Position numbers and translations under genes: made by a program
The notes under the pieces: generated by a model
Told to the model about the DNA's origin: nothing
What the model saw: only the letters and a program-made list of their open reading frames with translations
The model's database searches: none
NCBI RefSeq assembly: GCF_029360665.1
Contig: NZ_JARDUB010000006.1
Location: 310,001 to 374,000, forward strand
DNA length: 64,000 nucleotides
Direction of reading: 5' to 3'
Source of the DNA: Eudoraea chungangensis
GTDB taxonomy: Bacteria; Bacteroidota; Bacteroidia; Flavobacteriales; Flavobacteriaceae
Shown here: piece after piece, positions 1 to 64,000 of the stretch
Numbering within the stretch: position 1 is the first letter of the stretch
How the letters are laid out: each line of letters begins with the position of its first letter

Positions 1-311
1 CTACTAGACAGACTATCATTTATCTGAAGTTTATAGGTATACGTTGGGGTTTTATCACGCATAAGCACTATCGTTTTCATATGTACTTTTGAAGTAGCGG
101 GGACTCTTATAAACCTTGGTCTGCCTCTGCTTTGACGAAAATTAGTCCCACTAATGGTGAGTAATACATCTAAGTCTTTTTCATTCTTATTAAGTGCATA
201 AAAGGCTATTCTATTTGAAATATCTTCGGTAACTATTTCAACTTTGTACTTTTGAGAATATCCTAAACTTCCAATCATTAATATCCATAAAACCACTCCC
301 AGATTTTTCAT
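1..311 (-). CDS. Partial secreted protein of unknown function (C-terminus outside window)
   Basis: The reading frame starts at the ATG at 309-311 on the minus strand and stays open to the window edge (about 103 residues). The first 20 residues (MKN, a hydrophobic stretch LGVVLWILMIGSLG, then YSQ) look like a Sec signal peptide of the flavobacterial type. The mature part is hydrophilic and beta-rich, with 'ALNKNEKDLDVLLTISG' and 'RVPATSKVHMKT', which suggests an immunoglobulin-like or beta-sandwich fold in the periplasm. I do not recognise the family, and the missing C-terminal part may hold the functional domain. It lies head-to-tail with the downstream-facing MscS gene, 90 bp away. Confidence 0.6.
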   Translation of the reverse strand, partial: MKNLGVVLWILMIGSLGYSQKYKVEIVTEDISNRIAFYALNKNEKDLDVLLTISGTNFRQSRGRPRFIRVPATSKVHMKTIVLMRDKTPTYTYKLQINDSLSS

Positions 312-401
312 AGTATTTTTTCAAAACAAGATAAATAATAAATGTGAAGTAATTGTAAGTGTCATGCAAAACGCATGATTATCCGATAAAAATAGATATG
401 G

Positions 402-1634
402 CTAATTTAAATGGGAAGGAAGTTCAAATAATTCTAGATTAAAGTACGGTACCGAAGCGAGAAAATGATCAAAGATATCCGACATAATATATTCGTAATT
501 CTCCCAGCGTTTATCGGCACTAAAAACATAGACCTCAATGGGAATTCCTTGTGTAGTAGGTTGGAGCTGCCTGGTCATTAGCGTCATATCCTTATTAACG
601 GCAGAGTGATTTTCCAAATACAGTTGCATGTATTTTCTAAATACCCCAATATTAGTTAGATTTCTTCCATTAATTAAAAGGGTTTTATCTACATCGTTTT
701 GCGTATTATAATCATTTATCTTCTTTTCTCTATTCTCTAAATAGGAAGTTAGCAAGTCTATCTTTTTTAATGCTTCAATTTCCTCTTGCTCTAGGTATTT
801 AATCCCGGATTGCTTAATAAAAAGAGATCTTTTTATGCGTCTACCGCCAGAATCAGACATTCCTCTCCAATTTTTAAAGGAGTCCGAAATTAAAGCATAG
901 GTAGGAACGGTTGTAATGGTCTTGTCAAAGTTCTGAATCTTCACTGTAGCCAGAGTAATTTCAATAACATCTCCGTCGGCCCCATACTTATCCATAGTAA
1001 TCCAATCTCCAATCCGAACCGTGTCGTTCATGCTAACCTGAATGCTTGCGACAAATCCCAAGATAGAATCCTTAAAGATTAAGAGTATTACGGCCGAAGC
1101 AGCTCCTAAGGCTGTAAAAAATGTCCATATCGTAGTTTCGGTAACAATGGCAAAAATTGCTACCAAAGCTAAAGACCATCCCACAATCATAACCACCTGA
1201 ATATAGCTGTCAATAGGTTTATCCATGTAACGTGGCACCGTCCGTAGGTAATCCCGAATACTTTTTAGAACACTCTTTAGAATATTTAAAAACAATATTA
1301 CCACCAATACCTTTCCAAGCTTAAATGCTAAAGCACCCCAATAGTCGTAATCCACAAAAACAATAGGTAATGCTTTAATAGCAATATAGAGTGGCAAAAT
1401 ATGGGCTAAATATTTTGGCACATTATTAGAAATTGCGATATCATCTAGATGCGTATGTGTTCGATGTGCAACTCCGACAGATATACTTCTGATTACTCTT
1501 CTGATTATAAAATCTATAACAAAAACCAGAATTATAAGAATTAGAGAAAGGCCGAGGAGATTAAGTAGTCTTGCCCATGCTTCCGGGGTACCTAACTCTT
1601 TAAGATGATCATATAAAAAATGTGAAACGTTCAA
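402..1634 (-). CDS. Mechanosensitive ion channel, YbdG/MscM-type MscS family
   Basis: An inner-membrane tension-gated channel that releases solutes on hypo-osmotic shock. The 410 residues match the length of E. coli YbdG (about 415). Hydrophobic helices lie near residues 25-50, 76-94, 105-125 and 145-166, followed by the pore helix near 171-201 ('GAASAVILLIFKDSILGF') and the MscS beta-domain near 207-255 ('RIGDWI', 'VKIQNFDKTI'). The segment MSDSGGRRIKRS (259-270) after the beta-domain is characteristic of the YbdG subgroup as I know it and separates it from plain MscS. The C-terminal part is a hydrophilic alpha/beta region. It is a single gene with no obvious operon partner. Confidence 0.9.
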   Translation of the reverse strand: MNVSHFLYDHLKELGTPEAWARLLNLLGLSLILIILVFVIDFIIRRVIRSISVGVAHRTHTHLDDIAISNNVPKYLAHILPLYIAIKALPIVFVDYDYWGALAFKLGKVLVVILFLNILKSVLKSIRDYLRTVPRYMDKPIDSYIQVVMIVGWSLALVAIFAIVTETTIWTFFTALGAASAVILLIFKDSILGFVASIQVSMNDTVRIGDWITMDKYGADGDVIEITLATVKIQNFDKTITTVPTYALISDSFKNWRGMSDSGGRRIKRSLFIKQSGIKYLEQEEIEALKKIDLLTSYLENREKKINDYNTQNDVDKTLLINGRNLTNIGVFRKYMQLYLENHSAVNKDMTLMTRQLQPTTQGIPIEVYVFSADKRWENYEYIMSDIFDHFLASVPYFNLELFELPSHLN

Positions 1635-1740
1635 GACTTTTATATAAGTTTAGGCACAAAAATAAGACCATTTTAAGGGAATTGTACATTATTTCTGAGG
1701 AAATAACTAATTAAGTGGAGGCACTGGACAATATTAAATT

Positions 1741-1757
1741 TCGTATTTTCCATACGA
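1741..1757. promoter_or_regulatory. Short inverted repeat upstream of SDR gene
   Basis: TCGTAT-TTTCC-ATACGA is a perfect 6-bp inverted repeat with a 5-nt spacer, ending 42 bp before the ATG of the SDR gene. It could be an operator or a hairpin. No regulator is linked to it. Confidence 0.25.
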
Positions 1758-1799
1758 TAAAACCAATAAACCATTAATTCTCTTTATGCTTTGCTATAA

Positions 1800-2549
1800 A
1801 TGTCATCAATAGATCAGAAAATATTAGTCACAGGAGCCTCTAAAGGAATAGGTTTGGCTATTGCTAAGGAGTTATTAAGGGAGGATTTTAATGTGGCTCT
1901 ACATTATAATACCGGTCATGAGGAGGTGGAGCAATTAACTTCCATGCATATGAATTGTGCTTCTTTCCAGGCCGACTTGGAAGATCCTTCTAATGTTATT
2001 ACGCTCATGGATTCTTGTATTGAGGATTTTAAGCGTCTCGATACTATAGTTCTGAATGCTGGGGTATTTCTTCCTCACCCTATAGAAGAGGCCGTTGGGA
2101 ATTGGTATTCCATATGGAAAAAAACAATCGATATCAATCTAAACTCAATCGGACTTATTACAAAAATTGCCCTGGAGCATTTCATAAAAAACGGCCAGGG
2201 TAGACTTATTTATATTGGAAGTAGGGCAGCCTTTAGGGGTGAGACTTCATCCTATTTGGCCTATGCCGCGTCTAAAGGTGGGCTGACATCTCTTGCAAGG
2301 TCGGTAGCCAGATCCTTTGGCAAGTACAACATAAAGTCTTTTGTAATTGCACCTGGCTTTACTAAAACTGCTATGGCCGAAGCATTTATTAATACCAATG
2401 GCGAAGAGGAATTACTTAAGGAACTAGCATTAAATGAACTTACCACCCCCGAGGATATTGCACCTCTTGTAAAACTTATTTGTTCCGGGCAGTTAGACCA
2501 TGCAACAGGCACTACAATTGATATAAATGGTGGTAGTTACATCCATTAA
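1800..2549 (+). CDS. SDR-family oxidoreductase (FabG-like)
   Basis: A classical short-chain dehydrogenase/reductase of 249 residues, presumably cytosolic and NAD(P)H dependent. The cofactor motif TGASKGIG is at 11-18, NAG at 86-88, the catalytic Ser at 141, and YxxxK at Tyr155-Lys159. The C-terminal 'ATGTTIDINGGSYIH' is the standard SDR ending. Residues after the glycine motif (HYNTGHEE) do not show a clear NAD or NADP preference. It resembles 3-oxoacyl-ACP reductases but is not in a fatty-acid operon, so FabG activity is not claimed. The ATG start at 1800 puts the Rossmann motif at the usual distance from the N-terminus. Confidence 0.88.
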   Translation: MSSIDQKILVTGASKGIGLAIAKELLREDFNVALHYNTGHEEVEQLTSMHMNCASFQADLEDPSNVITLMDSCIEDFKRLDTIVLNAGVFLPHPIEEAVGNWYSIWKKTIDINLNSIGLITKIALEHFIKNGQGRLIYIGSRAAFRGETSSYLAYAASKGGLTSLARSVARSFGKYNIKSFVIAPGFTKTAMAEAFINTNGEEELLKELALNELTTPEDIAPLVKLICSGQLDHATGTTIDINGGSYIH

Positions 2550-2614
2550 AGCCTCCTGATCTATATCATTGCCTGTCCTTGTATAATACTTTTATTTTGC
2601 TAAAAAGTAAAACA

Positions 2615-3139
2615 ATGCTCTGGTTACTGCTCACTGTATTCCTTTTGGTATTACTCTATTTTATAAGTATTCCGATAGAATTGGAAATAAATACCATTAC
2701 CAAAAGATACCTTGTCAGGTATGGAAATTACTTATCTATAAATCTTCATTATAGCCCTTCGAGATTATTCTACATCCATTGGAAAGTACTCTTATTTAAT
2801 GGAAACTTTTATCCATTAGAAAATACAGGCACCAAAAAACGGAAAACCATAAACAGGAAAACAAAAAATAGAAAATCAATAACCTCCAAAATCCAATTAG
2901 TAAAAGCCCTCCTTAAAGAAATTAGAGTGAAAAGAATATATATGGAAATAGATACAGGAGACTACCTACAGAATGCTAAGTTGTTTAGTATAATTCCACT
3001 TTTAAGCACATTTGGGGTGCCGTTAGGAATTAATTATAAGGGTAGGACTAATTTAGTTTTTTCTGCCTATAGCAGGCCTATATATCTTTTAAAAGGAATT
3101 ATTAATTATAAAAAATCGAATTATGGAATTACATTTTGA
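2615..3139 (+). CDS. DUF2953-like membrane-anchored protein (YtfI-like)
   Basis: A small protein with one N-terminal hydrophobic helix (MLWLLLTVFLLVLLYFI) followed by 'PIELEINTITKRY', a basic central stretch (KKRKTINRKTKNRK) and a C-terminal globular part. This pattern resembles the DUF2953 family, represented by Bacillus YtfI. The ATG at 2615 is preferred; an in-frame TTG at 2579 would add 12 residues. The end overlaps the start of the next gene, a YtfJ/GerW homologue, by 17 bp, so the two are translationally coupled. The family assignment comes from recognising the pattern plus the gene pairing; homology is plausible but not proven by eye. Confidence 0.6.
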   Translation: MLWLLLTVFLLVLLYFISIPIELEINTITKRYLVRYGNYLSINLHYSPSRLFYIHWKVLLFNGNFYPLENTGTKKRKTINRKTKNRKSITSKIQLVKALLKEIRVKRIYMEIDTGDYLQNAKLFSIIPLLSTFGVPLGINYKGRTNLVFSAYSRPIYLLKGIINYKKSNYGITF

Positions 3140-3494
3140 AGAATTTTTAGGAAAGATTACAGAATTCATTAAAACAGAAGCTAACACAGAAACCGTAGTT
3201 GGTGAACCATTTCAACTGGGTGAATTTAAATGTGTACCTGTGATCAAAGTGGGTATGGGCTTTGGATCCGGAGGCGGAGAAGGTATGGAGTCAAAAGAAA
3301 AAAAAGGACAAGGAATTGGTGCTGGTGCTGGCGTGGGAATAGAACCTATTGGGTTTTTAGTAACTCATAAGGATAAAATTTCCTTTTTAGAAGCAGGTAA
3401 AAGTCATGGATTGGCAGCTGCTTTTGAAAAAGTACCCGAGTTGATTGAAAAATACGTCGAACTTAAAAATAGTAAGGAAGAGGAATTAGTTTAA
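3123..3494 (+). CDS. GerW/YtfJ-family protein
   Basis: The 123 residues match the Spore_YtfJ (GerW) family. There is an acidic N-terminal helix, the segment 'TVVGEPFQLGEFKCVPVIKVGMGFGSGGGEG' around 24-54, a second glycine-rich run (GQGIGAGAGVGIEPIGFLV, about 62-80), and a C-terminal helix ending in acidic residues. In Bacillus the homologue is needed for spore germination, but relatives occur in many non-sporulating bacteria, where the role is unknown. The ATG lies inside the end of the DUF2953-like gene. It is predicted to be cytosolic, since no signal peptide is visible. Confidence 0.85.
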   Translation: MELHFEEFLGKITEFIKTEANTETVVGEPFQLGEFKCVPVIKVGMGFGSGGGEGMESKEKKGQGIGAGAGVGIEPIGFLVTHKDKISFLEAGKSHGLAAAFEKVPELIEKYVELKNSKEEELV

Positions 3495-3534
3495 GCAATC
3501 TTACCAGATCCTAGAAAAAGAAAAATTATGCAAA

Positions 3535-3561
3535 AGGCAGAGGAAGGTATCTTCTGCCTTC
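3535..3561 (-). terminator. Hairpin between convergent genes
   Basis: AAGGCAGA (3535-3542) pairs with TCTGCCTT (3554-3561). Read on the minus strand the stem is followed by TTTTGC, so it fits a terminator for the class-V aminotransferase gene that ends at 3564. It may also slow transcription from the opposite side. Confidence 0.5.
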
Positions 3562-3563
3562 TG

Positions 3564-5054
3564 TTATAAAACAAACCAATCTTTAATTATTTGCGTCTCG
3601 GCAGGCATTTCTGTCTTATGAATAAATTCATTTTTTGAGGCATTGTACGAATAATCTTGTCCCCAAATTTTATGATTCGCTATAACTTCCTTTATGGCTG
3701 AAGCCATAAAATCTATCTCCTCTAAAGTCATTGTGGGATGCACGGAAAGCCTCACCCATCCAGGTCTTTCCAAAAGACATCCATCCAAAATCTTTTGTTC
3801 AATTTCCTTAGAAGTATCCACATCCACATTTAATAAATAATGTCCGTAGGTACCCGCACAGGAACACCCTCCGCGAGTTTGAATGCCAAACCGATCATTT
3901 AATAATTTTACTACCAAATTATAATGGACATTATCTATATAAAAAGAAAATACGCCTAAACGATCTTTATGATTCTCTGCTAGAATGTGCAGTGAAGGTG
4001 TATTTAATAAGTTATCGAACAAACGATGCATAAGTAGATGCTCTTGTTCCTGAATCTTTACCGTGCTCATTTTATCTTTTAACTGTATCGCAAGGGCTGT
4101 CTTAATAGTTTGCAGAAAGCCTGGGGTTCCTCCATCCTCGCGTGTTTCAATATCATCGACATAGTCATGGTCACCCCATGGATTTGTATAGGTAACAGTG
4201 CCGCCACCAGGATTGTCAGGAATTAAATTTCGGTACAGTTTTTTATTGAAAATTAGTACTCCCGAGGCTCCTGGACCGCCGAGAAACTTATGCGGCGAAA
4301 AGAAAATGGCATCTAAAGAGGCCTTGGGTTCCTTAGGGTGCATATCTATATCTACATAAGGCGCAGAGCACGCAAAGTCAACGAAGCACAGACCATTGTA
4401 CTGGTGAATTAACTCAGCGACCCCATAGTAATCCGTGATAATGCCAGTAACATTAGAACAGGCAGTAATTGAAGCAATTTTTAAGGGAACTTCTTTGTAT
4501 TGCTGTAACAGTTTTTCAAAACTGTCTAAGCATATCAGTCCCTTTTCGTTACATGGAATGACCACTACCTTAGAAATAGTTTCTAACCAGGAGGTCTGGT
4601 TAGAATGGTGCTCCATATGACTTATGAATACCACAGGTCGTTTATTATCCGGGATTTGGGTATGTTCTTTTAGGTTTTCCGATAACTTCAGACCTAAAAT
4701 TCGTTGAAACTTGTTAATGGCACCTGTCATTCCCGTACCTACATTAATTAGGATATCTTCCTTACTGGCATTTACGTGCTCTTTAATCAAATCACGGGCA
4801 TTTATATATGCCAAGGTCATTGCCGAACCGGTAACAGAAGTTTCTGTGTGTGTGTTAGCAACAAAAGGTCCAATAACTCTGGAAAGCTTATCTTCAATAG
4901 GTTTATAGAGACGACCGCTAGCGATCCAATCGGCATAGAGGATTTTCTTTTGTCCATAAGGAGAATTAAAGCTTTGATTTTCACCAATAATTTGCTCTCG
5001 AAAAGGTCGGAAATATGCCTCAAGAGTCCTGGGTCTGTTTTCTGTTAACTGCAT
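3564..5054 (-). CDS. Class-V aminotransferase, cysteine-desulfurase-like (PLP-dependent)
   Basis: A 496-residue fold-type I PLP enzyme. The Schiff-base lysine is Lys256 in SPHKFLGGPGASG, the PLP-stacking histidine is in 'SHMEHHSN' (His149/150), and the Asp that contacts the pyridine N is in 'FVDFACSAP' (Asp226). A cysteine pair in RGGCSC (394-399) sits where SufS/CsdA desulfurases carry their persulfide Cys. That supports cysteine-desulfurase-like chemistry, but the protein is about 90 residues longer than SufS and has no suf genes nearby, so the substrate stays open. It is a stand-alone gene with an ATG start at 5054. Confidence 0.8.
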   Translation of the reverse strand: MQLTENRPRTLEAYFRPFREQIIGENQSFNSPYGQKKILYADWIASGRLYKPIEDKLSRVIGPFVANTHTETSVTGSAMTLAYINARDLIKEHVNASKEDILINVGTGMTGAINKFQRILGLKLSENLKEHTQIPDNKRPVVFISHMEHHSNQTSWLETISKVVVIPCNEKGLICLDSFEKLLQQYKEVPLKIASITACSNVTGIITDYYGVAELIHQYNGLCFVDFACSAPYVDIDMHPKEPKASLDAIFFSPHKFLGGPGASGVLIFNKKLYRNLIPDNPGGGTVTYTNPWGDHDYVDDIETREDGGTPGFLQTIKTALAIQLKDKMSTVKIQEQEHLLMHRLFDNLLNTPSLHILAENHKDRLGVFSFYIDNVHYNLVVKLLNDRFGIQTRGGCSCAGTYGHYLLNVDVDTSKEIEQKILDGCLLERPGWVRLSVHPTMTLEEIDFMASAIKEVIANHKIWGQDYSYNASKNEFIHKTEMPAETQIIKDWFVL

Positions 5055-5238
5055 TCCATAAAATTATAATTAATACTTTACAGTGGTCTTTCCTCAATTT
5101 CAAATAAAGATATAAATTCCTTTTGGCTCTACTATAAAATACGGCCTATATACTTTTAGGAATAAAAAACCTTGTACCCCAAAACAATAGGCCAATAGAG
5201 AATTTTCCGTACTTTTATTTGCCAAATTCAGCCCTATT

Positions 5239-8010
5239 ATGAAAAATATTGCAGTCCTATTTCTTCTCTTACTTAGCCTTCCCTTGACTTCACAAAAGAA
5301 AGTTCTGGACCATCCGGATTTTGAATTGTGGAACAGCATTAAGGGAGCATCCATTGCTTCAAACGGCAAGTATGTTTTATATTCTTTAGAAAAAGGAGAA
5401 AAGGATAATTATTTAAAAATCCAGGATAGTAAGGCAAATACTCTTTTTGACTACCCAAGGGCCTCAAAGGCTATGTTTACCTATGACTCTAAGTATGTAG
5501 TCTTTACAATAAAAGCATGGCAGGATAGTATACTGGCCCTTAGAAAAGAGAAAGTTAAGAAAGAAGATCTGCCTAAAGATAGCCTTGGCCTTTTTAACCT
5601 AGAAACAAAGGAATTACAAAAATTTCAGGGTTTAAAAAATTATAAAATCCCAGAAAAATGGTCGGGGTGCATTGCCTATCAAATTGATGAAACAAATAGC
5701 AAAAAAGAGAAAGACAGTAGTAGTAATGCTGGCAAAAAGGTTAGTAAAGCGAACGGAAATCACTTAGTAGTTCTAAATACCAATACTAGAAAAAAAGATA
5801 CATTTAAGTTTGTTACCGATTATACTTTTGCCAAGAAAGGTAAATTTCTTGCCTTTACATCGACCGGACCGGATAAAACTTCTCATAATAGTCTGTATAT
5901 CTTTGATTTTGTTAAAGACCAACTTTTGGAGATTCATGCAGCAAAAAAGGCCAGCTATGGTAAGCTAGCTTTTAGCGAATCCGGAAATGCCTTGGGTTTT
6001 GTAGTAGATACAGACACCACTAAGGTTCAACAAAGACCAACTTCTCTTTATTTATGGGAAAATGGTAAAACGCGTGCTGTGCAAGTTGCAGATAAGAATA
6101 CTACTGCACTTAAGTTACATCCATCTATACACGAGGAACTCACCTTTTCTAAGGACGAATCAAAATTGTATTTTGGACTGGTAAAGCCTAGGGTTTTTCA
6201 AGACACCTTATTAACCGAAGAAGAAATTGTGAATGTAGAGGTGTGGACTTACGATGAACCAAGACTATATACCGTTCAGGAAATCGACTTAAAGAAAGAT
6301 ACAATACAGGCGTTCAAAGCCGTATATCATATAAATGAAACGAAAAAGGTTGTGCCACTAGCTTCAGAATCTTTCCCTTATATTGAGCTTGGGAATAAGG
6401 GAAATGCTTCAAAGGCTCTCCTGTATACAGATACGCCCTATGGTTTACAAAGACAATGGACAGGGCAAACCTTTAGGGATTATTCCTTGGTTAATGTAAA
6501 TAACGGACAAGAGAAAAAAATTATAACTGAGGTAGCGGGGAACTTAAACATAAGTCCGTATGGAAGCTATGTTTATGGTTTTGATGAAAGTCTGCTTTCA
6601 TGGTTTGTATATAACATAGCGACAGACAAGACGATTTATCTCACGAAGGAAAAACCATTTATTGATGAATTACATGATTCCCCCAGTCCACCCGATTCTT
6701 ATGGCCTTGCAGGTTGGTTAGAAGAAGATAAGGCTATTATCCTTTATGATCGATATGATTTATGGCTCTTTAATCCAATTAATGGGGAATCAGAAAGACT
6801 CACCCGGGGGAGGGAGGAGAGTACAATATACAGATACTTGGCTTTAGATAAGGAAAACGACCATTTAACGTCTTCCGAAGACTGGTTGCTTAGCATTTTT
6901 AATATTTCTGACAAAAGCGGAGGTTTTGCCAGTTATAATCTAACAAAGAAAAGTATTAACGTCCTTACTAAGGGTGATTTTCGGTTTAGAAAACCCATAA
7001 AAGCGTCTTTAGATAATAATCTTCTCTATACCAGAGAGTCGTTTCAAGAATTCCCGGATTTGTATTTAAGCGACTTAGGTTTTAGAAAAAGCATTCGTAT
7101 TTCAGATGCAAACCCACAGCAAGATAATTACAATTGGGGTAGCATAGAACTTGTAAGTTGGACCTCCCTTGATGGGATAGAACTACAGGGCTTGCTAGTG
7201 AAGCCAGAAAATTTTGATCCTAAGAAGAAATATCCTATGCTGGTAAATTTTTATGAGAAGAGCTCAGATAGGTTGCATTATCACAGAGCCCCAAATCCGG
7301 GAAGGTCTACTATTAATTATAGTTTTTATGCAAGTAGAGGGTATATAATATTTAATCCGGATGTACACTATAGGATAGGCTATCCGGGAGAGAGTGCTTA
7401 TAATTGCGTGATTCCTGGAATTACATCCTTGATTGATAAAGGGTATATAGACAAAGACAGAATTGGAGTTCAAGGACATAGCTGGGGTGGTTATCAAATT
7501 GCACATTTAGTTACTAAAACGGATATATTTAAAGCCGCGGAAGCTGGTGCTCCAGTTCCCAATATGATTAGCGCCTATGGAGGCATTAGATGGTGGAGCG
7601 GTTTAAGCAGACAATTTCAATACGAACATACTCAGAGTAGAATAGGGGGTACCCCATGGGAATACCCCATACGATATATAGAAAATTCTCCTATTTTCAA
7701 TATTGATAAAATTAACACGCCCCTCTTAATTATGCACAACGATGCGGATGGTCATGTACCATGGTATCAGGGCATTGAATTTTTTGTTAGTCTTAGACGC
7801 TTAGGAAAACCATCATGGTTTTTAAATTATAATGAGGAGCCACATTGGCCTTTAAAATTGCAAAATAGAAAGGATTTCAATATACGTCTTGCACAATTTT
7901 TTGATCATTACTTAAAAGATGCGCCCAAACCTAGCTGGATGGTTCGAGGTGTACCTGCCATAGAAAAAGGTATTAACCAAGGATATCAATTAATAGATAG
8001 CAAGGAGTAA
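5239..8010 (+). CDS. Secreted S9-family (prolyl oligopeptidase-like) serine peptidase
   Basis: A Sec signal peptide (MKNIAVLFLLLLSLPLTSQ) precedes a long beta-propeller-like region and a C-terminal alpha/beta-hydrolase peptidase domain from about residue 650. The catalytic Ser is Ser748 in GHSWGGY, the Asp is in HNDADGHVP (probably Asp837), and the His is His869 in EEPHWP. At 923 residues it is longer than DPP4-type enzymes but within the range of Bacteroidota S9 peptidases. It probably degrades peptides in the periplasm or at the cell surface. It is a single gene with an ATG start at 5239. Confidence 0.88.
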   Translation: MKNIAVLFLLLLSLPLTSQKKVLDHPDFELWNSIKGASIASNGKYVLYSLEKGEKDNYLKIQDSKANTLFDYPRASKAMFTYDSKYVVFTIKAWQDSILALRKEKVKKEDLPKDSLGLFNLETKELQKFQGLKNYKIPEKWSGCIAYQIDETNSKKEKDSSSNAGKKVSKANGNHLVVLNTNTRKKDTFKFVTDYTFAKKGKFLAFTSTGPDKTSHNSLYIFDFVKDQLLEIHAAKKASYGKLAFSESGNALGFVVDTDTTKVQQRPTSLYLWENGKTRAVQVADKNTTALKLHPSIHEELTFSKDESKLYFGLVKPRVFQDTLLTEEEIVNVEVWTYDEPRLYTVQEIDLKKDTIQAFKAVYHINETKKVVPLASESFPYIELGNKGNASKALLYTDTPYGLQRQWTGQTFRDYSLVNVNNGQEKKIITEVAGNLNISPYGSYVYGFDESLLSWFVYNIATDKTIYLTKEKPFIDELHDSPSPPDSYGLAGWLEEDKAIILYDRYDLWLFNPINGESERLTRGREESTIYRYLALDKENDHLTSSEDWLLSIFNISDKSGGFASYNLTKKSINVLTKGDFRFRKPIKASLDNNLLYTRESFQEFPDLYLSDLGFRKSIRISDANPQQDNYNWGSIELVSWTSLDGIELQGLLVKPENFDPKKKYPMLVNFYEKSSDRLHYHRAPNPGRSTINYSFYASRGYIIFNPDVHYRIGYPGESAYNCVIPGITSLIDKGYIDKDRIGVQGHSWGGYQIAHLVTKTDIFKAAEAGAPVPNMISAYGGIRWWSGLSRQFQYEHTQSRIGGTPWEYPIRYIENSPIFNIDKINTPLLIMHNDADGHVPWYQGIEFFVSLRRLGKPSWFLNYNEEPHWPLKLQNRKDFNIRLAQFFDHYLKDAPKPSWMVRGVPAIEKGINQGYQLIDSKE

Positions 8011-8041
8011 TTCCACTATATTTTTGTAGAAAACAAATAGT

Positions 8042-10234
8042 TTATGCCAAAATACTTTCGTGTCCGGAATCCTTTACAAAAAGACATGTGCCCTTTACGC
8101 TGTTTCTTATATCTTGGATAAACTCAAATTCTAATCGATCGTCCATTCCAAAAATATTCAAATCTGCAGATGGGGCAGCAGATAGGACATTCTTAAAATG
8201 TCCAATTTTTACTTCTATGAGTGTATTTGGTAGTCTAGCCAAACTAACCAAGGAATTAAGAAATTCTAAGGCCTTATCCATTTCTTTTTCATCATGCAGA
8301 ACCATTATCAGACGAATTTTGGCATTCCAATTCTTCTTTAGTTTATAGGCTATTAAGGTAGATAGGTCTAAATTACCAAAATCCCAGCCTAGAGTCCAAT
8401 TATTACGCCTATCACTAACCCAAACATTAATAATATTGCGTTCACCTAAAAGGGCAGTTGGATGGGATGCATATAATAAAACACCTATCTCGAGACGAAT
8501 ACACTCCTTTATAACAGGTCTAATCTCTGTATCATAGTCATCATGATCTTGTAGATTAAGAAACACAATATTAGGTCTAAAAAACGCACCCTTTAAAGCC
8601 TGATTACTATAGTTTACACCTAGAGAAAAATTCTCCGTATTGATTACTGTCCAGCTAGAAAACACCCCTTTAAGCCTAAATGCTTCCGACATAGAAGCCA
8701 ATTGTTCACTCAATAATGTATTGCTCTTAAGTGGTTCTATTCCCAATAATTTTATTGAACCTTTTGGCTTTGCTATGTTTTTTAAAAACTGAAAATTACC
8801 CTTTGCGCCGGCCAAATCCCTTATAGGTACCATTAAATTGGGCTTCCAGGCTCTCTGCTGCATAGATTTCATTCCCCAGGTATGCTTTGCTGCCCATTCT
8901 GCAAATGAAACAAATAAACCAGATCTCACATCTTCAAAAGGTGTTTCTATGTGTTGTCTAGATAGAAACCAATAGACTAAGAATACAATACTGATGGTTA
9001 AAAGGCTTATGGTAGGATTAATTATAAACATGGCTAATACAGAGGAACACAGCCCCAGCCAAGGAATCCATCTCTTTACCTTAAATACCGGACGATAACT
9101 AATAAGCCCTAAATTTTGTTCTATGATTACTACTATGTTAATCATGGCATAGGTAATCAGAAAAAATAGGGTCACCAAGGGTGCAACAGCGTTTAAATCC
9201 CTAAGTAACATAGTGAGAAAGATCATTATACCAGTAACAATCATTGCATTCCTCGGTTGTCCATTAGCACTTTGCCCTTCCAAAAATCCGCTATATGGCA
9301 GTACCCTATGTTGCCCCATTGCGAATAAAATTCTGGATGAACCAACTAACGAAGCCAAAGCCGACGAAAAAGTTGCTCCTAAAATTCCTGCAATAATTAA
9401 GGGGCCAAAATAGGCCTTATCGATGATGATATTATAATTAGAGATTAACTCATTTTCGGTCGCAGTTCTGGCTAGCCAATACGCCAAGACCATATAAATC
9501 ACAAAGCTTATCCCTATGGCCCATAAGGTACCAAGGGGAATGCTTCGTTTTGGGTTTTTTAGCTCTCCCGACATATTTGCACCTGCCATGATTCCGGTAG
9601 AGGCAGGAAAAAAAACAGCAAAAACTATCCAAAATCCGGATCCAGTAAAGCCATTTTCTGGAGATCCTTTAAAATTTCCCCATTTCACAGCCTCTTCTAT
9701 TGGTATGCCCATAGAACCGTGATAGGCTGCTAACACTATAGAGACAAGCGATAAAATTATGATTACCATAATTAGAAACTGAGTCTTTATGGCTAAATCA
9801 GCACTTATATAAGCTATTGTTAGGAGTACAAAAAAAACTAGAATATCAATAACAAACGGATCATGATGTGGAAATATAAATAGCCAACCCTCGCGAAAAC
9901 CAAAAATATACATGGTAACCGCCAAACCCTGGGAAACAAATCTGGGGATACCCAAACTACCACCGACCTCTAATCCTAATGATTGGGATATAATAGCGTA
10001 TGCTCCACCTGCCCCAATTCGGATATTTGTAGTAATAGCAGACATAGAAAGGGCTGTTGTAAGGGTAATCATAAAGGATATAATAATGATTAACCAAGCA
10101 CCTAAAAGCCCAGCGTTTCCTACCACCCAACCCATTCGAAGGTACATAATAACACCTAGGATAGTTAATATCGTAGGAGTGAACACACCCGCAAAAGTTC
10201 CAAACTTTTTCCCAGCTTGTAATTCTGAACTCAT
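8042..10234 (-). CDS. Cation-chloride cotransporter-like / APC-superfamily permease
   Basis: An inner-membrane transporter of about 730 residues with 12 predicted helices. The N-terminus 'GVFTPTILTILGVIMYLRMGWVVG' and the later 'GANMSGELKNPKRSIPLGT' and 'SSRILFAMGQHRVLP' are typical of the SLC12 (Na-K-Cl cotransporter) branch of the APC superfamily. The last ~250 residues form a hydrophilic cytosolic domain, as in SLC12 proteins. The transported ion cannot be settled by eye. The ATG at 10234 is preferred over a TTG five codons upstream. It is divergent from the NTF2-like gene across a 225-bp region containing a direct repeat. Confidence 0.82.
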   Translation of the reverse strand: MSSELQAGKKFGTFAGVFTPTILTILGVIMYLRMGWVVGNAGLLGAWLIIIISFMITLTTALSMSAITTNIRIGAGGAYAIISQSLGLEVGGSLGIPRFVSQGLAVTMYIFGFREGWLFIFPHHDPFVIDILVFFVLLTIAYISADLAIKTQFLIMVIIILSLVSIVLAAYHGSMGIPIEEAVKWGNFKGSPENGFTGSGFWIVFAVFFPASTGIMAGANMSGELKNPKRSIPLGTLWAIGISFVIYMVLAYWLARTATENELISNYNIIIDKAYFGPLIIAGILGATFSSALASLVGSSRILFAMGQHRVLPYSGFLEGQSANGQPRNAMIVTGIMIFLTMLLRDLNAVAPLVTLFFLITYAMINIVVIIEQNLGLISYRPVFKVKRWIPWLGLCSSVLAMFIINPTISLLTISIVFLVYWFLSRQHIETPFEDVRSGLFVSFAEWAAKHTWGMKSMQQRAWKPNLMVPIRDLAGAKGNFQFLKNIAKPKGSIKLLGIEPLKSNTLLSEQLASMSEAFRLKGVFSSWTVINTENFSLGVNYSNQALKGAFFRPNIVFLNLQDHDDYDTEIRPVIKECIRLEIGVLLYASHPTALLGERNIINVWVSDRRNNWTLGWDFGNLDLSTLIAYKLKKNWNAKIRLIMVLHDEKEMDKALEFLNSLVSLARLPNTLIEVKIGHFKNVLSAAPSADLNIFGMDDRLEFEFIQDIRNSVKGTCLFVKDSGHESILA

Positions 10235-10364
10235 ATAATAGTTTACCAATCGGAGATCAAAAGATAAGCATAAAGTTGATTATATAGTCGAATCAATACC
10301 CATATTACATTATTAAAGAATACACAACATCATTTCTTGACAATCCTTTGTACAGCTATATGGC

Positions 10365-10402
10365 ATACTCGGACAATATTTAGCTATACTCGTCCAACAT
10401 TT
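10365..10402. promoter_or_regulatory. Two-copy 17-bp direct repeat, 21-bp period
   Basis: ATACTCGGACAATATTT (10365-10381) is repeated as ATACTCGTCCAACATTT (10386-10402), 14 of 17 bases identical. The period of 21 bp places both copies on the same DNA face. The pair lies between the divergent permease gene and the NTF2-like gene, 58 bp before the latter's start. Tandem half-sites at two helical turns are typical of LytTR and some AraC regulators. Confidence 0.45.
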
Positions 10403-10459
10403 TATCAATAAAATTTAGAGAAATGGTTTCTTTGAAACCATTAACATAAAAACACTAAC

Positions 10460-11383
10460 ATGAAAAAAATTATGCTCACTATGCTACTTTTTACAGTAGC
10501 CATAGGTTATTCTCAGAAAAAAAACAACGGAAAGGTTTTTGATGAACATCCCGCCATTACGGTGGTAAATGAAATGTTTGCTGCCTTTATTGCTGGTGAT
10601 GCCGATAAAGTTGCCAGTTATTTATCCGAAGACTTCAAGGGATATAACGGTTCTGATGGAAGAACTAATGCTAAGGGAACCACAAAAGAAGAAATGATAG
10701 AAGATGTTGCTTTTTGGCAAGAGGAGACTATGTATCTTTCCCTAGAACCAACCATGCAGGCGTATCCCGACGCAATTGAGTATAAGGGGGGTCAGGTCTG
10801 GGTCCAAACATGGAATACTTTAAAAGGAATGCACAAAAAAACCGGTGTAAAATTAAACATGCCTTTTCACAGGTTAATTCTAATGGATGAGGATAATAAA
10901 ATCAAGACAATGATTAGCTATTATGACGAGAGAGTTTATAGCGAAATTGGCAGAAGTCTTGCCGACAGAGAAAATGGGACAATATATAATCACCACGAAA
11001 ATATCAATACAGTAAGAAAGGTTATGACTGCCTTTGAAAATAAAGATTTTGAAACTGCCTACAGTTATTTTGCAGAGGATGCAGATTTTATGACCTTAGA
11101 AACTGGGAACGAGCGCATGACAATGGATCAAATAAAGGAGAGAAATAAGGGAATTTGGGAAACCTATGAGGTTACTTTTGATGTTCAAGGTTATCCAGAT
11201 TACTTGGAATACGACCTTAGAGACGGAAGAGTGGTACAATCCTGGTGGACCGCCAGATTGAAGCGTAAATCGGATGGTGAAAAATTCAATGTTCCTGTTT
11301 TATACCTACATGATTTTGATAAAGATGGAAAAATTGTAAGATCTAGCGCTTATTATAGCACTAAGGTCTTAGATTCCAAGTAA
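10460..11383 (+). CDS. Secreted protein with two NTF2/SnoaL-like domains
   Basis: After a signal peptide (MKKIMLTMLLFTVAIGYSQ) come two homologous domains of about 130 residues. The first begins 'ITVVNEMFAAFIAGDADKVASYLSEDF' (about 33-59) and the second 'INTVRKVMTAFENKDFETAYSYFAEDADF' (about 182-210). Both end in a Tyr-rich strand (MISYYDERVYS and RSSAYYSTK). This is the SnoaL/NTF2 cone fold, used by isomerases, hydrolases and binding proteins; no catalytic residues are assigned. The internal duplication probably makes an intramolecular dimer. It is monocistronic, with a terminator directly after the gene. Confidence 0.8.
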   Translation: MKKIMLTMLLFTVAIGYSQKKNNGKVFDEHPAITVVNEMFAAFIAGDADKVASYLSEDFKGYNGSDGRTNAKGTTKEEMIEDVAFWQEETMYLSLEPTMQAYPDAIEYKGGQVWVQTWNTLKGMHKKTGVKLNMPFHRLILMDEDNKIKTMISYYDERVYSEIGRSLADRENGTIYNHHENINTVRKVMTAFENKDFETAYSYFAEDADFMTLETGNERMTMDQIKERNKGIWETYEVTFDVQGYPDYLEYDLRDGRVVQSWWTARLKRKSDGEKFNVPVLYLHDFDKDGKIVRSSAYYSTKVLDSK

Positions 11384-11414
11384 ATATTACACCAAATACC
11401 AACTTTTAACCATG

Positions 11415-11445
11415 AAAGAGCGCTATTTAGGCGCTCTTTTTTTTT
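11415..11445 (+). terminator. Rho-independent terminator
   Basis: The stem AAAGAGCGC/GCGCTCTTT with a 7-nt loop is followed by an uninterrupted T run to 11445. It lies 32 bp after the stop of the NTF2-like gene. Confidence 0.9.
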
Positions 11446-11589
11446 AGGGTCAATTAGGTAGTATATCGATAAAAATATTTATAACCTGTTAATAATGTGT
11501 TGTTTACAAAATATATGAGTCTGGACTAGGCCCTTGCAGTATATCGAAAAACACAACAAAACAGCCTAAAAATGAATAATAATTATGAA

Positions 11590-11810
11590 ATTTGTCCCAT
11601 TGGGAAGAAGAATAAACTACCCAGAATATGAAAACATAGCGGTTCCCCCATTAATGCTATAACCGTTTAGTTATACTATTCAATAGCCGCTAAAAAAGCT
11701 ATGACGTATTAAATGGCGGGATTCAAAATTTAGTTTTTGATTTGGTTCCTATGCCATAAGGAACGTGGTGTTAAACCCAGAAAGCAGGATATTCTTATCC
11801 TGCTTTTTTA
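11590..11810 (+). ncRNA. Candidate structured RNA or leader (novel, unassigned)
   Basis: The region between the 11415 terminator and the dehydrogenase gene at 11873 holds no convincing gene, only ORFs of 19 and 25 codons. It contains consecutive perfect stems: TCCCA/TGGGA (11595-11605), an outer TAGCGG/CCGCTA (11637-11642 with 11687-11692) enclosing TATAAC/GTTATA (11658-11675), TCAAAA/TTTTGA (11723-11740), GTTCCT/AGGAAC (11745-11764), and finally a strong terminator hairpin. This could be a free-standing small RNA or a regulatory leader for the dehydrogenase 60 bp downstream. I do not recognise it as tmRNA, RNase P or SRP RNA. The 5' end is unknown. A 10-bp direct repeat AGTATATCGA (11460-11469 and 11538-11547) lies upstream. 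Confidence 0.45.
11781..11809 (+). terminator. Rho-independent terminator upstream of dehydrogenase gene
   Basis: A 10-bp perfect stem, AAAGCAGGAT/ATCCTGCTTT, with a 6-nt loop is followed by a T run. It ends 63 bp before the ATG at 11873. No gene precedes it closely, so it ends either a small RNA or an attenuated leader transcript. Confidence 0.85.
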
Positions 11811-11872
11811 TTCTTAATGAAGGTGTTTTAAGTATATTTAAATAATATTAACATCCTTATTATGCTTGCGGA

Positions 11873-12910
11873 ATGAAGGCAGTTATCTATAAAGAATTTA
11901 ATGGTCCTTTGGCTGTAAAAGAAGTAAAAGATCCCTGTGCTTCCAAAAATGGAGTGGTTATTCAGGTAAAGGCTACAGGACTATGCCTTAGTGATTGGCA
12001 TGGTTATGTGGGCCATGATCCAGATATTTTACTACCCCATGTACCCGGACATGAATTTGCCGGACTAATAGTTTCAATTGGTTCGGGGGTAACTAAATGG
12101 AAGGTAGGGGATAGGGTAACGGTTCCTTTTGTAGGCGGATGTGGAAAATGTAATTACTGTAAAACGGGAAACCAGCAAGTGTGTGATGATCAGTTTCAAC
12201 CTGGTTTTACTGCCTGGGGTTCTTTTGCTGAATATGTCTTTATTGCCAATGCCGATCTAAATTTAGTAGGTCTCCCTAAGGCCATGCTTTTCGAAGAAGC
12301 AGCCGCTCTTGGCTGTAGATTTATAACAGCTTACAGAGGAGTAAGGCAGCAAGGTAATCTAATGGAAAATCAGAGTATTGGCATATATGGCTGCGGCGGT
12401 GTAGGTTTGTCTGCCATATTGATTGCCAAAGCAATGGGGGCAAAGGTTATCGCGATCGACATTAACGACAACAAATGTGCTTTGGCCAAATCTTTAGGCG
12501 CAGACTATGTTATCAATGCTAAGAAGGCAAATCCAGTTAGAGAAATAATTGAATACAGTGACGGAGGTGTAGATATTTCCTTAGATGCCCTGGGCAGTAC
12601 CCAGACATGTCTTGATTCTATTCATAGTCTCAAAAAAAGAGGGAAACATATTCAAATTGGACTAATGTCGGGCGTAGATGCTTCACCATCTCTTCCTATG
12701 AACACCGTAATTGCGAAAGAATTAGAAATACTGGGTAGCCATGGAATGCAAGCCCATGCATATAATGAGATGTTTCAATTTATTGAGAAAAACAATATCG
12801 ATCTGTCTGCTTTAATCTCTGATACTATTAATTTAAATGAAATCCCAACTCGTCTCCCCAATTTGTTTTCCAATCCTTCTCTCGGAATTACCATAGCCAA
12901 TTCTTTTTAG
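11873..12910 (+). CDS. Zinc-dependent alcohol dehydrogenase (MDR family)
   Basis: A medium-chain dehydrogenase of 345 residues. Catalytic zinc ligands are Cys38 (GLCLSDWHG) and His60-Glu61 (GHE). The structural-zinc cysteines are all present at 90, 93, 96 and 104. The Rossmann motif is GCGGVG, followed by 'KVIAIDINDNK', where the Asp suggests NAD preference. The substrate is unknown; class-typical substrates are alcohols or polyols. It is transcribed toward the sugar operon on the opposite strand and lies directly downstream of the terminator-bearing leader, which may control it. Confidence 0.88.
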   Translation: MKAVIYKEFNGPLAVKEVKDPCASKNGVVIQVKATGLCLSDWHGYVGHDPDILLPHVPGHEFAGLIVSIGSGVTKWKVGDRVTVPFVGGCGKCNYCKTGNQQVCDDQFQPGFTAWGSFAEYVFIANADLNLVGLPKAMLFEEAAALGCRFITAYRGVRQQGNLMENQSIGIYGCGGVGLSAILIAKAMGAKVIAIDINDNKCALAKSLGADYVINAKKANPVREIIEYSDGGVDISLDALGSTQTCLDSIHSLKKRGKHIQIGLMSGVDASPSLPMNTVIAKELEILGSHGMQAHAYNEMFQFIEKNNIDLSALISDTINLNEIPTRLPNLFSNPSLGITIANSF

Positions 12911-12940
12911 GACATTAAAAGATGTAAAATAGTACTTATA

Positions 12941-13834
12941 TCACTTAAATTCAGGCCAGTATAGTTTTATTTTTTGTCTTAAGAATAAAACACTTCTTTC
13001 TAATTGATCCATTCCGTCAACACCATCTTCAACACTTATCCAGCCATTAAACCCTGCCCCATTTAATAGTTTAAAAATGGTATCATAATCGTTTAAACCT
13101 TTACCTATTTCACCATGGCTCAGTCTTTTTGCATATCCTTCCACACCTATTTCTTCCCTGCGCAAATCTTCTATACTTCCGCTTAACAAAAAACGATCGC
13201 TAGCATGCATGGTAACTACCCTGTCTACAACTAAATTTAATAGATCAATTGGATCTTCTCCTGCTAGGAAAGTATTACTGGGATCGTAATTAACACCAAA
13301 ATTGGGGTGCCTAATTTGGTTAACGAGTTGATAAAAAATGTCCTTCTTTTGGGCAAATTCGGGGTATTCCCAAAAATCATCTTTATAATGGTTTTCAATG
13401 ATTAGGGTGATACCATATTGCTGTGCCATTGGCAAACACTCTTCGATGCAGTCTTTTGCATAAGAAATACCTTCCTCTATCCCTAAGTCTGGCCTTCTTT
13501 GACCAGATAATACTCTGCAATAAGAAGCCCCCATCTCTGCACTCATCTCTATCCAATATTTTTGCTTTTCTACTTCTTTCTTCCTGTGTGCTACATCGCT
13601 ATGGGTAAAGTCGGGAGAGCAACACAACATAGGAATAGTTTTACCCGACTGCTCCGCCAGTCGCCTTAAAGTGTTCCATTTATTTCGATCTTGCATTTCA
13701 AGAAAACCTGCATACCACTCCAAGCCACTAACCTGCAAAGGTTCCGCCAGGGCAATCCATTCAGCAATTCGCATAGATCCATCTTTGCATAGTGCATGCA
13801 TAAAGGCCTTTGGAAATACAGCTAACTTTGGCAT
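12941..13834 (-). CDS. Sugar phosphate isomerase/epimerase-type TIM-barrel protein
   Basis: A 297-residue member of the xylose-isomerase-like TIM-barrel superfamily (AP_endonuc_2 fold). Metal-binding positions are seen in 'TLIIENHY' (Glu/His), 'VNYDPSN' (Asp), 'MHASDR' (His/Asp) and 'GWISVEDG' (Glu). UlaE and other epimerases belong here, but the substrate is not fixed by these motifs. It is the last gene of the five-gene minus-strand operon, 19 bp after the SDR gene. It is presumably cytosolic and acts on a keto-sugar or its phosphate. Confidence 0.82.
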   Translation of the reverse strand: MPKLAVFPKAFMHALCKDGSMRIAEWIALAEPLQVSGLEWYAGFLEMQDRNKWNTLRRLAEQSGKTIPMLCCSPDFTHSDVAHRKKEVEKQKYWIEMSAEMGASYCRVLSGQRRPDLGIEEGISYAKDCIEECLPMAQQYGITLIIENHYKDDFWEYPEFAQKKDIFYQLVNQIRHPNFGVNYDPSNTFLAGEDPIDLLNLVVDRVVTMHASDRFLLSGSIEDLRREEIGVEGYAKRLSHGEIGKGLNDYDTIFKLLNGAGFNGWISVEDGVDGMDQLERSVLFLRQKIKLYWPEFK

Positions 13835-13853
13835 ATCTTTTTTATTAGTTTAA

Positions 13854-14642
13854 TTAAAGGCCTTTTAAATTTTTAGGAATATTCCTGCCAATCATAGGGA
13901 ACTGCTCTAATTCCAGAACCTGTCCACTAATTGGACCACATTCATCAGATATTAAATAGAGAGCTCCGGCTGCAATTTCTTCTGGTTTTATAATTCTGTT
14001 AGCAGGGGCAAACATATCTGGAAGTCGGGTATACCAGTCCGCTGGCATGCCTTGCTGTTTTTGGTTAAGCTTCTCGTTCTCCGTTAAAACCCATCCTGGA
14101 TTAATTTGATTTACTCTTACGCCAAAATCTCTAAAAAGACTGTCGCCTAAATTCCTAGTTAAAGTCATTAAAGCCCCTTTTGAAATACTATAGGGTAATA
14201 AGTTAGGTTCTCCACTCCAGGAATTAATAGAGCCTATGTTCAAAATACATCCTCCCTCGTTCTTTAAATAAGGCAACGCAGCTTGTATCAAAGCAAACGG
14301 TGCTATGGTGTTTATTTCTAACATCTTTCTCATAAAATCTAGAGTAGTGGTCTCAATGTTGGAAGACTTAATTAAAGCGGCGTTATTTACTACTACATCT
14401 AGTTTCCCAAATTTTTCAACGGTCATGGTTACGAGCTCTGCAGGAAAATTAACCTTTGTAATATCTCTGGTGAGCACACACAAACTTTCACTACTGTGAT
14501 TTTGCAACAGTTCCTTAGCATTTTCTTCCCTTAATCCATTAGCACAAACCCTTGCACCTTCTTCAAGGCACTTTAGCACTATGGCCTTACCAATTCCTGT
14601 ATATCCCCCGGTTACCAGGACTACTTTATTTTCTAAACGCAT
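13854..14642 (-). CDS. SDR-family oxidoreductase in sugar catabolic operon
   Basis: A classical SDR of 262 residues with 'VTGGYTGIGKA' at the N-terminus, NNAA (NNAG variant) near 86-89, Ser in 'LNIGSINSWSG', and YxxxK in 'YSISKGA'. The C-terminus, 'GPISGQVLELEQFP', departs slightly from the usual G(Q)xxxVDGG ending. It is likely a sugar or sugar-acid dehydrogenase. It starts 8 bp after the MDR dehydrogenase, so the two are coupled. Two different dehydrogenases side by side suggest an oxidation-reduction epimerisation or successive oxidation steps. Confidence 0.85.
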   Translation of the reverse strand: MRLENKVVLVTGGYTGIGKAIVLKCLEEGARVCANGLREENAKELLQNHSSESLCVLTRDITKVNFPAELVTMTVEKFGKLDVVVNNAALIKSSNIETTTLDFMRKMLEINTIAPFALIQAALPYLKNEGGCILNIGSINSWSGEPNLLPYSISKGALMTLTRNLGDSLFRDFGVRVNQINPGWVLTENEKLNQKQQGMPADWYTRLPDMFAPANRIIKPEEIAAGALYLISDECGPISGQVLELEQFPMIGRNIPKNLKGL

Positions 14643-14650
14643 ACTATATA

Positions 14651-15673
14651 TTAAGGTTTTAAAACACTTTTTACTACTTCACCCGAATGCATTGCATTAA
14701 AAGCTGTATGCCAATCCTCTAATTTCCAAACGCCTCCTATGATGGGCTGAACATCTAATCGTTTGGTTGCCAGTAAGGCCAATACTTTTTCCCAAATAGG
14801 CCAATTATGGCTAAAACTTCCTTTTAATGTTACATTTTTCTGAACTAAAGGATCCAAGCTAGCACTAAAAGGCTGGGGACCCCAACCAACTTTTGTAATA
14901 TGGCCATTAGGGCGAACCCATTTTAATGCCAATCGCAGAGTTTCACTTACTCCGGCCGCATCTATTACACAATCCACACCTAGGCCATCTACTTCCTTAG
15001 CCCATGACGATGCATCCTTTATGATAGGAGTACAACCATAAGACTGGGCAATGGCAAGTCTGGAGGCATCCTTTTCTAAGCCAACCATAGCTACTTCAGC
15101 TCCGGTGAGTATGGCAATGGCGGCACAAAGAATACCTATGGTTCCGGGACCCAAAATCAAAACTCTGTCTCCCGGCTTTATATTGGAATTTACGACAACT
15201 GCATTATACGCTACCGAACATGGCTCCGTAAGACAAGCTTCTTGAAAACCTAATCCTTTTGGTATTTTGTGAAGACAACGAGCAGGGACTTTAACAAATT
15301 TAGTCATAGCACCATTTACGCCATAACCAAATCCTTTTCGGTCTGGGTCTAAATTATATAAACCTTGCAAACTTAGTGGGCTCTTACTATTTATCACCGC
15401 GGCCGTCTCGCTAACCACAGCATCGCCTTCTTTCCAATCTCTAACATCTTTTCCAAGGGCTACTATATGTCCCCCAAATTCATGTCCTAAGACCACCGGA
15501 TAGTTTACAGGCCAACTGTGATCTGCTGTCCATTGATGAAGATCACTCCCGCATACTCCAACATTTTCAACCTGCAATAAAACATCTGTAAGCCCAATTT
15601 TTGGCGGTGTTATCTCTCGAATTTCTACGCTTCCTTTTTTAGGGGCATAGTTAACTACAGCGCTATTCGTCAT
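14651..15673 (-). CDS. MDR-family dehydrogenase lacking the structural-zinc cysteines
   Basis: A medium-chain dehydrogenase of 340 residues related to sorbitol/threonine dehydrogenases. Catalytic zinc ligands are Cys41 (GVCGSDLH), His64-Glu65 (GHE) and Glu150 (LTEPCSVA). The coenzyme motif is GPGTIG at 175-180. The loop that normally carries four cysteines for structural zinc (about 88-118) has none, as in some polyol dehydrogenases. It is the third gene of the operon, between the HUMPS-family enzyme and the SDR. A sugar or polyol substrate is inferred from the context. Confidence 0.87.
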   Translation of the reverse strand: MTNSAVVNYAPKKGSVEIREITPPKIGLTDVLLQVENVGVCGSDLHQWTADHSWPVNYPVVLGHEFGGHIVALGKDVRDWKEGDAVVSETAAVINSKSPLSLQGLYNLDPDRKGFGYGVNGAMTKFVKVPARCLHKIPKGLGFQEACLTEPCSVAYNAVVVNSNIKPGDRVLILGPGTIGILCAAIAILTGAEVAMVGLEKDASRLAIAQSYGCTPIIKDASSWAKEVDGLGVDCVIDAAGVSETLRLALKWVRPNGHITKVGWGPQPFSASLDPLVQKNVTLKGSFSHNWPIWEKVLALLATKRLDVQPIIGGVWKLEDWHTAFNAMHSGEVVKSVLKP

Positions 15674-15698
15674 AAGTATAATTTAAATAAATCTATTT

Positions 15699-16391
15699 CT
15701 AATTATTTTCAAGACCATGAATTTTGTTACAGATAAGTCGTAAAGAAGTCTCTAAATCTCCTGAGGCCGTCTTGAAAGAATCTGCATCAATGGTAAGCGG
15801 GGCTCCAAGGACTACAATAGGCGCTCCCAATTCAGGGCATTTGATGGCCTGTTCAATGCTTAGACCGCCAACGGCCTGAACTGGTATACCGACACTATCC
15901 ACCACTTCCTTTAACTGATCCAAAGGACTAGGCATACGCTTGCCCATAGCGGCTATACCCCTTCTTTCATCGTAACCAATATGATGCACAATATAATGGC
16001 ATCCAAGAGATTCTAATCGTTTTGCTCCGACAACCATATCCCTACAAGCCATATTATCGCCCATAACTTTAATCCCAAAATCTTCACAGGCCTTAACTAC
16101 CATTTTAATGGTTTCATCATGAGCTTTAGCCATTACCACAACATGCGTGGCTCCGGCTTTCGCCATCATTTCTGTCTCCAAATATCCACCATCCATAGTT
16201 TTGAGATCGGCCACAATAGGAACTTCAGGAAATTTCTCCCGTAGTCTTTTTACCGCATGTAAACCCTCTGCTAGTAGGAGTGGAGTACCCGCTTCTAACC
16301 AGTCTACTCCGGCTCTAAGTGCCATCTCTGCAGTAGAAATTGCTTCTTCAATATCAGTTAGATCTAAGGATATCTGAACTATTGGGCGCAT
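15699..16391 (-). CDS. HUMPS-family enzyme (3-hexulose-6-phosphate synthase / keto-gulonate-6-P decarboxylase type)
   Basis: A beta/alpha barrel of 230 residues in the orotidine-monophosphate-decarboxylase superfamily. The metal-binding signature DxKxxD is Asp62-Lys64-Asp67 in ADLKTMDGG, close to the ADLKTMDAG of hexulose-phosphate synthases, and 'DWLEAGTPL' (30-38) carries the conserved Glu33. Family members cleave or form C-C bonds in beta-keto sugar phosphates. No phosphohexuloisomerase or sugar kinase is adjacent, so formaldehyde fixation is unlikely and a keto-sugar-acid phosphate decarboxylation is more plausible. It is the second gene of the operon, 5 bp after the DUF1080 gene. Confidence 0.82.
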   Translation of the reverse strand: MRPIVQISLDLTDIEEAISTAEMALRAGVDWLEAGTPLLLAEGLHAVKRLREKFPEVPIVADLKTMDGGYLETEMMAKAGATHVVVMAKAHDETIKMVVKACEDFGIKVMGDNMACRDMVVGAKRLESLGCHYIVHHIGYDERRGIAAMGKRMPSPLDQLKEVVDSVGIPVQAVGGLSIEQAIKCPELGAPIVVLGAPLTIDADSFKTASGDLETSLRLICNKIHGLENN

Positions 16392-16396
16392 GGGAT

Positions 16397-17203
16397 TTAT
16401 AAGCGTTTAAGAAATATGTTTTTAAAATGAACTTTCATTGGAGGACCAACATGTAATTGAAGTCCCAGCCATCCTTTTCCACTATAGTTAATACTGTCTA
16501 AATCTTCCACTTCACTCATTAATATTCCATTAATATAGTGCTTAAATTTATTTCCTTTTACCTCAATACGACAAGTATTCCAGTCCTCAATATTAATCCT
16601 TGATCTGAGACTGTCTGAATTTCCTAGCGTAGAGGAGACTGTGCGGTTTTGCCAGGCATTATTCTTAATATTTTCCCTTAAAATAGGGGTTCCGTCTTCA
16701 CTAGTCTGGGAATCAATAATAACCTGTTCGCCCCTGTAGGCTAATGTAGTACGCTTCCGTTCTTCATAATTCTGACCGGTATATTTATTTTTACCATCAA
16801 TATCCGCCTGATACCCGCGCAGTGCATAAGGAATACTATCCACTATTTCAGATCGATAGTTTACTCCGCTATTACCCGCTTTCTCAATCATGAACTCTAG
16901 CTTTAATTCAAAGTCTTGTAATTCAAGTTTCTTATAAATTAGAAAAGTATTGTTTTTAAGTGGATTATCATTGGTTACTTCACCTATCAATACATTATTA
17001 TGTATATTCCAATAACTCATATCACCTTCCCAGTCTTCTAGACTCTCTCCATTAAAAATGGGTTCAAATTTACCAACAGTGATCTCGGAATTTGCTATAG
17101 CACTAGTTTCTTTCTCTTCTGTAATTGACTTGCAGGCAGATGTACTAATTAAAAGTCCCACAATCATAAATCCCTTAATAAGGACATTAATAGACCTATG
17201 CAT
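16397..17203 (-). CDS. DUF1080 (3-keto-disaccharide hydrolase-type) lipoprotein
   Basis: It has an N-terminal hydrophobic stretch ending in a Bacteroidota-type lipobox (STSAC), then a single concanavalin-like DUF1080 domain starting 'FEPIFNGESLEDWEG' and ending 'GWLGLQLHVGPPMKVHFKNIFLKRL'. Related DUF1080 proteins hydrolyse 3-keto-glycosides. It is predicted to be attached to the periplasmic or outer-membrane face. The ATG at 17203 is chosen over a TTG four codons upstream. It is the first gene of a five-gene operon with gaps of 5-25 bp. Its presence suggests that the pathway starts from an oxidised glycoside outside the cytoplasm. Confidence 0.82.
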   Translation of the reverse strand: MHRSINVLIKGFMIVGLLISTSACKSITEEKETSAIANSEITVGKFEPIFNGESLEDWEGDMSYWNIHNNVLIGEVTNDNPLKNNTFLIYKKLELQDFELKLEFMIEKAGNSGVNYRSEIVDSIPYALRGYQADIDGKNKYTGQNYEERKRTTLAYRGEQVIIDSQTSEDGTPILRENIKNNAWQNRTVSSTLGNSDSLRSRINIEDWNTCRIEVKGNKFKHYINGILMSEVEDLDSINYSGKGWLGLQLHVGPPMKVHFKNIFLKRL

Positions 17204-17245
17204 AATTATAAACAAGTTTTCTGTTATTTATGATTTCCTTCTTTT

Positions 17246-17278
17246 AAATGTACACATTTCCCTTATCTCTTGTATACA
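17246..17278 (-). promoter_or_regulatory. Two palindromes 22 bp apart upstream of the sugar operon
   Basis: AAATGT-AC-ACATTT (17246-17259) and TGTATACA (17271-17278) have centres exactly 22 bp apart, two helical turns. Both carry the TGTA...ACA pattern seen in many GntR/FadR-type operators. They lie 43-75 bp upstream of the first gene of the sugar operon. The rest of the 336-bp gap (17204-17539) to the divergent cold-shock gene shows no other clear feature. Confidence 0.45.
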
Positions 17279-17539
17279 TCCACTGCATTATTCCTCTAAT
17301 AAGGGCTGAGAATCTAAACCAACTTCGCCACTTTTTATAAACAATACCACAGGTTTCATAGCAATAATTCTAATATTCAAAATTCATATGCTATCTTAGC
17401 AGTAGTTTAAACAGATAACTCAAGACCTTTGGTTTTAATTGCTCTGCCCTTCTTAGGGAAATTATTCCAATTCAATAGATTAAAGAGCGTTATTCTAAGC
17501 AAACCATCATTTAAGCGCAATTAAAAAATAAATAGCTGC

Positions 17540-17995
17540 ATGGCAAGATCACAACAAACCTATAGTAAGGGAGAAAAAGAAAAGAAACGCCTTAAAAAGA
17601 GGGAGGAAAAGCAAAAAAAGAAAGAAGCAAGAAAGGCAGCTGCCAAAGAAAAAGGAGGAGGAATTGAATTTGCCTACGTAGACCATAATGGAAATTTAAC
17701 CGATACCCCTCCGGACCCATCCCTAAAAGTAGAGATTGAGGCCGAAGATATTATACTGGGAATTCCAAAAAAGGAAGAGGGTGATTATGAAGAGGTAGAT
17801 CCCGTTAGAAAAGGAAAAGTTTCCTTTTTTGATTCTTCTAAAGGTTTTGGATTTATTATAGATACAGAGAACAATGAAAAATATTTCACCCATGTCAGTG
17901 GTCTTATTGATGAGATCGTGGAAAATGATCGCGTATCTTTTGAATTAGAAAAGGGCAAAAAAGGCATGAACGCCGTTCGCGTAAAGAAAATATAA
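17540..17995 (+). CDS. Cold-shock-domain protein with charged N-terminal extension
   Basis: 151 residues in two parts. Residues 1-38 are almost entirely Lys/Glu/Arg/Ala and probably a charged helix. A linker follows, then a cold-shock domain at about 89-151 with RNP1-like KGFGFI (101-106) and RNP2-like KYFTHVS (114-120). Cold-shock domains bind single-stranded RNA/DNA; the basic tail may add RNA affinity. Plain CspA proteins are about 70 residues, so this is the long version common in Bacteroidota. It is a single gene followed by a terminator. Confidence 0.88.
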   Translation: MARSQQTYSKGEKEKKRLKKREEKQKKKEARKAAAKEKGGGIEFAYVDHNGNLTDTPPDPSLKVEIEAEDIILGIPKKEEGDYEEVDPVRKGKVSFFDSSKGFGFIIDTENNEKYFTHVSGLIDEIVENDRVSFELEKGKKGMNAVRVKKI

Positions 17996-18026
17996 GACGC
18001 TTATTGCTTAAATACTTTTAAAAATC

Positions 18027-18078
18027 AAATACCTAAGTGCATTTACACTCGCGTAAAGCCATTTAGGTATTTTTTTTG
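18027..18078 (+). terminator. Rho-independent terminator after cold-shock gene
   Basis: AAATACCTAA (18027-18036) pairs with TTAGGTATTT (18063-18072), with an inner GC-TTTAC/GTAAA-GC stem, and is followed by a T run to 18077. It lies 32 bp after the stop codon. Confidence 0.88.
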
Positions 18079-18202
18079 AGAGATAACTCGTTTAAAATCA
18101 TTATCTTGTAGGAAAGACAGAGAGAGATCTGATCTGTTTAAAAAAAAGTGGCTTCTTAACTAACTTCTTACAAACAACTAACGTTTAGCAATACGATTAA
18201 AG

Positions 18203-19003
18203 ATGATTCAATCCGATACAAAGCAACATTTCTTGATGATGCTGGAAACTAGCAACTACTTGAATCGTCTTGAATCTAAACAGTTCAGCATTTTTACACA
18301 AAAATTTCACAATAGCCTCGCCAAGACATTGCATTTATACGAGGCGAAAATAGTTTATAAAGACAACAATACGTATCTGCTTATTTTTAACACGGCTAAC
18401 AACGCTATTGGCTGTGCACTAAAAATACAATCGAATTTTAAATATATCACCCCAAAGTTCGACGGGGGCTTTAGAAAATTACAAATCGGTATTAGTTGTA
18501 CTAATTCTGACTATGATCTAGTACTAAGGAAGCCAAGCGTAGGCAGTACACCTTATTATATGTGTGAATGGATACCAGACACCATCGTGATTTCAAAAGC
18601 CGTTCAGTCTTATTTTAAAAAAGAAAATAAAAATGCAGAAATAGACACCAGCCAGATACGGATTCTCTCCACCAAGGACGAGTATTTTCTAAAAAGAGTG
18701 ATGAACTATTTAGATGATTCATGGAAGCGGTCAGAATTTAAGATGAATGCGATACCTGAAATAGTTGGGTATAGTGCATCTGGCTTTTATAAGAAATTAA
18801 AAAGACTAACTGGTAAATCCCCTAATTCACTCTTTAGGGAATTTAGACTTAGAAGAGCTCTTAAATCGCTATATAAAAATGGAGGCAATGTCCGAGATAT
18901 AGCCAAATACTCAGGATTTAAAAGTTCCAGTTATTTTTCTAAATGCTTTGAAGACACTTTTGGCGTATTACCCTCAAGATATATTCAAAAGCATAATTAC
19001 TAA
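18203..19003 (+). CDS. AraC-family regulator with cyclase-like N-terminal domain
   Basis: The C-terminal ~85 residues are an AraC/XylS double helix-turn-helix: 'IPEIVGYSASGFYKKLKRLTG', then 'NVRDIAKYSGFKSSSYFSKCFEDTFGVLPSRYI'. The N-terminal 170 residues recall a class III nucleotidyl cyclase core: 'KDNNTYLLIFNTANNAIGCALKIQ', then 'LQIGISCTNSD', then 'TIVISKAVQSYF'. This matches the order of blocks in adenylate cyclases, but without the metal-binding Asp pair, so it would be a sensor rather than an enzyme. No linked target operon is obvious. Confidence 0.75.
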   Translation: MIQSDTKQHFLMMLETSNYLNRLESKQFSIFTQKFHNSLAKTLHLYEAKIVYKDNNTYLLIFNTANNAIGCALKIQSNFKYITPKFDGGFRKLQIGISCTNSDYDLVLRKPSVGSTPYYMCEWIPDTIVISKAVQSYFKKENKNAEIDTSQIRILSTKDEYFLKRVMNYLDDSWKRSEFKMNAIPEIVGYSASGFYKKLKRLTGKSPNSLFREFRLRRALKSLYKNGGNVRDIAKYSGFKSSSYFSKCFEDTFGVLPSRYIQKHNY

Positions 19004-19105
19004 GACCTCTCTTCATTCCCTAAAGTTTAAGTATAGTTAATCCGAATTAATGTAACAAAACATTTCATATTTCGTCTTATTAGTAACAATCAATCAAAAG
19101 ATATC

Positions 19106-19225
19106 ATGAGAACACTGGATATGAAATACATAAAACGGACCTTACATTTCCAATTAGGATATGGATGGAGTATGAATCGTAACTATCAAGAAAAAAAGAA
19201 AACTAGCCTAATCAAATCTAAATAG
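19106..19225 (+). CDS. Possible small ORF (39 codons), unassigned
   Basis: An ATG-to-TAG frame of 39 codons, Lys-rich at the C-terminus (NYQEKKKTSL), lies between the AraC gene and the convergent pseudouridine synthase and overlaps the latter's end by 8 bp. No homology is recognised and no ribosome binding site is clear. It may be chance. Confidence 0.15.
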   Translation: MRTLDMKYIKRTLHFQLGYGWSMNRNYQEKKKTSLIKSK

Positions 19226-19823
19226 GCTGGATTGGTAGTCCTTCAGGGGAAATTTCTTCTACCTCATAAGGATTGAGTAAATCTAGATGTATTCCCCCTA
19301 CGCGCACTCTTATTAATCGTAAGGTAGGATAGCCCACAGCCGCTGTCATCTTACGTACCTGTCTAAATTTTCCTTCGGTAATAATAATGGATATCCAACT
19401 ATTAGGTCGATGTCTACCTATTCTTAAACTCCCATCAGGTGAACTTATAGCTGTCTCTTTTTGTAGTCTGCCCACCTTGCAACTTTTAGTAATGTATTTT
19501 GCTCCCTGATGACCAATTTCTACTCCTTTTTGCAATAATTCAATAGCCTTTTGATTAATTATACCGTCTAATTGGGCATAATACTCTTTCTCTATTCCTC
19601 CTCTATTAATCTTGTCACTTAAAGCCCCATTATTGGTAAATAGCAATAAGCCTTCGGATTTTTCATCCAATCTTCCAATAGGCATAGTACCTTCTGGAAA
19701 ATTAAACAATTCACTTACAAATCGTTTTGTTCTCAATTGCTTGGCATTATTTGAGCTAAGCTGACTCAAAAAACCAACGGGCTTATACATTTTATACAGA
19801 CGTGTTCCTGGATCTATTTGCAA
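19218..19823 (-). CDS. 23S rRNA pseudouridine synthase, RluE type
   Basis: An RsuA/RluE-family synthase that isomerises a uridine in large-subunit rRNA. The catalytic Asp is Asp53 in GRLDEKSEGLL, and 'YKPVGFLSQ' (13-21), 'EYYAQLDG' and 'EGKFRQVRKMTAAVG' are family motifs. It lacks the S4 domain, as RluE does. The TTG start keeps the residues before YKPVG that family members usually have; an ATG at 19790 would start directly at MYKP. It converges on the AraC gene side and is divergent from the DUF4251 gene. Confidence 0.88.
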   Translation of the reverse strand: MQIDPGTRLYKMYKPVGFLSQLSSNNAKQLRTKRFVSELFNFPEGTMPIGRLDEKSEGLLLFTNNGALSDKINRGGIEKEYYAQLDGIINQKAIELLQKGVEIGHQGAKYITKSCKVGRLQKETAISSPDGSLRIGRHRPNSWISIIITEGKFRQVRKMTAAVGYPTLRLIRVRVGGIHLDLLNPYEVEEISPEGLPIQPI

Positions 19824-19913
19824 TAACTAAGAATTAAGAAAAATTTGTATCCTTTTAAACAAAAGCTTTGTAATTTAAGGAGACTTAAGCTAAAATTCTA
19901 AATACAGACAAAA

Positions 19914-20465
19914 ATGCTAAAAAAAAGTGTAGCGACTCTTACTTGTGTTATCTTTACTATTGGTTGTGGTAGCCATTCTAATACCACCCCTTCAGAAAGT
20001 TCATCTAAAGAACTACATGCCTTAGTAGAAGGGTCGACCCTAGAAATTATTTCGGATTTTGCTTACCCTCAAAACACGGCAGCCATGAGCAAGGTTGCCG
20101 CTGCCGGACTAGTACCTCCAGGCAGTAATCCAGGTCAGATTAGCCTGATTGGCAATTCTAACCACTTTAGGATTTTTAACGACAGTATCCAGGTTTACTT
20201 ACCTTATTTTGGAGAAAGGCAAATGACTAGCGGTTATGGCCAAAACGACACCTCGATACAGTATAGTGGAATCCCCGATGACTATAGTATGGAATGGAAT
20301 GAGAAAAAAAAACGGTACGACTTACAATTTAGTTTCACCAAGAAAACAGAAAATTTTCGAGTAAATGCACAATTGTTTCCAAACTTAAAATCCTCCATGA
20401 CAATTACCAGTTCTTTTCGATTTCCAATCAGGTATACTGGAGAAATAAAATCACTTTCGCAATAA
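19914..20465 (+). CDS. DUF4251 lipoprotein
   Basis: A signal peptide with lipobox (FTIGC, Cys18) precedes about 165 residues matching the DUF4251 family of Bacteroidota: 'LEIISDFAYPQNTAA', 'ISLIGNSNHFRIFNDSIQVYLPYFGERQM', 'YSGIPDDYSMEWNEKKKRY' and a C-terminal strand 'SSFRFPIRYTGEIKSL'. It is presumably a beta-rich periplasmic or outer-membrane lipoprotein of unknown function, transcribed alone. Confidence 0.85.
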   Translation: MLKKSVATLTCVIFTIGCGSHSNTTPSESSSKELHALVEGSTLEIISDFAYPQNTAAMSKVAAAGLVPPGSNPGQISLIGNSNHFRIFNDSIQVYLPYFGERQMTSGYGQNDTSIQYSGIPDDYSMEWNEKKKRYDLQFSFTKKTENFRVNAQLFPNLKSSMTITSSFRFPIRYTGEIKSLSQ

Positions 20466-20476
20466 TATTATTATCA

Positions 20477-20719
20477 TTGTTAGCAGTTGCCAATAAATAT
20501 TTAATTTTGGCCATGATTATAGAACCAAATGCTAAATTTTTTATGACGGACTACCATAAGGAACGAAGCAGTTTTATAAAGAAGTCTCACGGTATCCTTG
20601 TAGCATCTAAGCTTCCCTTATCTGTAGCTACCATGAGTTTGTCTTCAAAATACAAAATGGGATTGCCTCTATTTACTATCCGAGATGCGATGCAAGCGAA
20701 TCCTTTACTTAGTTTATAA
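20477..20719 (+). CDS. Doubtful small ORF; both strands open
   Basis: An 80-codon frame from TTG (or 68 from the ATG at 20513) without a recognised family. The opposite strand is also open over 20587-20817 in a mirrored frame, and extends with one stop codon through most of the 290-bp gap between the DUF4251 and metallo-hydrolase genes. Either strand could be a decayed gene, or neither. No signal peptide or domain is visible. Confidence 0.2.
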   Translation: MLAVANKYLILAMIIEPNAKFFMTDYHKERSSFIKKSHGILVASKLPLSVATMSLSSKYKMGLPLFTIRDAMQANPLLSL

Positions 20720-20755
20720 ACAGCGTAGTCATAATATTTCCATACAATAAACAAT

Positions 20756-21898
20756 TTGCGAAGAATTAAAAAATACATAAAAATTATGCTAATAAGCTTG
20801 GGACTGATCATTGCCACATTGATAGGAGGATATATTTTATTTGTTAGCTTTTACCCTTCCTTTGGAGGAGAGGTATCTACAGAAGACCAAAAACGTTATT
20901 CGAAATCTGAAAATTACAACAAAGGTGTATTTATAAATACCAAAAATGTCCCTAAAAACCTTAGTCTTATGGAAACCCTAGCTCTTGCGAAGAAATTCTT
21001 TTTTACCAAAGTGCCAAATGGGAGTCCGACAAAAAATTTGAAGGTTAAAGAAATTGATTCACTAAACATTGCGAATTTTAATTCAGGGACTAGGTTTATT
21101 TGGTTTGGACACTCTTCTTTTCTTTTACAAATGAATGGTATAACGATCTTAATAGACCCTATGTTTGGTAAGGTACCAGCCCCTCATGATTGGCTTGGTG
21201 CCAATAGATTTAATAAGGAGATGCCTATTGAAATAGAAAAATTGCCAAAAATTGATGCGGTACTACTCTCTCACGATCACTACGACCACTTAGATTATAA
21301 AACCATCCTAAAATTAAAAAGTAAGGTGAATTTATTTTATACCCCCTTGGGTGTGGGAGCGCATTTAAAGGCCTGGGGAGTAGAAGAATCTCGAATTATA
21401 GAAATGGATTGGTGGGAAGAAACTAGTTTTCAGCAACTTCAGTTTATTTGTACCCCAGCACAGCATTTTTCAGGAAGGAAGTTTAGTAACAGGCAAAGTA
21501 CTTTATGGAGTTCATGGGTAATTAAATCCTCTGAGGAGACCATTTTTTTTAGCGGAGATAGCGGCTATGCAAATCATTTTAAAGAGATTGGAGAAAAATA
21601 TGGTCCTTTTGATTTTGCAATGATTGAATGTGGACAGTATAACACTATGTGGCCAGATATTCATATGTTCCCAGAAGAAACAGCCCAAGCTGGGGTAGAT
21701 CTGAAAGCAAGACTAGTAATGCCAATTCACTGGGGTGCATTTAAGTTGGCATTGCATTCCTGGACAGATCCTATTGAAAGGTTTATCCTAAAAGCCAGGC
21801 AATTAAACGTTCAGTGGATAAGTCCACAAATAGGGGAGTCCTATCCCTTGCCTCTAGAAGAAGAAGAAAAAAATATTAATTGGTGGGATATAGATTAA
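20756..21898 (+). CDS. Metallo-beta-lactamase-fold hydrolase, UlaG/NAPE-PLD-like
   Basis: An N-terminal membrane helix (residues 11-31, preceded by RRIKKYIK) anchors a metallo-hydrolase domain. Metal motifs are SHDHYDHLD (His173, His175, Asp177, His178), 'AQHFSGR', 'FSGDSGY' and 'PIHWGAF'. The layout fits the Lactamase_B_2 group that includes NAPE-PLD and UlaG, which act on phosphoesters or lactones. The TTG start at 20756 is preferred because it keeps the basic residues before the helix; an ATG lies 10 codons later. It is probably membrane-anchored with the domain in the periplasm. Confidence 0.83.
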   Translation: MRRIKKYIKIMLISLGLIIATLIGGYILFVSFYPSFGGEVSTEDQKRYSKSENYNKGVFINTKNVPKNLSLMETLALAKKFFFTKVPNGSPTKNLKVKEIDSLNIANFNSGTRFIWFGHSSFLLQMNGITILIDPMFGKVPAPHDWLGANRFNKEMPIEIEKLPKIDAVLLSHDHYDHLDYKTILKLKSKVNLFYTPLGVGAHLKAWGVEESRIIEMDWWEETSFQQLQFICTPAQHFSGRKFSNRQSTLWSSWVIKSSEETIFFSGDSGYANHFKEIGEKYGPFDFAMIECGQYNTMWPDIHMFPEETAQAGVDLKARLVMPIHWGAFKLALHSWTDPIERFILKARQLNVQWISPQIGESYPLPLEEEEKNINWWDID

Positions 21899-21973
21899 TT
21901 CCCGTTTTTTTATAGCTACAATTTCTTGGCACATCTACGGTAATAGCCTAATATTGTTAGTCGATAGATTACT

Positions 21974-22891
21974 ATGGAATCCAAAAATAATCTGCCCTTA
22001 ATACTTCTTGCATTTTTCTCCATTTATGTTATTTGGGGATCTACATATTTATTAAATAAAATTGCTGTAGCAGAATTACCTCCGTTAATGCTAGCCGGTG
22101 TAAGATTTACAACTGCTGGGCTACTTATATTTGGGATCGCTGCATTACTTGGTAAAAACCTTCGAATTACAAGAAGACAATTGGGGAATACTATTCTTGC
22201 CGGGTTTTTATTTCTAAGTTTTGGTAATGGGGTAGTGGTTTGGGCTCTTAAATATGTAGATAGTAATTTTGCCGCCTTGGAAATCTCTGCGCAACCTCTT
22301 ATTATATTATTAATGATGTGGGTATTGCAGGGTAAGAAGATACAGAGTACTTCTCTTATTGGCATTTTTCTGGGTATTATTGGCATGTACTTATTAATAA
22401 ATCAGAAGAGCATTTTACAACAGGAGAATGCCTTTCTGGGTATTATTATGATTTTTTCGGCTATGTTGGCTTGGGCCTATGGCAGTCTCTTTGTTGGGAG
22501 GGCAGATTTTCCTAAAAACTTTTTTGTAAATACAGGCTATCAAATGTTTAGCGGTGGCATATTGCTGGGGCTCTTTAGTCTGCTTTTTGGAGAATCTTGG
22601 AGTTCGCCCACGTCCTGGTCTACAGAAACAAATTGGGCCATGGTATTACTCGTCGTATTTGGAAGTATAGTGGCGTTTACCTCTTTCAATTTCTTACTCA
22701 AGACTGTTTCCCCTGAAAAGGTAGCAACTAACACCTATGTAAATCCGCTAGTAGCAATGTTTTTAGGTAGTTACTTTCTTAATGAACCAATTACTTCACA
22801 ATCTATTGTTGCTGCGCTAGTTCTATTAACCGGTGTATTCTTCATTAACACAAAGAAAAAAATCCTCCTATTATCTAGATTTAGAAAATAG
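21974..22891 (+). CDS. EamA/DMT-family transporter
   Basis: Ten hydrophobic helices in two EamA repeats, 305 residues in all. The first repeat starts 'IYVIWGSTYLLNKIAVAELPPLMLAGVRF' and the second carries 'ILLLMMWV...' and 'SPEKVATNTYVNPLVAMFLG', typical of the YedA/RhaT-like drug/metabolite transporters. It probably exports a small metabolite across the inner membrane; the substrate is unknown. It follows the metallo-hydrolase gene by 75 bp, so weak co-transcription is possible. Confidence 0.85.
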   Translation: MESKNNLPLILLAFFSIYVIWGSTYLLNKIAVAELPPLMLAGVRFTTAGLLIFGIAALLGKNLRITRRQLGNTILAGFLFLSFGNGVVVWALKYVDSNFAALEISAQPLIILLMMWVLQGKKIQSTSLIGIFLGIIGMYLLINQKSILQQENAFLGIIMIFSAMLAWAYGSLFVGRADFPKNFFVNTGYQMFSGGILLGLFSLLFGESWSSPTSWSTETNWAMVLLVVFGSIVAFTSFNFLLKTVSPEKVATNTYVNPLVAMFLGSYFLNEPITSQSIVAALVLLTGVFFINTKKKILLLSRFRK

Positions 22892-23040
22892 AAGTTATTA
22901 ACAATCACCAGTTTTAAACTGTCCATTTAAAATCATTTAACAAAATAAATGCCGAGGTAAACATCTAGAAAGCTTATTTTTCGACCTTTAGCTAATACTA
23001 TACAAACCTTAGTTTCCAATAATCACTTTAAAACTTTAAA

Positions 23041-24030
23041 ATGAAATCATTCTCCGCCATGGAATTGGCTGCTACCGTAGATGGAAATCTGATCGGAAAT
23101 ATTGAAGAAAAAATAATAGGTTTAGAGACCGTAGACCGAGCAGAAGTGGGCCAGGCTACTTTTATTGGAAATAGAAAGTTTGCCAAAAAGTGGCCATCTT
23201 CTAATGCCTCTTTAGTTTTTTCTACTAAAGGTATCCCCTTAGAACCCCAAAAAAACAAGGCAATAATCGAAGTAGCCAATGCAGACTTGGCCATGGCAAA
23301 ATTATTAGAACTTTATGCCCCTGAGAAACCGTCATTTGAGCAAGACATTGATCCTTCTGCCGTAATACACCCTTCTGCACAAATAGGGGAGAAGTGTAAA
23401 ATAGGAGCTGGCAGTTATATAGGCAAGGATGTAGTATTAGGCAAAAACGTAACCCTATATCCTAATGTTACCATTCTAGACACTTCTGAAATTGGAGATT
23501 TTACAACTATCTGGTCCGGAACTGTAATACGTGAACGATCTAAAATTGGAAGGCATTGTATTTTTCACAATAATGTAAGTATCGGTGCCGATGGCTTTGG
23601 ATATCGTCCTAGCGATGATGGGCGGGGATTGGTGAAAATTCCACATATTGGAAATGTAGTTATTGGAGATTATGTAGAAATTGGCGCTAATTCTTGTGTA
23701 GATAGAGCCAAATTCAGCTCTACGATCTTAGGAGACGGATGTAAGATTGATAATCTTGTACAGATTGGACACAACTGTGTTTTAGGACGTTTTTGTATTA
23801 TGGCAGGTAGTAGCGGTCTAGCAGGCTCCGTGACATTAGGTGACGGTGTCGTTATTGGTGGAAGTGCTTCTATCAAAGACCACACTACCATCCATTCTGG
23901 GGCTACAGTAGCGGCTGGTTCTGGTGTTCTTGCAGATGTGGCGGCAGGACAAACGGTACTTGGATATCCGGCAGCCGACTCGAGAGATACGTTAAGGCAA
24001 TGGGTGGCGCTTAGAAATCTGGTTAAGTAG
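23041..24030 (+). CDS. lpxD: UDP-3-O-acylglucosamine N-acyltransferase (LpxD)
   Basis: LpxD attaches the N-linked hydroxyacyl chain in lipid A synthesis at the cytosolic side. The N-terminal uridine-binding domain (about 1-100) is followed by left-handed hexapeptide repeats ('[22 protein letters not shown]' and so on). The catalytic histidine is His244 in QIGHNC, and [16 protein letters not shown] (176-190) is a conserved LpxD block. At 329 residues it has normal length. It stands alone and not with lpxC/fabZ/lpxA, so it may be a second LpxD copy; other copies would lie outside the window. Confidence 0.88.
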
Positions 24031-24089
24031 TAAAATACAAATAGTGAAGTCTTGTTTAAAAACAGCAAAAGAGTCTTTTTACTGAGGTA

Positions 24090-26078
24090 TTAATAACGCA
24101 CATCTATATTAAAGCCTACCCCTAAATTATTAAGCCTTTTAAACTTTCCCTGACTAGATTGCTTGTGAAGGGTGCCTGTGGTCAATAGCCCAAGTGAGAA
24201 AAATATCGCTTCTCCTTTTATATTCTCCCCTTCAGAATCCACCCATTCTAAGGTGACAATGACGTCTTCCTTTAAGACAATGTCATAAGGTCTTAAGTCT
24301 ACACGCACCAACCCGGTCTGTTTCGGGTCTATTGTCACAAAAATATTATCCCGTAGAATATTATTTGCCGGTCTTCCCTTTTCCACTTTATAGAAATTCA
24401 GTCTGAATATAGTTTTTGTACTAAGTCGGTTCTGGGAAACAGAGAAATTAAAACTGTCCACAAAGTTAGGTGCTTTTCGAACGTTAATTTTTATCCCCAT
24501 TTCGGCTCCTAGTTGGTTATGACTAAATCCAGCACTAAGAAATTTAGCGGTTGTTTTGTTACCCAGGGTTTTTCTTTTAAAGGCTTTGGCAGTCACAACC
24601 ACTTCACCTAACTCGCTAATCTCTTCTTCAAGTAGTACTTGCAAAGACAATGGATTTGCTATTAATTCACTTACCAATAGCTCTATTGACTTATAACCTA
24701 TCATAGATATTCTAAGTGTGTCCTTATTGTATCCTTCAGCCAAATCTAATTCAAAAAAACCGGTATCATTGGTAACGGTTCCTAGGTCTCCGTTCAAGAT
24801 TCCGATGTTTACGTAGGGTAGGGGTTCTTTTGTTTTCATATCCATTATCATCCCATTCAAAGTGATTCCACCTGAATGGTTGACATTTTTTTCTTCCAAA
24901 GAAAGCCTATAGGTTCTATTGGTGGTATTCTCCTTTAGTTCTAAGATGGCCCAATACTCCTTAAATCCTGCATACTCCAATAAAACATCCTTAAAAAAAA
25001 GTACCGTGGCTCGTTGTATTTGCCCGTAATTTATAACAGCTTCCGGAGATGCATTTAAAATAGCAGGAATACAAGTAAAATGGGCATGTTCGCTATTCCT
25101 GAAACGCAGATAATACTTTTCAGAACTTAATTGTTTAAAATAGTGGAATTCTTCTGTTGGGCTAAATTCACTAAGCTTATCCCCGCTTTCCATGTAAAGG
25201 TACTTTATCACCTGACTTTCAGGATCTAATAATCCCCTACTATGTATGGTTCGAATAAACTGGTCATTATCCTCTGCAGTGGCATCATTCGCATATAGGT
25301 TGGTATCGTTATCTCCTTCTCCAAAATAATGGGTTTCTGATCCATCCAAAGATACCATAGCTTTGATTTTAGGATTACGGTTTACCATCATGGCAGCGCT
25401 CATCCCGCCCCAACTGCAGCCTAACACACCTATATTTGATGTATTAATCTCCAAGTCCATTTGTTTTTCCAAATAGTCAATTGCGAATTCCGCATCTAGA
25501 ACTTGTTCCATGGTATCCTCTAATTCGTTGGTCATGTCTCCCGGATACCTGCCAATAGAGGAAATAGACACCACCACAAATCCATTTTTGGCGAGTTCTT
25601 CAAAAATGGTATAATTTTCAAATCCCATCCCATTGAACCCTGCCATATAAACAATTAATGGAAATACTTTCCTAACGGGTTTAGCACCTAAAAAACTATT
25701 GGTCGGAATTTGCAATAATGTTTCTCCATTAGTGCCAACTCCTAATTCTGCCACGAAAAATTGTGCCAGTTCTTCCGTAATTCCGGAATAATCAGTTTCT
25801 TCCTGATAAATTTTAGTTCTTTGCTCGAAGAGTTGAAATAAATCCTGAAAAAGCATAGGGTTATCCTGAGTTTCATCGGCGGGGTACCAAATATCCAAGT
25901 CTAGTGGTCGGTAATGCAGTCTGTCGGTTACACTTGCAAAAGGTTTATAAACCCTGCTCTCATCTACTAAAGAGACTGTTTTAAAACCGGCTTTATATTT
26001 ACTGGCCTCGGAATTTTGTGCCTTTAAAAAATGAGGTAGAGCCCATAACGAAAGAAGAATGCACACTTTCCAATTCAT
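24090..26078 (-). CDS. Secreted alpha/beta hydrolase fused to a carboxypeptidase-regulatory-like domain
   Basis: A signal peptide is followed by an alpha/beta hydrolase (about 55-370) with nucleophile Ser222 in GCSWGG, 'YMAGFNG' as a likely oxyanion region, Asp in 'SLDGSE' and His331/333 in 'SEHAHF'. Residues 405-485 form a CarboxypepD_reg-like domain ('GMIMDMKTKEPLPYVNIGI', 'TVTNDTGFFELDL'), then 'EVVVTAKAFKRK', the motif that usually follows in TonB-dependent receptors. Here, however, a beta-rich tail of ~160 residues follows instead of a barrel. The hydrolase resembles acetylhydrolases; the substrate is unknown. Confidence 0.8.
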   Translation of the reverse strand: MNWKVCILLSLWALPHFLKAQNSEASKYKAGFKTVSLVDESRVYKPFASVTDRLHYRPLDLDIWYPADETQDNPMLFQDLFQLFEQRTKIYQEETDYSGITEELAQFFVAELGVGTNGETLLQIPTNSFLGAKPVRKVFPLIVYMAGFNGMGFENYTIFEELAKNGFVVVSISSIGRYPGDMTNELEDTMEQVLDAEFAIDYLEKQMDLEINTSNIGVLGCSWGGMSAAMMVNRNPKIKAMVSLDGSETHYFGEGDNDTNLYANDATAEDNDQFIRTIHSRGLLDPESQVIKYLYMESGDKLSEFSPTEEFHYFKQLSSEKYYLRFRNSEHAHFTCIPAILNASPEAVINYGQIQRATVLFFKDVLLEYAGFKEYWAILELKENTTNRTYRLSLEEKNVNHSGGITLNGMIMDMKTKEPLPYVNIGILNGDLGTVTNDTGFFELDLAEGYNKDTLRISMIGYKSIELLVSELIANPLSLQVLLEEEISELGEVVVTAKAFKRKTLGNKTTAKFLSAGFSHNQLGAEMGIKINVRKAPNFVDSFNFSVSQNRLSTKTIFRLNFYKVEKGRPANNILRDNIFVTIDPKQTGLVRVDLRPYDIVLKEDVIVTLEWVDSEGENIKGEAIFFSLGLLTTGTLHKQSSQGKFKRLNNLGVGFNIDVRY

Positions 26079-26246
26079 GTTTCTAAGGTAATAGCTTAAA
26101 TGCTATGACCTTTGTAAATAAGTGTTAAAACAGCAAGCAAGGGAAGGATGTTAATCGGTTTTAACAAATAGGAGCAATTAAAGTTCGTTCTTAGGTTTAA
26201 AATCAATACATTTATTACAAATAATCACCTTATATAAAAAGACACT

Positions 26247-27302
26247 ATGGAAGCAATACAAGTTAAAGCATACGGTACCACTTCTGCTGAGGCGGATTTA
26301 AATCAAATGGAAATTCCTAGGCGAAAACCTACTCCTAAAGATATTGAAATAGACATTCTATTTTGCGGGGTTTGTCATTCTGATTTACATTTCGCGAAAA
26401 ATGATTGGGGAATGACGCAGTATCCTGTAGTGCCCGGACATGAAATAGTGGGAAGAGTATTATCGGTAGGGGCAAAGGTGACAGATTATAAAAAAGGAGA
26501 TCTAGTTGCCGTGGGATGCTTGGTAGATTCCTGTAGAAGTTGTAGTAATTGTAAGGCCGACTTGGAGCAATATTGTCCTGAATGGGTGGGTACATATGGT
26601 GGCTTTGACAAGCATTTAAAAACCAATACACACGGAGGTTATTCGGAGAGTATTGTGGTAGACGAAGATTTTGTCCTGAGGGTTCCTGAAAACCTGGACC
26701 ATGCCGGAATAGCCCCAGTACTATGTGCTGGTATTACTACCTGGTCCCCATTGCGACATTGGAAGGTGGGAAAGGATAGTAAGGTAGCTGTTGTAGGCCT
26801 AGGGGGCTTAGGACATATGGCGATTAAATTAGCCCATGCCCTCGGAGCCCATGTAAGCTTATTTTCCAGATCTAACAATAAAATAGAAGATGCCAAAGCC
26901 TTGGGGGCAGATGAAGTAATTATTTCTACAGACGAAACCGCTATGCAAAGTGCTATGGGCAAATTTGATCTTATATTGGATACCGTTCCTTATGAGCACG
27001 ATTTAAACCCTTATGTCGGCACCTTAGCTACAAATGGCACCTTGGTAGTAGTGGGATATCTGGGTCCTTTAGATCCAATGTTGGTTACTGTACCTATGAT
27101 TATGGGGCGTAAATCGGTGGCCGGTTCCTTAATTGGTGGTATTGCCGAAACCCAGGAATTATTGGATTTTTGCGGGGAACATAATATTACGTCGGATGTA
27201 GAAGTCATCAATATTCAGGATATTAATGAGGCCTATGGCCGTATGTTGAAGAGCGATGTAAAGTATCGTTTCGTAATAGACATGAAGTCGCTAAAAAGTT
27301 AG
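26247..27302 (+). CDS. NADP-dependent aldehyde reductase / alcohol dehydrogenase, YahK type
   Basis: A cinnamyl-alcohol-dehydrogenase-like MDR enzyme of 351 residues. Catalytic zinc: Cys in 'CGVCHSDLH' and His-Glu in 'VPGHEIVG'. Structural zinc: cysteines in 'DSCRSCSNCKADLEQYC'. The coenzyme motif is GLGGLG, followed by 'SLFSRSNNK', where Ser-Arg fits NADP preference. The segment 'TYGGFDKHLKTNTHGGYSE' is typical of YahK/AdhC. It probably detoxifies aldehydes in the cytosol. It is monocistronic with a strong terminator directly behind it. Confidence 0.9.
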   Translation: MEAIQVKAYGTTSAEADLNQMEIPRRKPTPKDIEIDILFCGVCHSDLHFAKNDWGMTQYPVVPGHEIVGRVLSVGAKVTDYKKGDLVAVGCLVDSCRSCSNCKADLEQYCPEWVGTYGGFDKHLKTNTHGGYSESIVVDEDFVLRVPENLDHAGIAPVLCAGITTWSPLRHWKVGKDSKVAVVGLGGLGHMAIKLAHALGAHVSLFSRSNNKIEDAKALGADEVIISTDETAMQSAMGKFDLILDTVPYEHDLNPYVGTLATNGTLVVVGYLGPLDPMLVTVPMIMGRKSVAGSLIGGIAETQELLDFCGEHNITSDVEVINIQDINEAYGRMLKSDVKYRFVIDMKSLKS

Positions 27303-27321
27303 ACCATAAGTAAAAAAACTA

Positions 27322-27356
27322 AAAAGCCGGTATTCCTTGAGAATACCGGCTTTTGT
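27322..27356 (+). terminator. Rho-independent terminator
   Basis: A 14-bp perfect stem, AAAAGCCGGTATTC/GAATACCGGCTTTT, with a 5-nt loop. It lies 20 bp after the YahK-type gene. The remaining 254 bp up to 27610 show no gene or clear element. Confidence 0.92.
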
Positions 27357-27610
27357 TATTATACCATCAGAATGGCCTTAAACTATTGTGATGCCTCCTT
27401 AAAAAAATAACTGCACCGATACTTTTAGCAAGAATTAATAAATTTTAAATATCATTAGTACCCTACAGAATGTCTACAATATGTGCTCATCCATGATTTA
27501 ACCATTATGAAAGTTCCTGAAATATAATTCAGGCTGACGAAATTATCATTTAATCAGCATTTCACTTCTGTTTTCCATTATTTAGCCTTGAATTTAAAAA
27601 TAGAAATACC

Positions 27611-28717
27611 ATGTTTAAAAAATATCGCATACTTAAATGGATTGGCCTTTTTATACTAACACTAATTGTTGTAGTGGTGTCCTTTGGTTTTTGGTTTAAA
27701 AGTTTAATCCCGCCCAAAGACACTTCAACAATAAATACAACTGCAGCCAATATCCCTTATTTATCAGAGAAAATAGTACCCCATAGGGGAAAAATACTGG
27801 CGGTGGTTACCAGTGCCGCTACTATGGGGAAAACCAATAAGAGTACAGGTTATGAGTTAACAGAATTGGCTAGAGCTTATTATACATTTAAGGCTAATGG
27901 TTTTGAAGTAGATATTGCAAGCCCGGAAGGAGGGAAGCCACCGGTTGTAATTGATGATGACGATATGGGGCCCTATGACTTTGCATTTTTAAACGATTCT
28001 CTTGCGCAATTTAAAACCAGTCATACGCTAAAGGTAGACGATGTAGTCGCAGAGGAGTACCAGGCCATATTTTTTGTAGGTGGAAAAGGTGCGATGTTCG
28101 ATTTGCCGAATAATATTTCTATCCAGTCTTTGGTAAAAGACTACTATCAAAATAATAAAGTAATAGGAGCTGTTTGCCATGGACCTGCTGCTTTAGTCAA
28201 TGTTGTTTTAGATAATGGTCAGCTACTCCTCAAGGATAAAACGGTAAGCGGGTTTACCAATAAAGAAGAACTTCTCTTGATAAAAGATGCTAAGTCTATA
28301 TTTCCATTTTTATTACAAGATAAGATGATGGCACAGGGTGCCAGCTTTCAAGAAGGCCCTATGTATCTGGCCAAGGTAAGTAAGCATGAAAATATAGTAA
28401 CTGGCCAAAACCCGTGGTCTACCTGGGATGTCGCCAATAGCATGATTCAACAATTAGGGTATACACCAAAACACAGGGAACCTACAGACGAAGAAAATGC
28501 GGTAGAAATTCTTTTAACCTATAAGTATAATGGCAAAGAAGAGGCCAGGCAAAGACTTAAGCAGCTTGTGGTTGAAGAACAAAAGCCCCTTAATAGGGTG
28601 TTTATTGCCCAGCACAGCCTTGTCTCGGCGATGAAGGGAGAGGTTGGTAACTTCTTTAATATGATTGGCTTGGTTGCTTATGCTAAAAGTTGCGAAGCTG
28701 AACAAATGAAAATTTAG
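27611..28717 (+). CDS. Membrane-anchored DJ-1/PfpI-family protein
   Basis: A single N-terminal helix (about 11-30) anchors a DJ-1/PfpI (class I glutamine-amidotransferase-like) domain. The nucleophile elbow is GAVCHGPAA with Cys189-His190, and 'YELTELA' (81-87) supplies the conserved Glu. The segment 'MGPYDFAF' to 'FVGGKGAMFDLP' matches the Hsp31/glyoxalase III group. After about residue 300 a ~65-residue helical extension is present. It could be a glyoxalase- or chaperone-like protein on the periplasmic side. The AraC regulator follows after 26 bp, probably in one operon. Confidence 0.82.
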   Translation: MFKKYRILKWIGLFILTLIVVVVSFGFWFKSLIPPKDTSTINTTAANIPYLSEKIVPHRGKILAVVTSAATMGKTNKSTGYELTELARAYYTFKANGFEVDIASPEGGKPPVVIDDDDMGPYDFAFLNDSLAQFKTSHTLKVDDVVAEEYQAIFFVGGKGAMFDLPNNISIQSLVKDYYQNNKVIGAVCHGPAALVNVVLDNGQLLLKDKTVSGFTNKEELLLIKDAKSIFPFLLQDKMMAQGASFQEGPMYLAKVSKHENIVTGQNPWSTWDVANSMIQQLGYTPKHREPTDEENAVEILLTYKYNGKEEARQRLKQLVVEEQKPLNRVFIAQHSLVSAMKGEVGNFFNMIGLVAYAKSCEAEQMKI

Positions 28718-28743
28718 TTAAATTTGAATAAACGCGTACCTAT

Positions 28744-29802
28744 TTGACTTTTTCAGACATAATTCTAGTTATAGTTAGTAGTGCCGGACTTCTGCATGGT
28801 ATTGCCTTTGCGGTCTATTTGTTCTTTTTTAAAAAGAAAAAAACAGTAACGAATTATCTGTTAGGCCTAATCTTAGTGTTTATGGCTTTTAGAATAGGGA
28901 AGTCGGTTATGCTAAATTTTGGTAGTGATTTAGAACCAATTTTTATTTTTATTGGTCTTGCCTTTCTCTTATTAACTGGCCCTTTACTTCGTTGGTACGT
29001 ATTGGGAATGACCAAGGTGAATTTCCAAATACACCAAAGATACTATTTGGAAATTCTCCCTTTTGCCCTGATGTTTATAGCAAGCCTTTTTGTTTCCAAA
29101 CATTGGTTTAAAACGAACAGCAGGGAAGTCATAATTGTATTTGCAAGTGCGCTTATATTTATTTACTTACACCTTGCCTTTTATATTTTCCTGGCGGGAA
29201 GGCATCTAAAAAAAATAGAATTTAGCTTTAAAAAAGAGCAGCGAACCAAATCCCAAAAGATTGTAATTCGCTGGTTGCGGTATGTTATTGTTGGGTTTAT
29301 TGTTATTTGGGTATCTTATGTCCTTAACATTATTGAGGATACTGTTCCGTATGTAATAGGACCAATTCTCTATTCTGTGGTGGTGTATTATCTGAGTTTT
29401 AAAGCCTTTCAATTTAAGATAACGGACCTCGATGGGACAGTATTTAAAAAGAATAATACTGAAAATCTTTTCCACAGCATAACTTCCTTAGTAACTAAGA
29501 ATAAACTTTATCTCTCAGAAGACATATCCCTGACTTCATTAAGTAAGTTAGTTGGGAAAAGTACACAACAAACATCAGAAGCAATCAATCAATATGCCAA
29601 TCGTAATTTTAACGACTTCATAAATTATTATAGAATTCAAGAAGCAAAAAAATTGCTTTTAGACAAGGCCTCCAAAAACTACACTATTTCTACCATTGCC
29701 TTTGATGTGGGCTTTAGCTCCTTGTCTTCTTTTAATAGTGCTTTTAAAAAATTTGAAAACGACACTCCTTCTTCATACAAAAGAAGAGAATTAGGGCTAT
29801 AG
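28744..29802 (+). CDS. AraC-family regulator with membrane-spanning N-terminus
   Basis: Residues 1-220 hold about seven hydrophobic helices, and the last ~110 residues are an AraC-type DNA-binding domain ('LTSLSKLVGKSTQQTSEAINQY', 'NFNDFINYYRIQEAKKLL', 'IAFDVGFSSLSSFNSAFKKFENDTPSSYKR'). This membrane-bound AraC type is common in flavobacteria and is thought to sense signals in or across the membrane. The start is TTG. Its position directly behind the DJ-1 gene suggests it regulates that gene or responds to the same stress. Confidence 0.85.
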   Translation: MTFSDIILVIVSSAGLLHGIAFAVYLFFFKKKKTVTNYLLGLILVFMAFRIGKSVMLNFGSDLEPIFIFIGLAFLLLTGPLLRWYVLGMTKVNFQIHQRYYLEILPFALMFIASLFVSKHWFKTNSREVIIVFASALIFIYLHLAFYIFLAGRHLKKIEFSFKKEQRTKSQKIVIRWLRYVIVGFIVIWVSYVLNIIEDTVPYVIGPILYSVVVYYLSFKAFQFKITDLDGTVFKKNNTENLFHSITSLVTKNKLYLSEDISLTSLSKLVGKSTQQTSEAINQYANRNFNDFINYYRIQEAKKLLLDKASKNYTISTIAFDVGFSSLSSFNSAFKKFENDTPSSYKRRELGL

Positions 29803-30024
29803 TCATAGTAGGCTATAGATCCAACTTGCTTTTAGATAAAGGCATATTTTCTATCTTAAATCTATAAAGGGCCTTATTTAGCCTTCCATTTCTTTAAGGA
29901 TAATTAGTAGTTAACTCCTTCCTGTCATAGAAACAGCCCTATTTCATTCTTTCTTATTTAAGATTTTGTTAACACATAAATATAGCTTAACTTCAACATG
30001 TCTTCCCCTCCCAATTAGTCCACT

Positions 30025-31281
30025 ATGAAGAAATCCTATTTTGTGCTTTGCCTAATTTGGCTTTTTACTACCCAAATAAGTGCTCAGTTTAAATTAGACG
30101 CCGAAATTAGACCAAGATTTGAGTATCGCCATGGATTTGGTACACTCTTTCCCAATAATGCGGATCCTTCTGGATTTGTTTCACAACGTACTAGATTAAA
30201 TACCACTTACCAAAACGAATATTTACACTTTTATGTTAGCGTACAGGATATACGGGTATGGGGTGATGTCCCGCAATTAAACAAGGCAGACAATAATGGT
30301 CTGGGATTGTTTCAGGCCTGGGGAGAAATACTTTTTTCCAACGAAATGAGCCTTAGACTTGGTAGGCAGGCTGTGGATTTAGATGACCAAAGAATTTTTG
30401 GGAGTGTAGCTTGGGCGCAGCAGGCAAGAAGCCATGATATGGCGTTGTTTAAATACCAGAAAAACAACCATTCCTTGCAGCTGGGAGCGGCATACAACCA
30501 GGATGGGGAATCTAATACGGGTAACCTGCTAACCGTGCAAAATACCTATAAGACGCTGCAATATGGATGGTACCATCGAAACTGGGACAAGCTAGCAGCA
30601 AGTTTTTTATTTCTGAATAACGGACAGCAATATACCGATACCATCAACGCAGATAATAATACCACCCGATTTAGCCAGACTCTTGGCACCCATTTAAAAT
30701 CTAACAATCAAAAACTTGGATGGTGGGCTAATCTTTATTATCAATTTGGAAACGACGTAAACAGCAACCGCATTAGTGCTTATTTAATAGCTCTAGAAGG
30801 GAGTTATAAATTAAACCCAAAATTTTCTGTACTCCTGGGAGGAGAAGTCCTTAGCGGAAATGATGGTGGGGCACCTACAGATGGAAAGAACAAAGCGTTT
30901 GCACCCCTTTACGGAACTAACCATAAGTTTAATGGATTAATGGATTATTTTTATGTGGGTAACCACGCAAACAATGTTGGCCTATTTGATCTATATCTGG
31001 GTGCAAACATTGGTCTGGGAGAGAAATCTTCCCTATATGCGCGAATTCATAATTTCTCATCGGCAGCGGACCTGGTCGGAACCGAAAAGAAACAATTGGG
31101 TGTGGAAGCAGATTTTGTTTATACCTATAAGTTTAAAAAGGATATTATCCTAAACGCAGGTTATTCCCAATTGTTCGCAGCAGAAGGTATGGAAGTACTG
31201 AAAAACAATTTTGACGGAAATGCTAATTATTGGGGATGGGTTATGTTGACCATTAAACCAACCCTATACCAATCCAAATAA
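30025..31281 (+). CDS. Alginate_exp-type outer-membrane porin, first gene of nap operon
   Basis: The signal peptide ends at about residue 20 (TTQISAQ). The mature ~398 residues are made of amphipathic strands with the family blocks 'EIRPRFEYRHGFGTL', 'SQRTRLNTTYQNEYLHFYVSVQDIRVWGD', 'SLRLGRQAVDLDDQRIFG' and a C-terminal strand 'YWGWVMLTIKPTL'. This is the alginate-export (AlgE-like) barrel family, used in many bacteria as a general anion-selective porin. It ends 10 bp before napD, so co-transcription is likely and nitrate/nitrite passage is a reasonable inference. The 222 bp upstream show no recognisable operator. Confidence 0.82.
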   Translation: MKKSYFVLCLIWLFTTQISAQFKLDAEIRPRFEYRHGFGTLFPNNADPSGFVSQRTRLNTTYQNEYLHFYVSVQDIRVWGDVPQLNKADNNGLGLFQAWGEILFSNEMSLRLGRQAVDLDDQRIFGSVAWAQQARSHDMALFKYQKNNHSLQLGAAYNQDGESNTGNLLTVQNTYKTLQYGWYHRNWDKLAASFLFLNNGQQYTDTINADNNTTRFSQTLGTHLKSNNQKLGWWANLYYQFGNDVNSNRISAYLIALEGSYKLNPKFSVLLGGEVLSGNDGGAPTDGKNKAFAPLYGTNHKFNGLMDYFYVGNHANNVGLFDLYLGANIGLGEKSSLYARIHNFSSAADLVGTEKKQLGVEADFVYTYKFKKDIILNAGYSQLFAAEGMEVLKNNFDGNANYWGWVMLTIKPTLYQSK

Positions 31282-31291
31282 ATATATAAGA

Positions 31292-31531
31292 ATGCCAATA
31301 AAAAGCTATTTAGTTCATCCACAAGAGAGTAAGAAACATGCTGTAATAGAAATGCTATCTAGGATGCAACAATGTGATGTAGTAGTTGCCGAGAATGAAA
31401 ATATCCTGGTTTTAGTTACCGAAACAGAATCCAAAGAAGAAGAAGCGAACTTAAAAGAAGCATTAGAGAAAATAGGTGACATTAAACTAATGGCATTGGT
31501 ATCTGGCTTTGACACACGCAAAAAAATATAA
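31292..31531 (+). CDS. napD: Periplasmic nitrate reductase maturation chaperone NapD
   Basis: A cytosolic chaperone that binds the NapA Tat signal peptide. The 79 residues fit NapD: an N-terminal strand 'IKSYLVHPQ', a helix 'SKKHAVIEMLSRMQ', the block 'CDVVVAENENILVLVTE', and a C-terminal strand 'IKLMALVSGFDT'. It lies 2 bp before napA, the usual napDA arrangement, which strengthens the assignment. Confidence 0.85.
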   Translation: MPIKSYLVHPQESKKHAVIEMLSRMQQCDVVVAENENILVLVTETESKEEEANLKEALEKIGDIKLMALVSGFDTRKKI

Positions 31532-31533
31532 CT

Positions 31534-33864
31534 ATGTATACGTCCTTACAAACGAATAGACGTGATTTTATAAAGAAAATGGCCAAGCTCTCTGCGATGA
31601 CCGCGGCGGCAACTATGTTTCCGGGAATCATCTTTGCAGAAGAACAAGAGAAAGGAATACCAGCAGATACAAATCTGGATTGGAAAAAAGCCCCCTGTCG
31701 TTTTTGTGGAGTAGGCTGCGGTGTTTTAATTGGCACCGAAAACGGAAAGGCTATTGCTGTTAAGGGAGATCCCAAATCCCCAGTAAATAAGGGTCTTTGC
31801 TGTGTTAAAGGATACCATTCTATTATGGCACTTTACGGCTCTGACCGCTTAACACAGCCACTAGTTAAAAAAGGAAATACCTATATTAAAACTAGTATGA
31901 AAGAAGCCCTAGACCTTGTAGCTTCTAAAATGCGGGAAACAATAAAAGAATATGGTAAAGACGCCGTGTCTATATACGGCTCGGGACAATGGACTATCCC
32001 AGATGGATATGTGGCATCCAAATTATTTAAGGGATGTATTGGTACCAATAATGTAGAAGCCAATGCTCGTCTTTGCATGGCAACTGCGGTAACTGGTTTT
32101 TTAACTTCCTTCGGCTTAGATGAACCTATGGGCTGCTATGAAGATATTGACTATGCCGACACCTTTGTTTTATGGGGTAACAATATGGCAGAGATGCACC
32201 CGGTACTTTTCTCCCGCCTGTTAGACCAACGCCAGCAAAGAGGTGTTAAGATTGTTGACTTGGCTACTAGGACTACGCGTACGAGTATGGCTGCAGACAA
32301 ATCTATTCTCTTTAATCCACAAACCGACCTGGCGGTGGCAAATGCCATTTGTTATGAGCTAATTAAAAATGGTTGGGTTAACAATTCTTTTGTAGAAGAA
32401 CATTGTAATTTTAGCAAAGGTCTTACCAAAATGGGCTATGGTTTAGAAGATAATTACCAGTTTACAGATAAACCCGAAGCAATCAGTTTTGAAGATTATA
32501 AGACATTTCTAGAAGACTATACCCCAGAAAGAGTCTCTGTAGTATCCGGAGTCTCTGTAAAAGACATAAAATATCTCGCTGCTCATTATGGAGATCCAAA
32601 CAAAAAGGTGATGTCTTTGTGGTGTATGGGAATGAACCAACATTCTCGTGGAACCTGGATAAATAATCTGGTATACAACATACACCTGCTTACAGGTAAA
32701 ATTTCGAGTCCTGGAAATAGTCCTTTTTCCCTGACAGGACAACCCAGTGCTTGTGGTACGGTCAGGGAAGTGGGTACACTTACACATAAGCTACCCCATG
32801 GAGTAGTCAATAACAAAGAGAACAGGGAGTTTGCAGCCAAGATATGGAATGTACCGGTGGAAAATATTGATCCTAAACCAACCTACCATACGGTGGAGAT
32901 GTTCCGGGCATTAGATCGGGGAGATATTCGGTTTATGTGGATACAAGTAACCAACCCTATGGTTACTATGCCAAAACTTAAAAGGTACAGAGATGCCGCG
33001 AAAAAAGAAGGCCGCTTTATTGTAGTCTCTGATATTTATCCTACCCCTACAACGGATATTGCAGATGTTATTCTACCTTCTGCGATGTGGGTTGAAAGGG
33101 AAGGCATGTATGGGAACTCAGAAAGAAGAACCCAGTATTTTGAAAAGATGCTAGACCCCCCTGGGGAGGCCATAAGTGATACTATGCAACTAATTGAAGT
33201 GGCAAAGCGTATGGGCTACGAGAAACAGTTCTATTACAAAGACGAGACCCATATTGAAGAAATATACACGGAATACCGAAAACATCATGAGGGAAAAAAA
33301 CACAATTTAGCACCTTTGGAAGTGCTGAAATCTCAGGCCGGAGCTATTTGGCCGTATGTAGACGGAAAAGAAACAAAATGGCGATTTAATGCCAAATACG
33401 ACCCCGCCTGTTCTAACGGAAAAGACTTTCATTTTTATGGTAAAAAAGATGGGAAAGCTGTTATTTGGCAACGCCCTTATGAACCTGCAGCGGAAGAACC
33501 CGATAAGGAATACCCCTTCTGGTTAGGTACCGGTAGGGTAGTAGAGCATTGGCATACAGGGTCTATGACCCGGCGAATTCCTGTCTTGCATCAGGCAATG
33601 CCACATGCTTATGTGGAATTACATCCAGAAGATGCTAGTCGGATGCAAATAAAAACGGGAGACAAGGTAAAACTAACAACCCGCAGGGGAGATATTACCT
33701 TACCTGCTTCCGTCAATGAAAGAGGAGTACCGGCACCAATGCAGGTCTTTGTGCCATTTTTTGATGAAAACATGCTTATAAATGATCTTACTCTTGATTC
33801 GTTCTGTCCTATATCCAAAGAACCGGATTATAAAAAGTGTGCGGTAAAAGTTGAAAAAGTATAA
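31534..33864 (+). CDS. napA: Periplasmic nitrate reductase catalytic subunit NapA
   Basis: A molybdopterin enzyme that reduces nitrate to nitrite in the periplasm. A Tat signal (NRRDFIKK) is at 8-15. The [4Fe-4S] ligands are Cys55, Cys58, Cys62 and Cys89 (CRFCGVGC...GLC). The Mo ligand is Cys181 in ARLCMATAVTGF. The C-terminal block with 'EHWHTGSMTRR' and the ending 'LDSFCPISKEPDYKKCAVKVEKV' are NapA hallmarks. The 776 residues are slightly below the ~830 of proteobacterial NapA, closer to shorter forms. Neighbouring napD and napB-like genes argue against an assimilatory NasA. Confidence 0.93.
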   Translation: MYTSLQTNRRDFIKKMAKLSAMTAAATMFPGIIFAEEQEKGIPADTNLDWKKAPCRFCGVGCGVLIGTENGKAIAVKGDPKSPVNKGLCCVKGYHSIMALYGSDRLTQPLVKKGNTYIKTSMKEALDLVASKMRETIKEYGKDAVSIYGSGQWTIPDGYVASKLFKGCIGTNNVEANARLCMATAVTGFLTSFGLDEPMGCYEDIDYADTFVLWGNNMAEMHPVLFSRLLDQRQQRGVKIVDLATRTTRTSMAADKSILFNPQTDLAVANAICYELIKNGWVNNSFVEEHCNFSKGLTKMGYGLEDNYQFTDKPEAISFEDYKTFLEDYTPERVSVVSGVSVKDIKYLAAHYGDPNKKVMSLWCMGMNQHSRGTWINNLVYNIHLLTGKISSPGNSPFSLTGQPSACGTVREVGTLTHKLPHGVVNNKENREFAAKIWNVPVENIDPKPTYHTVEMFRALDRGDIRFMWIQVTNPMVTMPKLKRYRDAAKKEGRFIVVSDIYPTPTTDIADVILPSAMWVEREGMYGNSERRTQYFEKMLDPPGEAISDTMQLIEVAKRMGYEKQFYYKDETHIEEIYTEYRKHHEGKKHNLAPLEVLKSQAGAIWPYVDGKETKWRFNAKYDPACSNGKDFHFYGKKDGKAVIWQRPYEPAAEEPDKEYPFWLGTGRVVEHWHTGSMTRRIPVLHQAMPHAYVELHPEDASRMQIKTGDKVKLTTRRGDITLPASVNERGVPAPMQVFVPFFDENMLINDLTLDSFCPISKEPDYKKCAVKVEKV

Positions 33865-33865
33865 A

Positions 33866-34561
33866 ATGAAAAAACGCCTTGGAATCTTATTGTTATTCGG
33901 TCTTCTGTTCATTGCTTTTTTGGCAAATTGGACCTATAGCTATTACCAGGGTCTGGAAGAAGCTTACCTTCCTGTTTTAGAAACCCGGCCACTTCCGGTA
34001 ATTCCTTCTGAAAAAAAAGTATTTGAACGATCTAAATATGCTTTAGACTATTTAAATACCCCAAATGATGAAAATCACCAAAGAACACTAGAGCGTTACT
34101 ATGATAACCGGGCCTATGTTGGTGCTCCACCAAGTATTCCACATCCAGTAGCCCAAAAGCTTGGAATAGGAGGAAAGGTATGTTTGCAATGCCATCAAAA
34201 TGGTGGATTTGTGGAAAAATTCAACGCCTATGCTCCGGTTACGCCCCATCCGGAAATGATTAATTGCAAGCAATGCCATGTAGAACAGCAAACACAAAGT
34301 AGCTTTACGGCGAGTACTTTTTATAAGAAACCGGCACCTGGCGTAGGTAGTAACAATGCCTTACCCGGAAGTCCGCCTACCATACCACACGCCTTACTGA
34401 TGCGAGAAAATTGTCTGGCCTGTCATGCAGGGCCTGCGGCGGTTAAGGAACTATGGATAAATCATCCCGAACGAGTTAATTGTCGTCAGTGTCATTTACC
34501 CTCGCAACAGGAAGGAAAAAATGTGGAAGAATTTGTTAGGATTAATACGTATAGCGAATGA
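33866..34561 (+). CDS. napB: Tetraheme NapB-like cytochrome (duplicated NapB)
   Basis: An electron-transfer partner of NapA. One N-terminal helix anchors or exports the protein. Four CXXCH motifs are at 106-110, 134-138, 183-187 and 206-210. Two NapB-like units can be seen: 'GAPPSIPH...CLQCH...TPH...NCKQCH' and 'GSPPTIPH...CLACH...NHPERVNCRQCH'. Standard NapB has only one such diheme unit. The ATG at 33866 is 1 bp after the napA stop; an upstream in-frame TTG would lie inside napA. The last 4 bp overlap the next gene (ATGA). Confidence 0.83.
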   Translation: MKKRLGILLLFGLLFIAFLANWTYSYYQGLEEAYLPVLETRPLPVIPSEKKVFERSKYALDYLNTPNDENHQRTLERYYDNRAYVGAPPSIPHPVAQKLGIGGKVCLQCHQNGGFVEKFNAYAPVTPHPEMINCKQCHVEQQTQSSFTASTFYKKPAPGVGSNNALPGSPPTIPHALLMRENCLACHAGPAAVKELWINHPERVNCRQCHLPSQQEGKNVEEFVRINTYSE

Positions 34562-35175
34562 ACATACACAGATTTATAATAATAGTAATAGTTGTTTTTT
34601 GCGTTGGTTCCTGTAAACACAAAGAAGGAGAATACCACAGTCTAAAGGATAAAATAGACGCTGAAACCAAGAATTATCAGGATCCTGAAATCTCTTCAGA
34701 AAGCTATATTGGAGATGTTAAGACAATAGAAATTAAAGAAGGGGACCACCGTTTTCTAATCCCTGAACGAAAGAGCCAAATAACTTCATTTGCCTGTACC
34801 GAATGTCATACCCAGCCCTTAGGTAAAATGAAGAGGATAGAGGGAGAAAAAAGAGCGCACTGGGAGCTGCAAATGCAGCATGCCGATGAAAAGGCCATGA
34901 ACTGTACCAGTTGCCATATGGGAGAAAATATGGACAATCTAAATAGTCTAACTGGGAGTATCATAGATTTTAATCAGAGTTATCTGCTCTGTGCTCAGTG
35001 CCATAATTCGCAGTTTCAAGATTGGAAAGGAGGGGCACATGGTAAAAATATTGGTGGATGGGCAAAACCAAGGGCTGCAATGACCTGCGTTAGTTGCCAT
35101 AATCCCCATCAGCCTCAAATAGCATCTAAATGGCCGGTGCAATTCAATACCGAAATCGAAAAAGAAAGAAAATAG
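34558..35175 (+). CDS. Tetraheme c-type cytochrome lipoprotein
   Basis: A lipoprotein signal with lipobox VGSC (Cys19) and four CXXCH motifs at 80-84, 116-120, 145-149 and 177-181. The protein is otherwise unlike NapC/NrfH: the N-terminal anchor is a lipobox and not a transmembrane helix. It overlaps the NapB-like gene by 4 bp. It probably carries electrons between the NrfCD-like module and the NapAB-like proteins at the membrane surface. His at 101, 108, 161 and 184 are possible distal heme ligands. The exact family is not recognised. Confidence 0.78.
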   Translation: MNIHRFIIIVIVVFCVGSCKHKEGEYHSLKDKIDAETKNYQDPEISSESYIGDVKTIEIKEGDHRFLIPERKSQITSFACTECHTQPLGKMKRIEGEKRAHWELQMQHADEKAMNCTSCHMGENMDNLNSLTGSIIDFNQSYLLCAQCHNSQFQDWKGGAHGKNIGGWAKPRAAMTCVSCHNPHQPQIASKWPVQFNTEIEKERK

Positions 35176-35192
35176 CGATAAATAAAATTCCA

Positions 35193-36344
35193 ATGGAAGA
35201 GAAAAAAAAATGGTTCCAATTAGACCTCGGACTAAGTAAAAAACAGACCGTTGGCGGTAGTTGTGGTTGCGGCAAGAGCAGTGGTGGATGCAATTCTCAC
35301 AGCCTTAGTCCCAGCAAGGAAGAGTACCGCATTTCTGCAGAAGAATTCGACACCGCTGTAGAAAACGAACTAACCGAAACGACTCCACCGGAACCTCGAA
35401 AAGATGGTTTTCAACAGGTATTTGAAGTGAAAATGGACAGGAGAACTGCCTTTAGAAAACTAACCGCAAGTTTGTTGGTAGGGGCAGGTGCTGTACAAAC
35501 CTCCTGCAGTGTGGTCACCGGAGAAGAAACCAAAGAGAAGGCACAGATAGACTGGGAAGAACAGTTTAAAGGCAACTACAAACTGATGACACCTGAAGAA
35601 AAAAAGGCCACAGTAGATCGCCTGGTTAGGTCGTATCAATTGCGAAAAAAGAAGAACATTAAAATGTCTTCAACGGATGCCGCTAAAGATGTACTTTTTG
35701 GCTATGCTTTCAATATATCTAAATGCCAAGGGTATATGAACTGTGTCAGTGCCTGCGTAGAAGAAAATAACCAGGATAGAAATTCCCAGATGCAGTATAT
35801 CCGTATCCACGAAATGAAAGATGGCCAAGGATTTAAATTTAATGAAGCGGATGACAATTATTATCATGAAGTACCTGCTGAAGGACATTTTTATATGGGT
35901 ACCCAATGTTTTCATTGCGATAATCCACCCTGCGTAAATGTATGTCCCGTGGAAGCTACCTGGCGTGAGGAAGACGGTCTTGTAGTTATAGATTATGATT
36001 GGTGTATCGGCTGCAGGTATTGCATGGCGGCCTGTCCTTATGACGGGCGCCGTTTTAATTGGAGCAAACCGGAGGTTCCGGAGGAGGAAGTTAACAAAAA
36101 CCAACATTATTTAGGTAACCGGATGCGAAAAAAGGGTGTTATGGAAAAATGTACCTTTTGTGTACAACGTTCCAGAGCAGGAAAAGATCCGGCATGTGTA
36201 GAAGCGTGCCCTACAGGAGCCAGGATTTTTGGTAACCTTTTAGATCCGGATAGTACTATTAGATGGGTATTGGAAAACAAACAAGTCTTTCGCCTAAAAG
36301 AAGACTTGGGTACAGAACCAAAGTTCTGGTATTTTATGGATTAA
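35193..36344 (+). CDS. NrfC/PsrB-like 4Fe-4S protein with internal Tat motif
   Basis: A ferredoxin-type subunit of 383 residues for four clusters. Cysteines for three full clusters are at 239/242/247/251, 271/274/277/281 and 320/323/335/339. In the first motif (KCQGYMNCVSAC, 177-188) the second Cys is replaced by Tyr181, leaving three Cys. A twin-arginine motif RRTAFRKL followed by a hydrophobic run (83-101) lies internally, not at the N-terminus, like the extended Tat signals of Bacteroidota MoCo/4Fe-4S proteins. The N-terminus has a Cys-rich stretch (SCGCGKSSGGC). The ATG at 35193 is chosen because the longer frame runs into the cytochrome gene. The partner is the NrfD-like protein. Confidence 0.82.
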   Translation: MEEKKKWFQLDLGLSKKQTVGGSCGCGKSSGGCNSHSLSPSKEEYRISAEEFDTAVENELTETTPPEPRKDGFQQVFEVKMDRRTAFRKLTASLLVGAGAVQTSCSVVTGEETKEKAQIDWEEQFKGNYKLMTPEEKKATVDRLVRSYQLRKKKNIKMSSTDAAKDVLFGYAFNISKCQGYMNCVSACVEENNQDRNSQMQYIRIHEMKDGQGFKFNEADDNYYHEVPAEGHFYMGTQCFHCDNPPCVNVCPVEATWREEDGLVVIDYDWCIGCRYCMAACPYDGRRFNWSKPEVPEEEVNKNQHYLGNRMRKKGVMEKCTFCVQRSRAGKDPACVEACPTGARIFGNLLDPDSTIRWVLENKQVFRLKEDLGTEPKFWYFMD

Positions 36345-36375
36345 AAAGAACAATCCACTATTTAAAAGTAAACCA

Positions 36376-37620
36376 ATGGAGACATTTAGAGCGTTTATAA
36401 GCATGGTAAAAGATAGTTTTGGGTTTATCACCCATGGCTCTAAAACCTATCTTATTTGGATGATTTTCCTAACCGTAATCATGCTTTTCGGCATGTACGC
36501 CTATTCTATTCAACTAGAAGAAGGTTTAAGTGTTACTGGTATGACCGATCGCGTAAGCTGGGGCCTTTATATCTCTAATTTCACTTTTTTAGTGGGGGTT
36601 GCGGCCGCAGCCGTGATGTTAGTAATGCCCACCTATGTCTTGCACGACATTGATTTTAAACAGGCAGTTTTGGTAGGAGAAGGCCTTGCAGTAGCTGCCT
36701 TGGTGATGTGTTTGGTTTTTGTAGTAGCTGATATGGGAGGTCCCAACCTACTATGGCATATGATTCCAGGAATTGGGGTTTTTAATTTTCCAAATTCTAT
36801 GTTGGCTTGGGATGTAATTGTTCTCAATGGCTATCTGTTTATCAACATTACCATTCCGCTTTACATTCTATTCTGCCATTACCAAGGGAAAGAGGCCAAC
36901 CCCAAAATCTATGTCCCCGGGTCTATTTTATCGGTACTGTGGGCAGTAGGAATTCACTTGGTTACTGCTTTTTTATACGAAGGCTTACAAGCACGCCCTT
37001 TTTGGAACAATGCATTATTAGGTCCCAGATTCTTAGCTTCTGCCTTTGCAGCGGGTCCTGCCCTGATAATTTTAGTTTTGGCGGCCATTAGAAGGTATTC
37101 TGAATTTAAAATTACCGATAAAACCATAAAAAAAATTGCTATGATTGTAACCGTGGCAGCGCAAATTAACCTTATAATGCTGGTCTCGGAATTATTCAAA
37201 GAGTTCTACGCGCCCACCCACCATAGTGAAAGTGCCTATTATCTTTTCTTTGGTTTAGAAGGGAAAACGGCCTTATTGCCCTGGATATGGACTGCGATTC
37301 CTCTAAATGTGCTCGCAACTATTATGTTAACCTTTCACAAACTCCGTAACAACCTAAATGTCCTTTATATTTGCTGTTTTATGCTCTTCGTAGCCATTTG
37401 GATAGAAAAAGGTTTCGGCCTAATAGTACCCGGTTTTATTCCCGGACCTTATGGTAAAATTGCAGAATATACACCCACCTGGATAGAGATTTGGGTAACC
37501 TTGGGAATTTGGGCCCTTGGTGCTTTTATTTTTACGATGTTGGCCAAGACTTCCATTGGTATTGAAATGGGTAAATTGCGGTATAAGAAGAAAGAGGTTG
37601 AAGAAGCTGAGACAGCTTAA
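36376..37620 (+). CDS. NrfD/PsrC-like quinol-oxidising membrane subunit
   Basis: An integral membrane protein of 414 residues with about ten helices, of the polysulfide-reductase NrfD family ('TYLIWMIFLTVIMLFGMYAYSIQL', 'DRVSWGLYISNFTFLVGVAAAAVM', 'MLAWDVIVLNGYLFIN'). Such subunits bind menaquinol and pass electrons to the iron-sulfur partner; they carry no heme. It lies 31 bp after the NrfC-like gene. With no napC, napG or napH in the operon, this is the likely quinol entry point for nitrate reduction. Confidence 0.86.
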   Translation: METFRAFISMVKDSFGFITHGSKTYLIWMIFLTVIMLFGMYAYSIQLEEGLSVTGMTDRVSWGLYISNFTFLVGVAAAAVMLVMPTYVLHDIDFKQAVLVGEGLAVAALVMCLVFVVADMGGPNLLWHMIPGIGVFNFPNSMLAWDVIVLNGYLFINITIPLYILFCHYQGKEANPKIYVPGSILSVLWAVGIHLVTAFLYEGLQARPFWNNALLGPRFLASAFAAGPALIILVLAAIRRYSEFKITDKTIKKIAMIVTVAAQINLIMLVSELFKEFYAPTHHSESAYYLFFGLEGKTALLPWIWTAIPLNVLATIMLTFHKLRNNLNVLYICCFMLFVAIWIEKGFGLIVPGFIPGPYGKIAEYTPTWIEIWVTLGIWALGAFIFTMLAKTSIGIEMGKLRYKKKEVEEAETA

Positions 37621-37632
37621 AAACACTATGAA

Positions 37633-37998
37633 ATGAAAATCAGAATACGAGGCAATTCTATACGTTTTAGGCTAACCAAAACTGAAGTAGAAAAGCTATG
37701 TAATAAAGGGATTGTAGAAGAACGATGCCAATTTGAAGAGACTAGTTTTTTTTACGTCGTTAAAGAAACCACCGAAAAGGAGGAACTGTTCGGTTCTTTT
37801 GAAAACAATGCGATTTTATTGTATGTTCCCAGTATTCTACTAAAAAATTGGCATCATAATGACACCGTAGGCTTCTACCATAGCCAAAGAGTAAAAGCAG
37901 GTACAATACTTATGCTTACGCTAGAAAAAGACTTCGTTTGTATGGACGAAACAGTAGAAGACCAATCCGATAATTATCCCAATCCAAAGGCTTTGTAA
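37633..37998 (+). CDS. Small conserved protein (DUF7009-like), last gene of nap operon
   Basis: 121 residues without a signal peptide. The N-terminus 'MKIRIRGNSIRFRLTKTEVEKLCNKG' and the C-terminal acidic motif 'DFVCMDETVEDQSDNYPNP' resemble a small flavobacterial protein family I know as DUF7009, function unknown. It lies 12 bp after the NrfD-like gene on the same strand, so it belongs to the nap operon. A role in assembly or cofactor handling is a guess from position only. Cys65-like positions are not conserved enough to call a metal site. Confidence 0.7.
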   Translation: MKIRIRGNSIRFRLTKTEVEKLCNKGIVEERCQFEETSFFYVVKETTEKEELFGSFENNAILLYVPSILLKNWHHNDTVGFYHSQRVKAGTILMLTLEKDFVCMDETVEDQSDNYPNPKAL

Positions 37999-38008
37999 TT
38001 TTAAGTTT

Positions 38009-38701
38009 CTATTTTTCTAAAGCCGCTATTTTATTACGCACAATAATTTTATAGGTAGTACTCACTGGTACTTTATTGTCATCAATCCACAAATAGGCCG
38101 CCGTTATTTTTGAAACTCTGTGTAAATTGGCAATGTAGGACTTGTGTGTACGTTGGAAATTATCAGACAGTACCGTACTGATATGGGTAAGGGTTTCGGT
38201 AATCAAGTACATCCTTGAATCTGTGAATATTTTTAAATAATTACCAAAACTCTGTATATACAGAATAGATATAAAGGAAATATTTAAAGGGATGCCTTCA
38301 TGCTTAATCTGCAGCTCATGGCTTTCTTTGTGCTCAGTAGATGCACCTATTTTAATAGTGGAAGCCTTATTCACAGCTTTTAGGAAACGTTCAATTCGTA
38401 TGGGTTTTAATAAATAATCTACCACCCCGTAATTATAACTTTCTAGGGCATACTCCGAATAGGCGGTTGTTAAAATAACCTTGGGCGGGTTTATCAGTGC
38501 GCTGAGGATTTCCATACCACTTAGCTCTGGCATTTTAATGTCAAGAAAAATTAGATCAATTTCATTTTGCTGAATGAAGTTGATAAATTCCAGAGGATTT
38601 CCGGTACTAAGTACCAGCTTAAAATTCTCAATTTTAGCGCAGTATTCTTCCAATACCCTGCGTGCCAGTATTTCATCGTCTATTATACCTACCTTAATCA
38701 T
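38009..38701 (-). CDS. LytTR-type response regulator
   Basis: A receiver domain (1-120) with acidic pocket Asp8-Asp9, phospho-acceptor Asp54 (FLDIKMP) and Lys99 (LLKP), then a LytTR DNA-binding domain (about 130-230; 'GNYLKIFTDSRMYLITETLTHI', 'RTHKSYIANL'). It overlaps the histidine-kinase gene by 4 bp, so the two form one system. It converges on the nap operon with 10 bp between stop codons, which makes control of nap possible but not demonstrated. LytTR proteins usually bind direct repeats about 21-22 bp apart. Confidence 0.9.
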   Translation of the reverse strand: MIKVGIIDDEILARRVLEEYCAKIENFKLVLSTGNPLEFINFIQQNEIDLIFLDIKMPELSGMEILSALINPPKVILTTAYSEYALESYNYGVVDYLLKPIRIERFLKAVNKASTIKIGASTEHKESHELQIKHEGIPLNISFISILYIQSFGNYLKIFTDSRMYLITETLTHISTVLSDNFQRTHKSYIANLHRVSKITAAYLWIDDNKVPVSTTYKIIVRNKIAALEK

Positions 38702-39723
38702 GCATCTGGACTCTTTAAATCTATAGTTAACACTACCTCAAATGTCTTTTTACTATCCTTTATAGACAAATCGTGAGACTTTGGATATAAAAGTTCTAAG
38801 CGTCTTTTTACATTTTCTAGTCCCAATCCTTCTCGTTCGGATCTAATTAATTTAGTAGGCTTCGAATTTAGTACCGAAAAATGTAACCTTGTTTTTTTCA
38901 TGGTGGCAGAAACATCTAAACTGCTTATTTCATTAGTGCTTTGGGCACCATGTTTTATGGCATTTTCAACAAAGGGAATAAGTAACATTGGGGCAATTGC
39001 ATAGTCTGAAAGTGCTCCATCAATCAGGAATTCTATGTTGCATCGGTTACTAAGACGTTTTTCTTCTAGTAATAAATAGTTCTCAATAAACTCCAGTTCT
39101 TCTTTCACCAATACTCGATCTTTTTTTGCACTCTCCAACTGATACCGCATTAATTCGGAGAGTTGCATCACCATCGCAGGTGTTTCTGGCGATTGCTCTC
39201 TGGAGAGGCTATATATACTATTTAAAGAGTTAAATAAAAAGTGAGGATTTACCTGCTCTTTTAAATAATTTAACTCCATTTCTTTTTGTAATTTTTCTTT
39301 CTCCTCATTTTCTCTTCTGAATATCATATTTCTTCTTAAGAAGAAAGCTGCCATCCCGGTTCCGGTGGTATAAATAAGAAAAAAGAACATCTTATATACG
39401 CCAATCCAACTCCCACTACTTGTGGAATATCCCTTTAAATAAGAACAACCAAATATAATTGCAACAAGCAGTATGCCATATGATAAATACTTTTTCTTAT
39501 CATAAAAAACAGGGATTAGAATAAAATGGTTTACCCAAATAACACCCATTATAGACGCTGCAAAACCCAGTTGCCATAAAATAAAACTATAGTCGTCATC
39601 AAAATTATCCTTAAATAACCAGCCGCCCAGTATTTCAAGCGTGGCTACTAGTAAAAAGGCTCCTATGTTAATTAGAATAGTATGCCGTAAAGACTTTTTA
39701 TTCATATACTCTTTTATAACCAT
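38698..39723 (-). CDS. LytS/YehU-type sensor histidine kinase
   Basis: 341 residues with four N-terminal membrane helices (about 14-130), a coiled-coil linker (RRENEEKEKLQKEMELN), the His_kinase block with phospho-acceptor His161 (QVNPHFLFNSLNS), and an ATP-binding part with 'LLIPFVENAIKHG' and 'GLGLENVKRRLEL'. The sensor part has no periplasmic domain, so the signal may be membrane-related. It forms a pair with the LytTR regulator. ATG start at 39723. Confidence 0.9.
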   Translation of the reverse strand: MVIKEYMNKKSLRHTILINIGAFLLVATLEILGGWLFKDNFDDDYSFILWQLGFAASIMGVIWVNHFILIPVFYDKKKYLSYGILLVAIIFGCSYLKGYSTSSGSWIGVYKMFFFLIYTTGTGMAAFFLRRNMIFRRENEEKEKLQKEMELNYLKEQVNPHFLFNSLNSIYSLSREQSPETPAMVMQLSELMRYQLESAKKDRVLVKEELEFIENYLLLEEKRLSNRCNIEFLIDGALSDYAIAPMLLIPFVENAIKHGAQSTNEISSLDVSATMKKTRLHFSVLNSKPTKLIRSEREGLGLENVKRRLELLYPKSHDLSIKDSKKTFEVVLTIDLKSPDA

Positions 39724-39946
39724 CTAATAAAGATAGTATCAATAAACACAAACCCACATATTTTCTTTACCAATACGATATATCCATGACGAAATGGTTT
39801 TATCATTTAATTATGGACTTTATCATGTTTAAGAGACTAGACCCGAAATATGCTCTAATTTTAGCAGACCTTTTGTTGCCAATCGAGTTTAATATACAAA
39901 GGGCTAACGATATTCTAATGCCTTTATTAAATAAAAAAAGACAAAC

Positions 39947-41953
39947 ATGAAAACGATTAAATTATTACTTCTCTTAACACTGATTATGCCTGTATACACC
40001 GCCTATGCACAGAAAGTTAGTGTGCCAAAAGACGAAGAATCCTCTTTTGAATTACCACATATTCGGGTAGTTCCTATAAAAGATAGGAAGACAGAAAGAA
40101 ATTACGAACTATATATAAAGCTTCCAGAGGGGTATGCAGAAAATAAGGATAAAAACTACCCAGTACTGTACTTTACCGATGCCATGTGGCATATTGAAAT
40201 ATTATCTGCCTCTACAGAATATATGTTAGAAGAAGTTATTTTAGTTGGAATTTCCTGGCAAAAAGATATAAATGAAGAACTGAAGAAAGAAGTAGGAGAA
40301 CATGTTAGTCGGTTTAGGGATTACAGCTTCCGAGAATCTGATAAGCCTGAAATTCAAAGCAAATATCAGTTGGGGCAAGCGAATAAACACTTAAACTTTA
40401 TTCGAAATGACGTCATCGATTACATAGACAGGCAATATCGAACAGACACAAACAGTCGCACCTATTTCGGCTATTCCATGGGAGGTGAATTCGGTGCTTA
40501 CATATTATTAACACAACCCGATTCCTTTAATAATTACATTCTCGGAAGTCCATCTATTAAAAATGAAGTGCCTTATCTATCGGAGTTTAATTCGAAACTT
40601 GGCCCCTACGAGGCAGCCAACAAAAATTCTAGCCTACATGCCAATGTTTTTATTACCTATGGCTCCTTAGAACAGGAGATGATAGCACCTATAGACGAGT
40701 TTGTTAGCTTATTAAAAGATAGGAGAGATCCTGGTTTAGCTGTTCTAAAAGAAGTAGTTGATGGGGATCATCAGAGTGCTTTCCCCAGGACGGCACTTCG
40801 GAGTGTTGAATGGTTAGCCTCCGTGATGAATCCCGTTTCGGGAAATTTAAAGGAGGTATCTTTCTGGGATATTCCTCAACTCAATAAAGCCTTTATTAAC
40901 ACCACTCCAGAAGACAGAAAAGATGGAATATCTGTTGGGAAATTATCGGAGCTTAGTGCGGATTCTGACCCAATTCTTAAATTAACCCAGGAAATTGCTG
41001 CTGGCGAACACGGGAACTATGATGCACTTCTTATAGCGCACAAAAACAAATTAGTTTTTGAATCCTACTATAAAAAAGGGCGTAGTAACTTACCCCATCC
41101 ACAAGCCTCAGCAACCAAAGCATATACCTGTTTGGCGGTTGGACGTGCCATTCAATTAGGCTATTTAAGCATGGAAGATCTAAACAAACCACTAATCGAT
41201 TTTCTTAAGAATTTAGATCGTTCCAAGCTAAAAACAGGGGCAGAAAAAATAACACTCGCCAAGGCGATGACCATGCGTTCAGGAATTCGTATTTCAGATG
41301 AAGACCGTGAAAAAATGGAAAAAGATTCCTTACAACTGATAGGGCAGGGGCAAATTCAGAGTATGCTGGCCTACAGTGATCCAATTACAGATGCTTCGCA
41401 GACCTTTAAATACCAAAGTGATCCGGAATTTGTTATGCAGGTTCTAGAGGCAGTGGTCCCAGGCTCGGCCAAAGATTTTATTAAAAGGGAAGTACTAGAC
41501 CCGCTTGGCATTGTAAATTATAAATGGTTAACCGCTCCCAGTGGCCTGCCAGAGGCAGGTTGGCGTACGAGTATGACCTCGCGCAATATGCTTAAGTGGG
41601 GAATACTTGTTCAGAACAAAGGGAAGTGGGAAGGTGAGCAATTGATTTCCGAAGCCTATATTAAGCTAGCCACCAGCAGGATTCTGTTAACAGGTGATGA
41701 TGATATTTTCGGCGGAGGGGAAGCGGTTAGCAAGCAAGGTTATGGCTTTTTTTGGTGGAGTGCCGATTTGAAATACGATGGTAAGACCTATTTCTGTCAA
41801 TCTGCGCAGGGCGGTGGAGGACAATACATCATTCTTATTGAGGAATTAGATTTGCTAGTGGTGGTTACAGGGCACGACAACGACAATAAGACCTTGCAAT
41901 TAACTGCAGAGCGCATTTTGCCGGCATTTTTACGAAGGGAACAAAGGGGTTAA
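39947..41953 (+). CDS. Secreted esterase fused to a beta-lactamase-type serine hydrolase
   Basis: After a signal peptide (ends ~21, AYAQ) an Esterase_D-like alpha/beta hydrolase occupies about 35-295, with Ser177 in GYSMGG and His in 'DGDHQSAFP'. Residues about 330-668 form a class-C beta-lactamase-like domain with SxxK at Ser388-Lys391 (ASATK), a Tyr-x-Ser 'YQSD', and 'QSAQGGGGQY' in place of KTG. The two domains are in one chain. The likely substrate class is esters or D-amino-acid peptides; neither is proven. The divergent neighbour is the LytS-type kinase. Confidence 0.83.
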   Translation: MKTIKLLLLLTLIMPVYTAYAQKVSVPKDEESSFELPHIRVVPIKDRKTERNYELYIKLPEGYAENKDKNYPVLYFTDAMWHIEILSASTEYMLEEVILVGISWQKDINEELKKEVGEHVSRFRDYSFRESDKPEIQSKYQLGQANKHLNFIRNDVIDYIDRQYRTDTNSRTYFGYSMGGEFGAYILLTQPDSFNNYILGSPSIKNEVPYLSEFNSKLGPYEAANKNSSLHANVFITYGSLEQEMIAPIDEFVSLLKDRRDPGLAVLKEVVDGDHQSAFPRTALRSVEWLASVMNPVSGNLKEVSFWDIPQLNKAFINTTPEDRKDGISVGKLSELSADSDPILKLTQEIAAGEHGNYDALLIAHKNKLVFESYYKKGRSNLPHPQASATKAYTCLAVGRAIQLGYLSMEDLNKPLIDFLKNLDRSKLKTGAEKITLAKAMTMRSGIRISDEDREKMEKDSLQLIGQGQIQSMLAYSDPITDASQTFKYQSDPEFVMQVLEAVVPGSAKDFIKREVLDPLGIVNYKWLTAPSGLPEAGWRTSMTSRNMLKWGILVQNKGKWEGEQLISEAYIKLATSRILLTGDDDIFGGGEAVSKQGYGFFWWSADLKYDGKTYFCQSAQGGGGQYIILIEELDLLVVVTGHDNDNKTLQLTAERILPAFLRREQRG

Positions 41954-41961
41954 AAAGGAAC

Positions 41962-42075
41962 ATGATTTCAAAAAATATTTATAAAGCTCTACATGAGCAT
42001 AATATTCAATTAAATAGCATACTCGGAATCAATAGTAATAGTTTACAATTGGGTAAAACGTTTACCAAAAAATAA
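41962..42075 (+). CDS. Possible small ORF (37 codons), unassigned
   Basis: An ATG-to-TAA frame 8 bp after the esterase/hydrolase stop with AAGGAAC before the ATG. The product would be MISKNIYKALHEHN... ending in ...FTKK. No family is recognised. An inverted repeat GGTAAA-ACG-TTTACC (42052-42066) lies in its 3' end. Confidence 0.15.
   Translation: MISKNIYKALHEHNIQLNSILGINSNSLQLGKTFTKK
42052..42066. promoter_or_regulatory. LacI-like inverted repeat upstream of dienelactone hydrolase gene
   Basis: GGTAAA-ACG-TTTACC is a 6-bp inverted repeat around a CG, close to a LacI-family operator except for the one-base-longer centre. It is 161 bp upstream of the dienelactone hydrolase ATG. No LacI gene is in the window. 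Confidence 0.25.
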
Positions 42076-42226
42076 AAGCACCTGGTGTATAACCGCAGGT
42101 CTAATGAAGATACTTTGGACCATATGTAATAAGATACTATTGAGTAGCTACACCTGAATAAATAAAGAAATACGATTGCCTAAGTATTGTATTTACTATC
42201 TTTAGGAATAGTTAAATAACGTTGAA

Positions 42227-43060
42227 ATGAGAATTCTCACATTTTTTTTGATACTTACCTTAGTATTTATAGCCTCCTGCAAGCAAAAAGCGGAATCCAA
42301 ACCTGAATCAAATGTTAGTACAGAGGAGGCATCGATTAAAGTTAAGGGTATAGAGGTTACCTACGCCACGGACTCCACCAATCTAAATGGCTATATTGCC
42401 TATGACGAGAATAAACAGGGTAGACGCCCGGGAATACTTATTGTGCACGAATGGTGGGGGCATAATGACTATGTTCGTGAGCGAGCGGATATGCTGGCAG
42501 AACTTGGATACACTGCTTTTGCTATTGATATGTACGGCGATGGAAAACAAGCAAATCACCCAGACGATGCTGGAAAGTTCGCCATGAGTGTTATGTCTAA
42601 TTTACCGGAGGCTTCGGCACGTTTTAATGCAGCAATCGGTTTATTGAAAGAACAAGAATCTGTGGATAAAGAAGAGATAGCGGCTATAGGGTATTGTTTT
42701 GGTGGGAGTGTGGTATTAACAATGGCTAATAGCGGAGCAGATCTCGACGCTGTTGCGGCTTTTCATAGCGGGGTTGCCTTACCAGTAATGCCAAACCAAG
42801 ACCTAAAGGCTCGCGTATTGGTATGTAATGGTGCGGATGATCCTTTCGTAAGTGCAGAGTCTGTAACTACTTTTAAAACTGCCATGGATTCCATAGGCGC
42901 TACTTACGAATATATCGCTTATCCCGGGGTAGTTCATAGCTTTACTTCCAAGGAAGCAGATGCCCATGGTGAAAAATTCGAAATGCCATTGGCTTACAAC
43001 GCGGATGCAGATCAAAAATCATGGGAGAGCTTAAAGCAATTGCTGAAAGAGGTATTTTAG
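42227..43060 (+). CDS. Dienelactone hydrolase family lipoprotein
   Basis: A lipobox (FIASC, Cys18) is followed by a dienelactone-hydrolase-fold domain of ~240 residues. The nucleophile is Cys157 in GYCFGGS, the Asp is in 'NGADDPFV', and the His is in 'GVVHSF'; 'HEWWGHN' (74-80) supplies the Glu that keeps the Cys protected in this family. It is probably exposed in the periplasm, hydrolysing lactones or esters. A DUF1080 lipoprotein follows after 60 bp, so the pair may serve one glycan-related process. Confidence 0.85.
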   Translation: MRILTFFLILTLVFIASCKQKAESKPESNVSTEEASIKVKGIEVTYATDSTNLNGYIAYDENKQGRRPGILIVHEWWGHNDYVRERADMLAELGYTAFAIDMYGDGKQANHPDDAGKFAMSVMSNLPEASARFNAAIGLLKEQESVDKEEIAAIGYCFGGSVVLTMANSGADLDAVAAFHSGVALPVMPNQDLKARVLVCNGADDPFVSAESVTTFKTAMDSIGATYEYIAYPGVVHSFTSKEADAHGEKFEMPLAYNADADQKSWESLKQLLKEVF

Positions 43061-43120
43061 ACATCCCATTTGTAGCTAATTAATTGCGCTTTCTTTCATT
43101 TTATTCCTAACACTTAAAAA

Positions 43121-43894
43121 ATGGTTCGATTTTCCCTTTATATTTTATTGATGGCTATGGTTTTTGGCACCTCTTGCAAAAATAACGAAGAGACGAAATT
43201 TCAAATTTTGCGCTCGAAAGAACTGGCCATCAAAAACAAGGTACACAACAAATTGATGGATATTGAAAAAGAGCAGGGGTGGAGTTTACTTTTTGATGGA
43301 AAAACCTTGGAGGGTTGGCATCTTTATAATAAGCCAGATTCTACTCGCTTCTCGGCATGGGAGGTACAAGAAGGTACTCTTTACTGCAATGCTACGGATG
43401 AAAGTAGAATCTTTGGGGATTTGGTAACCGATAAAGAATATGAAAACTACGAACTGTTATTTGAATGGCAAATGGCACTAAGAGGCAACGGAGGTGTTTT
43501 TATCAATGTACAGGAAAACCCGAAGTATAAGGCCACCTATGAGACTGGTCCAGAATACCAACTTCTGGAACCCGAACATATGGACACTAAAACCCCTTTA
43601 AAACGGCCGGGCTGTCTTTGGGGGATAAGCCCTCAACTAAATAAAATAGAAGCCAAGTCCGTAGGGGAGTGGAATACGGCCCGTATTATTCAACAAGAGG
43701 GGGTAATTAAGTTTTACCTAAATGGAAAACTTACCGCAGAAGAAGATTTAACCTCCAGAGAATGGAGAAACAAAATTGCCAATTCTAATTTTAAAGATGC
43801 CCTAGGTTTCGGTAAGGTTACTAAAGGAAAGATTGCACTGCAGAATTGGTATTTCGAGGCCTGGTTCCGGAATATGAAAATTAGGGAGTTGTAA
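43121..43894 (+). CDS. DUF1080 lipoprotein (second copy in window)
   Basis: A lipobox (GTSC) is followed by a DUF1080 domain: 'GWSLLFDGKTLEGWHLYN', 'FGDLVTDKEYENYELLFEWQMALRGNGGVFINVQ' and a C-terminal 'IALQNWYFEAWFRNMKIREL'. It is 257 residues long. Related domains cleave 3-keto-glycosides. It differs clearly from the copy at 16397-17203 and sits behind a dienelactone-hydrolase lipoprotein. It is predicted to face the periplasm. Confidence 0.83.
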   Translation: MVRFSLYILLMAMVFGTSCKNNEETKFQILRSKELAIKNKVHNKLMDIEKEQGWSLLFDGKTLEGWHLYNKPDSTRFSAWEVQEGTLYCNATDESRIFGDLVTDKEYENYELLFEWQMALRGNGGVFINVQENPKYKATYETGPEYQLLEPEHMDTKTPLKRPGCLWGISPQLNKIEAKSVGEWNTARIIQQEGVIKFYLNGKLTAEEDLTSREWRNKIANSNFKDALGFGKVTKGKIALQNWYFEAWFRNMKIREL

Positions 43895-43920
43895 TAAGAG
43901 ATGTTGCGGCGGCTAGTCCG

Positions 43921-45009
43921 TCATTGTTTTCCTTCCTTTATATACTCACTTGGTGTGATTCCGCAATGCTTCTTAAAAACACGATTAAAAGTTGACTTAG
44001 AAGAAAATCCCGAAGAGAGTGCTATACCCAGCAAAGTCTTATATTTCAGTTGATCAGAAACAAGGAGAGTTTTAACCTCTTCAATCCGATAAGAATTTAC
44101 ATAATCCCAAAAATTAGAATCTGTATTACTGTTAATTATTTGAGAGAGCTTATTTGGGTGTAGATCTAATACCATCGCCAAACTATCTAGGTTCAACTCA
44201 GGTTCCATATAAGGTTTTTCTAATTTCATATAATTCTGAAGCTTTAAAAATTCTTCCTTAGCAGTGTTTATGGTAAGACTAGATTTCGAGTATTTTTCAT
44301 TTTTGAAAGTAGCACTATCCAAATCCTTGAATATAAAATCCTGACGTAAGCCGTAGTAGCCTAAAATAAAAATAAAAACGGCTAGGGCGATATTTGACGG
44401 TAGTCCGCCAAATTGCGGTAGGCTTAAAGAAGTGAATCTATCAATTAGGAGACTTGTTGAAGCTATGATTAAAATTATCAAAATACCTACTGTCAGGAAC
44501 TTCAGCCAATGAAGTTTTTTGTTGTCGAGATTGGAGAAATAATTCCGGATTCTCAAATCATGTCTTCTAAGAAGTCTTAAAATCAAGATTAAATAGGTGA
44601 GAATACTCACTAGTTTTAAAATCAAAAGAGCATTTCGAAGAGAACTTGTCGTTTCAGTGCCCGTTAAAACTTTTATCCAAAGATAAAGTAACGTTAGGAT
44701 AAAAGGAGCGAAATGTATATAGTTTTGTTTCTTCATCTTAGGCTTTAATTCGGTTAGAAATAAAGTATAATACCACATTAATGGCCCATACAAAAAGATA
44801 GATACCTCATTAAATTCCAACAGTAATTTTTCCAAAACCGTAAAATCCCCTTGATCGGAATTTAAAATAAACAATCCCAAAAAATAGAGCATCAAACAGA
44901 ATATGATACTTATAAGTGCATAATCTGCTCTAGATTTATTTCTTTTTCCAAGCACCAAAACCAAAAGAAAAAAAGCGATACTTCCGCTACCTACAAACAA
45001 ATACTCCAT
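43921..45009 (-). CDS. AraC-family regulator with membrane-spanning N-terminus
   Basis: The N-terminal 220 residues contain several hydrophobic helices, and the C-terminal ~100 residues an AraC domain ('LDSLAMVLDLHPNKLSQIINS', 'NFWDYVNSYRIEEVKTLL', 'IALSSGFSSKSTFNRVFKKHCGITPSEYIKEG'). Its architecture is like that of the regulator at 28744. It converges with the DUF1080 gene and is divergent from the CPBP gene across 59 bp, so CPBP control is possible. The inducer is unknown. Confidence 0.85.
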   Translation of the reverse strand: MEYLFVGSGSIAFFLLVLVLGKRNKSRADYALISIIFCLMLYFLGLFILNSDQGDFTVLEKLLLEFNEVSIFLYGPLMWYYTLFLTELKPKMKKQNYIHFAPFILTLLYLWIKVLTGTETTSSLRNALLILKLVSILTYLILILRLLRRHDLRIRNYFSNLDNKKLHWLKFLTVGILIILIIASTSLLIDRFTSLSLPQFGGLPSNIALAVFIFILGYYGLRQDFIFKDLDSATFKNEKYSKSSLTINTAKEEFLKLQNYMKLEKPYMEPELNLDSLAMVLDLHPNKLSQIINSNTDSNFWDYVNSYRIEEVKTLLVSDQLKYKTLLGIALSSGFSSKSTFNRVFKKHCGITPSEYIKEGKQ

Positions 45010-45068
45010 TGTTTTTACTATGAATTCACGACTAAAAATAGGTCATAATAGCATAGCATTTTAAATAA

Positions 45069-46028
45069 ATGAGTGCCACCCTACAAAATGGGTCGACTAG
45101 CACAGGATTATTAGAGACTTTTAACAAAATTATTGCTGACAAACTAAAAATTTTAATCAAAATGAATTCTCAACATAAAATAACCAGACAAAAACAAACA
45201 AGCCTGTCAAAGCTTACTTATAATAAACTGCTAAGGCTGTTTAACAAAGAAAATGCAGTATACAATCACTATGAAAAAGCCGGTAAAGTAAAATCGACCT
45301 TTAAAAAATCTTGTTACTTGGTCTCTTATCTACTTCCGGGAATTGCAGCATACATTTTAATAAACCTCGAGTTTGTTTATAATGGTCTTACCGCTTTTTT
45401 TGGTTTAAATGGTTACGATTTTCAGTATTATACCTTTGTAATATTCACCCTGGGGTGGCATATTGCTTTTCCAGTACTAATGCTCCGTAAAAACGATGGA
45501 TTAGAGTGGAAGGAGATTCCTAAATTTTTAAGTTTAGACCGTTTTTCTCTTAAAGAAATTTTAGTCGCAGCTCCTGTGGCATTCGCATTGAGTGTCTTGC
45601 TCTCATTACCCTACATGGTTATGGTTTATATCCCTTTTCAGTCATGGCTAAATTCCATAACTATATTTCAGATTCCAACCTATAGTATCTTCGCTAGTTA
45701 TGAAGCATTTTATGGCGCCCCGGTATTTATTCTAATTATGATGATGGTCGGTAATTTTATAGGAGAGGAGATTTACTTCCGTGGTTACTTAATGAAGAAA
45801 ACTTCCTTTTTAGGAAAATACAATTGGTTGGTGGGCTCTGTACTTTTCTGTATCTACCACTTATGGCAAATTCCTCAGACCTGGCCTCTTATAGTTCCTT
45901 TTCTATTCTTTGGCCTAACGATGCAATTAAGAAAGAATCTTTATACCATGATAGCCTTCCATATTTTTTTCAATCTGGCAGGAGTACAGATATACCATCT
46001 GATATTGGGTCTAGGCCCTGTACAATAA
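45069..46028 (+). CDS. CPBP-family intramembrane protease
   Basis: An integral membrane protein with ~7 helices and the CPBP (Abi/CaaX protease-like) motif 1 EExxxR at Glu233-Glu234-Arg238 (GEEIYFRGYL), with later His in 'CIYHLWQ' and 'MIAFHIFFNL'. CPBP proteins act in prenyl-protein processing or immunity to bacteriocins, but most have unknown substrates. Start choice is open: ATG at 45069 gives 319 residues, ATG at 45162 would start 31 residues later with a basic N-terminus. It is a single gene. Confidence 0.8.
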   Translation: MSATLQNGSTSTGLLETFNKIIADKLKILIKMNSQHKITRQKQTSLSKLTYNKLLRLFNKENAVYNHYEKAGKVKSTFKKSCYLVSYLLPGIAAYILINLEFVYNGLTAFFGLNGYDFQYYTFVIFTLGWHIAFPVLMLRKNDGLEWKEIPKFLSLDRFSLKEILVAAPVAFALSVLLSLPYMVMVYIPFQSWLNSITIFQIPTYSIFASYEAFYGAPVFILIMMMVGNFIGEEIYFRGYLMKKTSFLGKYNWLVGSVLFCIYHLWQIPQTWPLIVPFLFFGLTMQLRKNLYTMIAFHIFFNLAGVQIYHLILGLGPVQ

Positions 46029-46177
46029 GGTTGTAAATCATAAGTAATTCTCATTTATCTAACTTTAGCTTTGTTAAAGTAGGGCAGAAGGTTAAGAAAT
46101 AATTTAATGTATTAAATTAGCAAATAGGCAAGCCATCCCTTAGGCACAATAAAGTCTATTAATTTCAATTCGATACA

Positions 46178-46741
46178 ATGAAATCCTTCAAAATAAAATC
46201 CAGCCTTTTGCTTATGCTTTTACCGATAATGTTGTTGAACGCACAGGGGGAGCTAAAACCAGTTGAGGGCTATTCTACACAAATTGGTCTAATGGTCTAT
46301 ATGTTAGAAGATTTAAAAAAAAGAATCACCCAACAAGTAAAAGACCTGAACCAATCACAAACTGATTTCGTATATGACGCTGATGCCAATAGCATTGGAT
46401 CCTTGATCATGCATTTGGTATCTACAGAATCGTATTACCAGACAGCTACTATAGAAGGTCGGGAATGGACAGAAGAGGAGTTATTGCGATTTGGTGTCGC
46501 TGGAGAACTCAACGAAGAAGTGAAAAACAAACTCAAAGGTAAACCGATTACGTATTATTTGGATTTATGGAATGAAGTCCGAGAAAAAACAAGGCAAGGA
46601 CTCAAAACCAAAGATGACGCTTGGTTCGCCTCCAATATGGAAGAGGGACTCAACTACCATTATATATGGTATCATGTGATGGAACATTCTGCCAACCATA
46701 TGGGGCAAATTGCAACCATAATAAACCGGCTTCCTGAGTAA
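46178..46741 (+). CDS. Secreted DinB-like protein
   Basis: The signal peptide ends at about residue 22 (LNAQ), and then a four-helix DinB/DUF664-like domain follows. The metal triad fits His79 (SLIMHLV), His170 and His174 (EHSANHMGQI). DinB-like proteins often use bacillithiol or similar thiols, usually in the cytosol, so secretion is unusual. It is a single gene. The 274 bp after it up to 47015 hold no convincing feature. Confidence 0.8.
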   Translation: MKSFKIKSSLLLMLLPIMLLNAQGELKPVEGYSTQIGLMVYMLEDLKKRITQQVKDLNQSQTDFVYDADANSIGSLIMHLVSTESYYQTATIEGREWTEEELLRFGVAGELNEEVKNKLKGKPITYYLDLWNEVREKTRQGLKTKDDAWFASNMEEGLNYHYIWYHVMEHSANHMGQIATIINRLPE

Positions 46742-47015
46742 AACCGAAAATTCCTGGAATAGTATATATGCAGTCCATAAGTATTTGTATAATAGGGTGC
46801 TTATCCTTTGTAACTTAAACTATAGATAAAATAGAGAAGACAGTTAATGTACCACTTACTTGAACTCCAACTGGCTTGTCCTCTGAAGCTTGTAGCGAAG
46901 GAGGGATAGTAGGGGAGTAAAAGCGAAGTCTCCTAAATTCCTTATTAGAAAATAGCGAATCATGAATAGATATGACTGCAATTACGATTGCAATTCGCGT
47001 GTACAATTTTTAAAA

Positions 47016-50000
47016 TCAATGACTACTTTTCTTTTTCTTATTCAATGAAATTTTATAGTCATCTATAGTTCCTTGTACTTTTAAATTTAGAAACTTCGTT
47101 TTTCTGTTGGGATCTACCTCTACGATTTCATCTACTTTATCTTGGTCAAAAATGGAATCCTTCTTGCTCACAAACAGTTTTTGCCAGGTGGCTTTTCTCA
47201 CTGTTTTCCATGGTATACGCAGGTTATAGTCAATATTTTGCTTGTCGTCGTGTGTTCCTGACAGTTCTATATGACCAAGGGTTGATTCAATTGTCATAAC
47301 CGGAATACTAATTTTTCCTTTGTCAATGGCCAAGCTATTTTGTAAGGTGTCAAACCGAATGTTTCGCAGGTTTTTATCACCCATATAATCCGATAGCGCT
47401 ACTATAGGATCATAATTTTTTAGTTTTCCGTTTAACACTTTCACGTCCATTACCATAGAAGACTGGTCCAAATCTGGCACCATGTCTGGATACACTCTAA
47501 TTTTACCCGCAATTCTAGTGGTAAGCTTTCCCTGTAAGTTTTCTGAAACAAGGTGGTCTTGCCCAAAATTTTCAAATTTGAAAAGTAATTTGTCCAAATC
47601 AACATCTGTTATCAACAAATCTGGATGCATATAAATGTGTTTTGGGTCGCTCCCATTAAAATAGCCATTTAAGCGAACGTTTCCGGCAGCGGCATCCATA
47701 GTAAGCGTATCTATATAAATATAATGATCGGGTGTGGTTCTTAAATCTGCCTTGATGTTTCGAAGATCTATCCTATGGTAGATAAAGTGGTTAATATCCG
47801 CTTTAAAACGCATATTGGTAAAAGGCAATTCATATATATTGAAGGCCTCGGCATGTTCTGCAACATCATTGGTAAGAGATACGTCAGCTCCAATAGCTAA
47901 TGGAGGGCTTAGGTTAAATTTAAATAGGGCATCGTAGTCAATATAATCTGCCCTAACCTCCAAGTAATTATCAGGCATTTTTAACGCCTTATCTTCCCCT
48001 ATATAGTAACTTAAGTTAATATTAAAAGTGGTAGATCCAATTTCGCCATGAAGATCATTGATTTTAATACTGTGGTCTTCGTAACGGATGTTGCCCTTAA
48101 AGTCGTGAAAACGTTGGGGATGTAACTCCATCTTTGTGTTTAGCAAGTCAAGATCCAAATCAGCGTAATGTAACGAAGAATCAGCATAGTGCATCTTTGA
48201 AGTAAAATGCAGGGCTAAATCGTCAAAAATTTCATGTCGGTATTCTTCCGGAACGTAATTTTCCCCTCTATAAGAGAAAACATCTTCCAGTCGTAACTTT
48301 TTCGAGTTAAGATTTACATCTAGTACTATATCTCCGTTACGTTCGGGCTTCATCCAAAAAGCATAATCATGCACTAATCCATCCAAATGAAAATCACTAT
48401 CGTCAATATATCCCTTGAAATCCACTATTTTAATATCCATATCATCGATCAAAACATCGGCATGAAAATCATGCAAACGATGCGGATAGTGCTTTAAATC
48501 TGCATAGAGACTATCAATAAAAAATTCTCCCTTAGGCAAATATTCCGATTCGGTAAAGTCTTTGGCAGAGCCCACAAAAGATAACCCCAAGCTGAGATTA
48601 TTAACCTCTTCTTCAAACCTTATTTGGGTTGTATCTTGCATAAAAAAGCTTGTCAATTCTGCAATATCCAAATGCTTGGCGGTGATATCCAAATGGGTTT
48701 CTACAGTAGTGTTTGTATGATGTACAATAGAAGGCAGGTCTGACAGAAAACCACTAATAGAAACATCTGAATTACCCATTAACAAATCGAATTGTTTAAG
48801 AGTAGCCTCCTTTCCATACATTAGAAGATTCACATTTAGACTGTCAAGGGAAACGGGAAGATTTTTTGCTTCAAGATGTAAATTCTCTATTTTCAAGGCT
48901 GCATAGTAGGCCTGGTTTAGTTTCTGCAGTGCCATTTTTGGGTTATCTATATCAACTATATCATGAAAATTCATCTTTACTTGGATATTCCCCGACGCTT
49001 TCTTTACCTCGTCCAGTTCAAAGAAGTCTGCGATGAAATCCAGATTAAAATTGGCATCAATTTGCATATCAACTTCAGGAGATTCAAAATTCTTCACAAA
49101 GAGCGCGCCTCGAAACTCTCCTTTTTCTAAAGAGGCTTTCATATTGCTCAATGAAAATTCCATGGTGCTGGCATCTCTATTTTTTCCATTACTAAAATGG
49201 CCCTTAAAGCCCATATTATTTATTTTTTTAGCACTGGTCGTATTCTCTAAAAAGGCCCTATCGGCTCCAAATTCCGCATAGATAGCGGGCTTGTTCCCCT
49301 TATTTGCCGGACCTTGGATAGAGGCATTGAAATAAATCTCCCCCGCATTTTTGTATTTCTCCAAATAGGGAATCACATCTTCAGGAGCAAATGCAATGAG
49401 CATATCAAAATTGGGCTTGGTCCCTTTTATTGCAAGATCAAGGTATACATCGTTTTTTGTATCTATAATTCCCTCAAGCTCAAAATCCCCGTTCTCCATG
49501 GCAATTTCTGAAGGTTCAATGTCTAATACCCCTGTGGATTCGTTGAATACCAGGTCTGTGTGTATTTCGAAATGTTTTTTTCGGATAAACGTAGTATCGG
49601 CATCTTTGGTAACATTCAGTTCTAATTCGGTATCAATATGGCCGGCGATGATGCTGTCCTTAATACTAAAGCCTCCTTTAGCCTCATAAATGAACTTTTC
49701 AACATCGGTATGGGTAGCTTCATCAAGCGTATGGACATCCAAGTTTTTTAATCGGATCTTAGTTAAATGAATATTGTTAGTGGATGTACCATCTTCAGAA
49801 GTGGTTGCAAGAGAGTTTTGGATATTAGTGGTGTTATCCTCGTGAATAACAATATTAAAAACGCCTTCTTCTATCAATAAGGAATTAATGACGTAGTTAC
49901 CATGAACAATATCCCAGATATTGAAGCCAACATAAATATCCTTAACGTCCATTATCAGGGGTGCATGGTCCGCTTTGGTCTCAAAAACTTTAACATCATA

Positions 50001-50216
50001 AATTTTTATGGATAGGTTTGGAAAATTACCAAATACGGACAAATTACTATTGCCCAAGGTAATAAGGCCTTTGTGCTCTTGGTTTAGAAGGGCAATTTCT
50101 CCTTTAATTATTTCAGATTGATGGTTTTGCACATAAAGTAAAAGGATACCTATGCATAGCGCAGGCAGCAAGGTGACTAGTAATACTATCCGTTTCCAGC
50201 GTTTTTTAAGCTTCAA
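47016..50216 (-). CDS. AsmA-like family protein
   Basis: A 1066-residue protein with one N-terminal helix (about 11-29) and then a very long beta-rich region typical of AsmA/TamB-type proteins ('IYVGFNIWDIVHGNYVINSLLIEEGVFNI' near the N-terminus, repeated 'LDLDLLNTKMELHPQRF'-like blocks). Such proteins bridge inner and outer membranes and are implicated in phospholipid transport. The C-terminal region, 'NIDYNLRIPWKTVRKATWQKLF', is seen in Bacteroidota AsmA members. The 168-bp gap before the gene has a CGTTATT/AATAACG inverted repeat (50240-50263). Confidence 0.82.
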   Translation of the reverse strand: MKLKKRWKRIVLLVTLLPALCIGILLLYVQNHQSEIIKGEIALLNQEHKGLITLGNSNLSVFGNFPNLSIKIYDVKVFETKADHAPLIMDVKDIYVGFNIWDIVHGNYVINSLLIEEGVFNIVIHEDNTTNIQNSLATTSEDGTSTNNIHLTKIRLKNLDVHTLDEATHTDVEKFIYEAKGGFSIKDSIIAGHIDTELELNVTKDADTTFIRKKHFEIHTDLVFNESTGVLDIEPSEIAMENGDFELEGIIDTKNDVYLDLAIKGTKPNFDMLIAFAPEDVIPYLEKYKNAGEIYFNASIQGPANKGNKPAIYAEFGADRAFLENTTSAKKINNMGFKGHFSNGKNRDASTMEFSLSNMKASLEKGEFRGALFVKNFESPEVDMQIDANFNLDFIADFFELDEVKKASGNIQVKMNFHDIVDIDNPKMALQKLNQAYYAALKIENLHLEAKNLPVSLDSLNVNLLMYGKEATLKQFDLLMGNSDVSISGFLSDLPSIVHHTNTTVETHLDITAKHLDIAELTSFFMQDTTQIRFEEEVNNLSLGLSFVGSAKDFTESEYLPKGEFFIDSLYADLKHYPHRLHDFHADVLIDDMDIKIVDFKGYIDDSDFHLDGLVHDYAFWMKPERNGDIVLDVNLNSKKLRLEDVFSYRGENYVPEEYRHEIFDDLALHFTSKMHYADSSLHYADLDLDLLNTKMELHPQRFHDFKGNIRYEDHSIKINDLHGEIGSTTFNINLSYYIGEDKALKMPDNYLEVRADYIDYDALFKFNLSPPLAIGADVSLTNDVAEHAEAFNIYELPFTNMRFKADINHFIYHRIDLRNIKADLRTTPDHYIYIDTLTMDAAAGNVRLNGYFNGSDPKHIYMHPDLLITDVDLDKLLFKFENFGQDHLVSENLQGKLTTRIAGKIRVYPDMVPDLDQSSMVMDVKVLNGKLKNYDPIVALSDYMGDKNLRNIRFDTLQNSLAIDKGKISIPVMTIESTLGHIELSGTHDDKQNIDYNLRIPWKTVRKATWQKLFVSKKDSIFDQDKVDEIVEVDPNRKTKFLNLKVQGTIDDYKISLNKKKKSSH

Positions 50217-50384
50217 AGCAGTTTCATTTAATATAGTAGCGTTATTGCCTTTTTAGAATAACGAATCTACACCTCGTACTATTGTTTGGCTAAAAATTTT
50301 GATTTGGCTGTGTGGTCTAGTTGTGAATTAAAGTATCAAGCAAAGAGGTTGTTGGGCAATGAAATAGTTATAATCAATTCAAGT

Positions 50385-51086
50385 CTATTTAAAAAGTTGA
50401 TTGATATTTGCCTTGTAAAGTTTTCCTATTGGCACAATATGATCTGAAATATGAATTCTATTTCCTTCTATGCGACTTATTTGCTTTTTTGCAACTGCAA
50501 ACGATTTGTGCACTTGAATAAAATCATTTTGTGAAATTAATTGTATAGTATCAGAAAGTTTTTCGCGAATAGTTATGATATCTTTCGTAGTAAAAACTTT
50601 AGTGTAATTTCCAGAAGCTTCAATTAACAAAATTGAATCTAAATCAACTTGGATATGACTGTTGTTTTGCTTTAGGAAAATATACTTTTCTTCAGGCCTT
50701 GAGCTTTCTATAGATTCCTTTTTTGTTGGACTTGTATTAGAAGGTGTGACTTTATTTAAAGCACTCAGAAAACGTTCAAAACTAAATGGTTTTAATAAAT
50801 AATCGACAACATTTAATTCGTAGCTTTCAATGGCATACTCCCTATATGCTGTTGTCACAATAACTTTTGGAGGAGATGATAAGGTTTTTAAAAATTCAAA
50901 CCCTTTTAATTTTGGCATGTTTAAATCTAAAAAAATAAGATCAACCTCGTGTTTACTCAAATAATCAATGGCCTCTATTGCATCATAACAATTGGCCTTA
51001 AATTCTAAATTTGGTAGCATATCACAATAGCCTTTTATAATATCGTGTGCAATATGCTCGTCATCGACTATTAAATACCTAATCAT
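50385..51086 (-). CDS. LytTR-type response regulator (second pair)
   Basis: A receiver domain with Asp8-Asp9, phospho-acceptor Asp54 (FLDLNMP) and Lys99 (LLKP), then a LytTR DNA-binding domain (about 132-233; 'GNYTKVFTTKDIITIREKLSDT', 'QVHKSFAVAKKQI'). It overlaps the kinase gene by 4 bp. The pair is divergent from the ABC transporter operon, so that transporter is its most likely target. The sampled DNA here is AT-rich compared with the nap operon. Confidence 0.9.
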   Translation of the reverse strand: MIRYLIVDDEHIAHDIIKGYCDMLPNLEFKANCYDAIEAIDYLSKHEVDLIFLDLNMPKLKGFEFLKTLSSPPKVIVTTAYREYAIESYELNVVDYLLKPFSFERFLSALNKVTPSNTSPTKKESIESSRPEEKYIFLKQNNSHIQVDLDSILLIEASGNYTKVFTTKDIITIREKLSDTIQLISQNDFIQVHKSFAVAKKQISRIEGNRIHISDHIVPIGKLYKANINQLFK

Positions 51087-51874
51087 AGTGAAATACTCAA
51101 TTTAGCTTTATAAATTGAATCCATTTTAGAGACTTCAAAATAATGCTTTTTTGAATAGGCCAGTTCTAATCGTCTTCTTAAATTATTTAAGCCTATTCCA
51201 GTTTCAGAAATATCCTCAGAGGCATCAAAATTATTTTCAATTTCAAATTTGACTTCATTATTATGTGCTGTTAAATGTATATGAACAAAGGCATTTTCTC
51301 TTAAGTTTTCTGCACCATGTTTAAAAGCATTTTCTAAAAGAATAATAAATAGAAGCGGCATTATTTCATAATCATTATCGTTTGTTTCAATTTGTAATTG
51401 CACATCAATGGTCTTATGATAGCGCATTTTATGAAGTTCAATATAATTTTGCAGATACCTGATCTCTTCAGACAATAAAACGGTCTCCTTATCACCTTCA
51501 TAGATACTATAACGCATCATATCAGAAAGTTTTAAGATGAGTTCTTGAGCTTTCTTTGAATCTTTATCTACCAGGCCATAAAGATTATTAAGCATATTAA
51601 AAAAGAAATGAGGGTTCACCTGACTTTTTAAATGTAATAATTCTGTTTTTGCTTTTTCGTTCTTTAATCGTATGAGCGATTTGATTTGTTTAAAAAGCCA
51701 GTGTGCAATAGTTATAAATACAAGGATAAAGTACAATGCAACAAATTCTACGAACCCTTCTAATTGCCCAAAAGTGTCATTAAAAATTACGATGAACAAG
51801 CCAATAATAACAAGCGCTATTTTATATAAGCGCGTTATACTTTTCTTTTTTCTGTTTGACATATTCAATTTCAT
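51083..51874 (-). CDS. LytS-type sensor histidine kinase, short sensor region
   Basis: About 263 residues with two membrane helices (about 20-60), the coiled linker 'RLKNEKAKTELLHLKSQ', phospho-acceptor in QVNPHFFFNMLNN (His89 of this start), and an ATP-binding part with 'ILLENAFKHGAENL' and 'GIGLNNLRRRLEL'. It is shorter than the kinase at 38698. ATG at 51874 is preferred to the TTG two codons earlier. The divergent gene is an ABC ATPase, 206 bp away. Confidence 0.88.
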   Translation of the reverse strand: MKLNMSNRKKKSITRLYKIALVIIGLFIVIFNDTFGQLEGFVEFVALYFILVFITIAHWLFKQIKSLIRLKNEKAKTELLHLKSQVNPHFFFNMLNNLYGLVDKDSKKAQELILKLSDMMRYSIYEGDKETVLLSEEIRYLQNYIELHKMRYHKTIDVQLQIETNDNDYEIMPLLFIILLENAFKHGAENLRENAFVHIHLTAHNNEVKFEIENNFDASEDISETGIGLNNLRRRLELAYSKKHYFEVSKMDSIYKAKLSISL

Positions 51875-51912
51875 AATCAATATTAATTAAATAAAACACC
51901 TCAGAAAAATTA

Positions 51913-51996
51913 TTTGACAAACAGTACCCTATTAGTGGCAAACCATCGCAAAGTTGTTTTAAGAAGCCTTTGTATCATAGAATAATCTGTTTGTCA
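51913..51996. promoter_or_regulatory. 10-bp inverted repeat in divergent promoter region
   Basis: TGACAAACAG (51915-51924) and CTGTTTGTCA (51987-51996) are a perfect inverted repeat 62 bp apart. Further ACAAACA (52017-52023) and TGTTTG (52050-52055) copies follow toward the ABC gene. They may be binding sites for the LytTR regulator encoded next door. Confidence 0.4.
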
Positions 51997-52030
51997 CGCA
52001 AACCCATACGTGTGTAACAAACATTTTATA

Positions 52031-52055
52031 TTGGCTAAAATCACAAATATGTTTG
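52031..52055 (+). promoter_or_regulatory. Possible flavobacterial promoter of the ABC operon
   Basis: TATGTTTG (52048-52055) matches the Bacteroidota -7 consensus TAnnTTTG, with a TTGG 14 bp upstream (52031-52034), shorter than the usual spacing. The ATG of the ATPase is 26 bp downstream. Confidence 0.4.
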
Positions 52056-52080
52056 CTTTATTAATTAAAAAGTGAACAAA

Positions 52081-52968
52081 ATGGAACTCATCATTGACAA
52101 TCTATCTAAAACCTATTCCAATAGTGTTAAAGCATTGCAAAACATTTCGTTAGAAATACCAACGGGCATATTTGGCTTACTAGGTCCAAATGGTGCTGGT
52201 AAATCGACCTTAATGCGAACCATTGCAACATTACAAGAAGCTGACTCAGGTAATATTGTACTTGGTGACATCGATGTGCTAAAACAAAAAAATGAGTTGA
52301 GACAAGTTCTAGGATACTTGCCACAGCAGTTTGGCTTATATCCCAAAATATCTGCCGAAGTATTACTCAACCATTTTGCGGTTCTTAAAGGAATTACTGA
52401 TAAAGGTGATCGCAAAGACTTGGTAGATGCATTATTGCATAAGGCGAATCTGTACGACGTTAAAAAACAAAACCTTAAAGGTTATTCAGGCGGAATGAAG
52501 CAGCGCTTTGGTATTGCACAAGCCTTACTTAATAATCCGAAACTACTTATTGTGGATGAACCAGCTGCCGGATTAGATCCTGTAGAGCGTAACCGGTTTT
52601 ATAACGTGTTAAGTGAATTAGGAGAGCAGACTGTTATCATCTTGTCTACACACATTGTTGACGATGTTAAAGAACTTTGCACAAATATGGCAATTATTAA
52701 TCAAGGGCAAGTTTGCCTAAAGGGAAACCCATTACAAATATTAGAAAACCTAAAAGGCAGAGTCTATAAAAAAACAATTCAAAAGTCAGAATTAAGAGTA
52801 TACAAGCAAAATTATAAAGTCATTAATGAAAAGTTATTTCTTGGAAAACCAACCATTCACATCTTAAGTGATGGGAACCCTGGAGATGGCTTTTCGCCTA
52901 TTAATGCGGAATTAGAAGATGTGTACTTCTCTGAAATATTTAATACTACGAACGATAAGTCTATATAG
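52081..52968 (+). CDS. ABC transporter ATP-binding protein
   Basis: A cytosolic ATPase of 295 residues with Walker A GPNGAGKS (35-42), Q-loop 'YLPQQFGLYP', signature YSGGMKQR, Walker B 'LLIVDEPAAGLDP' and the switch His in 'LSTHIVDD'. It belongs to the group that pairs with large multi-spanning permeases (ABC-2 like). The ATG at 52081 is preferred to a GTG 9 bp upstream. The permease gene follows after 2 bp. Expression is probably under the divergent LytTR pair. Confidence 0.92.
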   Translation: MELIIDNLSKTYSNSVKALQNISLEIPTGIFGLLGPNGAGKSTLMRTIATLQEADSGNIVLGDIDVLKQKNELRQVLGYLPQQFGLYPKISAEVLLNHFAVLKGITDKGDRKDLVDALLHKANLYDVKKQNLKGYSGGMKQRFGIAQALLNNPKLLIVDEPAAGLDPVERNRFYNVLSELGEQTVIILSTHIVDDVKELCTNMAIINQGQVCLKGNPLQILENLKGRVYKKTIQKSELRVYKQNYKVINEKLFLGKPTIHILSDGNPGDGFSPINAELEDVYFSEIFNTTNDKSI

Positions 52969-52970
52969 TT

Positions 52971-55900
52971 ATGTGGTACACCATTTTTAAATTCGAATTA
53001 CAATATCGCAGTAAACGTGCAGACACTTATGTGTTCTTTCTATTCCTATTTCTATTTTCCATTGTTGGAGTAGACTTTATTTTTCAAGGGTCAGATATGG
53101 GAGTCATGAAAAAAAACTCTCCTATAGTTATTGCAAAAACAATGGGAGCAATCACAGGATTATTCATGATTTTGGCATCCATGATTATGGGAGTTTCCGT
53201 CTTAAGAGATTTTGAATACAACATAGAATCCTTATTATTTACAACGCCAATACACAAAAAAGACTATTTATTAGGTCGCTTTTTAGGAGCGTTTACAGTT
53301 TTATTCTTTGCATTTACTGGAATTTTATTTGGTATGATGTGTGGCGAATTTATGCCATGGCACAATCCGGAAGATCTACTAGCATTTAATGCGATGCTTT
53401 ATGTAAAGACCTTTTTAATGATGACCTTACCAACCTTATTTTTTGGTGCATCCCTGTTTTTTGTCAATGGTGCATTAAGTAGAAACCTAGTGGTCGTCTA
53501 TACACAAGGTATTATTGTCTTTGTCATTTTTATGCTAACCAAAGTCATTACCAATGAGTTTTGGCAAGCCATACTAGATCCATTTTCACTTACAACGACC
53601 ACTTTTATTACAAATTCCTGGCCAGCTTTAACAAAGCGTACGCAAGATATTCCATTTTTTGGTGCATTGCTATATAACAAACTGTTTTGGTTTTCTATTG
53701 GTGTCATCGCATTGATTTATGGCTATAAAAAATTCAATTTCAATGTGGTTAAAGAAAAACGTTCCAAAAAAACAAAATCACAAATAGTAACTCTTAAAAC
53801 CAATAATAAAGTTAATGATGTCATAATACCTGATGTTAAAAAACAATATGGATTACTATCAAAATGTAACCAATTAAAACAACTTACGTGGTTTTACTTT
53901 ACAAGTATTTTCAAGCAAGCATCATTTTGGGGAATTGTTATTTGTGGTATGATTATTATCCTTATTAATTCAGTTAATCTCGGAACTGTCTATGGCGTGG
54001 ATAGTTATCCTACCACTTATTACATAGTAGAAGAGCTTAAAGAAACTTCTATGTATTTCTTTATTATTCTTTTGGTGTTTTATTCAGGAGAATTAGTATG
54101 GAAAGAACGAGGTGCAAAATTAGATTTAATTTATGACACAACATCAATGTCTAACTTTATAAGACTATTGAGTAAGTATATTGGGTTGAACTTAATTTAT
54201 GTAGTATTAATACTCGCTTTAATAGGTTCAGGTATCATATTTCAAACACTAAGTGGCTATTATAAATATGACTTTCAGGTGTATTTATCTGGTTTCTTTC
54301 TAGATATATTCCCGTTTTTAGCTTTATACACTTGCATCGCATTTTTTATTCAATCTATTGTAAATCATAAGTTTTTAGGCATTATGTTGGTGCTTGTATT
54401 CTTTATCGCCAATATCGCTTTAGACTTATTTGGATTCGACCACGAATTATATTTCTTTGGAGGAAGCGCTTTAGGTGTCTATTCAGATATGAATGGTTAC
54501 GGACATTTCTTAAAACCATATCTCCTTATTAAATCGTACTGGTTTCTTTTCGGGATGCTATTACTAATTACAGGTTCTTTAGTAAATGTAAGAGGTACTG
54601 AAACCAATATGTGGAAGCGAATAAAAGCGAGCAAATACAGATTAAGCAAGCCGCTTTTTAAACTAACGGTTATGATCAGTTTATTATTTATAACTATCGG
54701 AAGTTTTATCTTTTACAATACGAATGTTTTAAATACCTACTGGACTAATTCTAAAGCAACAGATTTTAAAGCAGCTTATGAAAAAGAACTCAAACCATTG
54801 GAATATATACCACAGCCAAAAATAGTAGATGTCAACTTACAAGTAGAACTCTATCCTAAAACAAGAGATTATACGATAAAAGGGTATTACATATTGAAAA
54901 ACACCACTACAGAAAACATCAAATCCATTCACATTCAAAAGCTTCTCGAAGAGAATGTTGCTTTAGATACAATCTCTTTTGAAGTTGGATTTACAACCGA
55001 CAACAAATATGAAAAGTTTGATTATTCTATTTTCATTCTAAATACAGCTTTAAAACCTGGAGATACTATAAAAATGGATTTTAAACAAAGCTTTACTACA
55101 AAAGGATTTGAATCTGGAAACTCTAATGTCAACATAAATTACAACGGGACTTTTTTTAATAATACAGATTTGCCAACAATTGGCTACAATAAAAAATATG
55201 AACTAGATGATGCTGATGAACGTGAAGCATATTGCCTGCCAGTAAGGAATATTGCTTCAAATAGAAATGATCTAAATGAGCTTAAAAACGCAAGAAATGG
55301 AAGTGATTCTGATGGTATTAACTTCGAAATGATTATTGGGACGTCAAAAGAACAAACAGCTCTTGCCCCAGGAAATTTATGGAGAAAATGGACGGAAAAC
55401 AATCGTAACTATTTTCATTATAAAATGAAAACACAAATGATTAATTTTTATTCTATAGTTTCGGCCGAATATAAAATAATGAAAGATGAATGGATAAAGA
55501 GTCAAGATTCCGTTACCAAACCAGTTAACCTTGAAATTTACTATCATAAAACACATACCTATAATATAGACAGAATGATGGCATCCATGAAAGCCTCTTT
55601 AAGTTATTACAGTAATAATTTTAGTCCTTATCAATATGAGCACTTACGAATTATGGAGTTTCCGCGTTATGCACAATTTGCACAATCATTTCCAGGAACT
55701 ATTCCATTTTCAGAGGCCATCGGTTTTGTTTTAGATATTGATGATGAAAAAGATGTTGACATGGCTTTTTACGTCACTTCTCACGAAATTGCGCACCAAT
55801 GGTTTGGTATGCAAGTAGAAGCAGCAAATGTTAAAGGGCGTCTAACCATATTAGAAACTTTGTCGCAATATGCAGCGATTATGGTGTTAAAACAACACTA

Positions 55901-56261
55901 TTCCGAAGAAAAAGTATTACAATTTTTAGAAACGCAAAAAGAGGATTATAAAAAAGGAAAAGATAGAGAAGATGCAATAGAGCCATCCTTAGCTTTGGTT
56001 GAGAATCAAGATTATATCTATTATGCTAAAGGAGCGATAAATATGTATGAGTTTCAAAAAGCAATAGGGGAGGAGAACGTTAATAAAGCATTGAGACGTT
56101 TTCTCGAAGACTGGAATACAACAAATGGTAAACTAAGAATAGCAACAGAAAGATATGCTACAACTGAAGATTTATTAGGTTATTTTAGAGAGGTTACCTC
56201 AGATTCGCTTCAGTATTTAATTTCTGATTTGTTTGAAAAAGTTATTCCTCTAGAAATGTAA
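52971..56261 (+). CDS. ABC permease fused to an M1-type aminopeptidase domain
   Basis: 1096 residues in two parts. Residues 1 to about 600 hold twelve or so hydrophobic helices of an ABC-2 type permease in two halves. The C-terminal part, about 630-1096, resembles M1 aminopeptidases: HEIAHQWFG with zinc ligands His938 and His942, a Glu at 962 (ILETLSQ), and a Tyr region 'YIYYAKGAINMYEF'. The exopeptidase motif GxMEN is replaced by 'PGTIPFSEAIGF', so substrate specificity must differ. It forms an operon with the ATPase gene. Fusions of this kind occur in Bacteroidota; the transported compound is unknown. Confidence 0.85.
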   Translation: MWYTIFKFELQYRSKRADTYVFFLFLFLFSIVGVDFIFQGSDMGVMKKNSPIVIAKTMGAITGLFMILASMIMGVSVLRDFEYNIESLLFTTPIHKKDYLLGRFLGAFTVLFFAFTGILFGMMCGEFMPWHNPEDLLAFNAMLYVKTFLMMTLPTLFFGASLFFVNGALSRNLVVVYTQGIIVFVIFMLTKVITNEFWQAILDPFSLTTTTFITNSWPALTKRTQDIPFFGALLYNKLFWFSIGVIALIYGYKKFNFNVVKEKRSKKTKSQIVTLKTNNKVNDVIIPDVKKQYGLLSKCNQLKQLTWFYFTSIFKQASFWGIVICGMIIILINSVNLGTVYGVDSYPTTYYIVEELKETSMYFFIILLVFYSGELVWKERGAKLDLIYDTTSMSNFIRLLSKYIGLNLIYVVLILALIGSGIIFQTLSGYYKYDFQVYLSGFFLDIFPFLALYTCIAFFIQSIVNHKFLGIMLVLVFFIANIALDLFGFDHELYFFGGSALGVYSDMNGYGHFLKPYLLIKSYWFLFGMLLLITGSLVNVRGTETNMWKRIKASKYRLSKPLFKLTVMISLLFITIGSFIFYNTNVLNTYWTNSKATDFKAAYEKELKPLEYIPQPKIVDVNLQVELYPKTRDYTIKGYYILKNTTTENIKSIHIQKLLEENVALDTISFEVGFTTDNKYEKFDYSIFILNTALKPGDTIKMDFKQSFTTKGFESGNSNVNINYNGTFFNNTDLPTIGYNKKYELDDADEREAYCLPVRNIASNRNDLNELKNARNGSDSDGINFEMIIGTSKEQTALAPGNLWRKWTENNRNYFHYKMKTQMINFYSIVSAEYKIMKDEWIKSQDSVTKPVNLEIYYHKTHTYNIDRMMASMKASLSYYSNNFSPYQYEHLRIMEFPRYAQFAQSFPGTIPFSEAIGFVLDIDDEKDVDMAFYVTSHEIAHQWFGMQVEAANVKGRLTILETLSQYAAIMVLKQHYSEEKVLQFLETQKEDYKKGKDREDAIEPSLALVENQDYIYYAKGAINMYEFQKAIGEENVNKALRRFLEDWNTTNGKLRIATERYATTEDLLGYFREVTSDSLQYLISDLFEKVIPLEM

Positions 56262-56842
56262 TCATTAACATTATGTAAAATAGAATCTCGATGTTAACCT
56301 TGGCCTTATAAAATTAATGAGCCGTCAGTTGATTCCAAAATTACATACGCGACAAAAGTGATTATCCAGTGGGTGATTGCTTTTGGTGGCGGGTTGAAGC
56401 GGCTGGAAAGCAATTTGATTTTATTTAGCATTTGAGCGTTTGGTAGCGCAAATGCGAAGCATTCACGAATACCATAAGAAACAAATTGAAATCTCATAAG
56501 TAATTTTACATAACGGCAAATTATAGATACAGACGAAATGTTTCTCGCTGGGATTTCTAAGAATTTTGAATTTTCTAAAAAGTTTTTTCTGTGCAGTAAT
56601 ATTGCAGCTACGTAAATTAAAAAGATTGATGACCCTGTTAGAAATTCCCTTAAAAGCTATAAATGCGAGGGATACTTTACATACTAGAAATATAACTTCG
56701 TAGTAGCACACATCTCACTTATTACCAAATATTGTTTTACTATTGAATCATCCACTGGATAATCCAATAGCAAAAGTGTTCTATAATTTATATTATGTAA
56801 AATAGAAAATATAAAGTCTTAGAAGATTATTTAGTTATTACC
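56262..56842. repeat. Gene-free 581-bp gap with 16-bp direct repeats
   Basis: ATTATGTAAAATAGAA occurs at 56270-56285 and again at 56792-56807, the same orientation. An 11-bp inverted copy (ATTTTACATAA) lies at 56503-56513. In between is a hairpin, GCATTTG (56428-56434) with CAAATGC (56449-56455). Frames on the minus strand here (63 and 82 codons) look like chance translations. The gap could be a remnant of a small mobile element or integrated sequence; no transposase is seen. Confidence 0.4.
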
Positions 56843-57166
56843 CTATTCTTCCTGTTCGAAGGTCGTTTCTACCAAAACATATTTGGAGACTTTCTTGGCT
56901 CCGTTGGTCCGGTATAAGTCGCGTATTAATTTTTTTCTTTTGCTTTCAGAAATATCCAAGGAATCTATTAACATACGTAATTGTACAATCTCTGTACGAC
57001 GTTCTGCTTCAGCCTCCGACAAATTAGGTTCGAATTGAAAAACCATTGGTTCTTTTTCTGCCTCTGCCTTAAGCTTTGCTTCTTTCTGTGGTGTATACTG
57101 GGCAAAGCCATCTGCAGCACATACCATAATACCCATAAAGAGAGCTATTCTAAATAACTTATTCAT
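56843..57166 (-). CDS. Small secreted protein, unknown family
   Basis: 107 residues with a signal peptide (MNKLFRIALFMGIMVCAADGFAQ). The mature part is highly charged and helical ('KLKAEAEKEPMVFQF', 'SEAEAERRTEIVQLRMLIDSLDISESKRKKLIRDLYR'). I do not recognise a family. It is a single gene, divergent from the outer-membrane barrel gene across 162 bp. A helical periplasmic adaptor is possible. Confidence 0.65.
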   Translation of the reverse strand: MNKLFRIALFMGIMVCAADGFAQYTPQKEAKLKAEAEKEPMVFQFEPNLSEAEAERRTEIVQLRMLIDSLDISESKRKKLIRDLYRTNGAKKVSKYVLVETTFEQEE

Positions 57167-57328
57167 GTTTCATAAATGTGTTCCTGTTCAAAATACAAAA
57201 ATCTATGCTTCCTTTATCTCTTTAACGGATATATTACCATTTTATTAGGTGTGTTCCGCTATTTAAGCGGCTCTTTTCCAATATATTAGTAGATAATAGG
57301 TATCTTGAAGTCTAAATAACTAGACCTT

Positions 57329-58237
57329 TTGAAAAAATTACAAGTTGCCCTTATACTCCTGGTATTCGGTGCTTTTTGTTCCGCACAGGACTATATAGAC
57401 ATCGGGAAATTCTATGTTTCTACTACCCCACGAAACAGTTTTAACGAAGAAAATGCCGGTAGTACAGCCGTGCATGAATTTGGACTGCAAATAGATTTTC
57501 CTATTGTAATAGATAGTCTTAACACCTTACTGATAGGTGGTTACGGCTATCGAACAGATGTGCGTCTAGATCCTTCCATCCCGGATTTCTCCCAACTATA
57601 CATCGTAGGTACTAAAATTGGCTGGAATCAGGTATATTCTAAAAAATGGAGCGCCACTTACCTGCTTTTTCCTAAAATGGCAACAGATTTCTCTAGTGGG
57701 TTCCGACGGGGTTTTCAATTCGGAGCACTGGCCCTGTTTAAGAAAACAAAGACAAAAAAACTGGCCTATTCTTATGGTCTTTTTTACAATAGTGAGGAAT
57801 TTGGTCCTTTGATAGTGCCTATTTTAGGGATTTACTATAAAAGTCCAAATAACCGTCTAGACCTAACCATCTTACTCCCGCTCTTGGCAGATCTTAATTA
57901 TACACTGGGCAAAAGAACCAATATCGGTGGTAATTTTGATGGTATTGGGAATTCGTTTGCCATCTCCCAGCCTGGTTTTACCAATACCTATGTAAACCGA
58001 AATACAAATGAACTCTATTTCTATTTTGAATACGAGCTCACCCCTTCCCTAAACATCCGATTTAAAACGGGTTATACCTTCTTTAGAAATTACCGTATTT
58101 ATGAGGAAGACGACAAGGTAGACCTCTCTATTTCCTCTATTTATTTGGGAGACAACAGAACTATTTTAAATACAGATTTTCAGGATGGCTTTGTTTTTAA
58201 AGCGGTTTTACGCTACCGATTTAACCTGCCTCAATAG
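57329..58237 (+). CDS. DUF6268-like outer-membrane beta-barrel protein
   Basis: A signal peptide (ends about residue 19, FCSAQ) is followed by ~280 residues of alternating amphipathic strands ('GSTAVHEFGLQIDFPIVIDSL', 'LLIGGYGYRTDVRL', 'RGFQFGALALFKK') and a C-terminal strand ending in aromatic Phe-rich 'FKAVLRYRFNLPQ'. This fits small outer-membrane barrels such as DUF6268. The start codon is TTG. No function is known. It converges with the YdeP-type gene after 8 bp. Confidence 0.75.
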   Translation: MKKLQVALILLVFGAFCSAQDYIDIGKFYVSTTPRNSFNEENAGSTAVHEFGLQIDFPIVIDSLNTLLIGGYGYRTDVRLDPSIPDFSQLYIVGTKIGWNQVYSKKWSATYLLFPKMATDFSSGFRRGFQFGALALFKKTKTKKLAYSYGLFYNSEEFGPLIVPILGIYYKSPNNRLDLTILLPLLADLNYTLGKRTNIGGNFDGIGNSFAISQPGFTNTYVNRNTNELYFYFEYELTPSLNIRFKTGYTFFRNYRIYEEDDKVDLSISSIYLGDNRTILNTDFQDGFVFKAVLRYRFNLPQ

Positions 58238-58245
58238 CTATAGCA

Positions 58246-60540
58246 TTACTTTATAACACGTATTCTAACAGACTTACTTATAGGTGTTTTACTCTTATCA
58301 GCATAGTGGTTATACGGAACCAGTCCATTGGTTTCAGGAAAATAGGCTGCAACATCGCCTTCCGGAATCTGATAGGGAACTATTTTAAAGTTATTAGCCC
58401 TTCGTAATTGGTTATCATAAAGACTACTCAAATGTACTATAGCTCCTTTTTCTAATCCTAGTTTATCCACATCTTTCGGATGCATAAAGAGCACTCTTCG
58501 TTCATTAAACACCCCTCTGTATCTATCATCCATACCGTAAATGGTGGTATTAAACTGATCGTGAGAGCGAATCGTCATCAACATAAACTCATCTTCTGCC
58601 AAATTATGGTCTGGCAGACCAGTAATAGAAAGCTGCGCCTTCCCTCCTGGCAGCCTGCTAAAATCTAAGTCTCTTACGTTATTAGGCAAATAATAGCCGA
58701 CTCCTTTCGACTTTTGGCTGGTATTCTCAAATCCTTTTACTACCTTGTCTATAAGCTCTCTTATTTTGTTATAATCTTCCCCAAGACTTTTCCAATCTAC
58801 TGTATGCCCATCTTTAAAATAAGCTCGAGCAATTCCTGTAACGATGGCGACTTCACTTTCTAAAGTATTGGATGGAGCTTTTAAAACCCCTTTAGACCAC
58901 CTAACACGTCCCATACTATTTTCGGTGGTTACAAAGTTATTCTGCCCCCCTCCTCTTTCCTTCTCAGATCGGCCATAAGTTGGCAATAAAAGAGCCTTCT
59001 TTCCGGTAACCAAATGACTTCTGTTTAATTTGGTACTCACCTGAATGGTAAGGCTACATTTTTGTAAAGCTTCTGCCGTATAATCGGTATCGGATGCTGC
59101 CATTAAAAAGTTCCCCCCCAAAGCCATAAAAACGGAGGCCTTACCATCGTGCATTGCTTTTATAGACCCCACAACGTCTACCCCCTCTTTTTCTGGTGCC
59201 TGAAAACCCAGATGTTTTTGGATACGATCGTTAAACTCCTTATTTACATAATGCATTATACCCACAGAACGATCTCCCTGTACATTGCTATGCCCTCTAA
59301 CCGGACAGGTACCAGCAAAAGGTCTTCCAACAGCTCCTTTAAGCAGTAACAGATTTACGTACTCTTTTATGGTTTCTACTCCATTTTTATGCTGTGTAAG
59401 ACCCATAGCCCAACAAACCACAATCTTCTGTTTTTTAGCCAAAATGGAAACCACCTGATTAATAATACTCTCTTTTACCCCACAAAGCGCCAGTAAATCG
59501 GTTGTAGCATACTGCTCTAGGTTGTTCAGCAACTTCTCCTTGCCGTCTACATAGGTATCTAAGAAATCATGATCAAAAACACTAGCATCTAAAGCGTCTA
59601 GTTGCGCAAGTTTTTTTAGGATGACTTTCATTAGCGGAATGTCTTGATTTATCCTAACAGGCAGATGGTAGTCGGCAATAGCGGTGCCTGAACCTAACAG
59701 ACCTTTTGCCGTTTGCGGGTTGCGAAAATGTACCAATCCGGCTTCTTGTAAAGGATTTATGCTAATTACTACGCCCCCATTCTGTTTACACTTTTCCAGG
59801 GCAGACAACATTCGCGGATGGTTAGTACCTGGATTCTGGCCAGCAACAATAACTACCTCTGCACCATACAAATCTTCCAACTTAACAGACCCCTTCCCTA
59901 TTCCCAAAGTTTCTGAAAGCGCTACCCCACTAGATTCGTGGCACAAATTGGAGCAGTCGGGCATATTATTGGTTCCGAGTGCTCTGGCGAACATTCCGTA
60001 TAAGAAAGCCGCTTCATTGCTGGAACGGCCGGAAGTATAAAAAATAGCTTCATTCGGATGCTCAAGATTTCGCAGTTCCTCCGCAATAATTTTGTAGGCC
60101 CTGCCCCAACTAATAGGTTTATAATGTATTTCCCCTTCATCTAGAAATAAAGGTTCCGTGATTCTTCCATAAGCATTTATTTGATAATCGGTCTTAAGAG
60201 ATAGTTCTTCCACAGAATTCTGAGCAAAAAACCGATGATTTATATGTGACAGTGTAGCCTCATCCGCCAAAGCTTTAGCTCCATTTTCACAATACTCCCC
60301 AAGTTTAGAAGGCTCTTCAGGATCTGGCCAGGCGCAGCTTGGACAATCAAAACCATCCTTCTGATTCATCTGCATTAAAGTCCGCATGGCGCGTACTACC
60401 CCCATTTCCTTAAAACTGTGCTTCATGGCAGCAGCTATCCCAGCTTTCCCGGCAGCATAAGTAGGAGCCTCCTTCACTTCTAAGGATAAAAAATCTTCTG
60501 GTCCACGAACACAAATATTTCTTTTATAACTATTTTTCAT
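58246..60540 (-). CDS. FdhF/YdeP-family molybdopterin oxidoreductase
   Basis: 764 residues of the DMSO-reductase superfamily, YdeP branch ('DGFDCPSCAWPDPEEP' at the N-terminus is characteristic). A putative cofactor Cys lies in 'CSNLCHESSG' (Cys200). Only three cysteines, 66, 69 and 84, are in the N-terminal region where formate dehydrogenases carry a four-Cys [4Fe-4S] site. No Tat signal is visible, so the enzyme is cytosolic. YdeP has a role in acid resistance in E. coli; the substrate is unknown. It is a stand-alone gene, unlike napA. Confidence 0.88.
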   Translation of the reverse strand: MKNSYKRNICVRGPEDFLSLEVKEAPTYAAGKAGIAAAMKHSFKEMGVVRAMRTLMQMNQKDGFDCPSCAWPDPEEPSKLGEYCENGAKALADEATLSHINHRFFAQNSVEELSLKTDYQINAYGRITEPLFLDEGEIHYKPISWGRAYKIIAEELRNLEHPNEAIFYTSGRSSNEAAFLYGMFARALGTNNMPDCSNLCHESSGVALSETLGIGKGSVKLEDLYGAEVVIVAGQNPGTNHPRMLSALEKCKQNGGVVISINPLQEAGLVHFRNPQTAKGLLGSGTAIADYHLPVRINQDIPLMKVILKKLAQLDALDASVFDHDFLDTYVDGKEKLLNNLEQYATTDLLALCGVKESIINQVVSILAKKQKIVVCWAMGLTQHKNGVETIKEYVNLLLLKGAVGRPFAGTCPVRGHSNVQGDRSVGIMHYVNKEFNDRIQKHLGFQAPEKEGVDVVGSIKAMHDGKASVFMALGGNFLMAASDTDYTAEALQKCSLTIQVSTKLNRSHLVTGKKALLLPTYGRSEKERGGGQNNFVTTENSMGRVRWSKGVLKAPSNTLESEVAIVTGIARAYFKDGHTVDWKSLGEDYNKIRELIDKVVKGFENTSQKSKGVGYYLPNNVRDLDFSRLPGGKAQLSITGLPDHNLAEDEFMLMTIRSHDQFNTTIYGMDDRYRGVFNERRVLFMHPKDVDKLGLEKGAIVHLSSLYDNQLRRANNFKIVPYQIPEGDVAAYFPETNGLVPYNHYADKSKTPISKSVRIRVIK

Positions 60541-60780
60541 TATTTATCTAAAGTATCACTTTAATTAAAAACTATTGTATTTCTAGCACTGCAGAAGCTT
60601 TAAAATTTTGGGTATTTATGCCATTAGTACGGCGCATGGAGTAGTTTTTTCAATTCCTCTCTAAAATACAACTTAAACCAATAAGGGACCAAGACTAAGC
60701 TCCGCTTAATAATAATTTAAATATGACATCTTCTCTTTCTTAGTGCCGCCTGTTTTAATGGATTGATGTACTTTTGGCGA

Positions 60781-62001
60781 ATGTCTGTAGAAAAGAAATC
60801 CCAGGTAGAATTTGTAGCTCTTATGGCTGCGCTAATGTCTATTGCTGCCTTGGCTTTAGATGCATTGCTACCAGCGCTAGATATAATTGGACTTTCTGTG
60901 GGGGTTACCAATCCTGCACAAAACCAGCTGTTAATAACACTTTTCTTTCTTGGACTTGGAACCGGGCCCTTGGTATTTGGACCCATTTCAGACAGCATCG
61001 GTCGTAAACCAGTAGTTTATATGGGTTTTGGGCTTTTTATTATTGCCAGTTTAATCTGTGTTTATTCCCAAAGTCTCGAAGGCATGATTACAGGCAGAAT
61101 TCTACAGGGAATTGCCTTATCGGCCCCCAGAACTATTAGTATTGCTATGATTAGAGACCTGTTTAATGGGAACTATATGGCGAGAATAATGTCTTTTGTT
61201 ACTGTGGTCTTTATTTTGGTCCCAATTGTTGCCCCAGCCATGGGGAAATGGGTTCTTGACCTGTCTGGATGGAAAGCTATTTTCCACGTACAATTGTTTT
61301 TTAGCATCTTAGTCTGTATCTGGTTTTGGAAAAGACAAGCAGAAACTCTGGAGGTGCGAAATAGAGTCTCTTTTAAAGGAAGGGTATTTGTAGAAGGCTT
61401 TAAAGAGCTTATTAATTATAGGCAAACCATGCTTTTTACTCTAATATGGGGCTTTATTACCGGATCGTTCTTGGTCTATCTAAGTACCTCTCAACAAATA
61501 TTTCAAGAGCAATATGCGCTTAAAGAATCCTTCCCCTATATTTTTGCTGCTTTGGCAATAACCATTGGTACAGCTACCTTGCTCAATGGTACTTTGGTTT
61601 TAAAATTCGGCATGCTCCGTCTGGTTACCATCTCTACCATAGCCTATGCGGCCGTAGCTTCAACCTATGTAGTATTATTTTCTAGTGGGGAAAACCCACC
61701 TTTCTGGATACTCCTTCTTTTTTGTGGTTTACAATTTTTTGCGGTGGGCTTTATTTTTGGCAACCTAAGAGCATTGGCCATGGAACCTGTAGGACATATT
61801 GCGGGTATAGGAGCAGCAATTACCGGTTTTCTTGCCACCCTTATGGGCGTTGCTATATCTACCTTTATTGGCCGATATGTAGAAAATAGTGTACTTCCCA
61901 TGTTTATTGGTTTTATGGTATGTGGCCTTATGTCCTTACTAATCTTGTCCTATTTTTACTTCCAAAGAAACAGAGCGCAAAGAACATTTTTAAGCAACTA
62001 A
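60781..62001 (+). CDS. Bcr/CflA-family multidrug efflux MFS transporter
   Basis: Twelve membrane helices in 406 residues. Family motifs: 'ALALDALLPALDIIG' in helix 1, the MFS signature 'GPISDSIGRKPVVYMGFGLF' between helices 2 and 3, and 'GRILQGIALSAPRTISIAMIRDLFNG' of the Bcr/CflA group. It probably exports drugs or small metabolites by proton antiport. Start: ATG at 60781 gives the usual short N-terminus; ATG at 60766 and TTG at 60763 are in frame. The 240-bp divergent gap to the YdeP gene has no clear element. Confidence 0.88.
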   Translation: MSVEKKSQVEFVALMAALMSIAALALDALLPALDIIGLSVGVTNPAQNQLLITLFFLGLGTGPLVFGPISDSIGRKPVVYMGFGLFIIASLICVYSQSLEGMITGRILQGIALSAPRTISIAMIRDLFNGNYMARIMSFVTVVFILVPIVAPAMGKWVLDLSGWKAIFHVQLFFSILVCIWFWKRQAETLEVRNRVSFKGRVFVEGFKELINYRQTMLFTLIWGFITGSFLVYLSTSQQIFQEQYALKESFPYIFAALAITIGTATLLNGTLVLKFGMLRLVTISTIAYAAVASTYVVLFSSGENPPFWILLLFCGLQFFAVGFIFGNLRALAMEPVGHIAGIGAAITGFLATLMGVAISTFIGRYVENSVLPMFIGFMVCGLMSLLILSYFYFQRNRAQRTFLSN

Positions 62002-62045
62002 CTTAAGGTCTTAGATCTACCCTATTTTTTAAGAAAGAGCATAAA

Positions 62046-62073
62046 AAAATGCGTATCTCTCGATACGCATTTT
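62046..62073. terminator. Bidirectional terminator
   Basis: AAAATGCGTATC (62046-62057), TCTC loop, GATACGCATTTT-like right arm to 62073, with A and T runs on either side. It sits between the convergent efflux-pump gene and the BNR-repeat gene and can serve both. Confidence 0.85.
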
Positions 62074-62102
62074 AAATATAACTTTTAGATGATAATTATT
62101 TT

Positions 62103-64000
62103 CTAAGGCTTCAACAAACCTTGTCCTTCTACCCAAGGAGCACCCGCTGCTTTCATTTGCGACTCCAAAGCAGGAAGTTCCGAGTTTACAAATCCGGACA
62201 ACTTGGATTTTACACCAGAAAGTTGTCTTTTCGCGGTCTCTAGGGCAGCTTTATGATTCGCTGTTGGTCCATAGGTACTTGTTTTTAAAGCATTACTCGC
62301 AACAGATCTTCCGGTGTCGGGATTTGGAGCATCACGTTCTCCTATCTCTCCTTTGGCCTTGTTGCCATTTAAATCAGAATCCAGACCCTGTAAGAGGGTT
62401 TTGGCCTCGTAAAGCTTTTCAGCCAATGCTGGTGATGGTGACTTTGCCTTCAAAAAGGCCCTCTGCATGGCGTTTACCTGTAACTGACTTTTTTTCAAGA
62501 CATCTTTGGTGCCTTTTAAGTCTTGCTGAAACAACTCAAAATTCTCTCTAAAGGCAATAATATCCTCATAAGAAGCTCCTTTTAAAGCCCCTTCTGCCAA
62601 CGGTACCACCTTAAACGACTGTTCCGTACTTAATGCCGTTAGTTTACCATCAACCATTTTCCACAATTGAACACTATATTCTCCAGGTGTGGCTCTGGTA
62701 TAATTAGAATCCCAACTATTTTGTGTAGTAGAAACCTTTAAATCTTCCCCACTTCTATCAGCAATATCTAAAGCCCAGTTTACCCGGTTATAACCTTTCT
62801 TATTAGTGCCTTTTACCACTTTTACAACCTCACCCTTACTATCTTTAACCGTTAAAAGGAAGGAAGGTGCTTCCTGAAGCTTTTCGGCTTCTAAGGCCTC
62901 CCATCCTGGAAAAGGAATGTTGGTCTTTCCTTTCTCTCCAGTCTTTCTAACAGAAGATAAAGAGGCTATGGAATCTTTCAGGTAGTACGTAAATATTGCT
63001 CCATATGGAGGGTTTTTAGCCGCGTACTGGTTACTGCCCTGCGCATATCTTGCAGATTTTGGAACATACCAATAGGCAGGCTTTACTTGGAACAGGTGAG
63101 CCTCTTCCTCTTTTATTGTTTCAAAGTCTCTTAATGGGGCTATATCATCCAAAATGTAAAATCCTCTACCAAAAGAAGCAGCCACCAAATCGTTTTCTCT
63201 TCTCTGAATAGTTATATCTCGAATTGGAATGGTTGGTAAACCAGAATTTAAAGGCATCCATTTAGCCCCTCCATTAGAAGTATAATAAACTCCATTCTCC
63301 GTTGCAGCAAAGAGCAAATCTCTCTTTACATGATCTTGTACCAACCTCCAGGTAAGCAAATTCTTAGGAAGGTTTCCATTCATTAAAGACCAGCTACGAC
63401 CCTTATCAATACTTTTAAGAAGATAAGGCTTGTAATCTCCCGATTTATGATTGTCTAAGGCTGCATATACTACGTTAGCATCGAAAAGATCTGCTCTAAC
63501 ATCATTTACAAAAGGTCTGGCCGGCAGGCCTTTTACAGAGCTCAATTCCACTTTTCTCCAATTCGCCCCACCATCTTCAGACACCTGAATAATACCGTCA
63601 TCAGTCCCCGCATATAGTAAACCCTCTTGCTTCGGGGATTCTGCCAAAGAAGTAATGGTGTTATAATTAGACATTGCTAAGACATCCCAGGCATTGTCCC
63701 AACTCTGTTGTCCTCCCATGATTGGCAAAGCCAAGCGCTCTTCATTTCTTGTTAGATCTGCAGATACGGCAGTCCATTCATCTCCTCTGTTTTCCGACTT
63801 CCACACACGTTGTGAAGCAAAATAAAGTCGTGTAGGTTTGTGTGGACTTACCAAGATAGGCGCATCCCAGTTAAATCTCTCCGACGGTTCTCCAAAGCCA
63901 GCCTGTGGCTGAATTAAGACGGTCTCCCCTGTAGTCTGGTCTACTCTCCATAAACGCCCCTGCTGGTACTCACCATAAGTGATATTTGGATTTCCAGGTT
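62103..64000 (-). CDS. Sortilin/BNR-repeat protein, partial (5' end beyond window)
   Basis: The frame is open to the window edge, so residues upstream are missing; the visible ~632 residues include repeated BNR/beta-propeller strands with 'KSENRGDEW', 'VSEDGGANWRKVEL', 'KSIDKGRSWSLM' and 'YTSNGGAKWMPLN' (Asp-box-like S/T-x-D-x-G-x-x-W), then 'LVAASFGRGFYILDD'. The C-terminal ~250 residues form a different, helix-rich part. This fits the secreted 'WD40/YVTN/BNR-like repeat' glycosyl-hydrolase-type proteins related to the sortilin N-terminus. Substrate and localisation beyond that are unknown. Confidence 0.8.
   Translation of the reverse strand, partial: PGNPNITYGEYQQGRLWRVDQTTGETVLIQPQAGFGEPSERFNWDAPILVSPHKPTRLYFASQRVWKSENRGDEWTAVSADLTRNEERLALPIMGGQQSWDNAWDVLAMSNYNTITSLAESPKQEGLLYAGTDDGIIQVSEDGGANWRKVELSSVKGLPARPFVNDVRADLFDANVVYAALDNHKSGDYKPYLLKSIDKGRSWSLMNGNLPKNLLTWRLVQDHVKRDLLFAATENGVYYTSNGGAKWMPLNSGLPTIPIRDITIQRRENDLVAASFGRGFYILDDIAPLRDFETIKEEEAHLFQVKPAYWYVPKSARYAQGSNQYAAKNPPYGAIFTYYLKDSIASLSSVRKTGEKGKTNIPFPGWEALEAEKLQEAPSFLLTVKDSKGEVVKVVKGTNKKGYNRVNWALDIADRSGEDLKVSTTQNSWDSNYTRATPGEYSVQLWKMVDGKLTALSTEQSFKVVPLAEGALKGASYEDIIAFRENFELFQQDLKGTKDVLKKSQLQVNAMQRAFLKAKSPSPALAEKLYEAKTLLQGLDSDLNGNKAKGEIGERDAPNPDTGRSVASNALKTSTYGPTANHKAALETAKRQLSGVKSKLSGFVNSELPALESQMKAAGAPWVEGQGLLKP

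Follow-up and report, generated by a model that had tools for sequence, protein, structure and literature searches.

Small RNAs (sRNAs) derived from the 3' ends of mRNAs have been described (excerpts of PMC9438474 and PMC7821165), and mRNA 3' untranslated regions (3'UTRs) are portrayed in the first of these excerpts as a playground for sRNA evolution. From the excerpted text of two further papers, UTR-derived and intergenic sRNAs are known in Bacteroides (PMC7366714), and promoters and sRNAs have been reported in Flavobacterium (PMC9723704). Because bacterial small RNAs change fast, their origins are hard to trace.

The element described here resembles CpxQ, DapZ, SdhX, MicL and NarS, as these appear in the excerpts of PMC9438474, in that it runs from the last codons of a gene into its 3'UTR and shares the terminator of that gene, an arrangement found in 8 of 9 relatives within the genus of the window genome. 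It further agrees with the mRNA 3'-end-derived sRNAs of that source in overlapping a stop codon and in its narrow phylogenetic range (8 genus relatives), and departs from them, as far as the excerpts go, in occurring also without the gene (in the window and in a second genus, g128) or beside it (in a third, g150). The window copy has no attached gene and combines the hallmarks of an intergenic, terminator-ended sRNA, namely the lack of an open reading frame (ORF), a terminator of its own and a conserved primary sequence. It is in this respect like GibS and other Bacteroides thetaiotaomicron sRNAs, which are intergenic, restricted to a narrow clade and end in a Rho-independent terminator (excerpts of PMC7366714), and like Rfp18 of Flavobacterium psychrophilum, which is intergenic and conserved in a narrow clade (excerpts of PMC9723704). 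Unlike GibS and Rfp18, with which it was compared through Rfam alone, the element descends visibly from the end of a protein gene, and it is known here from sequence. Our literature searches, which bound this statement and leave absence unproven, yielded neither an sRNA that outlives its parent protein gene nor this element.

Layout of the locus

The window is the whole 64 kb stretch of DNA that was analysed (G000:C6:310001-374000). The features considered below are:

10460-11383, forward strand: SnoaL-like protein gene (307 aa), found before the DUF4382 gene in relatives within the genus too
11414-11440, forward strand: SnoaL gene terminator, aligned to the SnoaL terminator of the relatives
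11534-11569, forward strand: degraded copy of the relatives' small upstream ORF (LQYIEKHNKTA-stop, without ATG)
11543-11550, forward strand: ATCGAAAA box, 201 nt upstream of the core
11714-11720, forward strand: TGGCGGG arm, 7/7 as in the relatives, with a possible pairing to the core (alternative fold)
11731-11812, forward strand: whole element, small RNA candidate, its extent taken from the covariance model
11736-11764, forward strand: conserved core, 28/29 identical to the majority of the relatives
11745-11764, forward strand: hairpin P2, GTTCCT (11745-11750) with AGGAAC (11759-11764), that is GTTCCT-N8-AGGAAC, with arms identical in 13/13 sequences
11779-11808, forward strand: element terminator, with compensatory differences in the stem relative to the relatives
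11873-12910, forward strand: zinc-dependent alcohol dehydrogenase (ADH) gene, unlinked to the element in G001, G151 and G335

A preliminary description had presented the intergenic region as gene-free, enclosed by two terminators and rich in hairpins. Its first two points hold: 11384-11872 contains no ORF of at least 30 aa, and the two intrinsic terminators (11414-11440 and 11779-11808), the second of which ends 64 nt before the ADH start codon, compare with 0.3 expected from shuffles. As to the third, there are indeed 8 perfect stems of at least 5 bp in 11572-11777, but the count does not exceed chance (shuffle mean 5.1; at least 8 in 34 of 300 shuffles), and the value observed for 11446-11777 was reached in 120 of 300. 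Hairpin richness is therefore a description of the region, not evidence, and was dropped as such. The predicted fold between both terminators has a z-score of +0.48, and that of 11500-11815, terminator included, one of -2.1; the opposite strand (z -1.4) was discarded as the candidate RNA. Judged by comparison with related genomes, the signal of the region is the conservation of 11714-11812 and not the number of hairpins.

6S RNA, Flavo-1 and Bacteroidales-1 are structured noncoding RNAs. The preliminary description had put them forward for comparison, and the element differs from all three in giving no covariance-model match, whether in the region (E up to 10) or in the units of g128 and g150 (E up to 5). 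Across the entire 64 kb window, on either strand, no Rfam family reached its gathering threshold; the best sub-threshold match, STnc420 (25 bits, gathering score 70), falls on the opposite strand across the first terminator and was rejected. The element is a candidate new RNA, without counterpart in Rfam.

The element in the genus is the end of a DUF4382 gene

Of the 9 other genomes in the genus, 8 gave significant matches to 11736-11812 in a DNA search of 99 genomes, with a shorter piece in G009; the ninth, G007 (60% complete), gave no element match. The ADH of G007 (L056:1498-2538) is a diverged paralogue (54% identity) in another neighbourhood. At each of the eight matching loci (L002-L009) the match covers the end and the terminator of an intact gene, 289-298 codons long, for a DUF4382 lipoprotein; the element runs through the last codons, the stop codon and the 3'UTR of this gene into its terminator. 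Pfam assigns DUF4382 (PF14321) and CarboxypepD_reg to 3/3 relatives' proteins tested. DUF4382 is reportedly named in an archaeal glycoproteomics study. The gene order is SnoaL - DUF4382 - ADH in 7/8 relatives and SnoaL - DUF4382, with no ADH, in G001 (L006).

Although the DUF4382 proteins of the eight relatives are 70-94% identical, the 3' end of the gene is conserved beyond what this level of divergence would suggest. Within the last 15 codons, 12/12 degenerate codons with an invariant amino acid are identical in all eight relatives, as against 30/135 elsewhere in the gene (p 8e-8), and 30-nt windows from -59 to just beyond the stop codon are 0.95-0.99 identical, compared with 0.34-0.90 elsewhere. 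On the strength of these comparisons, constraint on the 3' end of DUF4382 in the genus acts on the nucleic acid, beyond the need of the protein. Conservation of this kind, expected of a 3'-end-derived sRNA, is seen both in the codons and in the free-standing copies described below. A search of 60 genomes for GGTTCCTRTGCCATRAGGAAC, allowing up to 2 mismatches, was positive in 9, every one a member of this genus and with the sequence at this locus, and G004 and G005 each have one additional 2-mismatch place; GGTTCC..GGAAC occurs in the window genome at this locus alone.

The window copy lacks the gene

The window genome lacks the DUF4382 gene, the sole match being one of 33% to the C-terminal domain within a 937-codon frame. 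Positions 11736-11759 nevertheless translate as F-D-L-V-P-M-P-stop, which we read as a vestige of the DUF4382 C-terminus in the core. Relative to the relatives, changes affect 1/29 columns of the core, 0/7 of the TGGCGGG arm, 12/19 and 7/15 of the linkers and 10/29 of the terminator, where they are largely compensatory; the difference between the core and the adjoining linkers (19/34) has a p of 5.6e-6. Fourfold degenerate sites of ADH, with L006 (no ADH) and L008 (partial ADH) left out, are 22-40% identical, which shows neutral sites to be saturated, and if neutral identity were 0.40, the probability of at least 28/29 identical positions would be 1.3e-10. A covariance model built on the eight genus relatives alone (R1), and so without the window in its training set, gave this copy a score of 63.9 bits (E 9.7e-14).

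The leader of the window (about 11520-11713) cannot be aligned; an alignment to g128 was unconvincing and was set aside, as its local score was equalled in 14 and in 84 out of 300 shuffles. The spacer between the element terminator and ADH is also poorly conserved. With its changed linkers, the window copy lacks part of the relatives' element and could be decaying.

Gene-free and separated copies occur in other genera

In a search of 198 genomes with R1, the eight relatives scored 107-112 bits, the window 63.9 and G151, of another genus (g128), 77.4, with all other matches at or below 35.4 bits. These weaker matches, together with one of 39.8 bits in G082, look like terminators and were set aside. 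The second genome of g128, G335, scored 73.3 bits, which places the element in 2/2 genomes of that genus. In both, it follows a permease gene and is convergent with a hydrolase gene, and DUF4382 is recognisable by its last 12-17 residues only; G151 was not among the 107 of 249 genomes listed with a DUF4382 match. The G151 locus also carries a 70%-identity relative of a transporter gene of the window (8042-10249). Between G151 and G335, 86/90 positions are identical from -22 to +68 and 105/120 from -172 to -52 (windows summed), while the fourfold sites of the flanking genes agree at 50/99 and 39/91.

The g128 element (L106:1501-1584 and its partner in L110) lies on the same strand as the permease gene upstream, with no terminator seen between them. 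For this reason it may form the 3' end of the permease mRNA, which would be the same RNA under another host gene.

A second model, R2, built from genus, window and g128 sequences, matched 7 of 397 family genomes (E up to 1e-6), which fall into three genera, and in doing so found g150, a genus outside its training (G401, 65.2 bits; G173, 61.4 bits). In G173 and G401, the element forms a separate noncoding unit that lies between an intact upstream DUF4382 gene, ending in a terminator of its own, and ADH; the unit keeps traces of DUF4382 coding sequence. From -115 to about +64 the two genomes are identical at 171/180 positions, so that a noncoding leader of about 115 nt is conserved with the element; other adjacent noncoding windows are identical at 99/180 and 37/60, and fourfold sites at 43/126 (ADH) and 44/119 (DUF4382). 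Overall, the free-standing copies are 95-96% identical, as compared with 34-51% for fourfold sites. The third g150 genome, G482 (87% complete), had no match at E up to 1e-5. In a third search (R3) of 395 genomes of the order, only the window matched at E up to 1e-8.

Structure and covariation

Across 13 sequences, 99.7% of the cells of inner P1, P2 and the terminator are paired, and 35 of the 42 columns within columns 7-48 are invariant. In the terminator, 5 pairs have changed on both sides, amounting to 13 cells; this number of cells was reached by none of 500 shuffles and the count of two-sided pairs by 3 of 500. P2 and inner P1 never vary, and covariation is therefore no test of either. Outer P1 shows one two-sided change, from C-G to U-A, and is broken in g150, which led us to discard it as a universal feature; in the window, P1 is missing from the minimum-energy fold. 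The compensatory changes on which the preliminary description had made its candidate depend are thus present in the terminator stem (5 pairs) and in one P1 pair, and absent from P2.

RNAalifold favours an alternative pairing of TGGCGGGGAAT with GGTTCCTGTGCCA, which also appears in the g150 folds and is kept in the genus and g150 and partly in the window; the TGGCGGG arm is missing in g128. As P2 and the TGGCGGGGAAT-GGTTCCTGTGCCA pairing are predicted to be mutually exclusive, a conformational switch is conceivable.

A probable RNA gene descended from a protein gene

Taken as a conserved RNA element with a terminator, independent of the protein gene, the locus is well supported by these comparisons. 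The early suggestion of a candidate new RNA is supported by the R1 match of 63.9 bits, the constrained stand-alone copies in two other genera and the covarying terminator. Our favoured explanation, which we hold to be reasonably probable, is that an sRNA gene which arose from the 3' end of a DUF4382 lipoprotein gene occupies 11731-11812, probably together with a leader beginning near 11714 or farther upstream. For most members of the genus this RNA would still form the tail of the DUF4382 mRNA, from the last codons through the stop codon and 3'UTR to the terminator; the window genome would have kept the RNA after losing the protein gene. The candidate RNA would be transcribed rightward, end at the terminator and be either processed or separately initiated, with a length of roughly 70-130 nt or more. 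By likeness to mRNA 3'-end-derived sRNAs, we propose as most likely an action in trans in which the invariant core (GAUUUGGUUCCUGUGCCAUAAGGAAC, then GUGG..GUUAAA) would base-pair.

The main competitor of this reading, a possibility we consider unlikely, is a dead remnant: the window copy would be a functionless leftover of a lost DUF4382 gene, in decay now after having been conserved until recently. It would account for the absence of the gene from the window genome, the unalignable leader at about 11520-11713, the weakened P1 and the changes at 19/34 linker columns, and is opposed by the 1/29 changes in the core and 0/7 in TGGCGGG, by the compensatory nature of the terminator changes and by the strong constraint on gene-free copies in two other genera. 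Those copies imply that the element functions without need of the gene, and together with the frozen codons they led us to demote a simple pseudogene relic. Less probable still is a cis-acting 3'-end element of the upstream transcript, a signal for stability, processing or termination with no role in trans. That the element is an mRNA 3' end in eight relatives, and that in G151 and G335 it follows a same-strand permease gene with no other terminator seen between, speak for such a signal; against it, a terminator divides the element from the DUF4382 gene in G173 and G401, where a noncoding leader of about 115 nt is conserved alongside, and from SnoaL in the window, and a generic 3' signal has no need of a nearly invariant 29-nt core.

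The invariance of P2, without covariation, and the ATCGA boxes close by would suit an inverted repeat in DNA, used for protein binding or recombination, but a covarying same-strand terminator follows 13/13 copies, and GGTTCC..GGAAC is found at one locus in the window genome and not in viral contigs; a DNA site is thus very improbable. The preliminary description had also considered a leader attenuating the dehydrogenase gene, in keeping with the ADH start 64 nt past the terminator in the window. This proposal is rejected, and we give it hardly any weight, because the element is present without an ADH gene downstream in G001 and faces the convergent hydrolase gene in G151 and G335; the terminator-ADH spacer is, moreover, poorly conserved. 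Most implausible is a short coding sequence for a tiny peptide, IWFLCHKE, read from the core in another frame: the frame is open across the core, but its wobble positions are no less invariant than the others in 13 sequences, no ATG lies over the core, and in some copies the frame enters the covarying terminator.

To return to the sRNA gene, a bolder version of this reading, which we offer tentatively and rate below even, is that it has been caught at different stages of exit, within the last codons in one clade, beside an intact gene in a second, and surviving gene loss in a third and in the window, possibly with a conformational switch. If this were true, the lasting product of the locus would be the RNA and not the protein. 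The DUF4382 tree separates the genus and g150 into distinct clades, and the ADH tree groups the window with g150 (89/89, not firm), while genome placement puts it with the genus. The history may consequently have been either one in which the RNA was released once, early on, and fusion came later, or one of several losses of the gene. One sequence-recognisable RNA with gene-attached and gene-free forms in neighbouring genera would allow a direct test of mRNA 3' ends as nurseries of independent sRNAs. It adds a family missing from Rfam in a bacterial family, probably Flavobacteriaceae, with few characterised sRNAs, and is a warning that intergenic gene remnants may be functional RNAs.

The upstream box and the small open reading frame

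The ATCGAAAA box lies up to 250 nt upstream of the DUF4382 start in 8/8 genus relatives. Among close DUF4382 orthologues it is found in 11/14, or in 11/16 loci with a recognisable start, the 13 of 29 DUF4382 loci without an identified start codon having been left out of the count. Its background is 4 places in the 128,000 strand positions of the window; a second ATCGA is at 11465-11469. The box also precedes 5/5 free-standing copies, at -201 in the window and at -122, -120, -145 and -146 in the others. This common box suggests that the RNA keeps the control of the old gene. It may resemble LytTR-type sites. TTG with TAGTTTTT stands at -71/-72 in G173/G401, with counts like those of shuffles, and promoter scans found -7-like boxes about as often as in shuffles, without excess.

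The DUF4382 gene of the relatives is preceded by a small ORF of 22-40 aa (L003:517-625 and the matching spacers of L002 and L004-L009). This ORF reads M-[YH]-[YF]-I-E-K...K-I-R-K-L-A-L and is full in 6/8, a stop cutting it in L002 and L009. Its counterpart in the window, 11534-11569, ranks 1 of 127,828 window positions with a position-specific scoring matrix of an 87-column block. As a conserved entity this ORF (MYYIEK..KIRKLAL) was rejected, being degraded in the window and startless in g128, where the differences mostly change amino acids. The part of the region that is conserved more widely is the ATCGAAAA box. In the family at large, close DUF4382 genes share a conserved GTAnTTCATCGAAAA-like box 74-124 nt ahead of their start (11/14; L059-L072), possibly a regulatory site.
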